Assembly: GCA_002844335.1 (NCBI GenBank)
Contig: CP019154.1
Span: 2,728,001 to 2,792,000 of the forward strand
Length of the DNA stretch: 64,000 nucleotides
Source: Haloarcula taiwanensis
Lineage (GTDB): Archaea; Halobacteriota; Halobacteria; Halobacteriales; Haloarculaceae
Direction: 5' to 3'
Within the stretch, counting starts at the first letter, position 1, and every line of letters starts with the position of its first letter. The notes under the pieces were generated by a model that was not told where the DNA came from, ran no database searches, and saw nothing but the letters and a program-made list of their open reading frames with translations. Of the stretch, positions 1-64,000 are shown one piece after another. The position numbers and the translations under genes are program-made.

Positions 1-2
1 GA

Positions 3-119
3 GTAGCGGGCGGCTACGCAGTCGTACAGCGAACAGAAGACCTATCAGGGGCCACGACTCTCAGTGCCGGACTCCGTCAGACGATGAAATCGATCGCGCA
101 CACGCGGAATCAGGTGTGA
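3..119 (+). CDS. possible C-terminal end of a gene entering from upstream
   Basis: A frame is open from the first bases of the window to a TGA at 117-119. It would encode about 38 residues ending in HTRNQV. Its third-position GC (roughly 63 percent by eye) is lower than in the neighbouring genes, and no domain can be recognised in so short a piece. It may be the 3' end of a real upstream gene or just non-coding sequence before the transducer. Only the preceding sequence can decide. Confidence 0.22.
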   Translation, partial: VAGGYAVVQRTEDLSGATTLSAGLRQTMKSIAHTRNQV

Positions 120-183
120 TAACTGGGCAGGTGGTTTCTAGTACCGCCGCTTGAGTTATTCACACAGACCTGCCGGAGTAGCT

Positions 184-2571
184 ATGAAACTTGAACAACG
201 TCTCCCAGATATCGTCCGACAAACGTATCTCCGGAAGTTGGCGCTTATCATTCTCTGTATCGCCCTGCTCGTTGCGGGCGTCAGCGTCACCGCGGAGCGG
301 ACGGTTGCAGACGAGCTGACAGAACAGCGTGAAAACGAACTCCAGACCGGGGCCGTCCAGACGGCTACGACAACAGCTGACTGGGTCCGTAGCCAGCGCA
401 ACGCCGCTCGAACCCTCTCAACGCTGTCTGACGTTCAGGAGGGAAGCCCGACGATGATCCGTGGCGCGTTACAGCGGCAAGCGTTCTACCAGCCGGAGTC
501 AGTGTACGCCATCCACTACGTTAACGAAGAGACACTGGAGATCAAGGAATCGTCACTGAGCGACCGACGGGAGACGTCGCTCCAGACGGGCGACTTCGAG
601 TGGGAGGGCGGGAGCCTCTCGGTCACCGGGTCGAACTCCGTCGATATGTCGAAAGTGTACACCTATGAGGGAGGGAAGTACATCGCCTTCGCAAGCCCAG
701 TCGCCCGAAGCGACAAACTGGTCGTCGTGGTCCACAACGTGACTGCACGGACGGCCCAATTCCGTAACTCAATCGAGGGCGGTGAGACACGGATCGTCCG
801 ACAGGACGGGACGGTCCAGTTCGCCGAGGACGCATCGACCATCGGCACCCAGTACAACGTCTCCGCCAACCTGACCGCACTCACAGCGGAAGATAGCGGC
901 GTGGCCAGAAGCGGGTCGTTCCTGATCGCCGCGGAGTCTGTCGATGACACGCCGTGGATCGTGATCAAGCAGGCCCCGAAATCGACCGCCTTCGCCCTCC
1001 GCGACAGTATTCAGGGGAGCTTCGTCGCCATCATCGGTGTTTCACTGGCCGGGTTCGCACTCATCGGCGTCCTCGTCGGTCGCGGGATCATGCAGTCGCT
1101 CAGGCGACTCTCGACACAGGCGGAAGCCCTCGCAGTGGGCAACTTCGACACCGACATCGAGCAGTCAGACCGCCTCGATGAGGTCGGCGATGTCCAGAAC
1201 GCATTCTACGAGATGAAGACGTATCTCGATACCGTCGCCGCACAGGCTGACGCGCTCTCCAGACAGGCGTTCGACGACCCGGCGCTCGACAAGGACGTGC
1301 CCGGCCAGCTCGGTTCGTCGCTATCGAGCATGCACGGGAACCTCGAATCGTTCATCAGCGACCTCGAACAGGCCCAGCAGGAGGCCGAAGAGTCCAAGGC
1401 AGAGGCAGAAGAGATAGCAGAAACCCTCGAACAGCAGGCCGAGGAGTTCTCGGCCGTGATGCGGAAGGCGGCCGACGGCGACCTCACCCAGCGGCTCGAC
1501 ACCGACACTGACAACGACGCGATGGCCAACATCGCCACCGCGTTCAACGATATGCTCGCCCAGCTCGGCCAGACAGTCATGCGTATCCGTGAGTTTGCCG
1601 ACGACGTCGACGGCTCCGCAGACCAGATCACCGCAAGCGCCACCGAGGTCCGGAGCGCCAGCGAAGAGGTCAGCGAATCCGTCCAGGAGATCGCCGACGG
1701 CGCGGAGACACAGTACGAGAACATCGAGGAGACGGTCGACGAGATGTCGGGCCTCTCCGCAACGGTCGAAGAGGTCGCAGCGCAGGCCGACGAGGTTGCG
1801 GCCACGTCGGACGAGGCCGCCGAGATCGGCGAAACCGGCAGCGAGCGTGCTTCTGAGGCCATCGATGTGATGAACGACATCGAGACGCGAGCCGACGAAA
1901 CAATCGACCGCGTCGAGTCACTCGACGAGGAGATGGAGCAGATCGGGGACATCGTCGACCTCATCGACGACATCGCAGAGCAGACGAACATGCTCGCGCT
2001 GAACGCCTCCATCGAGGCCGCCCGCGCCGGTGAGGCTGGTGAAGGGTTCGCCGTCGTCGCCGACGAGATCAAGGGTCTTGCGCAGGAGACAACTGAAGCC
2101 ACCGAAGAAGTCTCGACGGTTATCGAAGACGTACAGGACACCACCGGTGACGCCGTGACCGACATCAGACAGATGGGTGATTCCGTCACTGACGGTATCG
2201 AGACTGTCGACGATGCCATCGAATCGCTTGAGGCCATCGTCGACCGGGTCGAGGAGGTAAACGACGGCATTCAGTCCATTAGCGACGCCACCGACGAACA
2301 GGCCGCGACGACGGAGGAAGTCGTCGCAATGACCGACGAGGTCGGGACAATCAGCGAGGAAACCGCTTCCAGCGCCGAGAACGTCGCCGCCGCCGCTGAG
2401 GAACAGACAGCGACGATCAACGAAGTGACTAGCGGTATCGAATCTCTGTCTGATCAGGCTGGCGACCTCAGCGAACTCCTGCAGACGTTCGATGTCGATA
2501 GCGGAACTACACACAGCGATACCGACGTGTACGAACACGACGCGCCAGACGCCTCAGCAGACGACGACTGA
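184..2571 (+). CDS. methyl-accepting chemotaxis (Htr-type) transducer with extracellular sensor
   Basis: This is a membrane chemoreceptor that signals to CheA/CheW. The ATG at 184 puts the first membrane helix at residues about 19-37; an in-frame TTG 33 bases upstream is less likely. A sensor region of about 240 residues follows, which is Cache-like in length. The second membrane helix is at about 280-300 and a HAMP domain at about 301-352. A long acidic coiled-coil signalling region follows. Its conserved hairpin tip, near residue 600, includes [18 protein letters not shown] and GFAVVADEI. At 795 residues it has the usual length for a two-helix haloarchaeal transducer. A second HAMP-like stretch probably precedes the coiled coil, as in many Htr proteins. 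No che genes are nearby, so the ligand cannot be inferred. An AT-rich stretch with short T-runs follows the stop codon and may end transcription. Confidence 0.93.
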
Positions 2572-2596
2572 GTACGTAGTTATTTTATTCTGATAC

Positions 2597-2929
2597 CTAC
2601 AGTTCTGGTTCGACACTCTGCTCGAACCATTGATAGAGACTGTAACCATCAAAAAGGATACCGATGCCAGAGCCGAGATCCTGCCGCTGACTGAACCGGA
2701 CAAGATAAAAGAGCGCAACTAGCCCCCCGCCGGTAAGCGAGTACGGCAGTGACGCGAGCAGTCCCTTGACGGGTATTGTGGCTAGCAGTAACACGAACAG
2801 CGCGAGAGTAGACGTGCCCTCGAGTGCGGACGGCGGATTCCCCAGAACGTGTGCGTGAGACAGGTAGATTCCGACGATAGTCAGTGGAGCGAGGAGGTTG
2901 CTACCGTCTGGACGCCGGAGCGAAGGCAT
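2597..2929 (-). CDS. small hypothetical membrane protein downstream of nusA
   Basis: This 110-residue protein starts at the ATG MPSLRRPDG; the longer open frame upstream is weakly coding. It has about three hydrophobic stretches, near residues 12-30, 40-60 and 65-80, and a short C-terminal tail ending SVEPEL. No family is recognised. It lies about 100 bases after nusA on the same strand, where rps12 often sits in archaeal RNA polymerase operons. It converges with the transducer, leaving 25 bases between the stop codons. It could be read through from the polymerase operon or have its own promoter. Confidence 0.6.
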   Translation of the reverse strand: MPSLRRPDGSNLLAPLTIVGIYLSHAHVLGNPPSALEGTSTLALFVLLLATIPVKGLLASLPYSLTGGGLVALFYLVRFSQRQDLGSGIGILFDGYSLYQWFEQSVEPEL

Positions 2930-3025
2930 AGCAGTCCGTTCACAGCCGACGAAAAAACAGTTTCTGCCAGTCACCGCATCGACTGTCCGGCTACTCGGGT
3001 CCACACCCCGTCCGAATCGCCCCGC

Positions 3026-3451
3026 TCAGGTCAGTTCGATGCCGTCGATGTCGAAGTGTCGCTTGGCCAGTTGCCGGGCGGCGTCGATGTTGCGCCCCTC
3101 GCGGCCGATTGCGGCCCCGCGGTCCTCCTGTGCCACTTCGACGTAGGCGACGGTGTCGTCGTTCTCGGAGACGGTGACGTTGTACACCGCGGCCGGTGCG
3201 AGCGCGTTGGCCACGAAGTCCTCGGCCGTCTCGGCGGCCTCGACGAGTTTCACCTCGCGGCCCAGACGCTCTTCGACGCGCTCGACCGTCTGACCGCCCG
3301 GGCCGATAGCGTCGGCCATCTCGCCGCGTTTGACCAGGTACACCACCTGGTCGTGCTCTTCGTCGACGACGCAATCCCGGACGGTGACGGCTGCCTCGTC
3401 CTCGAAGAGGGCGACCAGTCGACGTGCTTCGTCCGAGAGTTCGACCCGCAT
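3026..3451 (-). CDS. nusA: archaeal NusA-like transcription factor with two KH domains
   Basis: This is the short archaeal NusA, made only of the two KH RNA-binding domains and lacking the N-terminal and S1 domains of bacterial NusA. Two KH signatures are visible: MADAIGPGGQTVERV (first half) and RGAAIGREGRNIDAARQLA (second half). At 141 residues it has the normal archaeal length. Its ATG shares one base with the rpoA'' stop codon (TGATG), so the two are translationally coupled in the polymerase operon. The family is thought to help transcription elongation or termination; the archaeal role is not well defined. Confidence 0.95.
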   Translation of the reverse strand: MRVELSDEARRLVALFEDEAAVTVRDCVVDEEHDQVVYLVKRGEMADAIGPGGQTVERVEERLGREVKLVEAAETAEDFVANALAPAAVYNVTVSENDDTVAYVEVAQEDRGAAIGREGRNIDAARQLAKRHFDIDGIELT

Positions 3452-4638
3452 CAGTCCTGAGTCGTACCCATCCGGAGGTTGACGTCACCGGTGCCGAGTT
3501 TGATCGGCTTCCCGACGATGACGTTCTCCGTGACGCCGTCGAGTTCGTCGACCTCGCCGTGGATGGCGGCGTCAAGCAGGTGGTTGACGGTGACCTCGAA
3601 CGCTGCGCGGGCGAGCACGGAGTCTTTCGACCCGGAGATGCCGTGGCGGCCGATGGACTCGATGGTCCCCTCGTTAGTCATGATGTCGGCCACGAGCATC
3701 AGGTGCCGGACGTTCACGTCGTCCAGCCCCTGCTCTTCGAGCGTGTTCATCGTCTCGTTGATGAGCGTTTCACGGGCTGCTTCGACGCCGAGTTCCCGGT
3801 AAATCTCGTGAATGTTGTTACACGTGGTCCGGGAGGCGTCGACACCCTCGATGTCCAGCACTTCGCCGAAGTCCGACCCCTCGGTGTAGAGGACGAACTC
3901 CTCGCCGTTGTCGGTCTCCTCCTTGCGGATGACGACGCGGGTAATCTCCTCGATGCCCTTGAAGACGATCTCTCGAAGCTCCTCGACCAGCTGGAGCAGG
4001 TCGCGGTAGCTGGGTTCCTCCGGGCCGAACTCGATGACCGTCCCGACCTGCCGGGTCGAGACGCCGAGGTTCGACTCGATGGTTTCGGCGATTTCCTCGG
4101 CGATGGCGTCGGTGTCGTTGACCGTCGGCCACCGCTCCAGCAGCGTGTCCTCGTTGAGGTCTATCTCGACGAGCATGTCCGCGACGTTCGTCGAGATGTC
4201 TCCCAGCGCGAGGATGCGCGTCGCCTCTATCTTCCAGACGACCTCGTGGGCGCGCTCGCGGTCCTGGGCGTACTCCTCGTCCAGATGGACCGTCATCATC
4301 GGCGTGTCCGGCGTCTTCCGGGCGTCCACCAGCTCGATGAGCCGGGGTAGCCCCTGAGTCACGTCGATTTCGGCGACCCCCGCGTAGTGGAACGTGTTCA
4401 TCGTCATCTGCGTTCCCGGTTCGCCGATGGACTGGGCCGAGACGGTTCCGACCGGGTCCAGCGGGTCGACGCGGGTGTCGAGATAGCGTGACTCGACGGC
4501 CTTGGCGATGCGGTCGGCGTCGTCGACGCCAACGCCGCGTTCCTCGATGGTGCTGTACACTTCGTCTTTCAGCCGTCGCGGCAGCTCGGTGTCCTCGACG
4601 ACGGCCTCGATGTCTGCTGATACGTCGTGTGCTGTCAT
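3451..4638 (-). CDS. rpoA2: DNA-directed RNA polymerase subunit A''
   Basis: This is the C-terminal part of the archaeal largest polymerase subunit (RpoC/Rpb1 equivalent), which contributes the trigger loop and the jaw. The conserved block [19 protein letters not shown] followed by [18 protein letters not shown] is the classic trigger-loop region of A''. The C-terminal part carries the [18 protein letters not shown]-like segment and ends near [10 protein letters not shown]. At 395 residues it is typical. The gene starts two bases after the rpoA' stop codon and overlaps nusA by one base, so it is part of the rpoH-to-nusA transcription unit. Confidence 0.98.
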
Positions 4639-4640
4639 TG

Positions 4641-7550
4641 TTAGTCGTCACCCTCGGCCATCCACCAGTCGTCCGCGTGCTCCGAGAGGTTGGTCCGCTC
4701 GGTGCGGGTCCCGAGGAAGCTCTCTTTTTGCTTTTCGCTCTCGAACTCCTCGTCGAGGACGCTGTCGGCGATCTGCTCGACGTCGACGGCGGCCTCGTCC
4801 TGGTTCGAGGAGACGTCGACCGGCGACGTGCCGTCCTCGCCGAACTCGAACTGAACGATGGTGTCGCTTGTGTCCCGGACGGTGCCGTCGTACTGCGTCT
4901 CCAGTTCGGAGAGGGCGTTGATGAGCCGGCGCTGGAGGTACCCGGACTTGGAGGTCCGGACGGCCGTGTCGACCAGCCCCTCGCGGCCACCCATCGCGTG
5001 GAAGAAGAACTCCTTGGGGCCGAGGCCGGAGCGGTAGGAGGCCTCCACGAAGCCGTGGGCGTCCGCCGACAGGTCGTTCTCCTCGAAGTGCGAGAGGGTG
5101 CGGTTCTCGTACCCGCGGTTGATCCGCTCGCCGCGGACTGCCTGCTGGCCGACACAGCCGGCCATCTGGGTCAGGTTCAGCATCGACCCACGCGCACCGG
5201 ACTCGGCCATGATGACGGCCGGGTTATCCTCGCCGAAGTGGTCCTCGGCGATGTCACCGGCGGAGTCACGCGCCTTGCCCAGCGTCTGCATGATTTTCAT
5301 CTCCAGCGTCTCGTCGACGGTCCGGCCGGGCAGGGATTCGAGTTCGCCCCGTTCGTAGGTCTCGATGAGTTCCTCGACGCGGTCGTAGGCGCTGTCGATG
5401 GCGTCGTTGATCTGCTCTTCCGCTTCCCGCGGGATGGACTCGTCGTCGATGCTGATGGAGAACCCGAAGTGCATGATAGAGCGCATCGCCAGCGCCGAGA
5501 CCTCGTTGACGAGAATCCGGGCGCGGGTCCGGGAGTACTCCTTGGCGATAGTGTCGACGATTTCGCCGCCGAATGCGCCGACGGCGTCCTCGTCGATGGT
5601 GCCGCCAGTCATCTGGCCGTCCTCGACGACGACCGTGTCGCCGGCGGAGGACGTGAACTCCAGATTCAGGTCGTCGGGCAGCAGTTCCGAGAACAGCGAG
5701 CGGCCGGTCCAGTACTCCTCGCCGTCCTCGTCGACGCCGTCCGGCTCGGGCAGTTCGTCGATTCGGGTCGCACGCAGGAGGTCGAGCGCCTGCGTCTCGT
5801 TGAACTTCGGATTGGTGTGGGTCAGCAGGTACGTCCCGCTGATGTGGTCCTGAATCGCGCCGATGATGTTCTCGCCGAAGCGCGGCGAGAGCATCTGTTC
5901 CTGCACGCGCATGAGGACCCGGGCCTCCGCGCGGGCCTCCTCGTTTTGCAGGGCGTGCATATTCATCTCGTCGCCGTCGAAGTCAGCATTGTACGGCGGG
6001 CAGACCGTCGTGTTCAGCCGGAACGTCTTGTACGGCATCACGACGACCTCGTGGGCCATGATGGACATCCGGTGCAGCGACGGCTGGCGGTTGAAGATAA
6101 TGATGTCGCCGTCGACCAGGTGGCGGGACACTTCCCACTCGGGTTCGACCTTCTCGGCCAGTTCCTCGCAGTTCTTCTCGGTCACCTTCAGCCGGCGGCC
6201 GTCGGGCCGCTTGACGTAGTTCGCGCCGGGGTGGGCTTCCGGCCCGTTGGAGACGTAGCGACGGGCCTCTTCGAGGTTGCGCTCGGTGACGTTCATCGTC
6301 TGGGTCATCTCCTTTGCGACCCGATCCGGGACGCCGACCTCATTGAGCGAGAGCGTCGGGTCCGGCGAGATGACGGTACGAGCGGAGAAGTTCACGCGCT
6401 TCCCGGACAGCGAGCCGCGGAAGCGGCCCTCCTTGCCCTTCAGGCGCTGGGAGAGCGTCTTGAGCGGCCGGCCGGAGCGGTGTCGCGCCGGCGGCGTGCC
6501 CGAGATCTCGTTGTCCATGAAGGTGGTGACGTGGTACTGCAGCAGTTCCCAGAGGTCCTCGATAATCAGCTGTGGCGCACCCGCCTCGCGGTTCTCCATG
6601 AACCGCTGATTGATGCGGATGATGTCCACGAGCTTGTGCGTGAGGTCGTCCTCGGAGCGCTGGCCGTTGTCCAGCGTAATCGAGGGCCGAGCGGTGACCG
6701 GCGGCACCGGCAGCACCGTCAGAATCATCCACTCGGGCCGTGAACGGGCCGGTTTCATCCCCAGCACTTCGATGTCCTCGTCCGGGATGTCCTCGAACCA
6801 GTCCCGGATGTCGCTGGGCATGAGCTTGTTCATGTCCTCCTCAGTCAGGTCGACCGACAGCGCCTTCTCTAGGGCGCGGCGGTCCTCCTGGCGCGGGCGG
6901 AACTCGCCGCTGAGAATCTCCTGGACGCGGCTGCTGTCGATGCCGGTCTCCTCGGATAGTTCGACGGGCGAGATCGGCTCCTCGGCCTCCTCCATCGCGG
7001 CGGCGATTCGCTCGGGGTAGTCCGAGGCCAGCACGTCCTGGACCTCGTAGTAGGTGGTCGGCTTCTCGTGTTTGATGTCGTACTGCTTCTCGCCACAGAA
7101 CGGACAGCGGTCCTTCTTGCGGGCCTGCCGGATGGCGGCCTTGGTCACGTCGTTGAGGTCGCGGCCGAGGTCCTGGGTCCGTGTCAGTCGGTCGGCGAAC
7201 TCGTCGCGCTCGTGCTCGTCGAGACAGAGCCGAGAGCACTCCCGGCAGGTCCCGCGCAGGAGCCGGCGGATGAGCTTCGCGAAGCCGACGTGGATGACGG
7301 GCGCGGCCAGTTCGATGTGGCCGAAGTGACCGTTACACGACCCGCTGTGTTTCCCGCAGGTCTTGCACTCCAGTCCGGGGTCGATGACGCCCAGTCGCGG
7401 GTCCATCAGCCCCATGTCGATGGGGAAGCCGTCGTCGTCGTACGTGTCGGCCGTAATCACTTTGGTGGCCGACATCTCGCGGTACTCCTCCGGGTCCATC
7501 AGCCCGAAACTGAGCTGACCGATTTCCTGTGGTGTCTGTTGTGAACTCAT
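4641..7550 (-). CDS. rpoA1: DNA-directed RNA polymerase subunit A'
   Basis: This is the N-terminal part of the largest polymerase subunit and holds the catalytic centre. The clamp zinc site uses C62, C65, C72 and H75; a second set is C102/C105 with C149/C152. The active-site Mg loop NADFDGD is at residues 521-527. The block [18 protein letters not shown] and the [19 protein letters not shown] segment are standard. Length is 969 residues, longer than many archaeal A' subunits. Part of the excess is an insertion at about residues 172-240 that looks like a helix-turn-helix (see findings). The start overlaps the rpoB' stop by four bases (ATGA). It is the fourth gene of the operon. Confidence 0.98.
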
Positions 7551-9373
7551 ACTGCGTCCTCCAGTTCGATCCGCGGGGCGATTCCGAGCGCCTTCATCTC
7601 GTCAAGCAGGAGCTTGAACGCGTAGGACATCTCGACCTCGTGGATGTCGGTCTCCTCCTCGCAGTTCGGACAGTAGATACGCCGCTGTTCGACGTTCTCG
7701 ACGGCGGTCATCCCACACTGCCCGCAGACGTTTATCCACTCGCGGTCGGACTCATCGAGCAGTCGCTCCTTGAGCGCCATCGCCGCGCCGTGCCCGATGA
7801 GCACGTCCCGCTCCATCTCACCCACACGGAGGCCACCCTCGCGGGCGCGCCCCTCGGTAGGCTGGCGGGTGAGCACCTGCACCGGCCCGCGAGAGCGGGC
7901 GTGCAGTTTGTTCGACACCATGTGGTACAGCTTCTGGTAGAAAATGTCGCCGACGAAGATTTCCGCGTCGATTTTCTCGCCGGTGACGCCGGAGTACATC
8001 GTCTCCTTGCCCGACGAATCGAAGCCGTGCTCTTCGAGCGAGCCACGCAGTTCCTCCTCGTCCTCGCCGGTGAAGGCGGTGCCGTCGACGCGTCGGCCTT
8101 CGAGCGCACCGACCTTCCCGCCAATCATCTCCAGGATGTGGCCGACGGTCATCCGCGACGGCAGCGCGTGCGGATTGATGATGAGGTCCGGGACGACGCC
8201 CTCCTCGGTGAACGGCATGTCCTCCTGGGGGGCGATGTGGCCGACGACGCCCTTCTGGCCGTGGCGGCTGGCGAACTTGTCCCCGAGTTCGGGGATGCGC
8301 TCGTCACGCACCGAGACCTTCGAGAGCTTCGAGCCGTCCTCGCCTTCCATCAGCGTGACCGTGTCCACGACGCCGGATTCGCCCGAACGCATCGTCACGC
8401 TCGTCTCCCGGCGCTTCTGGGGGGAGAGGCCGCCCATGTCGTCCGGCTCTTCGAGGAACCGGGGCGGGCTCGTCTTGCCGAGCAGGACGGCGTTCTCGCC
8501 GACCTTCGTCTCGGGGTTGACGAGACCGTCGTCGTCGAGGTGCGTGTACGCTTCCTCGCCGCGTGCGCCGCGGACCTCGTCGTCGGGAATCTCGAAGCGG
8601 TCCTCCTGACCGCCGGGGTAGCGCCGTTCCTCGCCCTCGTAGGTGCGGAAGAAGTGCGAGCGGGCGAGCGCGCGGTCGACCGACCCCTGGTTCATCACGA
8701 GTGCGTCCTCGATGTTGAAGCCTTCATAACTCATGACGGCGACGACGAAGTTCTGTGCCGCGGGGCGGTCGTCGTAGCCGATCTGTTCGGTGGTCTGGGT
8801 CTTGACCATCGACAGCTGCGGGTAGTGCAGCAGGTGCTGGCGCGTGTCCGGGCGGATGCGGTAGTTCGCCGACGGCAGGCCCAGCGACTGCTTTATCATC
8901 CCCGACCCCATCGTAATCCGGGGCGAGGCGTTGTGTTCGGGGTACGGAATCATCCCCGCACCGATACCGAACATCAGCTGCGGGTCGACTTCCAGGTGCG
9001 TGTGCTTCTCCGTGAGTTCGTCCTCGTCGACGCCGACGAGGATGTCCTCCTCTTCCTCGGCGTCGATGAACTCGACGAGGCCACGCTCGACGAGTTCCTC
9101 GAATTCGAGCTCGCCCTCTTTGACCTGCTCGACCTCCTCGTCGGTCATCAGCGGTTCGCCGTCTTCGACGACCAGCAGCGGGCGTCGGGCACGGCCAGCG
9201 TCGGCGTTGATGATGACCTCGCCGGTCCGGTTTTTCACCGAGACGTTGACCATCTGGGAGACGTCTCCCCGTCGTCGCGCCTGTCGTACCTGTTCTGCGA
9301 GCTGTTCCGGGTCGGGGTGTGTGCCGACCAGACTACCGTTTACGTATACTTTGGCTTCGCGTCCCTGACTCAT
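7547..9373 (-). CDS. rpoB1: DNA-directed RNA polymerase subunit B'
   Basis: This is the C-terminal half of the split second-largest polymerase subunit (RpoB/Rpb2 equivalent). It contributes to the active-site cleft and to binding of the RNA-DNA hybrid. The diagnostic block is [19 protein letters not shown], with [19 protein letters not shown] downstream. Near the C-terminus is the clamp zinc ribbon, CGQCG then CPNC. At 608 residues it has the normal length for haloarchaea and methanogens, where rpoB is split. One base separates it from rpoB'' and it overlaps rpoA' by four bases, all in one operon. Confidence 0.98.
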
Positions 9374-9374
9374 G

Positions 9375-10940
9375 TTAATCGTCCGCGGGCTGCTGTTCTA
9401 TCGACTCGATACCGGGGATGCCCTGAACCCCCATCTCCGCGAGTTCCTGTTTGAGACCCTGTGGATCCTCGACGTCCTGTGACAGCTCCATCGCCTGGGC
9501 GAAGTTCTTCACCAGCCCACAGTTGGGGCCCTCCGGCGTCTCGGAGGGACAGATGCGCCCCCACTGGGTCGCGTGCAGGTCCCGTGCCTCGAAGTGGGGC
9601 TGGGAGCGGCTGAGCGGCGAGCGCAGCCGCCGGAGGTGCGAGAGCACCCCCATGAAGTCGGTCCGGTCGACCAGCTGGCTCACGCCGGAGCGGCCGCCGA
9701 CCCAGTTCCCCGTCGCGATGGGGTGTTCGAGCCGCTCGGTCAGCACGTCCGAGCGAACGACCGTCGAGACGGAGAGCTGCCGGTTGCGCATGTTGGCCCG
9801 TTCGAGCTGGTACTTCACGTCCCGGGCGAGCTTGTTCAGCGCCGTCCGGAACAGGTCCGTCATCAGGTCGCCGCTGACCTTCAGCCGCTTGTTGGCGTAG
9901 TGGTCCTTGTCGTCGGATTCGCGACGGCCAAGCGCCAGTTCGAAACACGCCTCGGCCATCCGGCAGAGGTAGAACGCCTTGTTGATGCGGACCTCCTCTT
10001 CCTCGACGCCTTCCTCGTGCAGATGCGGGAGGAGATAGCGGTCGATGACGTAGTTGGCTCGCTTGAGCTGGTAGTTCTTGCCCTGCCCGGAGGCGACGCG
10101 CTTGCCCAGCGTCTCGATTGCTTCCTCGGTCGTCTGGACCTCGGCCTCCTCTAGGTTCTCCAGCATGAACTTCACGATTTCCGGGTCCTCGCTGACGCGG
10201 TGGACGATTTCCTCGTCCGATTCCAGCCCCAGCGCGCGCACCAGCGTAACGAAGTCGATACTGCCCGAGACGGACGGGAACGAGACTTCCAGCAGTCCGT
10301 CCCGCGTCCGCTCACACAGCACCAGCGCGCGGTAGCCACGGCGCTGGGAGAACGTCTTGGCGACCTGCACCTCGTCGCCGTACTTGGTGTCGTACTCGGC
10401 CAGAATCTTGTTCGGGGCGAGGTCCTCGCTGGTCATCAGCACCCGCTCGGAGCCGTTGACACAGAAGTAGCCACCGGGGTCTGCGGGGTCCTCGCCGATG
10501 TCGATGAGCTCCTCGTCGGTGAAGCCCGCGATGTTGCACTTGTTCGACCCGACCATGATGGGCATCCGCCCGATCTTGGTCTCGGTCCGGTCGACGACTT
10601 CCTCCGGTTCCTCTTCGCCACCGCGGACGATGGCCATCTCCATGAACACCGGCGCGGAGTAGGTAATGTTGCGGAGGCGGGCTTCCTGCGGATACAGCAG
10701 TTCCTCGCTGCCGTCGGCCTCGCGGACTCGAGGGGTGACGACGCGGACGTCGCCCAGTTCGACCCACACCGGTTCCTGTCCTTCCTTGTCGCCGATGTCA
10801 GTCTCGATGGTCTCTTTCTCGTCGACGACCTGCTGCATCCCTCGGTCGAGGAATGCGTTGAACGAGCGGAAGTGGTGTTCGGCGAGCCGTTCCTTGGCGA
10901 AATATTCACGCGATATAGCGCGGCGATCTTGTGTGTCCAT
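9375..10940 (-). CDS. rpoB2: DNA-directed RNA polymerase subunit B''
   Basis: This is the N-terminal half of the split second-largest polymerase subunit, including the lobe and protrusion. It starts [15 protein letters not shown] and contains the conserved segments [30 protein letters not shown] and, near the end, [19 protein letters not shown]. At 521 residues it has the usual length. Its start overlaps the last base of the rpoH stop codon. The split between B'' and B' marks Euryarchaeota such as halophiles and methanogens; Thermococcales have a single B. Confidence 0.98.
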
Positions 10941-11167
10941 TATTCTACCACCAGTCGATAGACAACTGCGGTGTCGGTCGTCCGGGAGTCGCGTTCGATC
11001 CGAACCACGTCACCGACTTCGGCGTCGTCCGGCAGCGCCTTGTCGGTGCGCTTGATCTTCGGAAGGTCCGTCTTCTTGATGTCATACTCCGTGAGTACTG
11101 CTTCGAGGTCGTCCTCGTCGACGACACTGTGGTCTGGGACGAGGTCGTGTTGACTTACATCTACCAT
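10940..11167 (-). CDS. rpoH: DNA-directed RNA polymerase subunit H
   Basis: RpoH is the small polymerase subunit equivalent to the C-terminal domain of eukaryotic Rpb5, and is the first gene of the archaeal polymerase operon. The ATG giving [16 protein letters not shown] yields 75 residues, the family length; the longer upstream frame is not needed. Recognisable RpoH features are the N-terminal LVPDH segment, [11 protein letters not shown] in the middle and [10 protein letters not shown] followed by VVYRLVV at the end. A TATA-like element about 75 bases upstream suggests a 5' leader of roughly 55 bases. Confidence 0.96.
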
Positions 11168-11243
11168 GTGTGTGCGTGTGCGTTTGGCCTGCTGCTGGAG
11201 AAGGTGGCTGTCACGAGATACTACAGGGCCGTACTGTCGGGGC

Positions 11244-11253
11244 GCATATAACA
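11244..11253 (-). promoter_or_regulatory. TATA-like promoter element of the RNA polymerase operon
   Basis: On the minus strand the sequence reads GTTATATG, in otherwise GC-rich DNA, about 77-86 bases before the rpoH ATG. Transcription would start about 25 bases further on, near 11220. No other AT-rich element lies between it and the gene. This is a sequence-based guess, not a mapped start. Confidence 0.5.
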
Positions 11254-11443
11254 CTTACCAAGTCGCTCTGCCGTGGCTATCGGACCCGCCCACCCTCACG
11301 GACTGCGGGCGTGGTTGCTCTTACCAACCACATAACGCAGACCGGACATAGAACTTTGGGTCCCGTCATGTGCATTCATCCCGGGGCGGGTCTCTTTGGA
11401 AAGTCTTAATACTGACACCAAGGTACGAAAGAATGCAACGAAG

Positions 11444-11516
11444 GCCCGGATGGTGTAGTGGCCCATCATACGACCCTGTCACGGTCGTGACGCGGGTTCA
11501 AATCCCGCTCCGGGCG
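11444..11516 (+). tRNA. tRNA-Asp (GTC), copy 1
   Basis: The 73 bases fold as a standard cloverleaf. The acceptor stem GCCCGGA pairs with TCCGGGC and is followed by discriminator G. The anticodon stem CGACC/GGTCG encloses the loop with anticodon GTC. The T arm contains GGTTCAAATCCC, and no 3' CCA is encoded. An AT-rich stretch (TCTTAATAC, 11403-11411) about 35 bases upstream may be its promoter. The second copy 50 bases downstream has identical sequence. Confidence 0.97.
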
Positions 11517-11566
11517 TTCTATTGCGACCAAACTGACGAGCGCTATGCAGTGCGTGCTCGTAGGCT

Positions 11567-11639
11567 GCCCGGATGGTGTAGTGGCCCATCATACGACCCT
11601 GTCACGGTCGTGACGCGGGTTCAAATCCCGCTCCGGGCG
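11567..11639 (+). tRNA. tRNA-Asp (GTC), copy 2
   Basis: This 73-base gene is identical to the copy just upstream, while the flanking sequences differ. It has the same acceptor stem, anticodon GTC and discriminator G, with no encoded CCA. The 50-base spacer has no clear TATA box, so the pair may be cut from one precursor. The 22-base 3' end of this tRNA recurs inverted at 52422-52443, inside a palindromic element. Confidence 0.97.
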
Positions 11640-11782
11640 CTTCTTCGAAATCAAATCATCAAGCGACGCGTTTTATCGCCGTCGTACGGACCGCTGGTGC
11701 GTTATTAGTAGCCGTCCAGCAGGCAGTAAACACCGCCTACGTGCCGAGAAAACGGCGTATACTGATGTCACAAGAGCAGTAG

Positions 11783-11813
11783 CAGGTGGCCGGGGAAGTT
11801 CCCCCGTGGCCTG
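11783..11813 (+). other. stem-loop in the 310-base spacer after tRNA-Asp
   Basis: The spacer between tRNA-Asp copy 2 and the gene at 11950 contains an imperfect inverted repeat. The arms CAGGTGGCCGGGGAA and TTCCCCCGTGGCCTG are separated by a single G, so some inner pairs must open. An AT-rich GTTATTAGTAG about 80 bases upstream could be a promoter. It may be a small structured RNA or a terminator for the tRNA unit. There is no T-run directly after it. Nothing else is evident in the spacer. Confidence 0.3.
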
Positions 11814-11949
11814 TCATAGTGTCCGTCCACCGGGGTCGGACGTGCTATCACTTCACGTGGGATGGCATATGTTTTGTGTTGGGTGTAAGGCGTGCCGATT
11901 AGCGGCTGCCAGCGACAAACTGTTTACCAGGCCCCGCAAAAGAGAGGCC

Positions 11950-12603
11950 ATGGAGGACGTGGATGGCGAGGACATGCCCGGCGCAATCGTCGAGGCGTTC
12001 CTCGAACGCGAAGAGGGCGTCCGGGCGCTGCTTGAGGAACTGGAGAAGCTCACTATCGAGGGCCGGCACGAGGAGGTCCGCGACCGTGTTCGCAATCTGG
12101 CCGACAGCGACGAGTCGGTGTTTTACACCGTGGCGTTCAGCCTCACCAATTCGCGGCAGTTCTTCGGCGACGTGGAAGCACAGCTGGACGTGACCGCCGC
12201 TGACCGGTTGCGGGACCTCGCCGACACGTTTCCCGCACTAGCTGAGCCGTTCAACATCGTCCGGACGGAGCGGGCGGACGACCGCCTCAATCCGGTGACA
12301 GACACGAGCTACGCGGTGAGCTACCACCGGGGTGTCGAATCGCCAATGGTGACCTACAGCCCGCTGTCAGGCGAACAGGAGCTGTACGAATCCCGCGGGA
12401 CACCAAGTGAAGTGTTGCGGGTCGCGTCTGACCTCACGGGCGCGACGACAGACGCGCTGGACGTGGCGATGGATAACGACTACTCGGTCAACACGGAGGA
12501 ACTGAGCGCGCTCATCGACCGCCGCGAGGAACTGGAGACTGAGCTGAGTAAGCTCCGAGACCAGCTCGACGAACTCCGGCGGACACCGGTCTCAGACGAG
12601 TAG
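11950..12603 (+). CDS. conserved haloarchaeal protein of unknown function with C-terminal coiled coil
   Basis: The ATG giving MEDVDGEDMPG is chosen because the sequence further upstream is not acidic and reads as spacer. The product has 217 residues. It is soluble, strongly acidic and mostly helical by composition. Residues about 185-212 (LIDRREELETELSKLRDQL) look like a short coiled coil, which suggests dimerisation. No catalytic or binding motif is recognised. The next gene on the same strand begins about 105 bases later and encodes a winged-helix regulator; a functional link is possible but not shown. Confidence 0.75.
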   Translation: MEDVDGEDMPGAIVEAFLEREEGVRALLEELEKLTIEGRHEEVRDRVRNLADSDESVFYTVAFSLTNSRQFFGDVEAQLDVTAADRLRDLADTFPALAEPFNIVRTERADDRLNPVTDTSYAVSYHRGVESPMVTYSPLSGEQELYESRGTPSEVLRVASDLTGATTDALDVAMDNDYSVNTEELSALIDRREELETELSKLRDQLDELRRTPVSDE

Positions 12604-12709
12604 GGGTCGTGGACACCGAGCGCACAGTTTCAGCTGACAGACCCGAGCCACAGTGCCGCAACTGGGGCGTTTATGTATCGCGGCCGTAAATGCACAGGTA
12701 CGACTTGCT

Positions 12710-13012
12710 ATGGGAATGGACCGACTCGAAGATCAGGTCGAGAAGGAGGGGCGGGACCTGTCGATCCTCGAAGCCGTCATCGAGAACGGGCCGATCGGCA
12801 TCGTTCGGCTCGCCGAGGAGACAGGGGTTCCGAAACACAAAGTGCGATACTCGCTACGGATGCTGGAAGACGACGAACTCATCGAGCCGACGCCGCAGGG
12901 AGCGATTCCGGTCGACAACATCGACGAGCGGGTAGCGACGATCAACGACGGCATCGACAGACTTATCGAGCAGTTGGACGGGCTGCGAGACGTATTCTCG
13001 TCTACAGAGTAG
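12710..13012 (+). CDS. small winged-helix transcriptional regulator
   Basis: This 100-residue protein starts at MGMDRLEDQ. Residues about 15-60 form a winged helix-turn-helix: SILEAVIENGPIGIVRLAEE followed by TGVPKHKVRYSLRMLEDDEL. It probably binds DNA as a dimer through the helical C-terminal half (DRLIEQLDGLRDVF). There is no ligand domain, so it may be a simple local repressor or a redox-independent switch. An AT-rich TTATGTATC lies about 40 bases before the start. Its targets are unknown. Confidence 0.85.
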   Translation: MGMDRLEDQVEKEGRDLSILEAVIENGPIGIVRLAEETGVPKHKVRYSLRMLEDDELIEPTPQGAIPVDNIDERVATINDGIDRLIEQLDGLRDVFSSTE

Positions 13013-13080
13013 CCAGAACGGTCAGTCGAACCCGTTTCCGTGGCAGTAACCCTTTTCGAACGCCGATGCGATGGGTCGAT

Positions 13081-13569
13081 ATGGATGTCGCTCTCATTAG
13101 CGATTCGCATATTCCGTCCCGGGAACACGAGATTCCGCCGTCGTTCCGGGAGCGCATCGAGGTCGCCGACCACGTCATCCACGCCGGTGACTTCGACAGC
13201 AAAGGAGCACTCGCTGACAGCCAGCACATGGCGGCGGAACTGACCGCCGTCTCGGGCAACATCGACCCGCAGATCGGGTTGCCAGAACGGGCGACAGTCG
13301 AACTCGGTGGCGTCACGTTCGTCGTGACACACGGGACTGGCTCACAGCAAGGCTGGGCAGACCGTGTCGCCGCTGCGGTCCGCGAGGAAGCCGACAGTAC
13401 CGCTGTCGGCGTCGCCGGTCACACTCACGAACTTGTTGACACCGTCTACGAGGGCGTGCGGCTGCTTAACCCCGGCAGCGTCACGGGAGCTTCGCCAGCA
13501 GACCGCCCGACGATGTTGACCGCGACAGTCGAGGATGGGACGCTCGACGTAGCAGAGCACGAGCTGTAA
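13081..13569 (+). CDS. metallophosphoesterase of the YfcE/MJ0936 family
   Basis: A 162-residue calcineurin-like phosphoesterase. The metal-binding motifs appear in order: ISDSH near residue 6, HAGDFDS near 35, SGNID near 59, VTHGTG near 82, GHTHE near 109 and LLNPGSVTG near 121. This is the full set for the compact YfcE/MJ0936 family of Mn- or Ni-dependent phosphodiesterases, whose natural substrate is usually unknown. The length is typical. An in-frame ATG 15 bases upstream (MRWVD) is an alternative start; the chosen one puts the first beta strand at the N-terminus. Confidence 0.9.
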   Translation: MDVALISDSHIPSREHEIPPSFRERIEVADHVIHAGDFDSKGALADSQHMAAELTAVSGNIDPQIGLPERATVELGGVTFVVTHGTGSQQGWADRVAAAVREEADSTAVGVAGHTHELVDTVYEGVRLLNPGSVTGASPADRPTMLTATVEDGTLDVAEHEL

Positions 13570-13676
13570 AGCGCAGCGCTGTCGCGGCTCGCTCCCGCGT
13601 ACCGGCAGCTGTTGCCACTGTTGGCCGGCTTTGCAGCGAACGCGGGTCTTTTTCCCACAGGGTTCTCAGAGGCGGT

Positions 13677-14450
13677 ATGGAAGTCTTCGCGGTCGAGGGG
13701 TTGCCCGAGGTCCGCCCCGGCGACGACGTTGCCGAGTTGCTCGTCGAACGGGCCGACCTCCGCGACGGTGACGTGGTCTGTGTCGCCAGCACCATCGTTT
13801 CCAAGGCCAACGGACGCGGCCGGTCGCTGTCGTCGTACGAGCCAGGCGAGCGCGCCGAGCGCATCGCGGCGACCATCGAGGACATCGCCGGTGAGGAGAA
13901 AGACCCTCGAATGGCACAGGCGATTCTCGATGAGTGTACTGAGGTGCTGGTCGAAGCCCCCTTCATCCTCGGCGTGACGGAGTTCGGGCATATCACTGTC
14001 AACGCGGGCATCGACCGCTCGAACGTGCCCGGCGCGGACCTCCTCTTGCTCCCCGAAAACCCGACGGCGGAGGCCGAAGCCATCCGTGCTGGCATCCGCG
14101 AACAAGCGGGGGTGGAACCCAGCGTTATCGTCACCGACACGTCAGGCCGCCCGTTCCGCCTCGGCCAGCGCGGCGTCGCACTGGGCTGGGCCGGGCTCCC
14201 TGCCTCGCGGGACTGGCGGGGCGAGCACGACCGCGACGGCCGTGAACTCGAAGCCACCGTCCAGGCCGTCGTCGACGAACTCGCCGCCGCGGCCAACCTC
14301 GTCACCGGCGAGGGTGACGGCGGAACACCCGCCGCAGTCGTCCGCGATTTCGACTTCGGCGACCACGCGGGCAGCGAGCAACTGTTCCGCGACCCCGAAA
14401 AGGACGTAGTCAGACAAGCACTCAGACAGTGGTCACATGTACGCGATTGA
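13677..14450 (+). CDS. cofE: coenzyme F420-0:L-glutamate ligase
   Basis: CofE adds glutamate to F420-0 using GTP, the last step in making the deazaflavin cofactor F420. The 257-residue protein has the family hallmarks: PGDDVAELLVERADLRDGDV near the start, ASTIVSKANGR, then PNPT-like LLPENPTAEAEAIRAGI, followed by VIVTDTSGRPFRLGQRGVA and WAGLPASRDWRG. The start follows directly from the conserved first strand. It overlaps the next gene, a mer-like F420-dependent oxidoreductase, by 14 bases, so cofactor synthesis and use are coupled. Confidence 0.95.
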   Translation: MEVFAVEGLPEVRPGDDVAELLVERADLRDGDVVCVASTIVSKANGRGRSLSSYEPGERAERIAATIEDIAGEEKDPRMAQAILDECTEVLVEAPFILGVTEFGHITVNAGIDRSNVPGADLLLLPENPTAEAEAIRAGIREQAGVEPSVIVTDTSGRPFRLGQRGVALGWAGLPASRDWRGEHDRDGRELEATVQAVVDELAAAANLVTGEGDGGTPAAVVRDFDFGDHAGSEQLFRDPEKDVVRQALRQWSHVRD

Positions 14451-15414
14451 ACTCACCCCGGAACACCCGGTCGCACAGCTCGCCTCGTTTGCCGAACAGG
14501 CTGAATCGAACGCGCTCGACGCCGTCTACGTCAGTCACCACTACAACAACCGCGACCAGTTCATGTCGCTGACCGCGATGGCCGAGCGGACCGACGAGGT
14601 ACTGCTCGGCCCCGGCATCGCGAACCCCTACGAAACGCACCCAGTGACGCTAGCGTCGCGGGTCGCAACGCTGGACGAACTGAGCGACGGCCGGGCGGTC
14701 TTCGGCATCGGGCCGGGCGATAAGTCGACGCTCAGCAATCTCGGCTTCGACCACGACGACGCGCTGCGACGCGTGCTTGAGACGTTCAAGACCGCCCGGA
14801 AGCTCTGGGACGGCGAGCGGGTCGACCACGACGGGACGTTTGAGGCCGTCGACGCCGGGCTGAACTACGAGGTCGGTGAGATTCCGGTGTACGTCGGCGC
14901 GCAGGGGCCGCACATGACCCGGATGGCAGCGAAACACGCTGACGGCGCGCTGTACAACGGTGCGCATCCGAAAGACCTCGCGTGGGCACGCGAGCAGGTG
15001 GAGGACATGGCCGACGAGCGACCCGAGGAGTACGGCGAGTTCGACCTCGCGGCCTACGCCAGCGTCTCGGTCGCCGAGGACGCGACCGAGGCACGGGAGG
15101 CCGCGCGGCCGCCGGTCGCGTTCGTCGCCGCCGGCTCACCCCCGGCAGTGCTCGACCGCCACGGCATCGACCACGAGGCCGCCGAAGATATCGGGCAGGC
15201 GATCTCCGCCGGCGATTTCACCGCCGCATTCGACGGCGTTACCGAGGCGATGCTGGACGCGTTCTGTATCGCCGGGACGCCGGAGACGGTGGCCGAGCGC
15301 ACGGCGGTGCTGGAAGAACACGCAGACAGCGTGGTGTTCGCGTCGCCGCTCGGGCCGGATGTCGAGACGGCTATCGATTTGCTTGGGGCGGTCCGCGACC
15401 GCCGGAGCCGCTGA
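14437..15414 (+). CDS. mer: F420-dependent luciferase-like oxidoreductase, Mer-like
   Basis: A 325-residue bacterial-luciferase-fold TIM-barrel protein similar to methylenetetrahydromethanopterin reductase. Recognisable segments are the N-terminal YAIELTPEHP, VSHHYNNRDQF (substrate pocket), PYETHPVTLASRVATLDELS, GRAVFGIGPGDKSTL and VYVGAQGPHMTRMAAKHADG. In methanogens Mer reduces methylene-H4MPT with F420H2. Haloarchaea lack methanogenesis, so the substrate is probably a folate or pterin analogue or another compound; the gene name reflects similarity only. The start lies inside the cofE end, an operon arrangement that supports F420 dependence. Confidence 0.85.
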   Translation: MYAIELTPEHPVAQLASFAEQAESNALDAVYVSHHYNNRDQFMSLTAMAERTDEVLLGPGIANPYETHPVTLASRVATLDELSDGRAVFGIGPGDKSTLSNLGFDHDDALRRVLETFKTARKLWDGERVDHDGTFEAVDAGLNYEVGEIPVYVGAQGPHMTRMAAKHADGALYNGAHPKDLAWAREQVEDMADERPEEYGEFDLAAYASVSVAEDATEAREAARPPVAFVAAGSPPAVLDRHGIDHEAAEDIGQAISAGDFTAAFDGVTEAMLDAFCIAGTPETVAERTAVLEEHADSVVFASPLGPDVETAIDLLGAVRDRRSR

Positions 15415-15589
15415 ACAGCGAAAGCACGGCCCCCAGCGACAGGTACCCGAAGAAGGCGACCGAGACGGTCGTGATGACGGCACCGACGGCGAGCATAAGC
15501 GCCGCCAGCGGGTCGTTCAGTGCCACGTCGATAAACCAGCCGGGCATGTCGATGATGCTCTGGAGCAGTTCCGACAGCAGTCCTTGCAT
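15371..15589 (-). CDS. small hypothetical membrane protein
   Basis: A 72-residue protein with two hydrophobic stretches (about residues 16-24 and 29-58, the latter LAALMLAVGAVITTVSVAFF) and a polar tail GSGGRGPPQANR. Its 3' end overlaps the end of the mer-like gene by 44 bases on the opposite strand, which is unusual but tolerable at convergent ends. No family is recognised. Hydrophobicity and a good ATG support it; absence of homology evidence keeps confidence moderate. Confidence 0.55.
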   Translation of the reverse strand: MQGLLSELLQSIIDMPGWFIDVALNDPLAALMLAVGAVITTVSVAFFGYLSLGAVLSLFSGSGGRGPPQANR

Positions 15590-15687
15590 TACCTGAACGT
15601 TAGCGTGGCCCTACTTTGCGTTTGCGTTCCCGGCCACCACACGGGCGCTCGAGAGCCGCTCTCGTCCGGAGTTACAATCGAGCGCCC

Positions 15688-17031
15688 TTACGCGACGGGT
15701 TCGAGTTCCGCTGAGAAGTGTCTGAGTTCTTCCATCGGTGGCTCCCAGACGATTTTCAGGCCGGTGTACTCGTCGCGGCGGTCGCGGACGCGAGCAGCGG
15801 TCTCCGCGATGTGTTCGAGGTGTTCGCGCCAGTATGTCCGGCGGGGCAGGGCGAGGCGGACGAGTTCCGGACGGTCGGTCCCGGGGAAGGCGAACGAGCC
15901 GAGTTCGACTGTCCGGACGCCGCCTTCGCGGTAGAGTTCACAGACGAGGCGCTGCCCGGGGAACTGGTCGGCGGGAATATCCGGGAACAGGGCCGCGGCA
16001 TCAATGTAGACGGCGTGACCGCCGGTCGGCGTGACAATCGGGATGTCGCGCTCACGCAGGAGGTCGCCGAGGGTCGCGACCTGTTCGATCCGCTCGGCGA
16101 CGTACGGCGGTTGGACCGCTTCCCGTAGACCGGTGGCCATCGCTTCGAGATCGCGACCCGCGAGGCCCCCGTAAGTCGGGAACCCCTCGTACAGGATCGC
16201 GCGCTGTTTGCACTGTTCGAACAGGGCAGCGTCGCGAACGGCGGTGAACCCGCCGATGTTTGTGAGTGCGTCCTTTTTCCCACTCATCGTGATTGCGTCC
16301 GCGGGACGCAACTGCTCGCGAGCGATTTCATTGAGGGGCGTGTCGGCGTATTCGGGGTCCCGTTGTTTGATGAACTGTGCGTTTTCGGCGAACCGACAGG
16401 CGTCGATGACGAACGTTGCGTCGATTTCCGTGGCAAAAGCGGCTGTTTCACGGATGTTCTCCATGGACACCGGCTGACCGGCGGCGGAGTTGTTCGTGAT
16501 CGTCAGGACGACAGCCGAAACAGCGTCCTCCCCGTACTCCTCGACGGCGTCCCACGCACGGTCTGTGGAGAAGTTTCCGGCAAACGTCCCGACGCTGTCG
16601 GAGGTCAGATCCGTCTCTGCCGGGCAGTCGACCGCAGTAGCGCCTTGATTCGTTACGTGTGCGCGGGTGGTGTCGAAATGCGTGTTGTTGAGCACGACGT
16701 CACCCTCGTCCAGTAGCGCCCCGAAGAGGACGTTCTCCGCGCCGCGGCCCTGATGAGTCGGGACCACGCGGTCGAATCCCATCACGTCGGCGACCGCTTC
16801 ACGGAAGCGTTCGAACGAGCGCGAACCGGCGTAGGCCTCGTCCCCGCGGACTACGTCCGCCCACTGGTCGTCACTCATCGCGCCAGTCCCCGAATCAGTC
16901 AACAGGTCGATAAAGACATCATCCGAAGCGAGGTTAAAGACGTTGTGTCCGGCCTCGGTGAGCGCGGCCGCACGTCGTTCACGGGGCGGGAGCTGTATCG
17001 AGGTTACCGATTTGGCCTTGTACGAGCGCAT
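15688..17031 (-). CDS. tnaA: tryptophanase (tryptophan indole-lyase)
   Basis: A PLP enzyme splitting L-tryptophan into indole, pyruvate and ammonia (or the related tyrosine phenol-lyase). Diagnostic segments are VFIDLLTDSGTGAMS, RGDEAYAGSRSF, PTHQGRGAENVL and the PLP site MSGKKDALTNIGG with lysines 252-253. The TITNNSAAGQPVSM and FAFPGTDRPELVRLALPRRTY blocks also match the family. From the ATG at 17031 it has 447 residues, close to family size; another ATG 36 bases upstream is possible. AATAAG about 27 bases before the chosen start could serve a leaderless mRNA. Indole formation is a known trait of several Haloarcula strains, which fits. Substrate choice (Trp over Tyr) is inferred. Confidence 0.92.
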   Translation of the reverse strand: MRSYKAKSVTSIQLPPRERRAAALTEAGHNVFNLASDDVFIDLLTDSGTGAMSDDQWADVVRGDEAYAGSRSFERFREAVADVMGFDRVVPTHQGRGAENVLFGALLDEGDVVLNNTHFDTTRAHVTNQGATAVDCPAETDLTSDSVGTFAGNFSTDRAWDAVEEYGEDAVSAVVLTITNNSAAGQPVSMENIRETAAFATEIDATFVIDACRFAENAQFIKQRDPEYADTPLNEIAREQLRPADAITMSGKKDALTNIGGFTAVRDAALFEQCKQRAILYEGFPTYGGLAGRDLEAMATGLREAVQPPYVAERIEQVATLGDLLRERDIPIVTPTGGHAVYIDAAALFPDIPADQFPGQRLVCELYREGGVRTVELGSFAFPGTDRPELVRLALPRRTYWREHLEHIAETAARVRDRRDEYTGLKIVWEPPMEELRHFSAELEPVA

Positions 17032-17193
17032 GCTGTGTCGCAGTACGGCGACCGACTTATTCCCCATCTGATAGTCTGTGTACAGCGGTGGGCTGAGATG
17101 TCCATCACCAGCCGAGTGCGGCTATCGGTGGACAGGTGTTTCTGGCAGGCCAAAATAGCGGGCATTTTGAGGCCACAACTGCTGGAGGGACGT

Positions 17194-17877
17194 ATGAGCG
17201 TTCGCGAGGAATTCGACGCGTGGGCGGCCGAAGGCAAAGACAGAGGGATGGAAGACCGGCACTGGCACACCGCCAAGCACGTCCTCGCCCGGATGCCGGT
17301 CGAACCGGGCGACACGGTCCTCGACCTCGGAACGGGGTCGGGCTATGCGCTCCGTGCGCTTCGGGACACCAACGACGCCGGGCCCTGCTATGGTCTCGAC
17401 GGGTCGCCGGAGATGCTCCGGAACGCCCGCGAGTACACGGACGACGACGGTATCGGGTTCCTGCGCGGGGACTTCGACGCCCTGCCGTTTGCGACCGACA
17501 GCATCGACCACGTGTTCTCGATGGAGGCGTTTTACTACGCCAGCGACCCGCCACACACGCTCGAAGAAATCGCACGAGTGCTGCGACCGGGCGGGACCGC
17601 CCACATCGCGGTGAACTACTACGAGGAGAACGTCCACTCCCACGAGTGGCAGGAGTTCATCGACATCGAGATGACACGCTGGAGCGCCCCGGAGTACCGC
17701 GAGGCCTTCCGCGAGGCGGGGCTGGCCGTGGCATCACAGGACACCATCCCCGACCGCGAGGTCGAGATTCCGCCGGCGGATGCGTTTCCAACCGACGAGT
17801 TCGAGACCCGAGAGGCGATGGTCGAGCGCTACCGCGAACTTGGGACGTTGCTGACTGTCGGCATCGCCACGGAATAA
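17194..17877 (+). CDS. class I SAM-dependent methyltransferase
   Basis: This 227-residue protein has a Rossmann-fold methyltransferase core: motif I VLDLGTGSGYALRAL, the acidic end of strand 2 in YGLDGSPEML, FLRGDFDALPF with FSMEAFYYASDP, and the post-motif EIARVLRPGGTAHIA. This resembles the UbiE/Methyltransf_11 type. The substrate cannot be told. GGAGG sits 5 bases before the ATG, a real Shine-Dalgarno site. It is divergent from tryptophanase, and a link to indole or tryptophan metabolism would be speculation. Confidence 0.9.
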   Translation: MSVREEFDAWAAEGKDRGMEDRHWHTAKHVLARMPVEPGDTVLDLGTGSGYALRALRDTNDAGPCYGLDGSPEMLRNAREYTDDDGIGFLRGDFDALPFATDSIDHVFSMEAFYYASDPPHTLEEIARVLRPGGTAHIAVNYYEENVHSHEWQEFIDIEMTRWSAPEYREAFREAGLAVASQDTIPDREVEIPPADAFPTDEFETREAMVERYRELGTLLTVGIATE

Positions 17878-17960
17878 CGGCCCGGATAGCCGGTCAAAAC
17901 ACGGACCTCGGCCGGAACGACCGACAGAGTATTTTGTGGCCGCAGGCAAAACGAAGGAGT

Positions 17961-18230
17961 ATGGCCGAAGATACCTCGCTGGAGGACTTTCTCGACGGTG
18001 GCGACAAGAGCGAGGATGGGGGAGAGAACGGCACGTCTGCGAGAGATGAGACGACAGAGACAGAAAGCGAAGCCTCCGACGCCGAAGCCTCGACCGACGG
18101 GGTCGACCCGGCCGTGACGACGTACGCGTGGTCGCCCGATGGAGCGGCCTGCGCCGAGTGTGGGGAGGTCGTCGAGCGGCGGTGGACACAGGACGGCATC
18201 CTCGTCTGTGGGGCGTGTAAGTCCTGGTGA
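17961..18230 (+). CDS. small acidic protein with C-terminal zinc ribbon
   Basis: An 89-residue protein. The first 55 residues are low-complexity and rich in D, E, S and T. The C-terminus has a four-cysteine zinc ribbon: CAECGEVVERRWTQDG followed by CGAC. The gene has a clear Shine-Dalgarno AAGGAG directly before the ATG. It follows the methyltransferase by 83 bases. The disordered acidic arm plus ribbon suggests an adaptor that binds protein or nucleic acid; no function is assigned. Confidence 0.82.
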   Translation: MAEDTSLEDFLDGGDKSEDGGENGTSARDETTETESEASDAEASTDGVDPAVTTYAWSPDGAACAECGEVVERRWTQDGILVCGACKSW

Positions 18231-18424
18231 GCGGCGCTACCGGCCGCGAACCGGATGTGTGTTGTTCTCACCCATCCACAGAGTTACATACGCGCACGCC
18301 ATAGACGCGGCTACAACTGAACGGCCCGGAGGATGTGGTACCCCACACAAGACACTTACTGGTCGACAGGGCAGACTATCCTACCAGTCCCCGTGCCACG
18401 GCGTCGTCCCACGAGATTGCGACT

Positions 18425-19384
18425 ATGACAGACACTGACACCTCACGCAGTCAACAGTCGGACAGTCCTCTCCGCGACGCCACACGCGTCGCCAATCAGG
18501 TGATCGAAAACGTCGAACAGGTCATCGTCGGGCAACACGACGCCATCGAACACATCGTCATCGCGCTGCTTGGACGCGGTCACGTCCTGCTTGAGGACGT
18601 CCCCGGCGTCGGCAAGACGATGTTAGCCCGTTCCGTCGCGGCGTCGTTCGACGGCGAATTCAAGCGCGTCCAGTTCACGCCGGACCTCCTCCCGACCGAC
18701 GTGACCGGTGTCAACATCTACAACCAGAAGACACAGGAGTTCGAGTTCCGGCCGGGGCCGATCTTCGCCAACGTCGTCCTCGGAGACGAGATCAACCGCG
18801 CGCCGCCGAAAACGCAGTCGGCGCTGCTGGAAGCGATGGAGGAACAGCAGGTCTCGGTCGACGGGACCACACACCCCGTGCCACAGCCGTTCACGGTCAT
18901 CGCTACGCAGAACACGGTCGAGCAGAACCGGGCCTACGACCTGCCGATGGCCGAACTCGACCGGTTCATGACGAAGCTCCATCTGGGGTATCCGAACGAG
19001 GCGGCGGAGACGGAGATGCTGGGTGACGTGGTGGGCCACCACCCCATCGAGGAACTGTCGTCGGTCGCCACGCTCGAAGCGCTCTCCGCCGCTCGGGAAA
19101 CAGTAGCCGACGTGACCGTCGAAGAGCCGATCCGGTCGTACGCGACCCGACTCGCGCGGTACACGCGGGAGAACGCACAGCTGGGTGTCAGCCCGCGAGG
19201 GAGCATCTCGCTGCTCCGGGCGGCACAGGCCCGCGCCGTACTCGACGGCCGCAGTTACGTCATCCCCGACGACATCCAGACTGAAGCGCCGGTCGTCCTG
19301 CCACACCGCATCCGGACCGAGCGCAGCGAGCAGGACGCCCGGGAACTCGTCGCGGAGGCACTCGATACCGTCTACGTCGAATGA
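18425..19384 (+). CDS. MoxR-family AAA+ ATPase
   Basis: A 319-residue MoxR ATPase, first gene of a three-gene operon. The Walker A is EDVPGVGKTMLA, Walker B is VVLGDEINRAPPKTQ, and ALLEAMEEQQVSVDG with FTVIATQNTVEQ gives the typical MoxR signature including the sensor-1 Asn. A C-terminal lid domain starts after AELDRFM. The ATG chosen gives MTDTDTSRSQ. MoxR proteins act as chaperones, often maturing metal- or protease-like partners together with von Willebrand-like or DUF58 proteins. Here the next two genes overlap it by four bases each, so the trio is surely co-translated. Confidence 0.95.
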   Translation: MTDTDTSRSQQSDSPLRDATRVANQVIENVEQVIVGQHDAIEHIVIALLGRGHVLLEDVPGVGKTMLARSVAASFDGEFKRVQFTPDLLPTDVTGVNIYNQKTQEFEFRPGPIFANVVLGDEINRAPPKTQSALLEAMEEQQVSVDGTTHPVPQPFTVIATQNTVEQNRAYDLPMAELDRFMTKLHLGYPNEAAETEMLGDVVGHHPIEELSSVATLEALSAARETVADVTVEEPIRSYATRLARYTRENAQLGVSPRGSISLLRAAQARAVLDGRSYVIPDDIQTEAPVVLPHRIRTERSEQDARELVAEALDTVYVE

Positions 19385-20355
19385 GACCGACACGCCGTGG
19401 TTTCGCCGTCCTCGCCGTCGCCGTTGCCGCCCTATTGGTCAGTGCCAGATTCGGGCAGCCCGGGCTTACTGCCGTTGCCGGCCCGCTGTTCGTGGGTGTG
19501 TTCGCCGCCGCCGTGCAGGTTCGCTGGAGCGGCGAACCGACCGTCGAACGGGGCCGCCTCCGCCGCGGGTTTCCCGGTGAGACGAAGCCCGTGGAGTTCC
19601 GCGTCGACGGCAGCGGGATTGCGACGGTCACCGACCGGCTTTCTGAGGGGCTTGAGGGAGAGACGACAGTCCGGAAGTCCCTGCCCGCGACGGTGACCTA
19701 CCGCGTCACCTACACGGCCCGGGGCGAGCAACAGGTCGGCCCAGTCGACGTGACGGTGACGGACGCGCTTGGGCTCGTCAGGGAGCACTACACCATCGGA
19801 AGCAGAACCGACGTGCTCGTGTATCCGCCCGTCTACCGGCTGGGCGGGACAGACGCGTTCGCGCAGACGTTCACGCCGGAAAACGAAGACCGGCAGTCGT
19901 TCGACCGATTGCGCGAGTACGTCAGCGGCGACTCCTTGCGGGACGTGCACTGGAAATCCAGCGCCAAGCGCGAGGACCTGTTAGTCAAGGAGTTCACCGA
20001 CAGCCGAAGCGACCGGACCCTGCTCGTTGCCGCGGAAGCCCAGCAAGGGCACGCCGACGCGATGGCCGCTGCGGCGGCGACCATCGCGATGGCCGCGCTG
20101 GAGAGCGGTCTGGCCGTCGAACTTGCCGTTCCGAACGATGGGGTTGAACAGGGGTACGGCGACACCCATCGAACGCGACTGCTCGAACTGCTGGCCCGTG
20201 CCGACGCGGGCCGGACCGACCGTGTGGACGACGCTGACGTGGTCGTCACGGCCAACGGCGACGGCGTCACGGTGTCGGTTGACGGCCGCCGCCAGTCCTT
20301 CGGCGACGTGACCGCCAGCCGTGACAACCCCATCGCGGGCGAGGTGAACGGATGA
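19381..20355 (+). CDS. DUF58 domain membrane protein
   Basis: A 324-residue protein with two N-terminal membrane helices (about residues 7-22 and 25-44), then a beta-rich domain, and the DUF58 signature GDSLRDVHWKSSAKREDLLVK in the middle. DUF58 proteins carry a degenerate vWA-like fold and are near-universal partners of MoxR ATPases. The start overlaps the moxR stop by four bases (ATGA) and its own stop overlaps the transglutaminase gene likewise. The likely role is as a membrane-bound adaptor in a MoxR-controlled assembly or envelope process; the actual client is unknown. Confidence 0.92.
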   Translation: MRPTRRGFAVLAVAVAALLVSARFGQPGLTAVAGPLFVGVFAAAVQVRWSGEPTVERGRLRRGFPGETKPVEFRVDGSGIATVTDRLSEGLEGETTVRKSLPATVTYRVTYTARGEQQVGPVDVTVTDALGLVREHYTIGSRTDVLVYPPVYRLGGTDAFAQTFTPENEDRQSFDRLREYVSGDSLRDVHWKSSAKREDLLVKEFTDSRSDRTLLVAAEAQQGHADAMAAAAATIAMAALESGLAVELAVPNDGVEQGYGDTHRTRLLELLARADAGRTDRVDDADVVVTANGDGVTVSVDGRRQSFGDVTASRDNPIAGEVNG

Positions 20356-22586
20356 GCGCCGCCGTCACGGAACGGGTCCGCGGCCGGGTCTCGTGGAGCG
20401 GGTCCCGGATACTGGCGTTGCTTGGGGCGGCGCTGGCCATCGGCGCGCCACTGCGGACGATGTACTACCTCAGCGACGTGGTCGGCGACCCGACCCTGTT
20501 TCTGGCGCTTGCCGCGCTCTCGTTCGTGGGTGCAACGCTGCTTGCCCGCGTGCTCAGACCGCCCCTCGCGGTCGGTGTCGGCGCAGTGCTGTTCGCTGGC
20601 GGACTCGTCGCGTACATCCTGAGCCTCTCGACGAATCCGGCGGTGACAGACCTGCTGGGGGATACCGCCGCCCTGCTGACCGGGCGGTCGCTGCTCCAGA
20701 TTGCCAAGGTCAGGCTGTGGGTGCTGTCGTTCGCGCCGGCACCGGTGTTTCTGACCTGGTATTTCGCGCTACGGCGCTGGTACGTGACGGCGACGGTGGC
20801 GGCCGGCACAGCGCTCGCGTTCTTCGCCCTGACGACCGACGCCGGTGTGGTGACGACCCTGCTGGGCGTCGTCGGCATCGCGGCGACTATCGGGTTCGGG
20901 ACGCTCGATACACTGTCAGCGGACGAGCCGGCAGACCTGACGAAGCGACCCGACGCGATGACTGGCGGTGACGCGACGGAGCACCCGGACGACGGCGGCG
21001 AGGGAATCGACGCCGGGCGGCGCGCTGTCCTCGAACAGCTGGCGGCGATCATCGTCGTCCCGGCGGCGCTGTCACAGGTACCAATCACCCGTGACAGCTT
21101 GCTATCGTACGACGACGGGTCGGAGGGTCAGACCGTCGAGGGGAGCCTCTTCGATGCCGGGGAGTCCCTCTCGGTACAGGGGAGCATCTCGTTGACGCCT
21201 GAGATACGGTACACTGTCGAAAGCGAAGAACCGCGCTACTGGCGGGTCGCCTCCTACGACCGCTACACCGGTAACGGGTGGGTCCGGACTGGAACTCCAC
21301 GCCCGTACGGCGACCAGCGCCTCGACAGCCCACCGGGTGAAACTCGGACGCTTCGACAGGAGTTCCGGGCAGAGTCGACCATCGGGACTGTTCCGGCCGC
21401 CTGGAAGCCCGTTCGTTACTCTGGGGGACCGTCGGTCTCGGTCTCCAGCGAGGGCGGGTTCCAGCCTGACGGCACGCTGTCGACAGGCGACAGCTACGAG
21501 GTCAGGAGCGAGCTGCTCGTGGCGACCCCGGACGGGCTGCGTGAGGCCGGGACCGACTACGACGACGCGACCGTGGAGCTGTACACCCAGCTCCCCGACA
21601 GCACGCCGGACCGGGTTGAGGAACGGACGGCTATTCTCACCGCGAACGCCGAGAACCCGTACGAGACAGCGCTGGTCATCGAACGCTGGCTGCAGGACAG
21701 CAAGGGCTACTCACTTGACGTCGATCGACCCGGTTTCAACGTCGCCGACGCCTTCCTCTTCGAGATGGACGAGGGGTACTGCGTCTACTTCGCGACGACG
21801 ATGGTGACGATGCTCCGGACCCAGGGCATCCCGGCGCGCATGACCGTCGGGTACACCTCTGGCCAGCGAATCGACGAGAACGAGTGGGTCGTGCGCGGGC
21901 TGAACTCCCACGCGTGGGTCGAGGTGTACTTTCCTGGGCAAGGCTGGGTGCAGTTCGACCCGACGCCGTCCGGGCCGCGCGAAGAAGTCAGACAGCAACG
22001 TATCGAGGACGCGAATGCGGACGGACCGTCGCCCACTGTCGGCGACGGAGACCCGGTGGAGCAGTACACGCCATCCGATACGTCGACTCCCGCCCCGTTG
22101 ACTGAGACCAACGATACCGAAACCGAACCGACTGAGACGCCGACGGCCACCGAAACTGACACGCCAACCAGCACGACAGGAGCGTCCGACACGGACGAGT
22201 CGACGGAGTTGCGCCTGCCGGCGCTCCCGTCGCGCGAGGAGATGACGCTGGGCGTCGTCGCGCTGCTCGGCATCGCAGCGGGCGCGCGCCGGTCCGGCCT
22301 TAGCGAGCGAGCGTACCGGGCGGTATGGCTGCGATACCAGCGCCGCGTGGACCCCGAGACCGATGTTGAGCGGGCGTTCCAGCGGGCCATGTACGTCCTT
22401 GCAAGGGACCACCGGAACCGCAAGAGCGGCGAGACGGTACGGGCGTATCTCGACGCGATAGAGGCCGACGACCGGGTCCGGCGACTGGCCGCGCTACGGG
22501 AGCGACTCCGGTACGGCGGCGAGGTCGACGAAGCGATTGCCGACGAGGCAGTCGAACTCGCCGATGGAATCGTCTCTGACCGGTAG
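20352..22586 (+). CDS. membrane transglutaminase-like protein (TgpA type)
   Basis: A 744-residue protein. About six membrane helices occupy residues 15-185, followed by another hydrophobic segment near 225-240. An extracytoplasmic region follows with a transglutaminase core. Its catalytic triad is C477 (DEGYCVYFATTM), H520 (LNSHAWVEVY) and D536 (QFDPTPSG). A Thr/Glu/Pro-rich linker (about 570-615) precedes a further membrane helix and a cytoplasmic DUF4129-like tail (YVLARDHRNRKSGETVRAYL). This matches TgpA-type proteins encoded with MoxR and DUF58. It may cross-link or cleave surface proteins. Confidence 0.93.
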   Translation: MSAAVTERVRGRVSWSGSRILALLGAALAIGAPLRTMYYLSDVVGDPTLFLALAALSFVGATLLARVLRPPLAVGVGAVLFAGGLVAYILSLSTNPAVTDLLGDTAALLTGRSLLQIAKVRLWVLSFAPAPVFLTWYFALRRWYVTATVAAGTALAFFALTTDAGVVTTLLGVVGIAATIGFGTLDTLSADEPADLTKRPDAMTGGDATEHPDDGGEGIDAGRRAVLEQLAAIIVVPAALSQVPITRDSLLSYDDGSEGQTVEGSLFDAGESLSVQGSISLTPEIRYTVESEEPRYWRVASYDRYTGNGWVRTGTPRPYGDQRLDSPPGETRTLRQEFRAESTIGTVPAAWKPVRYSGGPSVSVSSEGGFQPDGTLSTGDSYEVRSELLVATPDGLREAGTDYDDATVELYTQLPDSTPDRVEERTAILTANAENPYETALVIERWLQDSKGYSLDVDRPGFNVADAFLFEMDEGYCVYFATTMVTMLRTQGIPARMTVGYTSGQRIDENEWVVRGLNSHAWVEVYFPGQGWVQFDPTPSGPREEVRQQRIEDANADGPSPTVGDGDPVEQYTPSDTSTPAPLTETNDTETEPTETPTATETDTPTSTTGASDTDESTELRLPALPSREEMTLGVVALLGIAAGARRSGLSERAYRAVWLRYQRRVDPETDVERAFQRAMYVLARDHRNRKSGETVRAYLDAIEADDRVRRLAALRERLRYGGEVDEAIADEAVELADGIVSDR

Positions 22587-22598
22587 TCCCCGACAGTG

Positions 22599-22605
22599 TT
22601 TAATA
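22599..22605 (+). promoter_or_regulatory. TATA-like element of the eIF1 gene
   Basis: TTTAATA lies 26-32 bases before the ATG at 22631, right after the transglutaminase stop. This spacing predicts a leaderless or near-leaderless mRNA, in agreement with the absence of a Shine-Dalgarno site. Confidence 0.55.
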
Positions 22606-22606
22606 G

Positions 22607-22924
<318 letters not shown>

Positions 22925-23148
22925 ACTCCTGACTGCCAACGGTTCTCGTGAGAGCGCCGTGGCAAGCTGCTGCTGTGACCTACTCCCTGGTTTTCAGCTG
23001 TGATCGCCCGCAGTGAACTATATCCAGCCGCTTTTGTGCCGTCGTGAGAACTTCTGAGTACAACCGGGAGCAGTGGCTATCGATGCGTGATACCAACACT
23101 CACGATCGGCGGTCAACTATTTCAACCATGGGACGGTAACTGTTCGCA

Positions 23149-25461
23149 ATGTTCGTTGTACCCCGGCGGGTGGTGGCCGTCGGACTCGTGGTCCTTCTCC
23201 TCGGTGGGGGAATCGCGTCGCTCCCGGTGGCGGCGACTACTGACCACGGGGCGGTGACTGACGACGACGGACTGGCGGCAGGGGTCGGCGAGAACTGCAC
23301 ATACAGAAGTGATACAGCGCCAAATCGGAGGGGGGCGACGGTCGAGACAGTGCAGTCGTCGACAGGCACTGCCGAGGCGAATAGCTCAGTAATCCGAACG
23401 AGAAGCGCCGATACACATCGACGACAGCCACGGGAACAAGGCGGGGACATAGCTACGACAGCGGCCGGCATGGAGACGGGGACAGCCATATCGGGTACAG
23501 CACAGACCAGCGATGGTGACGTAATTCAGCAGACACAGACTTACGCGCGCGTACCGGAACAGCCGGGCGAAGTCGCGGTGACTCTGACCTACGAGGTGCC
23601 AGACCGGGTTGTCGACCTCGAAACGCACGTCCCGGCGGCGGCGACGGTGACCGAAACGGACGGGTTCGAGCGCGTCAACGAGTCCGTGTACGAGTGGGAA
23701 GAGCCGACGGATACAGCGACGATCAGCTACCACATCAACCCGAATCGGACCATCGAAAAGAGCGGTCCGGAGGGTGCCGAGGGACGGTATCTCAGCGTCG
23801 ATACGGGCGAGTGGGCGCTGCTCACACGCTCACAGACGCCGACGCGCTGGCGCTACACCGGCCGTGACCCCGTCAGGTACAACCGGACACTCCGGACGGC
23901 GGGGCCTGGTGCGGCGGGCGAGGAAATCGTGTACCTCGGCGAGGTCGCGACCTTCGAGGAGACGGCGCACAACCAGACGTTCACGCTGGCTGTGCCAGAG
24001 CGTGCGACGATGACGGCCTCACCGATTTCGGTGCTGGACTCGATGGCGAACGCGTCGAACGCGCTCCGGGTCGGTGACCGTGACGAGCAGGTGTTCGTCG
24101 TCGCCGCGCCATCCGGGGCCGTCAGCTGGGGGGTCGAGGGATATCAGATCGGTGACGCAGATATGTGGGTCCAGTCCCGGCAGTCGCTGGATGTCGCGAA
24201 CAACGTCTGGCTCCACGAGTACGTCCACAGCCGGCAGGCCTACGAGACGACGGGGAAGACACGGTGGACGGTCGAAGGCTGGGCGACGTACTACGCCGCT
24301 GTCCTGACGCTGGAACAGAACCGGATCGGGTTCGACGAGTTTCAGGCACAGCTCGCGGCGGGCGGGCGGCCGGTCTACAGTGACGTGAGATTGACCGATA
24401 GGACAAGCTGGACGAACGACGCGAACTACTGGAAAGGGGCGCTCGTCGCCGGACGAACCGATGTCCACATCCGTTCGGCGACTGGCCGTAACCAGACACT
24501 CCAGCGCGTGTTTCAGTCGCTGAACGGCTACCGTGACCCCGTCACGCAGTCGCAGCTCCTCGCTGAGATCGAGTCCGCTAGTGACCCGAGCGTCCGGGAC
24601 GCGACCGCGACGGAGACCGAGACGGCAGCGGCCGTGACGATGTGGAACGTGACGACACATCGGCGGTTGTTCGGTTCGATTCCCGCCCGTATTGGCTACA
24701 GCCTCCCGCCGGTCGACAGGGCGGACGCCTACCGCGCAGATAGTCTCTACCGGTCGGACACACCGGTCGGCGGTAGCGAACCGATCCGGCTGGCGACAAA
24801 CGAGACGCTCGCGGTCGATGCCGTCGTCGAGAACGCTGGCGGCGAGGCAGGGGCGTACAACGTGTCGCTCGCGGTCAACGAGACTGTCGTCGACGCGAAA
24901 CAGGGCCAGATCGAGCCGGGAGTACGGACCGAGGTTGAAGTGACACACACGTTTGCTGCCCCCGGCCGATACGTGGTCAGCGTCGACGGTGACACCGTCA
25001 CTGTCGTGGTGACGGAGCCGGCGGTAGCCAGCGTGACCGACGTCACCGCGAGTCCCCGCGAAGTCAAGCAGGGGGACAGGGTCGACGTGACTGCGACTGT
25101 CGCCAACGACAACGATATTCCGGGGACAGCAACGGTCGAGTTCCGCCGCAACGATGTCGTGTTCGCCGAACAGCGGCTGTATCTCTCGCCACAGGTAACG
25201 ACAACAGTCACGCGGACAGTCACCCTCGATGAACGCGGTGAACGCGGAACAGTGTCGCTGTCGGTGGGTGACGGACGAACGACGACGACGGTCGACGTGG
25301 TCGTCTCAACGGAGACGGCGGCACCGCCGTCAACTCCGAGCCCGACGGAGATGCCCACAGACAAACGGACGACAGCGGGAGAGGGCGACGGCTTTACCGC
25401 GATTATCGCCGGTCTCGCGGTGTTGCTTGCAGCTCTGATTGCCCGCCAGCGTCGTTCCTGA
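23149..25461 (+). CDS. large secreted or anchored protein with gluzincin-like HEXXH metallopeptidase motif
   Basis: The 770-residue product begins with a signal-type helix (residues 7-28) and ends with a membrane helix plus basic tail (AIIAGLAVLLAALIARQRRS) after a Ser/Thr/Pro linker. This resembles PGF-CTERM surface anchoring but has DGF instead of PGF. The central domain carries HEYVH at 356-360 and a third ligand candidate E376 in TVEGWATYYA, a gluzincin-like arrangement with a short spacing of 15 residues. After about residue 540 come two repeated beta domains like CARDB/APHP, each with adhesive-type EVTHTFAAPGRYVVSV patterns. A TATA-like ACTATTTC is 30 bases upstream of the ATG. It is probably a surface protease; family unassigned. 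Confidence 0.85.
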   Translation: MFVVPRRVVAVGLVVLLLGGGIASLPVAATTDHGAVTDDDGLAAGVGENCTYRSDTAPNRRGATVETVQSSTGTAEANSSVIRTRSADTHRRQPREQGGDIATTAAGMETGTAISGTAQTSDGDVIQQTQTYARVPEQPGEVAVTLTYEVPDRVVDLETHVPAAATVTETDGFERVNESVYEWEEPTDTATISYHINPNRTIEKSGPEGAEGRYLSVDTGEWALLTRSQTPTRWRYTGRDPVRYNRTLRTAGPGAAGEEIVYLGEVATFEETAHNQTFTLAVPERATMTASPISVLDSMANASNALRVGDRDEQVFVVAAPSGAVSWGVEGYQIGDADMWVQSRQSLDVANNVWLHEYVHSRQAYETTGKTRWTVEGWATYYAAVLTLEQNRIGFDEFQAQLAAGGRPVYSDVRLTDRTSWTNDANYWKGALVAGRTDVHIRSATGRNQTLQRVFQSLNGYRDPVTQSQLLAEIESASDPSVRDATATETETAAAVTMWNVTTHRRLFGSIPARIGYSLPPVDRADAYRADSLYRSDTPVGGSEPIRLATNETLAVDAVVENAGGEAGAYNVSLAVNETVVDAKQGQIEPGVRTEVEVTHTFAAPGRYVVSVDGDTVTVVVTEPAVASVTDVTASPREVKQGDRVDVTATVANDNDIPGTATVEFRRNDVVFAEQRLYLSPQVTTTVTRTVTLDERGERGTVSLSVGDGRTTTTVDVVVSTETAAPPSTPSPTEMPTDKRTTAGEGDGFTAIIAGLAVLLAALIARQRRS

Positions 25462-25510
25462 CACGAGCCCGAAGGGAACAGTTATTGCGGTCGGCCAGTC
25501 GTTGTCAACC

Positions 25511-26383
25511 GTGAACGTCGGAATCGCGTATGCCGTCCTGTCGGCGCTGGTGTTTGGGGTGTACCTGTTCGTGATGAAGCGGTGGTTCACCGACTACCCG
25601 TCGCCGGTGTTTCTGTTGCTTACCTACAGCCTGGTCCCCGTCGTCTACCTCCCGATCGTCTTCGCCAGCAACGAGCCGTTCCTCCCGGCGGGCAGCCGCA
25701 TCAACGCCCTCTCGTCAATACTCGCTGTGACGGCGGTGACGGCAGTGGGGCTGCTCACCCTCTTTCGAGCGATCCGCGTCGGCGAAGTCTCCTACGTGTC
25801 GCCGATCAGCAAAATCGTCCCCGTGTTCGTATTGCCGCTTGAAGTCGGTTTGCTGGGCCAGCACCTCTCTGCGCTGCAGGTCGGCGGCGTCGTCGTCGCG
25901 ACTGCCGCCGTCTACGTCGCAAACTGGCAGGGGACAGCGTTACTGGCCCCGCTCAAGCGGGCCCGGAAGTCCCGGCCCGCACAACTGGCGCTGCTGTCGG
26001 CTGCGGCGTTCGCGCTCGTTGATGTAAGCAAGCGGGTGCTGATGCAGGAACTGGCCATCGAACCGACGACGTACATCCCGGTGATGGCCGTCGGCATCGC
26101 CGTCTTGATGACGCCGCTCGCGTTCCGGTATCAGGTCCCGTCGGGATGGCGGGGGGATCTCCCGAAGTTCGTCGTCGCAGCGATGTTCGTCGCCTACGCA
26201 AACCACATCGTGTTGCTGTCCTTCCAGTTGCTCCCGGCGAGTATCGTGTCACCAATTGTCAACGGGCAGGCTATCGTCGCCGTCATTCTGGGTGCGATTG
26301 TACTCGACGAGGCGCAGTTCCGAGCACGGCTGGCCGCTGCGGGGCTCGCTATCGTCGGTATCGCGATGATATCGGTCGGATAG
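25511..26383 (+). CDS. EamA/DMT-family transporter
   Basis: A 290-residue permease with ten predicted membrane helices in two five-helix halves, the EamA (drug/metabolite transporter) pattern. Hydrophobic segments alternate with short basic loops such as KRARKSRPAQ in the middle. The GTG at 25511 is chosen because TTATTG lies 24-29 bases upstream and the first helix begins directly; a TTG nine bases earlier is possible. The substrate is unknown; amino acids, sugars or nucleotide sugars are typical of the family. The preceding gene ends 49 bases before. Confidence 0.88.
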   Translation: MNVGIAYAVLSALVFGVYLFVMKRWFTDYPSPVFLLLTYSLVPVVYLPIVFASNEPFLPAGSRINALSSILAVTAVTAVGLLTLFRAIRVGEVSYVSPISKIVPVFVLPLEVGLLGQHLSALQVGGVVVATAAVYVANWQGTALLAPLKRARKSRPAQLALLSAAAFALVDVSKRVLMQELAIEPTTYIPVMAVGIAVLMTPLAFRYQVPSGWRGDLPKFVVAAMFVAYANHIVLLSFQLLPASIVSPIVNGQAIVAVILGAIVLDEAQFRARLAAAGLAIVGIAMISVG

Positions 26384-26388
26384 AAAAG

Positions 26389-26553
26389 TCAGGCCGACTT
26401 TCGTTCCGACGCGCAGCCAACCTGTACCGCATAGCTCGATTGAAGCCACGCGGTCGGGTTCTCGGTGTCGTAGACGACGACGTCGCCGCCGCCAGTGGTG
26501 AAGCTGCCGTACTGCTCGTCGGAGTCGGTAGTATCGCGCGACGCTGGTTCCAT
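26389..26553 (-). CDS. small conserved haloarchaeal protein
   Basis: A 54-residue protein starting MEPASRDTTDSDEQ. The core GDVVVYDTENPTAWLQSSYAV is a compact, two-strand-like motif seen in many short haloarchaeal proteins of unknown function. It converges with the EamA transporter; 5 bases separate the stops. No cofactor site is visible. Identification is by recalled pattern and size. Confidence 0.65.
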   Translation of the reverse strand: MEPASRDTTDSDEQYGSFTTGGGDVVVYDTENPTAWLQSSYAVQVGCASERKSA

Positions 26554-26606
26554 TGTGGTACAAAGGCACATCCGACACAGCGCTACATAAGTGTTTCTCG
26601 GATGTG

Positions 26607-26628
26607 GTATGAAGTATTATTAGCATAC
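26607..26628. promoter_or_regulatory. inverted repeat upstream of thiD, possible operator
   Basis: GTATG and CATAC arms (5 bases) enclose a 12-base AT-rich centre, with a second nested pair AGTAT/ATACT slightly offset. It is the most AT-rich spot between the small minus-strand gene and thiD, about 75 bases before the thiD ATG. Thiamine genes in many archaea are controlled by ThiR, an HTH-ThiN repressor; this could be its site. A TPP riboswitch is not supported. Confidence 0.3.
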
Positions 26629-26702
26629 TAGGATTTTGCTGAACAACAGAGTCCTACTGAGAGACCAGCACCGATATGTGGCCGCCGGCAAAGGCATCTG
26701 AT

Positions 26703-28064
26703 ATGACACGAGCGGACGCCCCAGTGACACTGCCAGTCGTGCTGACTGTCGCCGGCAGCGACTCCGGTGGTGGGGCCGGTATCCAGGCTGACCTCAAGAC
26801 TATCGAGGCCTGTGGCGGCTTCGGGACCAGCGCGATCACGAGTGTGACGGCACAGAACACCACGGGCGTACAGGGCCAGCATCTGCTCCCGATTGAGGAG
26901 ATCGAGGCTCAGATCGAGGCGGTGACGGGTGATTTCGACGTGGCCGCAGTCAAGACGGGAATGCTTGCGACGAGCGAGGTCATCGACCTAGTCGTGGACC
27001 ACGCCGCCGACCTGCCGAACCTCGTCGTCGACCCAGTAATGGTGGCAGCCTCGGGCGACCGGCTGCTGGCCGCCGAGGCCGAAGACGCCTACGAATCGCT
27101 CATCGCCGAGGCGACGGTCGTCACACCGAACGCCGACGAGGCCGCCGTCCTGACCGGGCGCGATGTCGACGACGCCGCGGCCGCGGAACAGGCTGGCCGC
27201 GACCTCGTCGAGATGGGGGCCGACAGCGCGCTCGTAAAGGGGGGCCACGTCCCGGGTGACGCCGTCGTCGATACGCTCGTGACCGAAGACGGGGTGACGA
27301 CGTTCCGCCACGACCGCATCGACACCGAAGCCACTCACGGCTCTGGCTGTACGCTCTCTTCGGCCATCGCGACACAGTTAGCCCACGGCGACGACCTGCC
27401 GACGGCAGTCGGAAGCAGTGTCGACCTGCTTGCGAGCGCAGTTCGATATAACGTCGACATCGGAGAAGGTCCCGGTGCGGTCCACCACCTCGTCCAGGCG
27501 CGTAACGACGCCGCACACCATCCGACGAGCGAGGCCGTCGAGCGAGTTGTGTCGGCGCTCGTCGAGGCGGACGTGTCCGGGCTGGTTCCCGAGCGAGGGA
27601 TGACCGTCGCCGGCGCGACCCCCTACGCAGAGACACCCGACGCGGTCGCCGCCGTTGAGGGCCGCATCGCCCGCACGATGGACGGCGTCCGACCGAACCG
27701 CGGCGTCCGCTTCGGCGCGTCCACAACGGTGGCTCGCGCCCTGCTGACCGCCCGTGAACACGACCCGTCGCTCCGGTTCGCCATCGACTGTCGGCTGACC
27801 GACGCCGTCGAGGACGCGCTGTCGTCGCTAGACGGCACGAGTGCCTCGTACGACCCGGGCAAGCGACCGGACGGGGTCGCCGCCGACGCCACGGCCCAAT
27901 GGGGCGTCGACCGGGCATTCGGAGCCAGCGACGACCCGCCCGTCGCCGTCGTCGGCCGTGAGGGGCTAGGTACCGACGAGCACGCGATGCTGTTCGGGGC
28001 GACCGTCGATGCCATCGTCTCGCGCGTCAAGACGGTCCACGAGGCCGTCGACGACGGGGCGTAA
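26703..28064 (+). CDS. thiD: ThiD-ThiN fusion: HMP-P kinase / thiamine phosphate synthase
   Basis: A 453-residue bifunctional thiamine enzyme. Residues 1-260 are ThiD, which phosphorylates [23 protein letters not shown] for substrate binding, [33 protein letters not shown] and the ATP/anion site [13 protein letters not shown]. The C-terminal 180 residues are ThiN, which joins HMP-PP and thiazole phosphate; recognisable pieces are [33 protein letters not shown] and [10 protein letters not shown]. The start is at MTRADAPV; an ATG 27 bases upstream is an alternative. The fusion is normal for haloarchaea and many methanogens. Confidence 0.95.
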
Positions 28065-28150
28065 CGGAACCGGGCGGAGCAGAGCGGTCGTGCGCTGATC
28101 TGACACAGACGGTGGCCGCGTTTAACCCCGAGCGACGCATATCAGAACGT

Positions 28151-28786
28151 ATGAGTGAGACACAGTCGAGCGAGCGGATTACGGTCTTCTCGGACTACGT
28201 CTGCCCGTTCTGTTATCTCGGACGCGAGTCGCTCAGGCAGTACCAGTCGACGCGCGAGGAGGAACTGGAGATCGACTGGCACCCCTTTGACCTCCGAAGT
28301 GGGAAGCGTAACCCCGACGGCTCCATCGACCACTCCGTCGACGACGGCAAGGACGAGGACTACTACGAGCAGGCAAAGCAGGGCGTGCGACGGCTCCAGG
28401 AGAAGTACGGCGTGGAGATGGACTTAGACATCGCCACCGACATCGACTCCCTGCCCGCCCAGATTGCCTCCTACTACGTCAAAGAGCACTACGACTACGA
28501 GACGTGGCTGACCTTCGACGTGGCCGTTTTCGAGGCGCTGTGGCAGGACGGCCAGGATATCGGCGACGAGGACCTGCTGGTCGACCTGGCCGAGGACGCG
28601 GGCGTCGATGGCGGCGAAATCCGCTCGGCGCTCGCGGACGACGCGCTCCGCTCAGCGGTCCGGGAGAAGTTTACCGCGGCACAGCGCCAGGGCATCACCG
28701 GCGTCCCGACGTTCGCCTACGATGGCCACGCCGCCCGCGGTGCGGTTCCGCCAGAGCAGCTAGAGCGGCTTGTCGAAGGCACCTGA
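28151..28786 (+). CDS. DsbA-family (FrnE-like) oxidoreductase
   Basis: A 211-residue thioredoxin-fold protein with an alpha-helical insertion. The redox motif is CPFC in FSDYVCPFCYLG near residue 15-24, and the cis-proline is in GITGVPTFAYDG near 190. There is no signal peptide, so it is cytoplasmic and belongs with FrnE/2-hydroxychromene-isomerase-like proteins rather than exported DsbA. Residues about 60-130 are strongly acidic helices. Electron partners are unknown. Confidence 0.92.
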   Translation: MSETQSSERITVFSDYVCPFCYLGRESLRQYQSTREEELEIDWHPFDLRSGKRNPDGSIDHSVDDGKDEDYYEQAKQGVRRLQEKYGVEMDLDIATDIDSLPAQIASYYVKEHYDYETWLTFDVAVFEALWQDGQDIGDEDLLVDLAEDAGVDGGEIRSALADDALRSAVREKFTAAQRQGITGVPTFAYDGHAARGAVPPEQLERLVEGT

Positions 28787-28804
28787 GCGGGCGCTGTCGG
28801 GCGC

Positions 28805-29785
<981 letters not shown>

Positions 29786-29956
29786 TCAGTCCCGGCGGCT
29801 GTCGAGCGCGTCAACGCGCATCTCGACGTAGCGGCGGGACCACCGCTTCGAGAAGCGGTGCAGGGCTCCGAAGAGTCCGCCGTCTACGGCGTCGCTGGCG
29901 TCTTCGTCGTAACTCGACCGGCCGCCCGACTCCATCGGTCCCTGTGGAAAACTCAT
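29786..29956 (-). CDS. small hypothetical haloarchaeal protein
   Basis: A 56-residue protein starting MSFPQGPMESGG. It has an N-terminal Gly/Pro/Ser part, an acidic DEDASDAVDGG and a basic helix FSKRWSRRYVEMRVDALDSR. No domain is recognised. Upstream on the minus strand is the AT-rich ATTTATTT at 29983-29990, at promoter spacing (about 27-34 bases). It is the gene just before the hydroxyacid dehydrogenase and may be transcribed with it. Confidence 0.6.
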   Translation of the reverse strand: MSFPQGPMESGGRSSYDEDASDAVDGGLFGALHRFSKRWSRRYVEMRVDALDSRRD

Positions 29957-30121
29957 GACGCTAGATGTTACCACGGCCTGTGAAATAAATATTAGGGATA
30001 TTAGGGAGCCGGCGGAGCCATGCGTTTTTGCCGTCTTCGACGGTTTTTACAACGATTTTTGAAACAAGTACAGACAACAAGGGCTTTAACCGATAGTTCA
30101 CAATGCTGGCTTCACGCGTCA

Positions 30122-31216
30122 ATGACAACGTCGTCACCGTCTAGTCGACTCCAGAAGGGGTTTCTCAAGTACCAGCATGTCTTCGTCTTCCTGGCACCGC
30201 TGTTGTTCGTCGTCGGCGTGTACACCGCCGCGCCGACGCCCGCGGACGCGGGAAGCGGCTACTGGTTCGAGTACTGGTGGCTCTGTATCGCCTTCGTCAC
30301 CGGTGCGACCATCGTCAACACGGTCGGTATCAGCGGGTCGGCGCTGTTCGTCCCGTTTCTCATCTTCGTCTTCCCGGTGCTCGCCGGGGAGACGCTGACC
30401 CCGGAGACGCTGGTGAAAGTCGGCCTCATCAGCGAGTCGTTCGGCCTCTCCAGTTCGGCGCTGGCGTTCATCCAGTACGGGCTCGTCGACCGACGACTCG
30501 CACTGAGCCTCGTCCTCGGGAGCGTGCCCTTCGTCGTCGCCGGGGCGCTGCTCTCGTTTGTCATCCCCGAACCGCTGTTTCACGCGCTGCTCGGCATCGC
30601 CCTGCTGGCGGCCTCGTACCTGCTTTTCAAGGCCGACCTCGGCCACGAAGAGCCGGGCGAGGCGGGCGACAGCGACCCCGACGTGTCGGCCGACGGCGGC
30701 GACAAGACCCTGCCCGACGACGCCAACAAACTCGGGCCGGCTGGCGTCGAGACGGCTGACGACGGGGCGGTTACGCGCGTCGACCGCGACGGCAACGACT
30801 ACGGCTACACGCGCGGCGGCTACCTTGAGCGGTTCGCCAACTACAGCATCGGCGGCGTCTTCCAGGGCCTGGCCGGCTTCGGCGTCGGCGAACTGGGCAT
30901 CATCTCGATGCTCCGAACGGATGTCCCCGTCCGGGTCGCCATCGGTACGAACCACATCGTTGTGGCACTGACAGCCGTTCTGGCCTCGGTGGTCCACGTC
31001 TTCGGCGGCGGCCTCGTTCCGGGCGCTCACTCTATCGACCTCGCGTCGACGCCGTGGAACATGGTCGTCTGGACCGTGCCCGCGACAGTCACCGGCGGCC
31101 AGATTGCACCGTACGTCTCGACCGCACTGGACACCGGGACCATCAAGAAGTTCGTCGGCGGGCTGTTCGCAGTCATCGCCGCCGCGCTGTTCCTGATGGC
31201 GACGGGTGGTGTCTGA
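30122..31216 (+). CDS. TauE/SafE-family (sulfite exporter-like) permease
   Basis: A 364-residue membrane protein with about eight helices in two halves separated by a soluble acidic loop (about residues 185-240, rich in D, E and G). The first half has ATIVNTVGISGSALFVPF and VGLISESFGLSSSALAF; the second half has SIGGVFQGLAGFGVGELGI and AIGTNHIVVALTAVLASVV. Both are TauE/SafE signature-like segments. The family exports sulfur oxyanions or organic acids; substrate here is unknown. A universal stress protein starts four bases after its stop, so both form one transcript. Confidence 0.88.
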   Translation: MTTSSPSSRLQKGFLKYQHVFVFLAPLLFVVGVYTAAPTPADAGSGYWFEYWWLCIAFVTGATIVNTVGISGSALFVPFLIFVFPVLAGETLTPETLVKVGLISESFGLSSSALAFIQYGLVDRRLALSLVLGSVPFVVAGALLSFVIPEPLFHALLGIALLAASYLLFKADLGHEEPGEAGDSDPDVSADGGDKTLPDDANKLGPAGVETADDGAVTRVDRDGNDYGYTRGGYLERFANYSIGGVFQGLAGFGVGELGIISMLRTDVPVRVAIGTNHIVVALTAVLASVVHVFGGGLVPGAHSIDLASTPWNMVVWTVPATVTGGQIAPYVSTALDTGTIKKFVGGLFAVIAAALFLMATGGV

Positions 31217-31220
31217 GACG

Positions 31221-31658
31221 ATGTACGACACGGTTCTCCTCCCGACCGACGGCAGCGACGGTATCGGTGCGGCGGCGCGCCACGCCGGCACGATTGCGGG
31301 CCGGTTCGACGCGACGGTCCACGTGCTCTCTGTCGTCGACACCCGGAACCGGTTCGAGAGCCCGTCGAGCGGCCTCTCGGCCGACGCCTGGCTCGACGCT
31401 GAGCGCGAGCGCGCCGCGGAGGCCATCGAGGCGACCGTCGCTGAGTTGCCGGACGACGTGTCGGTCGAAACCACACAGCGAGAGGGCGTCCCGAAAAGCG
31501 AAATCGTCGACGCGGTCACGGAACTCCCGGCAGACCTCGTCGTGATGGGGACCCACGGCCGGACCGGGCTGGACCACTATCTCATCGGAAGCGTCGCGGA
31601 GACGGTCGTTCGGGAGTCGCCGGTGCCGGTGCTGACCGTCCAGTTGTCCGAGGAGTGA
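31221..31658 (+). CDS. universal stress protein (UspA family)
   Basis: A 145-residue UspA. The first strand is MYDTVLLPTDGSDGIGAAA, and the nucleotide-binding site GTHGRTGLDHYLIGSVAETVV near residues 112-132 has the G-2x-G-9x-G(S/T) pattern that indicates ATP binding. It starts four bases after the TauE/SafE stop codon. In haloarchaea Usp proteins often accompany transporters and may sense energy state. Confidence 0.95.
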   Translation: MYDTVLLPTDGSDGIGAAARHAGTIAGRFDATVHVLSVVDTRNRFESPSSGLSADAWLDAERERAAEAIEATVAELPDDVSVETTQREGVPKSEIVDAVTELPADLVVMGTHGRTGLDHYLIGSVAETVVRESPVPVLTVQLSEE

Positions 31659-31680
31659 CCACGGCGACCCCGCGACCGCA

Positions 31681-32199
31681 TCAGCCGTCGACCGGGCCTG
31701 TCCGGAACGGCTCGGTCGCTCGGTGATACGCTGACAGCGCGAGCGCATGGAACGCGACGAGGACGGCGACACCGACGACGATGACTGCGACCTGTAGCGG
31801 CGTCGAGAGCAGCCCTAAGGAGACGATGAGCGTCGTCGCACAGGCCGGCGCGTGGACGGTGTCGGTCGCAATCATCCCCCAGCTGGTCACGACGAGCGAG
31901 AGCGTCGCGCTCGCGACGAGGCGGAGCCCGGCCGTGGAAAACGCGGTCGGGTCCGCGACGAGTGAGACACCGCCGGCGAGCAGGCTGTACGCGGCCAGCC
32001 CCGCGAGGCCGCCGATGAGGTGGCTCGCGACAACGCTGACCAGCCCTGTCCGGTCACCGTCCCGGTGGAAGGCGAGGACGAACGCCGAGGGGCCGAGGCT
32101 CGGGAAGATAAACGGTTGCCCGCTTGCCCACGCAAGCGTTCCGAGGACGACGAACAGCACGCCGGCGTACAGGCTCGTGCCGACTCGATGCCGTCGCAT
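31681..32199 (-). CDS. HPP-family membrane protein
   Basis: A 172-residue membrane protein with four to five helices, of the HPP family, seen near nitrite and sulfite transport genes. The family segments are PFIFPSLGPSAFVLAFH, ASHLIGGLAGLAAYSLL and the loop SWGMIATDTVHAPACATTLIVSLG, which carries the conserved His-Pro. It is convergent with the UspA gene. Function is unknown; nitrite transport has been shown for a plant homologue. Confidence 0.87.
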   Translation of the reverse strand: MRRHRVGTSLYAGVLFVVLGTLAWASGQPFIFPSLGPSAFVLAFHRDGDRTGLVSVVASHLIGGLAGLAAYSLLAGGVSLVADPTAFSTAGLRLVASATLSLVVTSWGMIATDTVHAPACATTLIVSLGLLSTPLQVAVIVVGVAVLVAFHALALSAYHRATEPFRTGPVDG

Positions 32200-32293
32200 T
32201 GCTCCCGATAGGAAACTGGACGGACAAGACAGTCACGGTCCGGCAAATCGGCGCTGGAATCCTGAGTGGAGACGGCACGGCCAGCCGTTCCAG

Positions 32294-33061
32294 TCAGAGC
32301 GCCGTCGTCGTCGTGTCGTCCTCGCTCGGAGCCGACGGCGGCATCCCGGTACTCTCGCGTAGTTGCTCGAACGCGACTGCGACAACTGCGGTGCCGTACA
32401 GCGACGCCAGAGGTTGGATGACAATGGTCGGAAGCTGCGAAGTCGGCCCCGAAAGCGCTAGCGCGCCGACGAATCCGATGACACCACCGACGAGCGCCGC
32501 GGCGGTACCGACAATCAACAGCAGTCCGAACAGCGCCAGCCGGTTGCCCTCGGTGAGCCGATAGCTCTCTTTGAGCGCCGCGACGAAGTTCCGGTCGTCG
32601 ACGATGACGTACGGCATCATGAAGATGAACGCGACGTAAGCGAAGATACCGGGGATGAGGAGCAGGACCGACCCGATGAACACCAGCAGGCTGTAGACGA
32701 TTCCGCCGACAAACACGTTCACCATCGCCAGCGGTACGTTCCGTGTGAGCGCTCCCGTTGGGAAACTGTCACGCGCTCCGGCAGCGAACGTCCGGAAGGA
32801 CACGATGGTGAGATACAGTGAGACTACGGAGCCGATGGCGATACCGGCACCCGCGACGGAAAGCGGGATGTCGAGGGTGAGCGGTAGGGCTGCAGCGATT
32901 TCGCCGTATCCCATTCTGGCGTAAGTCGTCGCCAAGATTGTGTTGAACAGCGTTTGAAAACCGATCATCAGGGCGAAAAACGCTGCAAGTAGTATCGAAC
33001 CGGTACGACTGAACAGCCGATACCCCGCCTCTTCGAGGACGGAGCCGATTTGGAGGGCCAT
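32294..33061 (-). CDS. membrane protein with stress-type six-helix domain, unknown function
   Basis: A 255-residue protein starting MALQIGSVLEEAGYRL. It has about six hydrophobic segments, including LLAAFFALMIGFQTLFNTIL, VYSLLVFIGSVLLLIPGIFAY and LFGLLLIVGTAAALVGGVIG. The segment PGIFAYVAFIFMMPYVIVDDRNFVAALKESYRLTEGN is typical of haloarchaeal membrane proteins of the DUF975-like type, in which an acidic loop precedes the last helices. The C-terminal tail is Ser/Asp/Thr-rich. No enzyme motif is present. Confidence 0.8.
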   Translation of the reverse strand: MALQIGSVLEEAGYRLFSRTGSILLAAFFALMIGFQTLFNTILATTYARMGYGEIAAALPLTLDIPLSVAGAGIAIGSVVSLYLTIVSFRTFAAGARDSFPTGALTRNVPLAMVNVFVGGIVYSLLVFIGSVLLLIPGIFAYVAFIFMMPYVIVDDRNFVAALKESYRLTEGNRLALFGLLLIVGTAAALVGGVIGFVGALALSGPTSQLPTIVIQPLASLYGTAVVAVAFEQLRESTGMPPSAPSEDDTTTTAL

Positions 33062-33123
33062 CAACGGAGCGCTTCGACAAGCAATGGCAAAAGTGTTGCC
33101 TCAGTGTGACACTGCCACTCAGT

Positions 33124-33471
33124 TCACGCGCCCGGTTCCGACTCACTCTCGACGAACTCGATAAGCTCCTCTGCCGGGACGAACCCGTCGGCGCGGCGGT
33201 CGAGAAGCGCCCCGTCGACAAATAGCAGGAGCGTCGGGACGCTCCGGACGTCGAATGCGTCGACGGCATCGAGGTCGCGTTTGGGATTGAACACGACCAC
33301 CGTGGCATCAGTCGCCTTCGCTGCGATGTCGAGTATCGGCTCCATCGACTTGCAGATTGTACAGCCGCTTGTCCGGACCATCGCCAGTACGCGGTCAGTC
33401 GTCGCCAGCACGTCGTCGAGTTCGTCCCGCGTTTCGACCGTCCGAACGCCGTGTTCCGTTGTCGTGTCCAT
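33124..33471 (-). CDS. thioredoxin-fold protein with CTIC motif
   Basis: A 115-residue thioredoxin-like protein starting MDTTTEHGVRTVE; the longer open frame upstream does not look coding. The redox pair is C-T-I-C in RTSGCTICKSMEP and the cis-proline is in VRSVPTLLLFVDG, with DRRADGF closing the fold. CTIC is unlike the CGPC of general thioredoxins and suggests a special redox potential or role. No partner gene is adjacent. Confidence 0.87.
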   Translation of the reverse strand: MDTTTEHGVRTVETRDELDDVLATTDRVLAMVRTSGCTICKSMEPILDIAAKATDATVVVFNPKRDLDAVDAFDVRSVPTLLLFVDGALLDRRADGFVPAEELIEFVESESEPGA

Positions 33472-33540
33472 ACGGCTAGTACGTGCCACAGCGCGAAGAA
33501 CCCCGCGACAGGCCACAGCCGCGGTTGCTGTGCGTGGCCG

Positions 33541-34101
33541 TCAGTCCTCGATCTCCCGCACGACCGATGCTGGGTTCCCCTGAACGACGACCCCGGCCGG
33601 AACATCGTCGGTGACGACTGCACCAGAACCGATGACCGCGTCGTCACCGATTGTGACGCCCGGGTTGATGACCGCCTGCCCGCCGACCCAGACGTTATCG
33701 CCGATAGACACCGGCTTCCCGTACTCGACGCCGCTACGACGTTCATCCGGGTCGAGCGGATGCGTTGCGGTGTAGATGTGGACGCTCGGCCCGAGCAGGC
33801 AATCGTCGCCGATATCCACCCGGCAGACGTCCAGCACGACGCAGTCGAAGTTCGCGTAGAAGCCCTCGCCGACGTGGATATGCTCGCCGTAATCACACCG
33901 GAACGGCGGTTCGACGTGACAGTCCGGGCCGACCGAGCCGAACAAATCCTCGATGAGCGCCTGTCTGGTGTCGGTCTCCGACGGGTCGGTCCGGTTGTAC
34001 TCCCGAGTGAGCGCGTTCGCATGCTCGCGGGCAGCGACGAGTTCCGGGTCGCTCGCGTCGTAGCGTTCGCCCGCGAGCATCTTCTCCTTTTCAGAGGGCA
34101 T
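33541..34101 (-). CDS. maltose/galactoside O-acetyltransferase-like enzyme
   Basis: A 186-residue left-handed beta-helix acetyltransferase (LacA/Maa family). The N-terminal MPSEKEKMLAGERYDASD cap is typical. The hexapeptide repeats run from IHVGEGFYANFDCVVLD to IGDDCLLGPSVHIYTATHPL (catalytic His region) and VWVGGQAVINPGVTIGD, ending VVVQGNPASVVREI. Acetyl-CoA dependent sugar acetylation is the family reaction; the acceptor is unknown. The start is at MPSEKEK; an upstream in-frame ATG adds a weak leader. Confidence 0.93.
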   Translation of the reverse strand: MPSEKEKMLAGERYDASDPELVAAREHANALTREYNRTDPSETDTRQALIEDLFGSVGPDCHVEPPFRCDYGEHIHVGEGFYANFDCVVLDVCRVDIGDDCLLGPSVHIYTATHPLDPDERRSGVEYGKPVSIGDNVWVGGQAVINPGVTIGDDAVIGSGAVVTDDVPAGVVVQGNPASVVREIED

Positions 34102-34258
34102 CCCGACTGACCTCCGGAGCGGTACCGCGACGCCGCTGTGCAATCATGTCCGACAGTTGACTGGCCCGACCAAGAGGCGTTTCGGTTGACCGTTGGGAGT
34201 CAGTGCGGGGACTCGTCCCCGGAACGGATTTATAATCGACCGTCGCCTACCATGATTC

Positions 34259-36235
34259 GTGAACCGCACGGCAGCGCTCGACGCAGTCGTCTTCGGTGTC
34301 GACATCCAGAGCGGCGACGTACGCGGCGACGCGCCGTCGTACGCGCTGGTGGTCTTCGACGGGGAATCAGTCGAGCGGGACGTGGTCTCGCGGCGGAAGC
34401 TCCGCCGGCGCATCGAGGACGAAGAGCCGGCTATCGTCGCGACGGACAACATGTACGAGCTCGCCGAGGACAAGGACGCCCTGATCCACGTCCTGGGCTC
34501 GCTCCCGGACGAGACGAAACTGGTGCAGGTGACCGGCGACGAGCGGCCCGAACCGCTGTCGCGGGTCGCCAAGCGCCACGGCGTCCCCTACGGCAAGGAC
34601 CCGATGGAGGAAGCCGAGGCCGCGGCACGGCTGGCCGCCGCGAACGTCGGCCAGGAGGTGTCCGCCTTCACCGACACGACGGAGGTGAAGGTCTCGCGGG
34701 GCCGCTCGACCGGAAAAGGGGGATGGTCAGAAGACCGCTACACGCGACGCATTCACGGCGCGGTCAAGAAACGCGCCCGCGAGGTCGAGTCCGAACTCGA
34801 CGCTGCCGGCCTGGAATACGAGCGGGACGTGACCGAGAAGTACGGCGGCTTCTCCAACGCCGTGTTTCAGGTGTCGGCTCGACCGCAGGACATTCCGGTG
34901 TCGAGAGCACGGTCGGGCGACACGCGCGTCGAAATCGAGCGCCAGCGACGTGACGGCATCGAGTTCAAGCCGCTGGCGAAACGGCGCGACCACGTCATCG
35001 TCGGCGTCGACCCCGGGACGACGACGGCCGTTGCCATCGTCTCCCTCGACGGCACTGTGCTGGACGTGTACTCCTCGCGGACCGACGACACCGCTGCGAC
35101 GACGGAGTGGATTATCGAGCGCGGTCGGCCCGTCGTCGTCGCCGCCGACGTGACGCCGATGCCGGAAACCGTCGAGAAACTCCGGCGCTCATTTAGCGCC
35201 GCGGGCTGGGAGCCAGACACCGACCTCCCGGTCGACGAGAAGAAACACCGGACCCGCGAGGAGGCCTACGACAACGACCACGAGCGCGACGCGATGGCCG
35301 CCGCGCTCTACGCGTTCGACCACCACGCCGACCAGTTCGAGCGCGTCGCAGGCAAGGTCCCGCCGCAGTACGATGTGGGACCGGTCGTCGACCGCGTCGT
35401 CGCCGGCGAGGAGAGTGTCGAGACGGTGCTGCGGGACCTCGAAGACGACGACGGCGAGGACGAGGAGGCTACGGCGCACGAACCGCGGGAACTCACCGAC
35501 GACGAGAAGGAGATCAAGCGGCTGAACGCCCGCATCGAGCGGCTCGAATCGCACGTCGACGACCTCAAAGAGACGATCAAGCGCAAGGACGAGCAGCTCT
35601 CTGAGAAGGACAAACAACTGGAGAAAGCCCGCAGCGAAGGCCGACGCGAGGTCCGGAAGGACCGCGAGGTGACGCGGCTCCAGCGGCGCAACGAAGCCCT
35701 CGAACGGAAGGTCGAGGAGGAACAGGAGAAGCGGGAGACGCTGGCCGACAAGCTCGACCGACTGAAGGCGCTGTGGAAGCTCGACCACTCGAACTTCGCC
35801 GACGTATCGGAGAAGCAGGAGGGACTGACCCCGGTCAAGGTGGTCGAACAGTTCACGAGAGATGCCATCGCCGACGCCGACGAGCGATTTGGCCTCGTTG
35901 AGGACGACATCGTCATGTTTCGGGATGCCTCGGGCGCGGGCCGGTCGACGGCCCAGCAACTGGCGGATATCGACCCGAAAATCGTGCTCCGGAACGGGAA
36001 CCTCTCTGACATCGCCGATCAGGTGCTGTTCGACAACGATATTCCCGTCGCACCGGCAGAGCTAGTCACCGTGCAGGAAGTCGACGAACTGGCCGTCGCC
36101 CGCGAAGGCGAGATCAAGGCGGCAATCGAGGACTGGGAAGAGCGGGCCGCCGAGCGACGGAAGGAGCAGAACGCGGAGATGGTCGACCAGATCATCAGCG
36201 AACACCGGGCTGACCGGCCGACGAGCGAGAACTAA
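34259..36235 (+). CDS. DUF460 protein (RNase H-like fold, archaeal conserved)
   Basis: A 658-residue protein. The N-terminal 120 residues include AVVFGVDIQSGDV, and residues about 240-360 include VIVGVDPGTTTAVAIVSLDG, an RNase H-like/actin-like start, followed by VVVAADVTPMPETVEKL and the conserved acidic DNDHERDAMAAALYAF. Residues about 400-510 are a long coiled coil. DUF460 is found across archaea; an RNase H/RuvC-type nucleic-acid role is inferred from the fold. The start is a GTG with TTTATAATC 22-30 bases upstream, fitting a leaderless transcript. No operon partner is evident. Confidence 0.88.
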   Translation: MNRTAALDAVVFGVDIQSGDVRGDAPSYALVVFDGESVERDVVSRRKLRRRIEDEEPAIVATDNMYELAEDKDALIHVLGSLPDETKLVQVTGDERPEPLSRVAKRHGVPYGKDPMEEAEAAARLAAANVGQEVSAFTDTTEVKVSRGRSTGKGGWSEDRYTRRIHGAVKKRAREVESELDAAGLEYERDVTEKYGGFSNAVFQVSARPQDIPVSRARSGDTRVEIERQRRDGIEFKPLAKRRDHVIVGVDPGTTTAVAIVSLDGTVLDVYSSRTDDTAATTEWIIERGRPVVVAADVTPMPETVEKLRRSFSAAGWEPDTDLPVDEKKHRTREEAYDNDHERDAMAAALYAFDHHADQFERVAGKVPPQYDVGPVVDRVVAGEESVETVLRDLEDDDGEDEEATAHEPRELTDDEKEIKRLNARIERLESHVDDLKETIKRKDEQLSEKDKQLEKARSEGRREVRKDREVTRLQRRNEALERKVEEEQEKRETLADKLDRLKALWKLDHSNFADVSEKQEGLTPVKVVEQFTRDAIADADERFGLVEDDIVMFRDASGAGRSTAQQLADIDPKIVLRNGNLSDIADQVLFDNDIPVAPAELVTVQEVDELAVAREGEIKAAIEDWEERAAERRKEQNAEMVDQIISEHRADRPTSEN

Positions 36236-36348
36236 ACGCTGTGCTAGGACCCGGCAGGCAGTAACGGGGCAGCCCTGCTACCGGGGTGCTGCTCCGATAG
36301 TGCGAATCTGTACTGAGTAGTTATGTTCTTCGGGTGCGTCTCTCTCGC

Positions 36349-37395
36349 ATGGAAGACCAGTGTCGTGTTCTGGCGGCCGCGGTCGAGACGCTCGACGACG
36401 TCTTCTACGTCTACGACGCAGACGGCAAACTTGCGTACTGGAACGGTCGGCTGAACGAACTGTTCGACCTGACCGATAGCGAACTGTCAGGCACAGCGCC
36501 GACCGAGTTCTTCGTCGCGGACGACCGGGCAGCCGTTGAAGCAGCCATCGAGGAGGTGTTTGAATCAGGTCAAACGAGCGTCGAAGCGCGGGCGGAGACG
36601 ACAGAAGGGGTAGTGACGTTCGAACTCAGCGGTCGGCTTCTTACGGGGGACGACGGCACAGTGCAGGGGTTCAGCGGTGTCGGTCGGGACATCACGGACC
36701 GACGCGAACGGGAGTGGCACCTCCAGCGACAGAACGAGCGGCTCACGGAGTTCGCCGACCTCCTGGCACACGACCTCCGGACGCCGCTTGCCGTCACCAG
36801 CGGCCACCTCGAACTCGCTGCCGAGGAGCTGTCACCCGAGCGTATCGACGCCGCTAGAGACGGGTTGGGGCGGTTAGAAGCGATTATTGACGATATGCGG
36901 ACGGCGACCAGAGAGGGCGCGCTGGCAACCGACGAGCAGGCGGTCGATATCGCCGACGTGGCGACGACGGCGTGGAACCACGTCGAAACCGGCAGTGCAG
37001 TGCTGGAACCGCCGCCGCCGATACCGGTCGAGGCTGACCCGAAGCGACTGCTTCGGTTGTTCGAGAATGTCTTCATCAACGCCGTCACACACGGTCCGGA
37101 ACTCGACGAACACGTATCTGACGAGGAGCGCAAAGCTGGCACTACCGACATCACAGTTCGTCTCGTACTGACGGCCGACGGCTTCGCTGTCGAGGATGAC
37201 GGCCGGGGAATCGACCCGGACGACCGGGAGTGGGTGTTCGAACCGGGCGCATCACAGGCGGCTGACGGCACTGGGTTCGGCCTCTACATCGTCAGGACAA
37301 TCGCCGAAGCCCACGGCTGGACAGTGCGTGCCACGGCAGCAGAACACGGCGGTGCACGGTTCGAGTTCGATGTCGGTGCAGACACCGCCTGTTAG
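36349..37395 (+). CDS. PAS-domain sensor histidine kinase
   Basis: A 348-residue soluble kinase. Residues 1-115 form a PAS domain (DVFYVYDADGKLAYWNG and GFSGVGRDITDRRE linker). HisKA follows with the H-box DLLAHDLRTPLAVTSGHLEL, phospho-acceptor H141. The HATPase part has N-box ENVFINAVTHG, G1 VEDDGRGIDPDD and G2 DGTGFGLYIVRTIAEAHG. TTATG about 28 bases before the ATG suggests a leaderless start. No response regulator is adjacent, as is common for haloarchaeal orphan kinases. The signal is unknown. Confidence 0.94.
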   Translation: MEDQCRVLAAAVETLDDVFYVYDADGKLAYWNGRLNELFDLTDSELSGTAPTEFFVADDRAAVEAAIEEVFESGQTSVEARAETTEGVVTFELSGRLLTGDDGTVQGFSGVGRDITDRREREWHLQRQNERLTEFADLLAHDLRTPLAVTSGHLELAAEELSPERIDAARDGLGRLEAIIDDMRTATREGALATDEQAVDIADVATTAWNHVETGSAVLEPPPPIPVEADPKRLLRLFENVFINAVTHGPELDEHVSDEERKAGTTDITVRLVLTADGFAVEDDGRGIDPDDREWVFEPGASQAADGTGFGLYIVRTIAEAHGWTVRATAAEHGGARFEFDVGADTAC

Positions 37396-37406
37396 TTGCG
37401 TCCGCC

Positions 37407-37649
37407 TCAGGGCATGCCGTCGCCGCCCATACCGCCACCGCCCATGCCGCCGCCACCCATACCGCCCATGCCGCCGAGTCCGAACGCGCCGAGCAGGCTC
37501 GTGACGAGTCCGTAGACGACCAGCCCGAGGCCGCCAACGACCAGAGCGATACCGACGGCGACGATGGGAGCCTTCCACGCGACCAGACCGATGCCGGCGA
37601 GCAACACGACGATGCCGCCGATACCAACCGCACCGAGTTTATCGAGCAT
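37407..37649 (-). CDS. small membrane protein with Gly-Met-rich tail
   Basis: An 80-residue protein starting MLDKLGAVG. It has two membrane helices (about residues 5-25 and 28-50) and a C-terminal tail of GMGG-type repeats (GLGGMGGMGGGGMGG). No function is known. Similar short proteins with this tail are frequent in haloarchaea. It converges with the histidine kinase with a gap of 11 bases. Confidence 0.75.
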   Translation of the reverse strand: MLDKLGAVGIGGIVVLLAGIGLVAWKAPIVAVGIALVVGGLGLVVYGLVTSLLGAFGLGGMGGMGGGGMGGGGMGGDGMP

Positions 37650-37687
37650 ACCCGTGTAGGCCAAGCGGGCGGACAAAAGCCCGTCGG

Positions 37688-38098
37688 TCAGTACTCGAAC
37701 TCGGTGTCGACGTTCTGTGCCGCCGCGACCATCTCGGCGATGGTGTCCTGCCGGCGAAGCAGTCGCATCGTGTCACCCTCGACGTCGAACGTGCCGTCCA
37801 TCGCGGCGGCGGAGATATCCAGATCGCCCTGCAGCATCGTGACCCACTCGCTGTAGGGGCCACGGAACGCGAAGTCGTACTCGGGGTCCGCGACCGTCCC
37901 AGCGGCGGTACAGACGCCGTCCTCGATGGCGACGGAGAACTGTATCGGCTCACCAGTGTAGGCGTCGTCGGCACGGATTTCGAAACAGAACGCGGCGGTG
38001 AAGCCGTCGGCGCTGTCAGCGAACGCGGCCCGCTCGTTGATCCGGTCGCGCCACGCAGCGGCCCAGTCATCGGCTTCAGTCGGCAGCGTCACAGTCAT
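37688..38098 (-). CDS. SCP-2 sterol-transfer family protein
   Basis: A 136-residue protein with an SCP2 lipid-binding-like fold: FTAAFCFEIRADDAYTGEP, the strand-rich VCTAAGTVADPEYDFAFRG, and YSEWVTMLQGDLDISAAAMDG, ending in MRLLRRQDTIAEMVAAAQNV. The family binds hydrophobic ligands. In haloarchaea SCP2-like proteins often sit beside fatty-acid genes; here none is adjacent. It lies 39 bases before the small membrane protein on the same strand. Confidence 0.82.
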   Translation of the reverse strand: MTVTLPTEADDWAAAWRDRINERAAFADSADGFTAAFCFEIRADDAYTGEPIQFSVAIEDGVCTAAGTVADPEYDFAFRGPYSEWVTMLQGDLDISAAAMDGTFDVEGDTMRLLRRQDTIAEMVAAAQNVDTEFEY

Positions 38099-38215
38099 TG
38101 GCAGGCGGTATGCAAGGGGGGCTTTTCTGTGTTGCCTTGTCTGTTCGAGTGCAACACCCGGGAAGTCGTTGCTGTGGCTCCGCGACGAGCGCGACGAAAA
38201 CAGCGAACCGAGGCC

Positions 38216-38938
38216 TCAGCGACGGGATTCGCCGCCGAGATACAGCCGGGACACCTCCGGGTCGTCGAGCAGCGAGTCGGCCTCGCCCTCGAACTTGACC
38301 GTCCCCTGGTCGAGGACGAACCCGCGGTCTGAGATACCCAGTCCCTCGCGGGCGTTCTGCTCGACCATCAGGATCGAGGTGCCCAGTTCGTTGACCGTCT
38401 CCACGTCGTCGAACACCTCTTTGGCAGTGTTCGGTGCCAGCCCGGCGCTTGGCTCGTCGATGAGCAACACGTCGGGCTCCATCACGAGCGCGCGGGCGAA
38501 GGCCAGCACCTGCCGCTGACCGCCCGACAGCGTCTTCGCGTTCGCGCTGCGCTTGTCGTCGAGGATGGGGAACCGGTCGTACAGTTCGGCCACGACCTCG
38601 TCGAGGCCGCCGTCGCGGGCGACCCCACCCATCCGGAGGTTCTCGTCGATGGTCAGCGACCCGAACACGTTCTCGGTCTGTGGAACGTAGCCGACGCCGA
38701 TTCGGACGATGTCTTCTGGAGCCATCCCGCCGATTTCGCGGTCGCCCAGACGGACCGAGCCGGTCCAGGGCTCCAGCATCCCGAACACCGTCTTGAGGAC
38801 AGTAGACTTGCCGGCCCCGTTCGGGCCGACGAGGCAGGCGATCTCCCCCTCGCCGAGCGTCAGCGAGAGGTCGTCGAGCACCTGCACCTCGCCGTAGCCG
38901 CTGTCGACGCCGTCGACGGTGAGGATTGGGTCAGTCAT
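38216..38938 (-). CDS. livF: branched-chain amino acid-type ABC transporter ATP-binding protein
   Basis: A 240-residue ATPase, last gene of a five-gene importer operon. Walker A is CLVGPNGAGKSTVLKTVFGM, the signature is TLSGGQRQVLAFARAL, Walker B VLLIDEPSAGLAP, and the H-loop is SILMVEQNA. The sequence is LivF rather than LivG because of the short form and the NVFGSLTIDENLRMGG segment. Its start overlaps the livG stop by four bases. Substrate class comes from the whole operon. Confidence 0.95.
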   Translation of the reverse strand: MTDPILTVDGVDSGYGEVQVLDDLSLTLGEGEIACLVGPNGAGKSTVLKTVFGMLEPWTGSVRLGDREIGGMAPEDIVRIGVGYVPQTENVFGSLTIDENLRMGGVARDGGLDEVVAELYDRFPILDDKRSANAKTLSGGQRQVLAFARALVMEPDVLLIDEPSAGLAPNTAKEVFDDVETVNELGTSILMVEQNAREGLGISDRGFVLDQGTVKFEGEADSLLDDPEVSRLYLGGESRR

Positions 38939-39747
38939 TCCGACGGCCCTCCCAGATAGGCGTCGATGACGCGCTCGTCGCTCCGGACCGCCTCGGGCGG
39001 CCCCTCGACGAGGACACTCCCCTGATTGAGGACGATAATCGGGTCGGCCAGTCGCATGATGAAGTTCATGTCGTGTTCGATGATGAGGAAGGTGATCCCC
39101 TCCTCGTTGAGTTCCTCGATGAACCCGGCCAGTTTGTCGGCCAGCACGGGGTTGACGCCGGCGACGGGCTCGTCGAGCAGGAGCAGGTCGGGTTCGGCCA
39201 TCATCCCGCGGGCCAGTTCGACCAGTTTCATCTGTCCACCCGAGAGGTCCGTCGCGGGCTGGGTGGCCAGATCGCCGATCTCGAACCGTTCGAGCATCTG
39301 CTGGGCCTGTTCCAGCGAGCGCCGTTCCTCCTGTTCGACGGTGCTCGGCGAGGTGAACAGCGGGATAATCGATTCCCCGGTCTGGTTGTGTGGCCCAACC
39401 AGTAGCGCCTCCCGAACGGTCATCCCCTCCGGTTTCCGCGGCGTCTGGAACGTCCGAATCATCCCCTGATCGGCGATTTCGTGGGGCTTCTGGCCGGTCA
39501 CGTCGACGCCGTTGACCGAGACGGAGCCTGCATCGGGTTCGTAAAAGCCCGAGACGAGATTGAACAGCGTCGATTTACCGGCCCCGTTGGGACCGATGAG
39601 GCCCGTAATCGTGCCGCGTTCGACCTCGATGGACGCGTCGTCAGTCGCCACAAGACCGCCGAAGCGTTTCTCCAGTCCTTCGGCCCGGAGCACCGGATCG
39701 TCCTTCCCGAGAATTGGCCCGTCTGAGACGAGCGACTGCTCACTCAT
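38935..39747 (-). CDS. livG: branched-chain amino acid-type ABC transporter ATP-binding protein
   Basis: A 270-residue ATPase. The Walker A is GLIGPNGAGKSTLFNLVSGF, the signature is DLSGGQMKLVELARGM and Walker B is LLLLDEPVAGVNP. LivG-type marks are DVTGQKPHEIADQGMIRTFQ, the conserved IRTFQ near residue 80, and the H-loop IIEHDMNFIM. The ATG at 39747 (MSEQSL) is chosen. It overlaps both neighbours in the operon. Confidence 0.95.
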   Translation of the reverse strand: MSEQSLVSDGPILGKDDPVLRAEGLEKRFGGLVATDDASIEVERGTITGLIGPNGAGKSTLFNLVSGFYEPDAGSVSVNGVDVTGQKPHEIADQGMIRTFQTPRKPEGMTVREALLVGPHNQTGESIIPLFTSPSTVEQEERRSLEQAQQMLERFEIGDLATQPATDLSGGQMKLVELARGMMAEPDLLLLDEPVAGVNPVLADKLAGFIEELNEEGITFLIIEHDMNFIMRLADPIIVLNQGSVLVEGPPEAVRSDERVIDAYLGGPSE

Positions 39748-40849
39748 CGCGACCACCGCCCAGCGAGTCGGGCCAGATGAGTTCGCGCTCCGGCGGGAGA
39801 ATCCCCTCCGGGCGGAGCCTGACGATGAAGATGATGAGCAGGCCGACCAGCATGAGCCGGAGCGGTGCCGCGCCGATTGGGAGCGCGCCCGTGTCGGTCA
39901 TGAAGCGGGTCCCCTGCTGGATGGCGACGATGGTGAACCCACCGAGCATCGCGCCGCGGTCGCTGCCCGTGCCGCCGAGGATGACGGCGACCCAGACGTA
40001 GAACGTCGTGATTGGCTGAAGGTCCTGTGGGCTGACGAACAACACGAGGTGGGAGTAGAACACGCCGGCGAGCGCCATGATGAGGCTCCCGATGACGAAC
40101 GCCTGCATCTTGAACGCGAAGGTGTTCTTGCCCAGCGTCTCCGCGAGGTCCTCGTCGGTCCGAATCGTCCGCAGGACGCGGCCCCACGGCGACCGGTGGA
40201 TGCGGCGGAGGAACAGGTAAACCGCCGCCACAATAACAGTGACGAGGACGACGTTCAGGAAGCTGGTGACGACCGACTGCGTCGTGTAAAACAGCGGAGC
40301 TCCGCCCACGTAGAAGACGTACGGGTACGTCAGGTCCCCGAGCACAGGCCAGTCGGAGAAAAACAGCGGGATGCCGGTCAGGCCGGCGCTCCCCGCTGTC
40401 CACTGCGATTCGTTGAGGATGAAGATGCGGACGACTTCTGCAAGGCCCAGCGACGCGATTGCGAGGTAATCGTCGCGGAGCTTCAGCGTCGGGTAGCCGA
40501 TGATGACCGCAAGCACTGCGGCGAGTCCGAGACCACCAAACAGCGCGATGACGGGGCTGACCCCCCCGGAGATAGGCGAGCCGGACGCCGTCAGCAATGC
40601 GGTCCCGTACGCGCCGAGGCCGAAGAAGGCCGCGACACTGAAGTTGATCATGCCGCCGTACCCCCACTGGACGTTCAGCCCCATCGAGAGGAGCATATAC
40701 ATCGCCGACAGCCCAACGAGATACAGCAGGTACGCCGGGGCGAGGAAGCCAGTCACAACCGCCAGGAGCAGGAGTGCACCGAGCGCGCCGAGCAGTCCCA
40801 CGACGCCTTTCTCGCGGGCCGAATAGGCACCGACATCAAGCGTGCTCAT
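39740..40849 (-). CDS. livM: branched-chain amino acid-type ABC transporter permease
   Basis: A 369-residue permease with about ten membrane helices. The LivM marks are MGLNVQWGYGGMINFSVAAF near the first third, TLKLRDDYLAIASLGLAEVV in the middle and VAVILGGTGSDRGAMLGG toward the end. The long loop (about residues 200-240) has the usual basic-acidic RSPWGRVLRTIRTDEDLAET. The start overlaps the livH stop by four bases, and its stop overlaps livG. Confidence 0.95.
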   Translation of the reverse strand: MSTLDVGAYSAREKGVVGLLGALGALLLLAVVTGFLAPAYLLYLVGLSAMYMLLSMGLNVQWGYGGMINFSVAAFFGLGAYGTALLTASGSPISGGVSPVIALFGGLGLAAVLAVIIGYPTLKLRDDYLAIASLGLAEVVRIFILNESQWTAGSAGLTGIPLFFSDWPVLGDLTYPYVFYVGGAPLFYTTQSVVTSFLNVVLVTVIVAAVYLFLRRIHRSPWGRVLRTIRTDEDLAETLGKNTFAFKMQAFVIGSLIMALAGVFYSHLVLFVSPQDLQPITTFYVWVAVILGGTGSDRGAMLGGFTIVAIQQGTRFMTDTGALPIGAAPLRLMLVGLLIIFIVRLRPEGILPPERELIWPDSLGGGRDE

Positions 40850-41763
40850 GTCATATCACCCGCGATGCCGCGAGGCCTGACAAGCAGAACCGCGACCATG
40901 ATGACGAACGCGACAGCCGGCGCGTAGGCGTTGCTAATCGGAAGGCCGACATCGCTGAGCAGCGGCGTCAGTTCGTGGAGCATCCCGATGAGAAGGCCAC
41001 CGAGCATCGCGCCGTACACCGAGCCGATACCACCGAGGATGACCGCGGCGAACACGACCAGCAGGATGTTGAACCCGATTCGGGGGTCAAGCTGACTGTA
41101 CAACGCGAGGAAAACGCCGCCGGCGGCAGCCAGAGCGCTGCCGACGACCCACATGACGAGAATGACGCGGTCAGTTCGGATACCGCTCACGCGTGCGAGG
41201 TCGGGGTTGTCAGCTGTCGCGCGCATCTTCCGGCCCAGCGTCGTCCGCTGAAGCAGGAGGTGCAGGGCGACGACGAGCACCGCCGCGCTGACGATGATCG
41301 CCACGTCTCGCTGTGTCACGGCGACATCAAGTGTGTCCAGCAGCAGCGGAATCGGTCCGCTACGGCTGATGTCGTACTGTAGAAAGTCAGTCCCGAACGT
41401 CCCCTGTAGCACCGCACGGTAGACGAACGCCACGCCGATGCTCGTGATAAGCAACCCGATTGAGTCCGTATCGAGGGGCTTGTACACGAGCACGTGGGTG
41501 AGGACGGCGACAACGGCAGCAAGCGCCATCCCTACTGCAAGGGCCAGGAAGAAGCCGATTGGGAGGCCGAGAACGGTGCCGCCGAGACTGCCGAACACGC
41601 CGAAGGCGACGAACGCCCCGTACGCGCCCAGGGTCATCGTATCGCCGTGTGCGAAGTTCGCGAAATCGGCGATGCTGTAGACCAGCGAGAGCCCGATACT
41701 CCCGAGGATGATGATACTACTGAAAACGAGCCCGTTTGCCAGGTATTGTAATATCTGCGCCAT
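40846..41763 (-). CDS. livH: branched-chain amino acid-type ABC transporter permease
   Basis: A 305-residue permease with about eight helices. LivH marks are SLVYSIADFANFAHGDTMTL near the start, TTLGRKMRATADNPDLARVS and the AAVILGGIGSVYGAMLGGLL block. It begins 30 bases after the substrate-binding protein and is translationally coupled to livM. Confidence 0.95.
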   Translation of the reverse strand: MAQILQYLANGLVFSSIIILGSIGLSLVYSIADFANFAHGDTMTLGAYGAFVAFGVFGSLGGTVLGLPIGFFLALAVGMALAAVVAVLTHVLVYKPLDTDSIGLLITSIGVAFVYRAVLQGTFGTDFLQYDISRSGPIPLLLDTLDVAVTQRDVAIIVSAAVLVVALHLLLQRTTLGRKMRATADNPDLARVSGIRTDRVILVMWVVGSALAAAGGVFLALYSQLDPRIGFNILLVVFAAVILGGIGSVYGAMLGGLLIGMLHELTPLLSDVGLPISNAYAPAVAFVIMVAVLLVRPRGIAGDMT

Positions 41764-41793
41764 TGGTGAAAATGGGAAAGAGTCGTGGCCGCC

Positions 41794-43101
41794 TTAGCCC
41801 TCGATGAAGCCAGCGGATTCGTACGCGTGGTCAACGACTTCGAACACCTGTAGCAACCCGACGGGGTCGCCGTTCTCGTCGAGGTCGATGGGGCCGCTCA
41901 CGCCGGTGTAGTCCACGTCCGACGGCGAGCCACCGTTGGCCAGAATTTCGTGTGCCTCCTCGTACGTGGTCGCTTCCTCACCCTCGGGACGGGTCACGTC
42001 CCGGACGACCTCCATGAGTGCCGAGCCCGTGAACTCGTCTGCAGCTTCGATAGCGAGTGCGCTGACGATTACCGCGTCGTACGCGTACGCCGACCACGAC
42101 GTGGGTTCCTCGCCGAAGCGCTCCTCGAACTCCGAGACGAACGCCTGGTAGTTCTCGGCGTCCTGTGGGACGCTTGGAACCACGGCTTTCATTCCGTCGA
42201 GGCTCCCCTCGGGAGCGGATTCGAGGACCTTCGGCCCTTTGACGCTGTCACCGCCGTACCAGGCGGCCTGATCGGTGACGCCCAGGTCGAACGCCTCCTG
42301 AGACATTGTCGCGAACTCCGGCTGGTAGGTGATGAACACCCACGCGTCAGCGTCGGTGTCGGACATCGAGGAGATGGTGCTGCTGTAGGAGGACTGGCCC
42401 TGGTCGTGGGGTTCGTTGTAGACGATTTCTCCGTCGTAGGCCTCGATGAATGCCTCGCCCACGGACTGGCCGTAATCGTTGTTAATCCAGGCCAGGGCGG
42501 CGGACTCGTTGCCGTCCTCGCTGAGGAGCGACGAAATTGCCTCCGCCTGGGCCTTGCCTGCCGGCGGCATCCGAAGCAGGTCTGGGAAGTTCGTCAGGTT
42601 CGGGCTGGTGCTGTTCTGGCTGATCTGGACGACGTCAGTGTTCTGGACGACGCTTTCGTGAATAGCCGTGCTGACACCGCTGCCGACGGTACCGATGAGC
42701 AGCGGGACACCCTCCTGATTGACCAGCGTCTGTGCTGCGCTGACGCCACCCTGACTCGTGCTCTGGTCGTCCTGCTGTGAGATTTCCAGTGTGCCGCCAC
42801 CGACGCCGACCGAGTTGACGTCGTCAAGCGCGATTTCCTTGCCGCGCTGATTCCGCTGTCCGAACGCCGATAGTGAGCCGGAGAGGCTGTCAACCATCCC
42901 GATGGTGTAAGTTTCGGACCCGGAGTCCGTCGCGGAATCCGTTGATTCGCCATCGCTGCCACTACCGTCGCCGCCGTCTCCACCATCGCCACCGTCTTCG
43001 GGAGCACCACCTGAACAGCCAGCGAGGCCGACGAGTCCAGCACTGGCAGCGGCTTTGATTACGGTTCGCCTGTCAATCGAACGCTTGTCATGGTCGTTCA
43101 T
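41794..43101 (-). CDS. livJ: ABC transporter substrate-binding lipoprotein (branched-chain amino acid type)
   Basis: A 435-residue receptor. The N-terminus is a Tat lipoprotein signal: DRRTVIKAAASAGLVGLAGC, with the twin arginines and a lipobox ending at Cys 29. An acidic Gly/Ser/Asp linker of about 30 residues follows. The mature domain has the type I periplasmic-binding fold, with YTIGMVDSLSGSLSAFG near its start and ALAWINNDYGQSVGEAF in the middle. It is the first gene of the importer operon. Being divergent from a proline racemase, its ligand may be proline or hydroxyproline; this is inferred. Confidence 0.93.
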   Translation of the reverse strand: MNDHDKRSIDRRTVIKAAASAGLVGLAGCSGGAPEDGGDGGDGGDGSGSDGESTDSATDSGSETYTIGMVDSLSGSLSAFGQRNQRGKEIALDDVNSVGVGGGTLEISQQDDQSTSQGGVSAAQTLVNQEGVPLLIGTVGSGVSTAIHESVVQNTDVVQISQNSTSPNLTNFPDLLRMPPAGKAQAEAISSLLSEDGNESAALAWINNDYGQSVGEAFIEAYDGEIVYNEPHDQGQSSYSSTISSMSDTDADAWVFITYQPEFATMSQEAFDLGVTDQAAWYGGDSVKGPKVLESAPEGSLDGMKAVVPSVPQDAENYQAFVSEFEERFGEEPTSWSAYAYDAVIVSALAIEAADEFTGSALMEVVRDVTRPEGEEATTYEEAHEILANGGSPSDVDYTGVSGPIDLDENGDPVGLLQVFEVVDHAYESAGFIEG

Positions 43102-43241
43102 GGTATACTGATATCCTTTTTCGTAACTCCCTGTATAACCGTGTCCCCGTCCATGGTAGGTACCCTGTTCTGGACGGCGTACGGAAAGCCGTCAATTAAT
43201 ACTTCTGGAACGCGTTCAGTGTATAGAGTATCGCTACGGCT
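43102..43241. promoter_or_regulatory. divergent promoter region between the ABC importer and proline racemase
   Basis: This 140-base gap has an AT-rich element on each side. On the minus strand GGTTATACAG at 43131-43140 lies about 30-39 bases before the binding-protein ATG. On the plus strand AATTAATAC at 43194-43202 lies about 40-48 bases before the racemase ATG. A shared regulator, perhaps the Bat-type HTH protein nearby, could act here. No clear long palindrome was seen. Confidence 0.5.
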
Positions 43242-44213
43242 ATGCAACGAACGGAGTTTATTACAGTAGACACACACACGGGCGGAGAGCCGACGCGCAT
43301 CGTGCTCGACGGGATCGAGGCCGACACACTCACCGGAGAGACCGTCCGGGAGAAGCGCGACCAGTTTGCAGCTACGGCTGACGATGTCCGGAAACTCCTC
43401 ATGCAGGAGCCCCGTGGGCACGCAGATATGTTCGGAGCGGTCCCGGTGCCGACAGACCGGGCCGACCTCGGGGTTTTCTTCATGGATACTGACGGCTATC
43501 TGGATATGTGTGGCCACGGCCTCATCGGGGTCGTGACCGCACTCATCGAACAGGGCGAACTCCACGAGACACCAGAACTGACCGTCGAAACCCCCGCCGG
43601 ACTGGTTGACGTGACGGCCGAGATAGCTGACGGCGTCGTTCGCCGTGTTGCGTTCGAAAACGTCGACAGTTACGTCTGTGGGACGATTACCGTCGAACAG
43701 GACGGCGTCCCGGTCGAGGCTCGTATCGTCTATTCGGGGAACTATTTCGCCGTTGTTGACGCCGACAGTCTGGGCGTCACGCTCGACCGTGAAGACGCCA
43801 CGCAGTGTATCGACCCCGCACTGGAACTCCGCCGAGCAGTCAACGACGCCGCACCGGAGGACCCAGTCACCGGAGCACGGGTGACCGTCTCGGCAGTCGA
43901 ACTCACCGGTGGTGGCGACAGCGACCGGAGCTGTGTGGTGTTCGCCGACGGTTCCGTCGACCGCTCCCCCTGTGGAACAGGCACGTGTGCGCGATTGACC
44001 CTTCACCACGCCGACGGCGATCTCGCTATCGGCGAGCGTGTCGAAGTGACCGGGCCGGTCGGATCAACATTCGAGGGGTACATCAGCGAAACCAGCGTCG
44101 CCAACGGCGTCACCGTGACCAGCCCGGTCGTCTCGGGCACAGCGCATATCACAGGCGAGCACACGTTTTACCGGACCGACGACGATACGCTCGGCAGTTT
44201 CACTCTCGCTTGA
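43242..44213 (+). CDS. proline racemase / 4-hydroxyproline 2-epimerase family enzyme
   Basis: A 323-residue cofactor-independent racemase. Both catalytic cysteines are present: C90 in YLDMCGHGLIG and C244 in DRSPCGTGTCARL; their presence argues against the hydroxyproline dehydratase members, which lack one. The N-terminus VDTHTGGEPTRIVLDG and GNYFAVVDADSLG are typical. It sits upstream of proline dehydrogenase and divergent from a Liv-type importer. The natural substrate may be D-proline or hydroxyproline; sequence alone does not settle it. Confidence 0.92.
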   Translation: MQRTEFITVDTHTGGEPTRIVLDGIEADTLTGETVREKRDQFAATADDVRKLLMQEPRGHADMFGAVPVPTDRADLGVFFMDTDGYLDMCGHGLIGVVTALIEQGELHETPELTVETPAGLVDVTAEIADGVVRRVAFENVDSYVCGTITVEQDGVPVEARIVYSGNYFAVVDADSLGVTLDREDATQCIDPALELRRAVNDAAPEDPVTGARVTVSAVELTGGGDSDRSCVVFADGSVDRSPCGTGTCARLTLHHADGDLAIGERVEVTGPVGSTFEGYISETSVANGVTVTSPVVSGTAHITGEHTFYRTDDDTLGSFTLA

Positions 44214-44233
44214 TTTCAGTCAGTAACTGCTGA

Positions 44234-44240
44234 TTTTTTT
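44234..44240 (+). terminator. T-run terminator after the racemase gene
   Basis: Seven Ts follow 21 bases after the racemase stop codon. Archaeal transcription commonly ends at T-runs without a strong hairpin. It lies just before the proline dehydrogenase gene, about 45 bases upstream of its ATG, and suggests the two genes need not be co-transcribed. Confidence 0.45.
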
Positions 44241-44284
44241 GGTAGGGGGTGCGTTTAGGCTGATATAGTGGCGTAGTTTCGATA

Positions 44285-45121
44285 ATGATTCCGCCGATAG
44301 CGAACAACTTCGTCGCCGGGGAGACAGCGTCGGGGGCACTCGACCACGTCGCTTCACTCAACGACGACGATGTCAAGGGCATCCTAAATCTGTTAGGCGA
44401 ACACTACGACGAGCGCCAGCCGGCTGACGAGGACGCAGACCAGTACATCGAGCTGATAGAAGAAATCGACAGGAGCGGCCTCGACTGCGCTGTCTCTGTC
44501 AAGCCCTCACAGATCGGCCTCGACGTTGGCGACGAGGTGTTCGTCGAGAACCTCGAACGCATCGTCGCGGCGGGTGACGACCGCGGTGTCTTCGTCTGGG
44601 TTGATATGGAGGACTACACCACGACCGACGTGACCCTCGACGCGTACGAACGGCTCGTCACGGAACACGAAGGCGGCATTGGCGTCTGTACACAGGCAAA
44701 CCTCAAGCGAACGCCCGAAGACCTCGAACGGCTCGCGCCCCTTCCCGGGAAAGTCCGGCTTGTCAAGGGGGCCTACTCCGAGCCCAAGGAGGTCTCGTAC
44801 AAGAAGAAAGAGCGCGTCAACGAAGCCTATCGGGACTGTCTCGAACTGATGTTCGAGGAGTTCGATGGCGGCATCGGCGTCGGCAGCCACGACCCGGCAA
44901 TGATAGACTACGCCAAGGACCTCCACGACGAGTACGGCACTGACTACGAAGTGCAGATGCTGATGGGCGTCCGCGACGACGCCCAGCGTGACCTCGCCGC
45001 CGAGGGCGTCCCGATGTGGCAGTACATCCCCTACGGCGACAAGTGGTTCTCCTACTTCTACCGGCGTGTCCGCGAGCGCAAAGAGAACGCGTTGTTTGCC
45101 GTCCGGGCCGTGCTGAGCTAG
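44285..45121 (+). CDS. proline dehydrogenase
   Basis: A 278-residue monofunctional FAD-dependent proline dehydrogenase, which oxidises L-proline to pyrroline-5-carboxylate. The TIM-barrel marks include CAVSVKPSQIGLD, VFVWVDMEDYTTTDVTLDAY, GGIGVCTQANLKRTPEDLE, RLVKGAYSEPKEVSYKK and the C-terminal substrate site YIPYGDKWFSYFYRRVRER. The C-terminus has no aldehyde dehydrogenase domain; the aldehyde dehydrogenase gene downstream could perform the second step. GTTTAGG is about 27-33 bases before the ATG. Confidence 0.94.
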   Translation: MIPPIANNFVAGETASGALDHVASLNDDDVKGILNLLGEHYDERQPADEDADQYIELIEEIDRSGLDCAVSVKPSQIGLDVGDEVFVENLERIVAAGDDRGVFVWVDMEDYTTTDVTLDAYERLVTEHEGGIGVCTQANLKRTPEDLERLAPLPGKVRLVKGAYSEPKEVSYKKKERVNEAYRDCLELMFEEFDGGIGVGSHDPAMIDYAKDLHDEYGTDYEVQMLMGVRDDAQRDLAAEGVPMWQYIPYGDKWFSYFYRRVRERKENALFAVRAVLS

Positions 45122-45792
45122 AGTAACTTCGACGGTGTACGACCCTCCCCCTCGAAACAGGCAACCGGGTTCCCGTTCTCCCAGGGGTCGGGGTCCAGCG
45201 CGTCGGCCCCATCGAAATCGTTTCGCGTCGTTCTGGCCCGGACAACCCGTGTCGAACCGATATAGTACGTGACGTACTGGGTTATGTAGTCGAAGTCCGT
45301 ACCGGGGTGAATCGTCCCGGAGCCGACGTACTGCAGTCGGACGACGGCCGAGTTAGCGGGCCCCGAGGCGACCCAGAAATTCTGGACGGAGATGTCGAAC
45401 TGCGTCAGGTAGCTGTCGGACTCGCCGTCCGTCGTCATGTCCGTGTTCGCTAGCATCTCGGCGTTCTGCCGGTAAGCCAGTTCGAACGCAGTGGCGTACT
45501 CCACCGCACCCTCGCCTGCCGGCTCCGATGGCGGCCGCCCGGGATACCTACGGGCAGCAAGCGCTCCCTTCCGGTCGACTGGCTCAGCCATCGGTCTCGA
45601 AGCGGCCGAACAGGACACGTTCGGAGGCGTTTCCGGAATCTGGGTCGCCCATCCGGTGGCCGGCGTCGGCGTCGCTGTGGCTGCCGGCGTCTCAGTTGAG
45701 TCAGCCCCGTCGAAAGTGAGACAACCAGCTGTGGAAAGCCCTGCCCCGATGGTGCCGAGGGCCTGCACGAGATGACGGCGTGTTATCTCCAT
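45118..45792 (-). CDS. Tat lipoprotein of unknown function
   Basis: A 224-residue lipoprotein. The ATG at 45792 gives MEITRRHLVQALGTIGAG, then a lipobox with Cys 24 (STAGC), so it is probably exported by Tat and lipid-anchored. A Thr/Ala/Pro linker follows and a compact domain with YGRN-like YRQNAEMLANTDMTTDG and TQYVTYYIGSTRVVRA. No enzyme motif is recognised. Its stop overlaps the proline dehydrogenase stop by four bases, and it is convergent. A link to proline use is not shown. Confidence 0.82.
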   Translation of the reverse strand: MEITRRHLVQALGTIGAGLSTAGCLTFDGADSTETPAATATPTPATGWATQIPETPPNVSCSAASRPMAEPVDRKGALAARRYPGRPPSEPAGEGAVEYATAFELAYRQNAEMLANTDMTTDGESDSYLTQFDISVQNFWVASGPANSAVVRLQYVGSGTIHPGTDFDYITQYVTYYIGSTRVVRARTTRNDFDGADALDPDPWENGNPVACFEGEGRTPSKLL

Positions 45793-46015
45793 AGCACACG
45801 TAGCAGTAGCGGCTCCGATGGTAAACGGTTTCAGGACGTTCAAGAACGTATTTGAGCCATCCCGCTGGTTGATATGAAAGAGTACAGTTACCAGTCTGCC
45901 ATGGACAACCGGAAGGCAAGCAGGCCCTCGCCGAGAGACGGATTTCCGCTGTCAGCGCGCTGGATTAGTCGACGCCGAACCGGGTGCGAGCGGCTTTACG
46001 CCACACTCGCTGTGG

Positions 46016-46732
46016 CTACTGGTCCGGGTCGAGTAGTTTCGCTTCTGCTTTGCGAAGGTGTTCGAGCAGCGTCGTCTTCGAAACGCCGAGCTTCGACGCG
46101 AGTTCGCGCGTCGAGATACCCCGTGGCCACGCGTAGTAATCCTCCTGCCGGGCGAGTTCGAACGCTTCGCGCTGGCTGTCCGAGAGTCGGTCCATCCGCC
46201 GGAGCTGCTGCGGATTGCCGCCGCCGGCGGACGTGATTCGCGTGACTTCGATATCGGCTGACTGCTCCTCGCGGATCTCGTCGAGGAGTGACTCGGCTTC
46301 GTCGCGAGAGTCCGCGAAAAACACCGGCCAATGTTCGCGACCGTGCCGGACCCGAACCGGGTCGTTGTGAATGAACCCGCGCGAGAGCAGGCTGTCGCTG
46401 ATGGTGTTGTCCGGATCGTACTCAACGAACAGTTCGCGGGTCGTGTTCCCCGGTGACGAGCCCGTGCCAGTCGCCCCGTGGCGCTCGCGCAGTTCCAGCA
46501 CGGAGTCAGTCAGCGACGAGTCACGAGTCGCGTCGATGAGGTCCTCAACCTCGCTAATACTGTCGGCGTACGCCGTGAACAGGCCCTTTACGCTACCGTT
46601 CTGTGTGTTGTACACGCCGTGTGCCAGCAAACCAGCCGCCGTCTTGTCGGTCACTTCGAGCGTCCAGCAGTCAGGATGCCAGATGCTCAGGGTAAGCTGG
46701 AGTCCCCCGTGTTCTGCTTGTGCTTCACTCAT
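46016..46732 (-). CDS. Bat-type HTH transcriptional regulator
   Basis: A 238-residue haloarchaeal regulator of the bacterio-opsin activator (Bat) HTH-10 family. The C-terminal HTH is ISTRELASKLGVSKTTLLEH, preceded by LSDSQREAFELARQEDYYAWPR, a typical linker. The N-terminal 150 residues form a ligand or GAF-like sensor part. It lies between the proline dehydrogenase/lipoprotein pair and an aldehyde dehydrogenase, divergent from the latter. It may control proline catabolism; target genes are inferred from position. Confidence 0.9.
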   Translation of the reverse strand: MSEAQAEHGGLQLTLSIWHPDCWTLEVTDKTAAGLLAHGVYNTQNGSVKGLFTAYADSISEVEDLIDATRDSSLTDSVLELRERHGATGTGSSPGNTTRELFVEYDPDNTISDSLLSRGFIHNDPVRVRHGREHWPVFFADSRDEAESLLDEIREEQSADIEVTRITSAGGGNPQQLRRMDRLSDSQREAFELARQEDYYAWPRGISTRELASKLGVSKTTLLEHLRKAEAKLLDPDQ

Positions 46733-46921
46733 ACTGTGCGCCCTCCGTATGAAGGGGTGCTAAAGGGAGTCACGATATGGACGCAAATAAAGGTGCGGTT
46801 CATAAGGGGAACACCGACCATGGGAAATAATGCCGGGTTGTATATGATGTATCAGGGTGGTACCGGCCCCCTGACCATGGACGGTGGAACATATTGGTGG
46901 GGGACGCGTACAGTACCTACC
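46733..46921. promoter_or_regulatory. divergent promoter region of the Bat-type regulator and aldehyde dehydrogenase
   Basis: In this 189-base gap the plus-strand ACATATT at 46889-46895 lies 27-33 bases before the aldehyde dehydrogenase ATG, and GTATATGATG is further upstream. On the minus strand CCCTTTAGC at 46760-46768 lies 28-36 bases before the regulator ATG. The many CCATGG/GGTACC short palindromes near 46860-46880 could be operator half-sites. Confidence 0.5.
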
Positions 46922-48445
46922 ATGAGTACAGACGACTCACGACGACACTACATCGACGGTGAATGGACAACAGGCACCGGCGACGAAACGTTCACAAGCC
47001 AGAACCCGGCCACCGGCGAGGCGCTCGCCTCGTTCCACCGCGGAACCGAAGCCGATGTCGACCGCGCACTGGCCGCGGCAGAGGACGCCTACGACGAGTG
47101 GCGCTCGCTTTCGCACATCGACCGCGCGGAATACCTCTGGGACATCTACCACGAGCTGCGTGACCGCCACGAGGAACTCGGCGAAATCGTCACCATGGAG
47201 TGTGGCAAGGAGATCAGCGAAGGGCTGGCCGATGTCACCGAGTCCTGGCACATGGTCGAGTGGGCGGCCGGCAACGCCCGACACCCCCACGGCGACGTGG
47301 TACCGTCCGAAATCGCCAGCAAGGACGCCTACATGCGCCGCAAGCCGAAGGGCGTCGTCGGCTGTATCACGCCGTGGAACTTCCCGGTCGCCATCCCGTT
47401 CTGGCACCTCGCCGTGACGCTGGTCGAGGGTAACACCGTCGTCTGGAAGCCGGCAGAGCAGACGCCGTGGTGTGCTCACATCATCGCCGAGATGTTCGAG
47501 GACTCGGGTATCCCGGACGGCGTGTTCAATCTCGTGCAGGGCTACGGTGACGCCGGCAACGCCATCGTCGAAGACGACCGCGTCGAGACGGTCCTGTTTA
47601 CCGGCAGCGCCGAGGTCGGCCACAAGATAGCCTCGAAGGTCGGCGGCGAGCCCGGCAAGATCGCGGCCTGCGAGATGGGCGGGAAGAATGCCGTCGTCAT
47701 CACGGAGGAAGCGGACCTCGACATCGCCGTTCACTCGGCCGTGATGTCCAGCTTCAAGACGACCGGCCAGCGCTGTGTCTCCTCGGAGCGACTCATCGTC
47801 CACGAGGACCTTTACGACGAGTTCAAAGAGCGCTTCGTCGACGTTGCCAAAGACATCGCTGTCGGCGACCCACTGGAGGAAGACACGTTCATGGGGCCGC
47901 TCATCGAGGACGATCAGGTCGAGAAGTTCAAGAAGTACAACGACCTCGCCCGCGAGGAGGGCGCGAACGTGCTCGTCGACCGCGCCGACCTCGGTGCCGA
48001 GGAGATTCCCGAGGGCCACGAGGAGGGCCACTGGGTCGGCCCGTTCGTCTACGAGATCGACTACGACGAGGACCTGCGCTGTATCAACGAGGAAGTGTTC
48101 GGGCCCCACGTCGCGCTACTCGAGTACTCGGGTGACTTCGATGAGGCGCTGGAAATGCACAACAGCGTCGACTACGGGCTGGCCGGGGCCATCATCTCCG
48201 AGGACTACCGCCAGATTAACCAGTTCCGCGACGAGGCTGAAATCGGCCTCGCCTACGGCAACCTCCCGTGCATCGGTGCGGAGGTCCACCTGCCCTTCGG
48301 CGGCGTCAAGAAGTCCGGCAACGGCCTCCCGAGTGGCCGCGAGGTCATCGAGGCTGTCACCGAGCGTACCGCCTGGACACTGAACAACTCCAAGGATATC
48401 GAGATGGCACAGGGTCTGTCAGCCGATATCATCACCGATGAGTAA
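46922..48445 (+). CDS. aldehyde dehydrogenase family protein (possible P5C dehydrogenase)
   Basis: A 507-residue NAD(P) aldehyde dehydrogenase. The catalytic Cys is C285 ([12 protein letters not shown]) and the general base E251 ([14 protein letters not shown]). The [20 protein letters not shown] segment, [19 protein letters not shown] and [14 protein letters not shown] complete the family set. As its gene is next to proline dehydrogenase and a Bat-type regulator, it likely oxidises glutamate semialdehyde/P5C to glutamate. A ketoglutarate semialdehyde or succinate semialdehyde role is possible. A 43-codon gene overlaps its end. Confidence 0.9.
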
Positions 48446-48566
48446 GTCCGTGCAGTCGGCGGAGATCGGCTCCGTCTGTCCGCGCTGCCGCGGCGAGACG
48501 ACAACGGCGAAAGGCATCGAGACCTGCACCGACTGCTCGTGGGTCGGCTGCCTCGGCGCTGACTGA
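48438..48566 (+). CDS. tiny zinc-ribbon protein overlapping the aldehyde dehydrogenase stop
   Basis: A 42-residue open frame begins at an ATG eight bases before the end of the aldehyde dehydrogenase gene. It has two CxxC pairs: CPRC at residues 14-17 and CTDC at 30-33, plus a cysteine at 38, with TTAKGIE between. This compact zinc-finger type is common in haloarchaeal small proteins. The overlap suggests translational coupling. It is too short to name and there is no wider evidence of expression. Confidence 0.6.
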
Positions 48567-48699
48567 ACTCGACCGACGCTTCGACGCCCGCTTTTCCGTA
48601 CGGCCCCAGCGTCTGTCCCACACCGAGACGGGGGCCACGGACCGGGTTCACGGTCCAACTTTTCCAAACCTTAAACCTCTCCCCGTCGAAGTACCGTCT

Positions 48700-48987
48700 A
48701 TGAGCGACAACGACAGCAGAAAGAACCTGCGGATGCCGGAAGAAGACGAGGTGTTCGCCGTCGTCATGGACATGCTTGGCGCGAACCGCGTCAAGGTACG
48801 CTGTATGGACGGCGTCGAGCGCACAGCCCGGATTCCGGGCAAGATGCAAAAACGCATCTGGATACGCGAAGACGACGTGGTCCTCGTCGAACCATGGGAC
48901 TGGCAGGACGAGAAAGCCGACATCACATGGCGCTACGAAAAACAGGATGCCGACCAGCTGCGCGAGGAGGGACACATCCAAGAGTAG
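48700..48987 (+). CDS. translation initiation factor 1A (aIF1A)
   Basis: A 95-residue aIF1A, an OB-fold factor helping start-codon scanning and tRNA binding on the small subunit. The OB segment is [22 protein letters not shown], followed by [22 protein letters not shown] and the acidic-basic tail [15 protein letters not shown]. Length is normal. TTAAAC 24-29 bases before the ATG suggests a leaderless mRNA. It is first in a ribosome-biogenesis cluster with RIO1 and a KH protein. Confidence 0.97.
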
Positions 48988-49028
48988 CCTGACATGTATC
49001 TGGCCGCGGTGCAGACGGAGGCGCAAGC

Positions 49029-49964
49029 GTGACCGAGGGGCAGTTCGGCCTGCTCGATACGGACGATGTCGACTCACCGGGTGACGAGTGGGAAGAAGTC
49101 GACGTCTCCGACACGGAAGCCGACCGTATCGCCCGCAAGCGGGACCGCGAGTTCAGCGAGTTCCGCAAGCGAATCAAGGACGCCGACCAGTTCAAAGTCG
49201 AGGCCAGCGTCTTCGATGACGCGACCTACGGGGCACTGTACAAGCTCGTCCAGGACGGCCATATCGACGCCTTCGGCGGTCCCATCTCGACTGGGAAAGA
49301 GGCCAACGTCTACACGGCGCTGTCGGGCGAGACAGAGGTCGCCGTCAAAGTGTACCGCATCAACGCCTCTGATTTCAAGGATATGCGGAGCTATCTCGAC
49401 GGAGACCCTCGCTTCGAGGGTATCGGCTCTGATAAAAAGAAGGTCGTTACCGCGTGGGTTCGCAAGGAGTCGTCGAACCTCACGCGCGCCCGCCGGGCCG
49501 GCGTCCGGACGCCGGAACCCATCGCCGTCGAGCGGAACGTCCTCGTCATGGAGTATCTCGGGACGGAAGAGGGCCGCAGCAAACGTCTCAGCGAAGTTCA
49601 CATCGAGAACCCCGAGACGGCGTACGAGGTCGTCAAGGAGTACGTCCGTCGGCTGTACGACGCCGGCCTCGTCCACGGAGACCTTTCAGAGTACAACATC
49701 GTCTTTCACGAGGGGCAACTGTATATCATCGACCTCGGGCAGGCGGTTACGATCCACCATCCCAACGCCGACGACTTTCTGGAACGGGACTGCCGTAACG
49801 TCGCGAACTTCTTCGCCAGACAGGGCGTCGACGCCGCGCCAGCGGACCTGCTCGCGTACGTCCGAGAGTACGCGACGCCGAAAGACGAAGCCGACACCGC
49901 GCCGGGCAGCGACGACGACGCTGTCCCACAGGGAACACCGGCCGACCGCCGCGACGACGAGTGA
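49029..49964 (+). CDS. rio1: RIO1-family serine/threonine protein kinase
   Basis: A 311-residue RIO1 kinase, which helps mature the small ribosomal subunit. The P-loop is GGPISTGKEANVYTA, catalytic lysine in VAVKVYRI, catalytic loop VHGDLSEYNIVF and the metal motif IIDLGQAVTI. The start is a GTG near the aIF1A end (42 bases after). An N-terminal winged-helix-like part precedes the kinase and a C-terminal acidic disordered tail ends it. The order aIF1A-RIO1-KH protein is conserved in euryarchaea. Confidence 0.96.
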   Translation: MTEGQFGLLDTDDVDSPGDEWEEVDVSDTEADRIARKRDREFSEFRKRIKDADQFKVEASVFDDATYGALYKLVQDGHIDAFGGPISTGKEANVYTALSGETEVAVKVYRINASDFKDMRSYLDGDPRFEGIGSDKKKVVTAWVRKESSNLTRARRAGVRTPEPIAVERNVLVMEYLGTEEGRSKRLSEVHIENPETAYEVVKEYVRRLYDAGLVHGDLSEYNIVFHEGQLYIIDLGQAVTIHHPNADDFLERDCRNVANFFARQGVDAAPADLLAYVREYATPKDEADTAPGSDDDAVPQGTPADRRDDE

Positions 49965-50031
49965 ACGGCGGCACGGCGTGACCGACGCCGAAGTTTTAAA
50001 CAGGCAGACCCTCGTAAAAGCAGGTATACTT

Positions 50032-50580
50032 ATGCAACACGTGAAGATTCCGCAGGACCGTATCGGTGTGCTGATCGGCGAGGGAGGTGAGACCATGCGC
50101 GAAATCGAGGAGCGCGCAGAGGTCCGGCTGGATATCGATTCCGAGGACGGCACGGTGAAAGTCGAGTCAGTCGGCGACCCCGTGACGGCGCTGAAAGGCC
50201 CCGACATCGTGAAGGCCATCGGCCGCGGGTTCGCGCCCGACGACGCGCTGGCGCTGCTTGAGGACGACATGATGATGTTCGAACTCATCGATATCGAGGC
50301 CGCCTCCCGCAACAAGAACGACTTCCGCCGCCAGAAGGGCCGTCTCATCGGCGAGGGCGGCCGGACTCGGGAACTCATGCAGGAACTCTCCGGCGCGGCC
50401 GTCGTCATCTACGGCTCGACGCTTGGCATCATCGGCGGCCCCGAACAGGTCGACGCCGTGCGAGAAGCCGCCGAAATGATTCTCGACGGCGCGCCCCACG
50501 GCTCCGTCTACTCGTTCCTCGAACGCAAACACAACGAGATGAAGCACAAGGGCCTCGAATACCACCAGTTCACCGGGTAA
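50032..50580 (+). CDS. KH-domain protein of the Pno1/Dim2 family
   Basis: A 182-residue RNA-binding protein with two KH domains: first MQHVKIPQDRIGVLIGEGGE (GxxG = GEGG), second QKGRLIGEGGRTRELMQELS with GGPEQVDAVREAAEMIL. The archaeal Pno1/Dim2 homologue is thought to act in 16S rRNA maturation with Nob1 and RIO kinases. It directly follows RIO1. TTTTAAAC is 31-38 bases before the ATG. Archaeal function is inferred from the eukaryotic protein. Confidence 0.94.
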   Translation: MQHVKIPQDRIGVLIGEGGETMREIEERAEVRLDIDSEDGTVKVESVGDPVTALKGPDIVKAIGRGFAPDDALALLEDDMMMFELIDIEAASRNKNDFRRQKGRLIGEGGRTRELMQELSGAAVVIYGSTLGIIGGPEQVDAVREAAEMILDGAPHGSVYSFLERKHNEMKHKGLEYHQFTG

Positions 50581-50707
50581 CGCCGGGAGTTCGGCTGCGT
50601 GGCTGTCGGCTGCGAGCCGCGGCGACAGCATCGGTTCGGGCGGTCGCCGTCAGGCAGTATCAGGTGCGCACCACACCGTTTTGCCGCAACAGACGCTACG
50701 TGGAGGT

Positions 50708-51151
50708 ATGCCGACCATCGCCGAGACGCACATCGTCAACCGCGAGCGCGTCCAGCCGACTCACGCGAACAACTACCAGAGCGCCCACGGCGGCATCGTC
50801 ATGAAGTGGATGGACGAAATCGGCGCGATGTCGGCTATGCGGGCCGCCAGAGAGACCTGCGTGACCGCACAGATGTCTCGCGTCGACTTCGAGCGCCCGA
50901 TACCCATCGGTGACACCGCACTCATCGAGTCATACGCCTACGCTACTGGCCGAACTAGCGTCCGGGTCCGCATCGAGGTTGCCCGCGAGGAGCCACACAC
51001 GGGCGAAACAGAAGAGACGACCAGCGCGTACGCCACCTTCGTCGCCGTCGACGACGGGGAACCGACGCCCGTCCCCGAACTGACCGCCGAAAGCGAGGAG
51101 TGCCGTGAACTGCGGGACAGAGCGCTGGCCGAGGAACCCGAGCGAGACTGA
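50708..51151 (+). CDS. acyl-CoA thioesterase of the hot-dog fold
   Basis: A 147-residue hot-dog protein. The core is NYQSAHGGIVMKWMDEIGAM, where the conserved Asp-bearing helix HGGIVMKWMDE marks the acyl-CoA thioesterase (YciA/ACOT-like) type, and TAQMSRVDFERPIPIGDTAL gives the beta sheet. It hydrolyses acyl-CoA to free acid and CoA. The GGAGGT next to the start is too close to act as a standard Shine-Dalgarno site, so initiation may be leaderless. The C-terminus is acidic. Confidence 0.88.
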   Translation: MPTIAETHIVNRERVQPTHANNYQSAHGGIVMKWMDEIGAMSAMRAARETCVTAQMSRVDFERPIPIGDTALIESYAYATGRTSVRVRIEVAREEPHTGETEETTSAYATFVAVDDGEPTPVPELTAESEECRELRDRALAEEPERD

Positions 51152-51188
51152 GGCGAGTCAGTCGGCTGGGAGGCGCGCCGGCCAACAC

Positions 51189-52196
51189 TTAGACGCTGAC
51201 GAACTTCTTGCTACGGCCTTCGGGCCGCTCGGCTATCTCTGGGAGTACGGTGAGCCACTGGCCGAGCGTACTCGCTCGGCGAGCCACGCTCGACTCGGAC
51301 AGGTCCGTCTCGGCAGCCAGTACCGCCTTCAGCTCATCGTGCGAGAGAGACCCGCGCTCCGCTATCACCGTCGCAAGGCGGTCGACAACTTCGACCTGTC
51401 GAAGGCCAGCGATGAGTCGCTCACGGGCCGCTTCGGTGTCACCCGACTCGTGCAGGCGGAGGTACTCGACGCCGTTCTTGGTCAACCCCCAGCGACGGAC
51501 CTCACGACCGTCGACCGCCGTCGGCGTGTCCTCGTGTACAAACCCCAACAGCCAGCCTGCAGTGCCATAGAGATCAGCGTGCCGCGAATCAAACTCCGGA
51601 ACCGCGCGGTTGATTTCCGCTCTAGTGCCGCCCGTCTCGTCGATGGCCGCCAGGAACTCCCGAAGCGATTCGAAACTATTGGCAAGCGGTACCTCGTTAG
51701 AGGGAATCGTATCGGTCCGCTCCGGTTCAGTCAGCGCGTCCCAAAAGGCCGGCTGTAGCTCGTAGCCACTGCCCCTCTCCGCAACACCGATGTTGTTGCT
51801 GACCATCGTTGCCGCGAGTTGCTCCCCGTCGACGAGGTGTATCTGAAGGTTCTCGGCCGCTCGTCTCGCCGGCCCTGTGAACGAACTGGAGGTGAGATAG
51901 GTTCCCGTCTGGTAGTTCCCTTGCGTCAGTGCCCCACTGAACCGCTGTACGTGCCCGTTGCTAACCGTGTTGCCCTCGTCGTATCGCTTGACCTGCGCGC
52001 CGAACAACACCCGGACGACATCCTCCTCAATGACGCCCTCGACGTCGATACCGTCGTCCTGCCGGAACGCTGTTACCTGCATCGACTCCGTATCGAGGCG
52101 GCGGCTGAGGACCATCTTGCACAGAATCTCGAACTGCTCCGGTGACACCTCGTACATCCTGTCTCGGAGATGGTCTTGCATAGCCGCGGCTTGCAT
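51189..52196 (-). CDS. Mrr-type restriction endonuclease-like protein
   Basis: A 335-residue protein starting MQAAAMQDHLRDRM. Residues about 15-110 form an Mrr-cat nuclease domain: SPEQFEILCKMVLSRRL, then D51 in DDGIDVEGV and the Q68-x-K70 catalytic pair in GAQVKRYDEGN. This is the Mrr/restriction endonuclease-like fold with Q replacing the usual E. The second half contains two winged-helix-like segments, WGLTKNGVEYLRL and SLSHDELKAVLAAETDL, ending SKKFVSV. TTATGT lies about 29 bases upstream of the ATG. It may be a type IV restriction enzyme for modified DNA. It sits next to tRNA-derived palindromes, as mobile-island cargo often does. Confidence 0.85.
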   Translation of the reverse strand: MQAAAMQDHLRDRMYEVSPEQFEILCKMVLSRRLDTESMQVTAFRQDDGIDVEGVIEEDVVRVLFGAQVKRYDEGNTVSNGHVQRFSGALTQGNYQTGTYLTSSSFTGPARRAAENLQIHLVDGEQLAATMVSNNIGVAERGSGYELQPAFWDALTEPERTDTIPSNEVPLANSFESLREFLAAIDETGGTRAEINRAVPEFDSRHADLYGTAGWLLGFVHEDTPTAVDGREVRRWGLTKNGVEYLRLHESGDTEAARERLIAGLRQVEVVDRLATVIAERGSLSHDELKAVLAAETDLSESSVARRASTLGQWLTVLPEIAERPEGRSKKFVSV

Positions 52197-52270
52197 ATCT
52201 CTCACCAGCGGCCACGCTCACATAAGCGCCGGGCATGGTTTCGGTGGCCGCGGCGATGCGCTTCAGAATC

Positions 52271-52358
52271 GAGCCGGCCGGGATTTGAACCGACGGAAGA
52301 CGGTCGCCTCACTCCGTTCGGCGCTGCGACTTCCAGGGTTCAAATCCCTGTTGTGCGC
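52271..52358. repeat. tRNA-3'-end palindromic element 1
   Basis: An 88-base inverted repeat. Outer arms GGGATTTGAA (52280-52289) and TTCAAATCCC (52339-52348) are complementary and match the T loop plus adjacent T-stem of tRNAs. Beyond them lie tRNA-acceptor-like tails GCCGGCC and TGTTGTGCGC. Inner arms GAAGACG (52296-52302) and CGACTTC (52327-52333) pair with one mismatch. The reverse complement is strongly similar, arm for arm, to the element at 55995-56081. It sits between the Mrr-type nuclease gene and tRNA-Thr. Origin is unknown; att-site relic or mini-mobile element are candidate explanations. Confidence 0.7.
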
Positions 52359-52421
52359 TTCATCGCTCACGATGACGAGCACACGCTAAGCGGTGCTCGT
52401 GGGGATTGTTCACAATAGGAA

Positions 52422-52496
52422 CGCCCGGAGCGGGATTTGAACCGGAGGCAGCGTCGCGTTGCTGGCCCTCCAGAGATTCAAATCCCGCGTCCAGCG
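52422..52496. repeat. tRNA-3'-end palindromic element 2
   Basis: A 75-base inverted repeat of the same architecture. The left end 52422-52443 is the reverse complement of the last 22 bases of tRNA-Asp, exactly. Outer arms GGGATTTGAA (52432-52441) and TTCAAATCCC (52477-52486) are complementary. Inner arms GGAGG (52444-52448) and CCTCC (52467-52471) pair. The right end has an acceptor-like tail GCGTCCAGCG. The centre differs from the other two elements. It lies 64 bases after element 1 and 52 bases before tRNA-Thr. Confidence 0.68.
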
Positions 52497-52548
52497 TTTC
52501 ACGCGTTCCGGACCCATCGCTGGCGCTCTGGGTCATTCGCTTGGAAAA

Positions 52549-52620
52549 AGCCTAGGCCGGAATTTGAATCCGGGGTCTCGTCCTTACCAAGGACGCGCTT
52601 TACCGCTAAGCTACCCAGGC
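52549..52620 (-). tRNA. tRNA-Thr (GGT)
   Basis: On the minus strand the 72 bases fold as a cloverleaf. The acceptor stem GCCTGGG pairs with CCTAGGC with one G-T pair. The anticodon stem CGTCC/GGACG encloses loop TTGGTAA, so the anticodon is GGT. The T arm is CCGGATTCAAATTCCGG. The discriminator is T, as expected for archaeal tRNA-Thr. A T-run follows the 3' end (CTTTTTCC), a likely terminator. Confidence 0.95.
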
Positions 52621-52687
52621 ACGCATCAATGTGTATCCGGCAATTGTCTAAAGTCGTTTCGATTCGGGGCCGGTGTGTCGGTTAGTC

Positions 52688-53344
52688 TCAGTGGTCGGCG
52701 GCGGCCTCGGTCCCGTCGCCGGTTGGCTGTTCGGCCCCGGCTCGCGCTCGGAGCGCGTCAGCGACCTCCTCACCGAGCAGGTCGGCGTTCGACGGGAGGC
52801 CGTCGACGGCCAGCTCGGTCGCGTACTCGCGAAGCGTCGGGGTAGGTCGGATGCCGGCGGCAGTGACGCCAGCGACCACGGCGAGTTCCAGAATGTCCGT
52901 TTCCAGCGCGGTGTCGAGGCTTTCGTCGTCGGTCGTCTGACGGACTGTCTGGTCGTGGCCAAACGAGCGGACGACAGCGACAGCAGCGTCGGCGGCCTCG
53001 GTTCTGGCGAGCAGGTAGAAGCCACGTGAGACGAGGATATCCGCGATAAGGATATCCAAGTCGGCGGTGTCGCGGTCACCGCTGACCCAGGGGTCGTCCC
53101 GGGCCAGTTGCCGAGTGAGCGAGAGCCCCTCGTAGATGAGCTGGACGCCAGCGGCTCGGTCAGCGACGCCGTCAGCCAGATCGACCGGTGGGTCGCTGGT
53201 CGCGCCCGCGCTGACGAGCGTCAGGACGCCGGGCGCCAGCGACGCGTCGTCCAGGCGAGCGTCGATCCGCTCGTGAAGCCGGTCAGGCTCGACATCGTCG
53301 ACTGCCGCCAACGCCGCTCGGCGAACTGCCGCCACTTCCTCCAT
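52688..53344 (-). CDS. conserved haloarchaeal helical protein of unknown function
   Basis: A 218-residue, alpha-helical, acidic protein. The central DTADLDILIADILVSRGFYLLA and TEAADAAVAVVRSFGHDQ segments faintly recall the polyprenyl synthetase helices, without the DDxxD motifs. It may therefore be a non-catalytic relative, but this is a weak guess. The C-terminus is low-complexity (AEQPTGDGTEAAAD). It is divergent from the crotonase gene with a 60-base gap. Confidence 0.7.
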   Translation of the reverse strand: MEEVAAVRRAALAAVDDVEPDRLHERIDARLDDASLAPGVLTLVSAGATSDPPVDLADGVADRAAGVQLIYEGLSLTRQLARDDPWVSGDRDTADLDILIADILVSRGFYLLARTEAADAAVAVVRSFGHDQTVRQTTDDESLDTALETDILELAVVAGVTAAGIRPTPTLREYATELAVDGLPSNADLLGEEVADALRARAGAEQPTGDGTEAAADH

Positions 53345-53404
53345 TATGAGGGTCTAGCGACGGGAAGGGCAAAGACCTTTGGAAACCGCAGAGTCACAGC
53401 AGGC

Positions 53405-54079
53405 ATGGTACAGACCACGAGCAGCGATGGTATCCGGACCCTGACGCTCGACCGGCCCGACCAGCGCAACGCGCTCACCAGCGCGGCGCTGCGTGACCTC
53501 GAAGCAGCAATCGAAGCAGCGACCGAGTCGGTGCTGTATCTCCACGGCGCTGGCGAGGCGTTCTGTGCCGGCGCGGACCTTACCGAAGTCAAGGCCCTCG
53601 ATTCGGAGAGCGCCGAGACGTTCGCGGCGCTGGGCCAGCGGGTCGCTCACGCACTGGAATCCTACGACGGGGCCGTTGTTGCTGGTATCGACGGCGCGGC
53701 GCGGGGCGGCGGCGTCGAACTGGCGCTGGCCTGCGATATCCGTGTAGCGACACCCGATGCGACCCTGGCCGAAACCGGTGTCAAACTCGGGCTGTTCGGC
53801 GCGTGGGGGGGGACGGCACGGCTCCCCGAGGTCGTCGGGACAGGCGACGCCTTAGACATCGCACTTTCCGGCCGAACGCTCGACGCAAAGACGGCGCTGC
53901 GGATGGGGCTGGTTTCGCGGCTCACTACGGAGCCACGGGCCGTCGCTGAGGAGTTGGCGGGCGTCGACGGGGACGCGCTTCGAGTGCTGAAAACACGGAT
54001 CCGAGACGACGCGGACAAGGAGACACAGGAGCGGCGCGAGCAGCAGGCCTTCGCCGATCTCAACGCAAAGACCGAGTAG
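53405..54079 (+). CDS. enoyl-CoA hydratase/isomerase family protein
   Basis: A 224-residue crotonase-fold enzyme, at the short end of the family. The oxyanion hole segments are EAFCAGADLTEVKAL and GIDGAARGGGVELALACDIR; the two candidate catalytic Glu residues are in GGVELAL and DATLAETGVKLGL. The likely reaction is hydration or isomerisation of an acyl-CoA. No beta-oxidation partner is adjacent; the thioesterase gene is about 2.3 kb upstream. Confidence 0.9.
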   Translation: MVQTTSSDGIRTLTLDRPDQRNALTSAALRDLEAAIEAATESVLYLHGAGEAFCAGADLTEVKALDSESAETFAALGQRVAHALESYDGAVVAGIDGAARGGGVELALACDIRVATPDATLAETGVKLGLFGAWGGTARLPEVVGTGDALDIALSGRTLDAKTALRMGLVSRLTTEPRAVAEELAGVDGDALRVLKTRIRDDADKETQERREQQAFADLNAKTE

Positions 54080-54117
54080 GCAAGGGTACAAGACGCCGCC
54101 TCGCATACGGGTTGGCA

Positions 54118-54888
54118 ATGGTCGACTGTGAGTATTGCTCGGAATCGTTCGACGGCGAGGACGCCTACCTCGACCACCTCGCCGACGCCCACGACGGCGA
54201 GTTGGGGGCTATCGACCGTCGGCGCGTCGAGGCACAGACCGGCGGCGCAGACGGGAACGCCCTTCCGGTCGGCCCCATCGTTATCGGCGTCGTCGTCCTG
54301 TTCGCCGTCGGGCTCACGGCGTACGTGACCCAGCTGAGTGGCGGTGATGGCGGAAGTGGCGCAGATCTGGTCGGGACCGCAGGCGCACAGCCCCTTTCCA
54401 CGGTCGAAGCCTCCGGAATCGAGGCGTCGTCGCTCAACGATACCGGCGACAGCGACCGTCTGGCCGGCGTCCAGCAGTTCCCGGACCGGGGTGCCAACCA
54501 CGTCGAAGAGGGCAGCGCCATCGACTATCAGCGGGTTCCGCCGCTCTCCGGGACACACTATGCGTCGACGGTGGGTGCGGGCTTCTACGAGGCGACGCCG
54601 TTGCTTGGCTCGCTCGTCCACACGCTCGAACACGGCGCGGTCATCGTCTACTACGACCCCGACGAGATATCGCCCGGAGCCAGAGAGAGTCTTCGGGGTT
54701 TTTCCAGCACACACACCGGCACTTGGCGGAGCGTCGTCGTCGTCCCGAACCCCAGCGACGACCCCCGCGCACCCTACGTCATGACGGCGTGGCGACACGA
54801 GCTGACGATGGACGGCTACGACGCCGAGACCGTCCACGCGTTCCTCTCGGAGTACCTGGGTCGCGGCCCGGAGAACCCGGTCCGCTGA
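54118..54888 (+). CDS. DUF3105 membrane protein with N-terminal C2H2 zinc finger
   Basis: A 256-residue protein with three parts. Residues 4-25 are a C2H2-type finger (CEYCSESFDGEDAYLDHLADAH). A membrane helix (about 57-77, IGVVVLFAVGLTAYVT) comes next. The DUF3105 domain follows, with RVPPLSGTHYAS, LVHTLEHGAVIVYYDPDE and MTAWRHELTMDGYDAE, which include conserved His residues that may bind metal. The fusion of a cytoplasmic C2H2 finger to an exported DUF3105 is found in haloarchaea. Function is unknown. Confidence 0.85.
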   Translation: MVDCEYCSESFDGEDAYLDHLADAHDGELGAIDRRRVEAQTGGADGNALPVGPIVIGVVVLFAVGLTAYVTQLSGGDGGSGADLVGTAGAQPLSTVEASGIEASSLNDTGDSDRLAGVQQFPDRGANHVEEGSAIDYQRVPPLSGTHYASTVGAGFYEATPLLGSLVHTLEHGAVIVYYDPDEISPGARESLRGFSSTHTGTWRSVVVVPNPSDDPRAPYVMTAWRHELTMDGYDAETVHAFLSEYLGRGPENPVR

Positions 54889-54894
54889 GGTGAC

Positions 54895-55728
54895 TCAGTA
54901 CAGCGGGTCCGGACCCGGCGGCATCGCTCGCTTGTGGGCGCTCGACTCGTGCATCTCGCGGACCGTCTCGACGGCGTCCGTCGGGACGCCGACGTGGTCG
55001 GCCGTCGCGGCCGCCGGGACGCCGCCGTCGACGTGCAGGGCGAGGATGGAGTCGAGCGTGTCGTAGTCCATCCCCATCTCGTCGGCGTCAGTTTGCCCGG
55101 CCCACATCTCGGCGCTCGCGGTCTTTTCGGCGAGGTCGTCGGGGACGCCGACGTGTTTCGCCAGCTGTCGGACCTGTTGTTTGTACAAGGGCGCGATAGG
55201 GTGGCAGTCGACCGCACCGTCGCCGTATTTCGTGTAGTAGCCGACCAATGCCTCGCTCCGGTTTCCAGTCCCCAGTACCAGCGCCTGTTCGTGGTTGCCG
55301 GCGAGATAGTTCAGCACCGCTCGACAGCGAACCCGGAGATTGCCGACGGCAAGCTGGTCGCCCTCAGCGTCTGGATAGGCGTCGAGGAACGCGTCGACCA
55401 GCGGGTTGATTTCGATGACGTCGTACTCGATGCCGAGCAGGTCGTTTGCGACCCGCTCGGCGTCGCTCATGTTGTCCGCGCGGTTGGCCTCGCTGGGCAT
55501 CACGAGCCCGTGGACGGCGTCGCGGCCGAGCGCCTCGACGGCCAGATGGGAGACGAGCGTGCTGTCGATGCCCCCCGACAGCCCCATCACGACGGTGTCG
55601 ACGCCGGCGGCGTCGACCTGGTCCGTGATGAACGAGGTGATGTGGTCGCGGTGCGCCTCCAGCTCGGCGTCGGAAAACGACAGGTCCAGCGGCTCATCGG
55701 CACGGACAATGGATTCGGCCGTTGCCAT
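54895..55728 (-). CDS. nadE: NAD+ synthase (ammonia-dependent)
   Basis: A 277-residue NadE, making NAD+ from nicotinic acid adenine dinucleotide with ATP and ammonia. The ATP-pyrophosphatase P-loop GLSGGIDSTLVSHLAVEAL is near residue 50, and VLGTGNRSEALVGYYTKYGD with GAVDCHPIAPLYKQQVRQLA are family blocks. The N-terminus lacks a glutaminase domain, so ammonia is the nitrogen source. It is convergent with the DUF3105 gene, 6 bases apart. Confidence 0.96.
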   Translation of the reverse strand: MATAESIVRADEPLDLSFSDAELEAHRDHITSFITDQVDAAGVDTVVMGLSGGIDSTLVSHLAVEALGRDAVHGLVMPSEANRADNMSDAERVANDLLGIEYDVIEINPLVDAFLDAYPDAEGDQLAVGNLRVRCRAVLNYLAGNHEQALVLGTGNRSEALVGYYTKYGDGAVDCHPIAPLYKQQVRQLAKHVGVPDDLAEKTASAEMWAGQTDADEMGMDYDTLDSILALHVDGGVPAAATADHVGVPTDAVETVREMHESSAHKRAMPPGPDPLY

Positions 55729-55893
55729 GTCTACTGGTTGGACGGGCGGAACTAATACCCATCTATCGACGTGATATTTTCGGACGCGCGTCCAGTCAAA
55801 ACGCTACGTTCAAGTGCGGCCGCTGTTGACAGTCCGGTACGAAGCACGCTGGCGGTTGGCGGTCCCGCAGGGGCCGCAAGCCCCGGTCACCGA

Positions 55894-55964
55894 GCGCCGG
55901 TGGTCCAGTGGTAGGACATTGCCTTCCCAAGGCAATAGCCCGGGTTCAATTCCCGGCCGGCGCA
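55894..55964 (+). tRNA. tRNA-Gly (CCC)
   Basis: The 71 bases fold as a cloverleaf: acceptor GCGCCGG pairs with CCGGCGC, discriminator A. The anticodon stem TTGCC/GGCAA holds loop TTCCCAA, anticodon CCC. T arm CCGGGTTCAATTCCCGG. No CCA is encoded. The last 22 bases are repeated exactly 95 bases further on, as one end of a palindromic element. Confidence 0.95.
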
Positions 55965-55994
55965 TTCTGCGACGAACGGATGTGAGGAGCGAAT

Positions 55995-56081
55995 GGGCTA
56001 CAGAGGGAATTGAAGCACAGAAGACGCAGCACGAGCGAAGCGAGTGACCGTCTTCGGGCGGTTCAATTCCCGGCCGGCGCA
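55995..56081. repeat. tRNA-3'-end palindromic element 3, beside tRNA-Gly
   Basis: An 87-base inverted repeat. Outer arms GGGAATTGAA (56005-56014) and TTCAATTCCC (56062-56071) are complementary; inner arms GAAGACG (56020-56026) and CGTCTTC (56049-56055) pair perfectly, leaving a 22-base loop. The right end 56060-56081 is identical to the last 22 bases of tRNA-Gly. The left tail GGGCTACAGA is acceptor-like. The loop contains GAGCGAAGCGAG. Its sequence aligns well with the reverse complement of element 1. It may be an integration scar or a small mobile or structured element. Confidence 0.72.
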
Positions 56082-56274
56082 CTTCCTTCGGTCGCTTCCC
56101 GCCCGATGTTCGCAATCGCTCTGTGAGTGCTCACTCCCGGCCAGCGAATTGTACTGCGAACCGCCCGAAACCGACAGGGAGAGCCGAAACGGGGCACGCA
56201 CGGACAGCCCTGCGGAGGGTTCTAGGTACGTAGGGTGAACAGTTATGTCCGAAGAATGTAAATCACGTTAACAT

Positions 56275-56415
56275 ATGCCTCGACCATCCACTCGGCCACA
56301 CAACCCCCTGCTGGAGTGTAAGGAATGCAACGAGCCGGTAATCAAGACAGCCGACGGGGAGTTCGAGTGCGTGGAGTGCGGGTGGCAGCCCGAGGCCGAA
56401 CGCATGGACTCGTAA
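56275..56415 (+). CDS. tiny zinc-finger protein with two CxxC pairs
   Basis: A 46-residue open frame: basic N-terminus MPRPSTRPHNPLLE, then CKEC and CVEC with a 14-residue spacer, ending WQPEAERMDS. The two knuckles form a minimal zinc ribbon. AGTTATGTC is about 24-33 bases before the ATG, a leaderless promoter spacing. Such proteins are common in haloarchaea and affect swimming or biofilm in some; no role can be assigned here. Confidence 0.72.
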   Translation: MPRPSTRPHNPLLECKECNEPVIKTADGEFECVECGWQPEAERMDS

Positions 56416-56565
56416 CCGGCCGTCTCGGTCGCTTCGTGTGCGTGCGAGCCGATAGCTGGGGCAATCAGCGCCCCGTCCTGTTCTGCTGTGGCGAGTGAGG
56501 TCACTCGGCGTGAACCCGCGGACCGCGGAATACTTGTCGGGGCCGGGCATACCCAGTGCCAACAG

Positions 56566-57573
56566 ATGGACGCGCCGCTGTGGACGGAGACACACGCCCC
56601 GGAGTTGTCGGATATCCGCCAGCCGAAGGCCCGCGAGCACCTACAGGGAGCCATCGAGGAGCCGATGAACCTCCTGGTCCATGGGCCGAAAGGCAGCGGG
56701 AAGACGGCCGCTGTCCGGGCTTTTGCCCGAGAGGTCCACGAGAATCCCGACGCGGACTTCACCGAACTCAATATGGCCGACGTGTTCGGCATGACAAAAA
56801 AGGAGGTCGCCAACGACCCGCGGTTCGCGTCGTTCATCGACAGCAAGCGACGGCGCGAGTCCTCGAAAGCCGACCTCATCAACCACGTTCTCAAGGAGTC
56901 GGCAAGCTACTCGCCGGTGTCAGGCAGCTACAAGACCATCCTGCTGGACAACGCCGAGGGGATGCGCGAGGACTTCCAGCAGGCGCTGCGCCGAGTGATG
57001 GAGCAGTACTACGAGGCGACGCAGTTCGTCATTGCGACGCGCCAGCCCTCTGCTGTTATTCCGCCGATCCGCTCGCGGTGTTTCCCGGTCGTGATGCGCG
57101 AGCCGACCCACGAGGAGACGGTGTCGGTACTTGAGGACATCGTCACCGCGGAGGAGGTCGACCACGACGACGACGGCATCGAGTACGTCGCCGGCTACGC
57201 GGAGGGGGACCTCCGGACGGCCGTGCTGGCCGCTCAGACGACCGCCGAGGCGGAGGGCGAAGTGACGATGGACGCCGCCTTCGAGACGCTGAACGCCGTC
57301 GAGGCCGATGACCAGGTCGAGCAGATGGTCAAGGCGGCCGAGGACGGGCGCTTTACCGACGCGCGGTCGACGCTGGACGACCTGCTCGTCGATGAAGGGT
57401 ACGGCGCGTCCGATATCCTCGACGACATGCTGGACGTGGCCCGGTCGCGCTACTCCGGGGACCGACTCGCGAAGGTCCACCGACTGGCCGGCGAGACAGA
57501 TATGGCACTCGTCGATGCGGCGAACGAGCGAATTCACCTCTCACATCTCCTCGCACAGCTTGGCGAGCGATGA
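56566..57573 (+). CDS. rfcC: replication factor C small subunit, variant Walker B
   Basis: A 335-residue AAA+ clamp-loader subunit. Walker A is HGPKGSGKTAAV (residues 39-50). The Walker B segment is TILLDNAEGM (residues 124-133), with Asn where the usual DEAD-type Glu stands, so ATP hydrolysis by this subunit may be weak. The SRC motif with the arginine finger (IRSRCFPV, 168-175) is intact, so it can still activate a neighbour. The C-terminal collar region follows. It most likely belongs with a canonical small subunit RfcA and large subunit RfcB encoded elsewhere. The rfcC name rests on this reasoning. Confidence 0.88.
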   Translation: MDAPLWTETHAPELSDIRQPKAREHLQGAIEEPMNLLVHGPKGSGKTAAVRAFAREVHENPDADFTELNMADVFGMTKKEVANDPRFASFIDSKRRRESSKADLINHVLKESASYSPVSGSYKTILLDNAEGMREDFQQALRRVMEQYYEATQFVIATRQPSAVIPPIRSRCFPVVMREPTHEETVSVLEDIVTAEEVDHDDDGIEYVAGYAEGDLRTAVLAAQTTAEAEGEVTMDAAFETLNAVEADDQVEQMVKAAEDGRFTDARSTLDDLLVDEGYGASDILDDMLDVARSRYSGDRLAKVHRLAGETDMALVDAANERIHLSHLLAQLGER

Positions 57574-57758
57574 GGGATGTGGTCCGGCCGCTATCGCTCT
57601 GGAAGCGCTGTACCGGACACAGCTAGCCGGTATAACACGTTCCTGCCCCACCGCTGAACCGGGCCACGGCGCGGTGACACGGAATCGCGGACGGAGACGG
57701 CGTCAACCGCTTCGAAATCCTTTTACGCGCTTCGGCGGGTAGATACGGACAACGAACC

Positions 57759-58067
57759 ATGGATATCGACATCATCGAAGAAGACGAGAATCCCATGTTG
57801 CACCGCACGGACGTCCGGTTCGAGGTCGTCCACGACGAAGCCACCCCCTCCCGTCTCTCTGTCCGCGACTCTCTTGCGGCCACGCTGAACAAGGACGCCG
57901 AGGAAGTCGTCATCCACAAGCTCGACACCAAGTTCGGCATGCGGAAGACGGTCGGCTACGCGAAGGTCTACGACAGCCCCGAGTACGCCCGTGACGTCGA
58001 GCAAGACCACATGCTCGAACGCAACAAGATTGTTGCCGACGGCGAAGAGGAAGCGGAGGAAGCATAG
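57759..58067 (+). CDS. rps24e: ribosomal protein S24e
   Basis: A 102-residue S24e of the small ribosomal subunit. The family core DVRFEVVHDEATPSRLSVRD and KFGMRKTVGYAKVYDSPEYA is clear, and the acidic tail EEEAEEA is haloarchaeal. TTTTACG lies about 32-38 bases before the ATG. It is first in the S24e-S27ae-Kae1/Bud32 operon, an arrangement kept across Euryarchaeota. Confidence 0.97.
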   Translation: MDIDIIEEDENPMLHRTDVRFEVVHDEATPSRLSVRDSLAATLNKDAEEVVIHKLDTKFGMRKTVGYAKVYDSPEYARDVEQDHMLERNKIVADGEEEAEEA

Positions 58068-58202
58068 ATGCCACACAACGAGTACTACAACGACGACGGC
58101 GAACTCGACCGCGAGACCTGTCCCCGGTGTGGCGACACCGTCCTCGCCGAACACGAGGACCGCCAGCACTGCGGGAAGTGCGGCTACACCGAGTGGAAGT
58201 AA
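58068..58202 (+). CDS. rps27ae: ribosomal protein S27ae
   Basis: A 44-residue zinc-ribbon protein of the small subunit. It has CPRC and CGKC, with LAEHEDRQH between, and ends GYTEWK, the standard archaeal S27ae form without a ubiquitin part. Its ATG follows the S24e stop directly. Kae1-Bud32 begins 9 bases after it. Confidence 0.95.
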
Positions 58203-58211
58203 GGCCGCCCG

Positions 58212-59861
58212 ATGCGCGTTCTGGGTATCGAAGGAACCGCCTGGGCAGCCAGTGCTGCGGTGTTCGAGACGCCGGACCCGGCCCGGGCGACCGACGACGA
58301 CCACGTTTTTATCGAGACTGACGCCTACGCGCCGGATAGCGGCGGCATCCACCCGCGCGAGGCCGCCGAACACATGGGCGAGGCCATTCCGACCGTTGTC
58401 GAGATGGCCATCGAACACGCACACGAGCGGGCTGGCGGTGCAAACGGGGACGACAGCGCGCCAATCGACGCGGTAGCCTTCGCTCGTGGCCCGGGACTTG
58501 GCCCCTGCCTGCGTATCGTCGCCACAGCCGCTCGGGCGGTCGCCCAGCGGTTCGACGTGCCGCTAGTCGGCGTGAACCACATGGTCGCCCACCTCGAAGT
58601 GGGCCGCCACCGGTCGGGCTTCGACTCGCCGGTGTGTCTCAACGCCTCCGGCGCGAACGCCCACATCCTGGGCTATCGGAACGGCCGGTACCGGGTGCTG
58701 GGCGAGACGATGGACACCGGCGTCGGCAACGCCATCGACAAGTTCACGCGCCACGTCGGCTGGTCCCACCCCGGCGGACCGAAGGTCGAAAGACACGCCC
58801 GCGACGGCGAGTACCACGAACTGCCCTACGTGGTCAAGGGGATGGACTTCTCCTTCTCGGGCATCATGAGCGCCGCCAAGCAGGCCGTCGACGACGGCGT
58901 CCCAGTGGACGATGTCTGTCGCGGCATGGAGGAGACCATCTTCGCCATGCTGACGGAGGTGGCCGAGCGGGCGCTGTCGCTGACCGGTGCCGACGAACTG
59001 GTGCTCGGCGGCGGCGTCGGCCAGAACGACCGCCTCCAGCGGATGCTCGGCGAGATGTGCGAGCAACGCGGCGCAACGTTTTACGCCCCCGAACACCGCT
59101 TCCTGCGGGACAACGCCGGGATGATAGCGATTCTGGGCGCGAAGATGTACGCGGCCGGCGACACCATCGCTATCGAGGACTCCCGTATCGACTCGAACTT
59201 CCGGCCCGACGAGGTGGCCGTCACCTGGCGCGGGACCGAAGAGTCGGTGGACAGCTATCGGGCGGCGGACGACGAAGTCCAGGGCGCGGAGGCGACCGTC
59301 CGCTTCGACGGGGACCGCGTTATCAAAGAGCGAGTGCCGCGGAGCTACCGCCATCCAACACTGGACGAGCGGCTGCGAACCGAACGCACCAGACAGGAAG
59401 CCCGGCTCACCAGCGAGGCGCGCCGCCACGGCGTCCCGACGCCGCTGGTCCGGGACGTGGACCCGCAGGACGCCCGCATCGTCTTCCAGCGCGTCGGCGA
59501 GACCGACCTCCGCGAGGGGCTGTCCGAGTCGCGGGTCGCCGACGTGGGCCGCTGGCTCGCCCGCATCCACGACGCCGGCTTCGTCCACGGCGACCCGACG
59601 ACGCGAAACGTCAGGGTCGGCAGCTGGGACCGACAGGGAGACCAGACCTTCCTCATCGATTTCGGCCTCGGCTACTACACGCAGGAGGCAGAGGACCACG
59701 CGATGGACCTCCACGTCCTCGCCCAGTCGCTCGCCGGGACCGCCGACGACCCCGAGACGCTGCTGTCGGCAGCCGAAGACGCCTATCGAACGGAGAGCGA
59801 CCACCCCGATTCGGTGTTCGCCAGCCTCGACGACATCGAGGGTCGTGGCCGATATCAGTAG
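58212..59861 (+). CDS. KEOPS complex fusion: Kae1 (N) and Bud32 (C)
   Basis: A 549-residue bifunctional protein for N6-threonylcarbamoyladenosine (t6A) on tRNA. Residues 1-330 are Kae1: FARGPGLGPCLRIVATA, the Fe-site HMVAHLE, DTGVGNAIDKF and LVLGGGVGQNDRL. Residues about 345-549 are the Bud32 kinase: VIKERVPRSYRHPTLDE, the catalytic loop VHGDPTTRNVRV and LIDFGLGYYTQEAEDHAMD. The fusion is normal for many Euryarchaeota. It follows S27ae by 9 bases. Confidence 0.97.
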   Translation: MRVLGIEGTAWAASAAVFETPDPARATDDDHVFIETDAYAPDSGGIHPREAAEHMGEAIPTVVEMAIEHAHERAGGANGDDSAPIDAVAFARGPGLGPCLRIVATAARAVAQRFDVPLVGVNHMVAHLEVGRHRSGFDSPVCLNASGANAHILGYRNGRYRVLGETMDTGVGNAIDKFTRHVGWSHPGGPKVERHARDGEYHELPYVVKGMDFSFSGIMSAAKQAVDDGVPVDDVCRGMEETIFAMLTEVAERALSLTGADELVLGGGVGQNDRLQRMLGEMCEQRGATFYAPEHRFLRDNAGMIAILGAKMYAAGDTIAIEDSRIDSNFRPDEVAVTWRGTEESVDSYRAADDEVQGAEATVRFDGDRVIKERVPRSYRHPTLDERLRTERTRQEARLTSEARRHGVPTPLVRDVDPQDARIVFQRVGETDLREGLSESRVADVGRWLARIHDAGFVHGDPTTRNVRVGSWDRQGDQTFLIDFGLGYYTQEAEDHAMDLHVLAQSLAGTADDPETLLSAAEDAYRTESDHPDSVFASLDDIEGRGRYQ

Positions 59862-59909
59862 GATATGAACCACGGGCGGTGCTGAGTTGGGTCGGCGGAG
59901 CAAGCATAC

Positions 59910-60033
59910 CGCGGCCTCCGGCCGCGATTTCACGCGAATCGCTCCGCGATTCGCGCTTTTTTTCGCCCGCGTTTTTCGAGTCAAGCGGGACTGAAGGTCC
60001 CGCTGACCGTGCGAACGGGCGCTTCGCGCCCGT
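59910..60033. repeat. cluster of four perfect hairpins
   Basis: The 274-base gap after kae1-bud32 has four inverted repeats in 124 bases. Stem 7 bp, loop TCC at 59910-59926; stem 10 bp, loop TCC at 59933-59955; stem 8 bp, loop TGAAG at 59984-60004; stem 8 bp, loop TTC at 60015-60033. The second is followed by seven Ts. A weaker fifth fold with the core GAGCGAAGCGAG occurs at 60044-60078. They could terminate transcription, act as an RNA, or be repetitive chromosomal elements. Confidence 0.7.
59933..59963 (+). terminator. intrinsic-type terminator after kae1-bud32
   Basis: The ten-base-pair stem CGCGAATCGC/GCGATTCGCG with a TCC loop is followed by CTTTTTTT. This is a bacterial-style hairpin with T-run, lying about 70 bases after the stop codon of the S24e-S27ae-Kae1/Bud32 operon. 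Archaeal terminators need only the T-run, so the hairpin may have another role. Confidence 0.55.
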
Positions 60034-60135
60034 GAGCAGAGAGCCGTCCCCGCAGCGAGCGAAGCGAGCGAGGAACGGTGACGACGAAGAAGGTGGTGGA
60101 CAAATGGTTTAACCTCGGCCCGAGTAGAACGCAGT

Positions 60136-60411
60136 ATGGCAGAAAAACCCCAGTCGGGAACGTTGTTCGGCGTGCCGTACAACTTCGAACGACCGAGCCT
60201 CAAGCGGTTGGTGTCGGCCTACTGGAAGCCGGGCGATGACATGCTGGTCGAAAAACCGTTCGGCATCGGCTACACGCTGAACCTGGCGAACTGGCGCTCG
60301 TGGGTCGTGCTGGCGGTCGCTGGCGTGATGCTGTACCTCGAACGCGGCGGCAGCAGCGAGGAGTTCGAGTCCGAGAGCGAGGACGAGCCGGTCGAAGTCG
60401 TTGTCGACTGA
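60136..60411 (+). CDS. DUF5808 small membrane protein
   Basis: A 91-residue protein. The N-terminal half has GTLFGVPYNFERPSLKRLV and AYWKPGDDMLVEKPFGIGYT, the pattern of the haloarchaeal DUF5808 family. A membrane helix (about 54-69, SWVVLAVAGVMLYLER) and an acidic tail follow. TTTAACC lies 22-28 bases before the ATG. The family has no known function. Confidence 0.85.
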   Translation: MAEKPQSGTLFGVPYNFERPSLKRLVSAYWKPGDDMLVEKPFGIGYTLNLANWRSWVVLAVAGVMLYLERGGSSEEFESESEDEPVEVVVD

Positions 60412-60456
60412 CCGCTGTTTCGACGGCTCTTTTATTGCCGGCCGCTGTATGCCGGT

Positions 60457-61125
60457 ATGCTCAATTTTGTCACGACTAACCCCGGGAAAGTCCGGGAGGC
60501 GACCGAGTATCTCGACGACGATGTCCAGCAGTTCGACTTCGACTACCCGGAGGTCCAGGCCGACGACCTGCGAACGGTCGCGGCAGAGGGGGCACGAGCG
60601 GCCTATCACGCAGCGGGCGGGCCGGTCATCGTCGACGATGCGGGGCTGTTCATCGACGCTTTCGATGGGTTCCCCGGGCCGTACTCCTCGTACGTCGAGG
60701 ACACGGTCGGCGTCGAGCGCGTTTGGCGCATGACCGAACCAGAGGACGACCGCGGCGCGGCGTTCAAAACAGTCATCGCCTACTGCGACGGCGAGGGCTT
60801 CGAGGCGACGCCGGACCCGGACGGCATCGACCGCGAGGCCCGGCGCGGACAGGACCTGTCGGCCGACGCCCGCGGCGCAGCGACGACTGACGAGCAGGTT
60901 CACGACGGGAGCGCAAAGAGCAGCGAGACAGTGCCGGTAAAGCTGTTCGAAGGGCGTGTGAACGGCGAAATCGTCGCCCCGCGCGGCGAGGGTGGGTTCG
61001 GCTTCGACCCCATCTTCGAACACGACGGGACGACCTTCGCGGAGATGAGCACCGAGCAGAAGAACGCCATCTCCCACCGTGGGCGAGCGCTGGCGAAGTT
61101 CGCGGAGTGGTACGGTGAGCGGTAG
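60457..61125 (+). CDS. RdgB/HAM1-type inosine/xanthosine triphosphatase
   Basis: A 222-residue enzyme that hydrolyses ITP, dITP and XTP to monophosphates, keeping damaged purines out of nucleic acids. It starts FVTTNPGKVREATEYL, has IVDDAGLFIDAFDGFPGPYS (metal and substrate loop), GGFGFDPIFEHDG and the C-terminal NAISHRGRALAKF. It is longer than the usual 185-200 residues because of an extra acidic stretch at about 116-160. TTTTATTG is 20-27 bases before the ATG. The next gene overlaps its end by 11 bases. Confidence 0.95.
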   Translation: MLNFVTTNPGKVREATEYLDDDVQQFDFDYPEVQADDLRTVAAEGARAAYHAAGGPVIVDDAGLFIDAFDGFPGPYSSYVEDTVGVERVWRMTEPEDDRGAAFKTVIAYCDGEGFEATPDPDGIDREARRGQDLSADARGAATTDEQVHDGSAKSSETVPVKLFEGRVNGEIVAPRGEGGFGFDPIFEHDGTTFAEMSTEQKNAISHRGRALAKFAEWYGER

Positions 61126-61912
61126 CGACGTGTCGGTCGTCGGGACCGGCGGCACCGCGTTGATAACCGGTGCATCGGCGGGCATCGGCGAAGCGTTAGC
61201 GCGTGAGTTCGCGGCACGCGGCCACGACGTAGTGCTGGTCGCCCGGAGCGAGCGGAAACTGGAGCGGCTGGCCGAGGACCTCGAAACAAGGGGAGTCACA
61301 GCGACCTCTATTGTGATGGACCTCGACCACGCGACGGCCGCCGAATCGCTGTACGAGGAGGTGACCGAGCGCGGTCTAACCATTGATGTCCTCGTTAACA
61401 ACGTCGGCGTGGGGACATACGGCCCGTTCGCCGAAAGTGATCTGTCGGAAGAGCGGACGCAGTTGCGCCTGAACGTCATGCTCCCGGTCGAATTGACCCG
61501 ACTATTCATCGACGAGTTCGACGATGGCGGTGCGGTTATCAATATGGGTTCAGTCGCCGGATTCCAGCCGGGGCCGAACCTCGCCGGCTACTACGCAAGC
61601 AAAGCGTACATCAACAGCTTCAGCGAAGCGCTCGCAGAGGAATGCCGGGAAACACCGGTCGACGTGACGGTGGTTTGTCCCGGCCCAGTCGACACAGAGT
61701 TTCAGGAGCGAGCAGGGATGACGGACTCGACGGTTGGGTCGGTTGCCACGAACTCGCCCGAGGCCGTCGCATCGGCGGCGTATACCGGGGCCGCGGCTGG
61801 TGAGACTGTCGTCATTCCGCGGCGGTCGATGCGGCTTATCGACCGATTGGTGCGGGTGACACCTCGCTGGGTCGTCCGGCGCGTTGCAGCGCTGGTCAAC
61901 CAAGACAGGTAG
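61115..61912 (+). CDS. short-chain dehydrogenase/reductase
   Basis: A 265-residue SDR oxidoreductase. The cofactor motif is ALITGASAGIGEALAREFAA, VLVNNVGVGTYGPF is the NNAG-type strand, the catalytic Ser is in VINMGSVAGFQP and the YxxxK in YYASKAYINSF. Beyond the core it resembles the DltE/YqjQ group, with a C-terminal basic end VVRRVAALVNQDR. The GTG start at 61115 lies inside the ITPase gene. The substrate is unknown. Confidence 0.92.
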   Translation: MSGSDVSVVGTGGTALITGASAGIGEALAREFAARGHDVVLVARSERKLERLAEDLETRGVTATSIVMDLDHATAAESLYEEVTERGLTIDVLVNNVGVGTYGPFAESDLSEERTQLRLNVMLPVELTRLFIDEFDDGGAVINMGSVAGFQPGPNLAGYYASKAYINSFSEALAEECRETPVDVTVVCPGPVDTEFQERAGMTDSTVGSVATNSPEAVASAAYTGAAAGETVVIPRRSMRLIDRLVRVTPRWVVRRVAALVNQDR

Positions 61913-62045
61913 AGAATCAGTTCCGAGACTGCCGTTGAATCCAGTGTTCGTCTCGTCTCCTGTCTGGCTTTCGTCCGCCGGTTCCTTTTCAATCTCCGAG
62001 AATTGGACTCGAACCTTATTATACAGTGTAAAAAAAAAGGAGCGT

Positions 62046-63749
62046 ATGCTCACAGCCCTCGTCGAACAGTACAAGTCGGTGATACGTGGATCACTCGATA
62101 TTTTCGGTGTCTCCGGTTCAGTCGAGCGGAAAGTGCTCGCGGCCGTCGGTCTGCAGTTTGCCGCGTCTGTCGCACTGGCAGTTGTCTCGCTTGTCGCCAG
62201 CGGGACCGTCCGGTTCGTCGTCACGGGCGTGTTGCTTGCTGGCGCTATCGTCGCGTTCGCCAACACGGTGTTCATTACCCGCGAGGACTTCGTCGAACCC
62301 ATCACAGCGATGGCCGCGGGTGCGGACCATATCGCGGCTGGCGAACTCGACGTGGAACTGCCCGAGAGCGAGCGCGACGACGAGGTCGCCGAACTGCTCT
62401 CCTCGTTTCGCTCGATGCAATCCTATCTGCTGACAGTGTCCGAACAGGCCGACGCGCTCTCCCGGCAGGAGTTCGACGCCGACGTTCTCGACGAGGACGT
62501 GCCCGGGACCTTCGGGCAGTCGCTGGAGAAGATGGCCGCTAGTATGGACGATTATACCACCGAACTCAAGACGATGACCAGCGACCTCGAACGGCGCTCC
62601 CAGGCGCTTAACGACCTCGTCGTCGCCTTCGGTGACGCCGCTGAACGGGCAAAAGACGGGGATCTGACGGCCACGATAGACGAGGACTTCGACGCCGACG
62701 ACGAGCAGTTCGACGCCGTCGTCGAGAACTACAACGACCTCGTGACGACGCTCGGAGGGACGGTGGCAACCGTCGCCGCGTTCGCAGAGGACGTCGACGA
62801 GACGAGCGATCACGTCACCCGAAGCATCGAAGAGATTGACGACGCGAGCGACGAGATCTCCCGGTCGATTCAGGAAATCTCGGCTGGTGCCAGCCAGCAG
62901 GCGTCACGTCACGACGACGTCGCTTCCGAGATGAACACGCTGTCTGCCACCGTCGAAGAGATCGCTGCGACCGCCGAGAACGCGGCCGACACCGCCGAGA
63001 AGGCGACACAGCGAGGGCGCGAGGGACGCGCGGACGCCGAGCAGGCGATCGACGAACTCGACGAGATGGAGGCCCGTATCGACGATATCGCCGTTGCGGT
63101 CGAAAGTCTGGTCGACCAGATCAGCGAGATCGACGACATCGTCGAGGTCATCACAGACATCGCCGAGCAGACCAACATGCTCGCACTGAACGCCTCCATC
63201 GAGGCGGCCCGCGCGGACGCAAGCGGGGACGGGTTCGCCGTCGTCGCCGACGAGGTGAAAACACTCGCAGAAGAGACCCGCGACGCCGCAACAGACGTAT
63301 CAGACCGGATACAGGCAGTCCAGCACGAGGCCAGCGAGACCGTCAGCGACGTGGAGGCGACGAACCAGCAGGTGACCGACAGCGCCGCGACAATCGAGTC
63401 GGCGCTCCGGGACTTCGAGGACATCGTCGACGTGCTCGGCGAGGTCAACGCCTCGATTCAGGAGATATCGGGAGCCACCGCCGAGCAGGCGGAAACCACG
63501 CAGGAGGTCGTCGATATGGTCGACGAGGTCGCCGAAGTGAGCGAGCAGACAAACGAGGAGTCAGAGGCCGTTGCCGCCGCGACAGAGGAACAGACCGCGA
63601 CGATTACCGAAGTGACCACCGAGGTACAGGAGATGGCAACACAGACCGACGAGTTGCGTGAGGTGCTTGCGGAGTTCGAGGTTACAGAGGACGCAGCAGG
63701 GCCATCGAGGACCGTTTCTGCACCCACGATAACGACCGCTGACGACTGA
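62046..63749 (+). CDS. methyl-accepting transducer with two adjacent membrane helices
   Basis: A 567-residue chemoreceptor. The two membrane helices at about 30-50 and 55-77 are separated by only a few residues, so there is essentially no extracellular sensor. HAMP is at 78-131, a second HAMP-like part near 165-225. The coiled-coil signalling part has the tip [19 protein letters not shown] near residue 375. The ATG at 62046 is preceded by a clear Shine-Dalgarno GGAG at 62039-62042 and, further up, TTATTATAC. The signal may be intracellular or come through a partner protein. Confidence 0.93.
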   Translation: MLTALVEQYKSVIRGSLDIFGVSGSVERKVLAAVGLQFAASVALAVVSLVASGTVRFVVTGVLLAGAIVAFANTVFITREDFVEPITAMAAGADHIAAGELDVELPESERDDEVAELLSSFRSMQSYLLTVSEQADALSRQEFDADVLDEDVPGTFGQSLEKMAASMDDYTTELKTMTSDLERRSQALNDLVVAFGDAAERAKDGDLTATIDEDFDADDEQFDAVVENYNDLVTTLGGTVATVAAFAEDVDETSDHVTRSIEEIDDASDEISRSIQEISAGASQQASRHDDVASEMNTLSATVEEIAATAENAADTAEKATQRGREGRADAEQAIDELDEMEARIDDIAVAVESLVDQISEIDDIVEVITDIAEQTNMLALNASIEAARADASGDGFAVVADEVKTLAEETRDAATDVSDRIQAVQHEASETVSDVEATNQQVTDSAATIESALRDFEDIVDVLGEVNASIQEISGATAEQAETTQEVVDMVDEVAEVSEQTNEESEAVAAATEEQTATITEVTTEVQEMATQTDELREVLAEFEVTEDAAGPSRTVSAPTITTADD

Positions 63750-63756
63750 TGACTCG

Positions 63757-64000
63757 CTATGCGCGTGGGTCCCGATCTGGACCGGGATACTCGCCGTTCT
63801 CGACGACGGGATACAGTGACTCCGGATCGAACAGGCGAGCAAAGGCATCCGGCGGTCTGACACTCAGGGACATATGACGGTTGAGCGACGCGCTGGTCCG
63901 GGCGCTACGCAGGTCGTCCGCATAGGACAGGAGGTGCTGTGCGCCGCCCCGGTAAGCCGAGGCCAGCGCGGGATGGTCTCCGGCCGGGTGGTCGACAATA
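63757..64000 (-). CDS. C-terminal part of a haloarchaeal PIN-like/DUF protein, running off the window
   Basis: The minus-strand frame is open from the window edge to a TAG stop at 63757-63759. The 80 residues visible include DHPAGDHPALASAYRGGAQH near their start and PDAFARLFDPESLYPVVENG near the end. This fits haloarchaeal proteins of PIN-like fold with a conserved FARLFDP block; the fold name is recalled, not tested. It converges with the transducer, 7 bases apart. The N-terminus lies beyond the window. Confidence 0.6.
   Translation of the reverse strand, partial: IVDHPAGDHPALASAYRGGAQHLLSYADDLRSARTSASLNRHMSLSVRPPDAFARLFDPESLYPVVENGEYPGPDRDPRA

Follow-up and report, generated by a model that had tools for sequence, protein, structure and literature searches.

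The window, a stretch of 64,000 nucleotides from Haloarcula taiwanensis, contains tRNA-Gly(CCC) and tRNA-Thr(GGT) genes followed on their own strand by short hairpin-bearing units that end in a copy of a tRNA 3′ end. A sequence-only reading of this DNA had described long inverted repeats at 52280–52348 and 56005–56071, and both are present exactly there, with inner arms GAAGACG/CGTCTTC that carry a single mismatch in the first palindrome. The reversed first palindrome aligns to the second, as had been claimed (40-nt blocks 52266–52305 and 56046–56085, 85% complementary), and positions 56060–56081 repeat the last 22 bases of tRNA-Gly(CCC) (55943–55964) without a difference (22/22). A relaxed scan for T-arm inverted repeats revealed exactly three sites in the 64 kb, with 0.1 expected from mononucleotide shuffles; the third, at 52432–52486, had been overlooked. 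Two palindromes are downstream of tRNA-Thr(GGT) and one is downstream of tRNA-Gly(CCC), and the single-strand folding z-scores of the three are −2.4, −4.6 and −2.4. The gap of 3.7 kb between the two palindromes first described simply reflects how far apart two tRNA genes lie and carries no further significance.

Features of the two loci

55894..55964, + strand: tRNA-Gly(CCC), host gene and putative insertion target at its T-loop (ARAGORN; Rfam tRNA, 72 bits)
55965..56004, + strand: spacer hairpin H1 of candidate cassette E2 (pattern search)
56005..56071, + strand: hairpin H2 of E2, with left arm 56005–56014 (inverted T-loop), inner stem GAAGACG/CGTCTTC and right arm 56062–56071
56060..56081, + strand: duplicated 22-bp 3′ end of tRNA-Gly(CCC), 100% identity
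56082..56148, + strand: second hairpin unit ending in a tail (CTTCCTTCGG...CCCGGCCAGCGAA), degenerate here but intact in relatives L006, L014, L016 and L019
52549..52620, − strand: tRNA-Thr(GGT), host of candidate cassettes E3 and E1 (ARAGORN, Rfam)
52487..52548, − strand: spacer H1 of E3, unlike the H1 of the related locus L289, although the H2 is the same
52432..52486, − strand: hairpin H2 of E3, the third palindrome (folding, scan; orthologue in L289)
52280..52431, − strand: E1, a 152-bp tRNA-Asp-type candidate cassette at the T-loop core, between the E3 right arm and the flank GGCCGGCTCG
52422..52431, − strand: tRNA-Asp acceptor tail GCTCCGGGCG carried by E1 (9/9 against the tRNA-Asp tail over nine scored positions)
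52280..52348, − strand: hairpin H2 of E1, near-identical to the H2 that follows tRNA-Asp in a sister species (L320)

At Rfam gathering thresholds, tRNAs were the sole matches, and no family was found for H1 or H2. ARAGORN also proposed a tRNA-Arg with a 998-base intron at 51287–52358, which was rejected as an artefact of the intron option that spans coding DNA and E1.

The palindromes had been interpreted as a small element that borrows tRNA 3′ ends on both sides, as integrases use. The shared element and the integrase-like use of the tRNA 3′ end are borne out, but the two-sided tails are not, and a tRNA acceptor end is located on the right-hand side only. On the other side are the 3′ end of the tRNA itself and H1, and the left arm of the palindrome is an inverted copy of the T-loop/CCC alone. 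H1, the hairpin that separates the tRNA from the palindrome, also belongs to the element and was absent from the earlier description. The H1 type of E2 was also found behind Gly, Lys, Arg, Thr and Ser tRNAs elsewhere.

Anatomy and distribution of the family

The anatomy was derived from 283 distinct units, each lying between two tRNA 3′-end copies and hosted by tRNAs for ten amino acids (Asp, Gly, Lys, Ser, Arg, Thr, Glu, Leu, Ala and Met); since these loci were selected for having the pattern, the figures apply to this family rather than to tRNAs in general. Each unit presents the order H1, H2 and copy of the tRNA 3′ end, and the outer arms of H2 are one inverted and one direct copy of the T-loop of the host tRNA. 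The duplication starts sharply at the T-loop (GG^TTCRA). Across the 283 units, the second copy matches the host tRNA with an identity of 0.25–0.47 at positions −8 to −3, of 0.91–0.94 at −2/−1, which are the two G preceding the T-loop, and of 0.96–1.00 from the T-loop through the tRNA end. The fourth base of the core box is C in nearly all units.

The left arm agrees with the inverted T-loop 10-mer of its own host in at least 8 of 10 positions in 243 of the 283 units, against 4 of 283 after shuffling. For hosts with a variant T-loop, it is closer to the host version in 28 cases and to the common version in 9; tRNA-Thr hosts are mixed (8 host version, 6 common). H1, located between the tRNA and the left arm, has mostly 33–77 bases and is itself a hairpin (median z −1.8). 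The H2-bearing units span 80–250 bp, with a peak at 100–160 bp, nearly all being of 80–200 bp and none longer than 250 bp. They are gene-free, having no coding capacity and encoding no integrase. In addition, H1 and H2 types reassort, with 31 sets showing all four combinations, a count that is indicative because the clusters are single-linkage and the largest one is chained.

The arms are not confined to the window and were found in many genera. In a data set of one genome per species, the arm pattern occurs in 73 of 97 haloarchaeal genomes, representing 34 of the 39 genera of the order, and a reversed control pattern has one match in the same set. A stricter pattern applied to 84,980 species gave at least 120 stretches, and among the matches listed 80 of 80 are haloarchaea, which indicates enrichment in haloarchaea and is not proof of absence elsewhere, since the figures rest on those matches. 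Where a tRNA was detected in the fetched locus, 133 of 134 copies are downstream of it and on its strand; at loci with none detected, inspection of the flanks by eye revealed a tRNA-like gene, apparently intron-split, directly upstream of the hairpin. A search of the openly licensed literature for a description of these units found none.

Variation between relatives and the putative insertion of E1

Across species, the tRNA-Gly(CCC), tRNA-Lys and tRNA-Thr sites hold differing cassettes or are empty, as a mobile element would lead one to expect. The orthologous tRNA-Gly(CCC) carries a cassette in some Haloarcula species and none in others, with similar sequence after the tRNA end, and behind tRNA-Thr and tRNA-Lys of close relatives there are differing cassettes, tandem cassettes or a full integrative element.

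E1 provides the one solid filled/empty pair with a clearly foreign tail; the remaining foreign tails are weak. In L289, whose flank is 94% identical, an E3-like H2 is followed directly by GGCCGGCTCGATTC, without the 152-bp unit, and E1 sits exactly between the E3 right arm and that flank (52280–52431), at the T-loop core. The right arm in L289 is degenerate and its H1 is different, so that the pre-insertion state is deduced from a relative and not seen in a direct ancestor. E1 has an H1 that matches the one found behind tRNA-Asp in L318 and an H2 almost the same as that behind tRNA-Asp in L320; the window's own two tRNA-Asp genes (11444–11640) present no such unit. An insertion at the first position would swap the 3′ end of the tRNA for the cassette tail, so only matching tails would survive there, while a foreign tail would be harmless further down an array, which is where the Asp unit is located.

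Only about 12 bp are common to the junctions of E1, which means that the insertion was not guided by long homology. Such short homology would also suit the main rival explanation, which dispenses with a dedicated recombinase and invokes microhomology-mediated end joining, template switching or deletion between repeats, acting at the conserved T-arm of 10–14 bp. The T-arm is present in every tRNA gene, and hairpins would break and repair would join the fragments at it. In Haloquadratum, short direct repeats, among them partial tRNA duplications, are known to mediate deletions (PMC3119063), and tandem tails would permit both gain and loss. However, this process predicts neither the inverted T-loop arm nor the narrow range of unit lengths, nor does it predict the confinement to tRNA 3′ ends or a boundary that is sharp to a single base pair across 283 units, and we consider it unlikely.

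The units are probably non-autonomous, gene-free mobile cassettes of haloarchaea, moved by site-specific recombination at the T-loop with a recombinase supplied in trans, as far as genome comparisons can tell. Read as a circle, a cassette would comprise the T-loop core (GG^TTCRANYCC), the tRNA 3′ tail, H1, the inverted T-loop arm and the inner hairpin. The trans-acting enzyme, most likely a tyrosine recombinase, would join the cassette core to a tRNA gene at its T-loop or, alternatively, to the right arm of a cassette already in place. The tRNA would take over the tail of the cassette and keep its function, the old 3′ end would remain as the second copy, and repeated insertion would lead to arrays. 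The intermediate may be circular or single-stranded; a circle of 100 bp is hard to form as duplex DNA, which counts against the cassette reading.

Hairpin folding, candidate recombinases and known systems

The centres of H2 are structured, which refutes the possibility that the palindromes share T-arms around random centres. The apical motif consists of a tandem G.A, two pairs, often a GNA loop, two pairs and a tandem G.A, and occurs on the sense strand of 153 of 239 distinct H2, against 4 on the antisense strand and 5 with shuffled interiors. The outer pairs 1–2 of the inner stem, next to this motif, are 87–90% Watson-Crick with several pair types, and sliding one side of the stem reduces the overall paired fraction from 0.62 to 0.21–0.33. 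Kink-turn and BHB motifs, judged by eye, did not fit.

The sense strand folds better than the antisense strand by 4.9 kcal/mol on average (RNA parameters). This strand preference, together with the orientation shared with the tRNA in 133 of 134 copies, would be consistent with a functional RNA, in which the tRNA transcript carries H1 and H2 as structured trailers (for processing, protection or as an sRNA) and the left arm of H2 sequesters the extra tail, preventing tRNA misfolding. Nevertheless, the orientation is equally expected from integration at an asymmetric core, which fixes it, and better folding of the sense strand does not separate DNA from RNA for the same reason. G.T and A.C mismatches are equally rare (41 and 46 in the arms, 23 and 21 in the inner stems, counted on strict stems, which supersedes a count on loose alignments), whereas an RNA helix should tolerate G.U far more, and we lean to folded DNA. 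The sequence d(GCGAAGC), the core of many H2 tips, belongs to the DNA hairpins whose structures are known (PMC5430850). Many tRNA loci are empty and Rfam recovers only tRNAs at its gathering thresholds, which also argues against an RNA function, and we regard it as improbable.

For a mobile cassette, the inverted arm and the strand-specific hairpin suggest a site recognised when folded, and H2 folded on the tRNA-sense strand would probably be the recognised form, like attC in integrons. More tentatively, the system is possibly an archaeal counterpart of integrons, in which a recombinase reads the folded single-stranded H2 and the T-loops of many tRNA genes are cassette platforms.

No integrase-bearing relative with these ends was found, and H2 units never exceed 250 bp. 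The same genome has seven PF00589 matches, all outside the window, and the loci examined have no tRNA gene within about 1.5 kb. A Xer-like recombinase, nearly always single-copy, is shared by all 97 genomes and may act in trans on the cassettes; its distribution cannot discriminate, and nothing ties it to them.

Full integrative elements at tRNA-Thr of several relatives, one with an integrase 61–62% identical to that of HF2-type viruses, would agree with the units being the ends of deleted tRNA-targeting proviruses or plasmids. On the other hand, the parent sites that were checked do not correspond to the units. The pleolipovirus attP has an acceptor-end core of 13 bp without H2, and HF2 has a different core and bears a 71-bp truncated tRNA-Thr as probable attP, far longer than the 22-bp repeat here. 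Plasmid and phage collections gave no match to the E2 unit, and 10 exact pattern matches in viral contigs were judged chance, none being located at a tRNA. With the narrow unit length, this makes an origin as remnants of larger elements very improbable. The large inserts L097, L178 and L249 (1.3–2 kb) are bounded by tails but are without the H2 left arm, and the repeat of L097 reaches upstream into the anticodon region, which points to another element.

Like integron cassettes, the units are short and form arrays behind a fixed receiving site, and they share with attC an imperfect end hairpin whose outer arms match the receiving core (here 243 of 283 units), an inner stem that varies in sequence with pairing kept, and an asymmetry that gives polarity. 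They differ in the core (GG^TTCRAN against G^TTRRRY of attC/attI), carry no genes, have no IntI adjoining the array, and use as receiving site the tRNA T-loop at many independent tRNA loci of an archaeal host. As in tRNA-targeting elements with tyrosine recombinases (proviruses, IMEs and CIMEs), the insertion is in the 3′ part of a tRNA gene, which is restored, and the old 3′ end is displaced; yet the units have no integrase, carry an inverted core copy inside and, at about 85–170 bp, are thousands of bases smaller than the known haloarchaeal ones.

In the tyrT 3′ repeats (RtT) of E. coli, every tandem unit terminates with part of the tRNA 3′ end. The units described here are likewise tandem with such an ending, but they are haloarchaea-wide, occur at many tRNAs, have the inverted T-loop hairpin and exchange modules between tRNAs; the RtT model of Rfam gave no match at its gathering threshold, which only tRNAs passed. 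PATEs and other short mobile repeats of Haloquadratum are also short, non-coding and palindrome-bearing (PMC3119063). PATE and SMR-A are described as without target duplication (PMC3119063), whereas here a tRNA end of roughly 22 bp is duplicated, the boundary is sharp and T-loops are the sole targets, which also distinguishes the units from IS200-IS605 derivatives. Unlike MITEs, they have no terminal inverted repeats of a known transposon, as their ends are H1 and the tRNA tail and the inverted pair is internal. Thus, the units are not integrons, MITEs or PATEs, and act like site-specific cassettes.

To our knowledge, this class of putatively mobile DNA flanking haloarchaeal tRNA genes is unnamed so far, and we know of no integron-like site architecture in archaea, of which this would be the first. 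If the proposal is correct, haloarchaeal tRNA genes of many families would be targets flanked by dynamic mobile DNA, small enough to escape annotation, which would account for the partial tRNA tails behind these genes. The cassettes would also be a natural test bed for hairpin recognition by site-specific recombinases, and genetic tools for halophiles could draw on them for very short integration tags.

Second hairpin family at tRNA tails

The tail of the tRNA itself is interrupted by a second hairpin family, whose site lies at or near the T-loop/CCC boundary (loci L282, L286, L322, L325 and L016) and whose layout is GAGAGACG...CGTCTCTCGACCTTCGC...GCTCAGTCCC. Behind tRNA-Gly, this family is also present as tail-ending units, and a degenerate copy adjoins a cassette in the window.

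Window 56082-56148: degenerate copy of the second hairpin family

The tandem G.A apical motif of the H2 hairpins is also found in intergenic hairpins that are not near tRNAs (window 60056).

Integrases and a Xer-like recombinase

In several relatives, apparent integrase-bearing elements occur downstream of the same tRNA-Thr(GGT) that hosts cassettes in the window (loci L299, L300, L308, L311 and L315), and the integrase of L300 presents 61-62% identity to those of HF2-type viruses. A chromosomal Xer-like recombinase was found in all 97 haloarchaeal genomes searched, nearly always as a single copy.

G000:C1:1174258-1175409: chromosomal Xer-like recombinase (locus L336)

Other tRNA sites

At the tandem tRNA-Asp genes, a cassette is present in sister species; none is found in the window.

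Window 11444-11640: tandem tRNA-Asp genes, without cassette

Directly upstream of tRNA-Gly, in loci L004, L005 and L021, the 5′ end of the tRNA is partly duplicated, with hairpins after the copies, as if this end were also a target.
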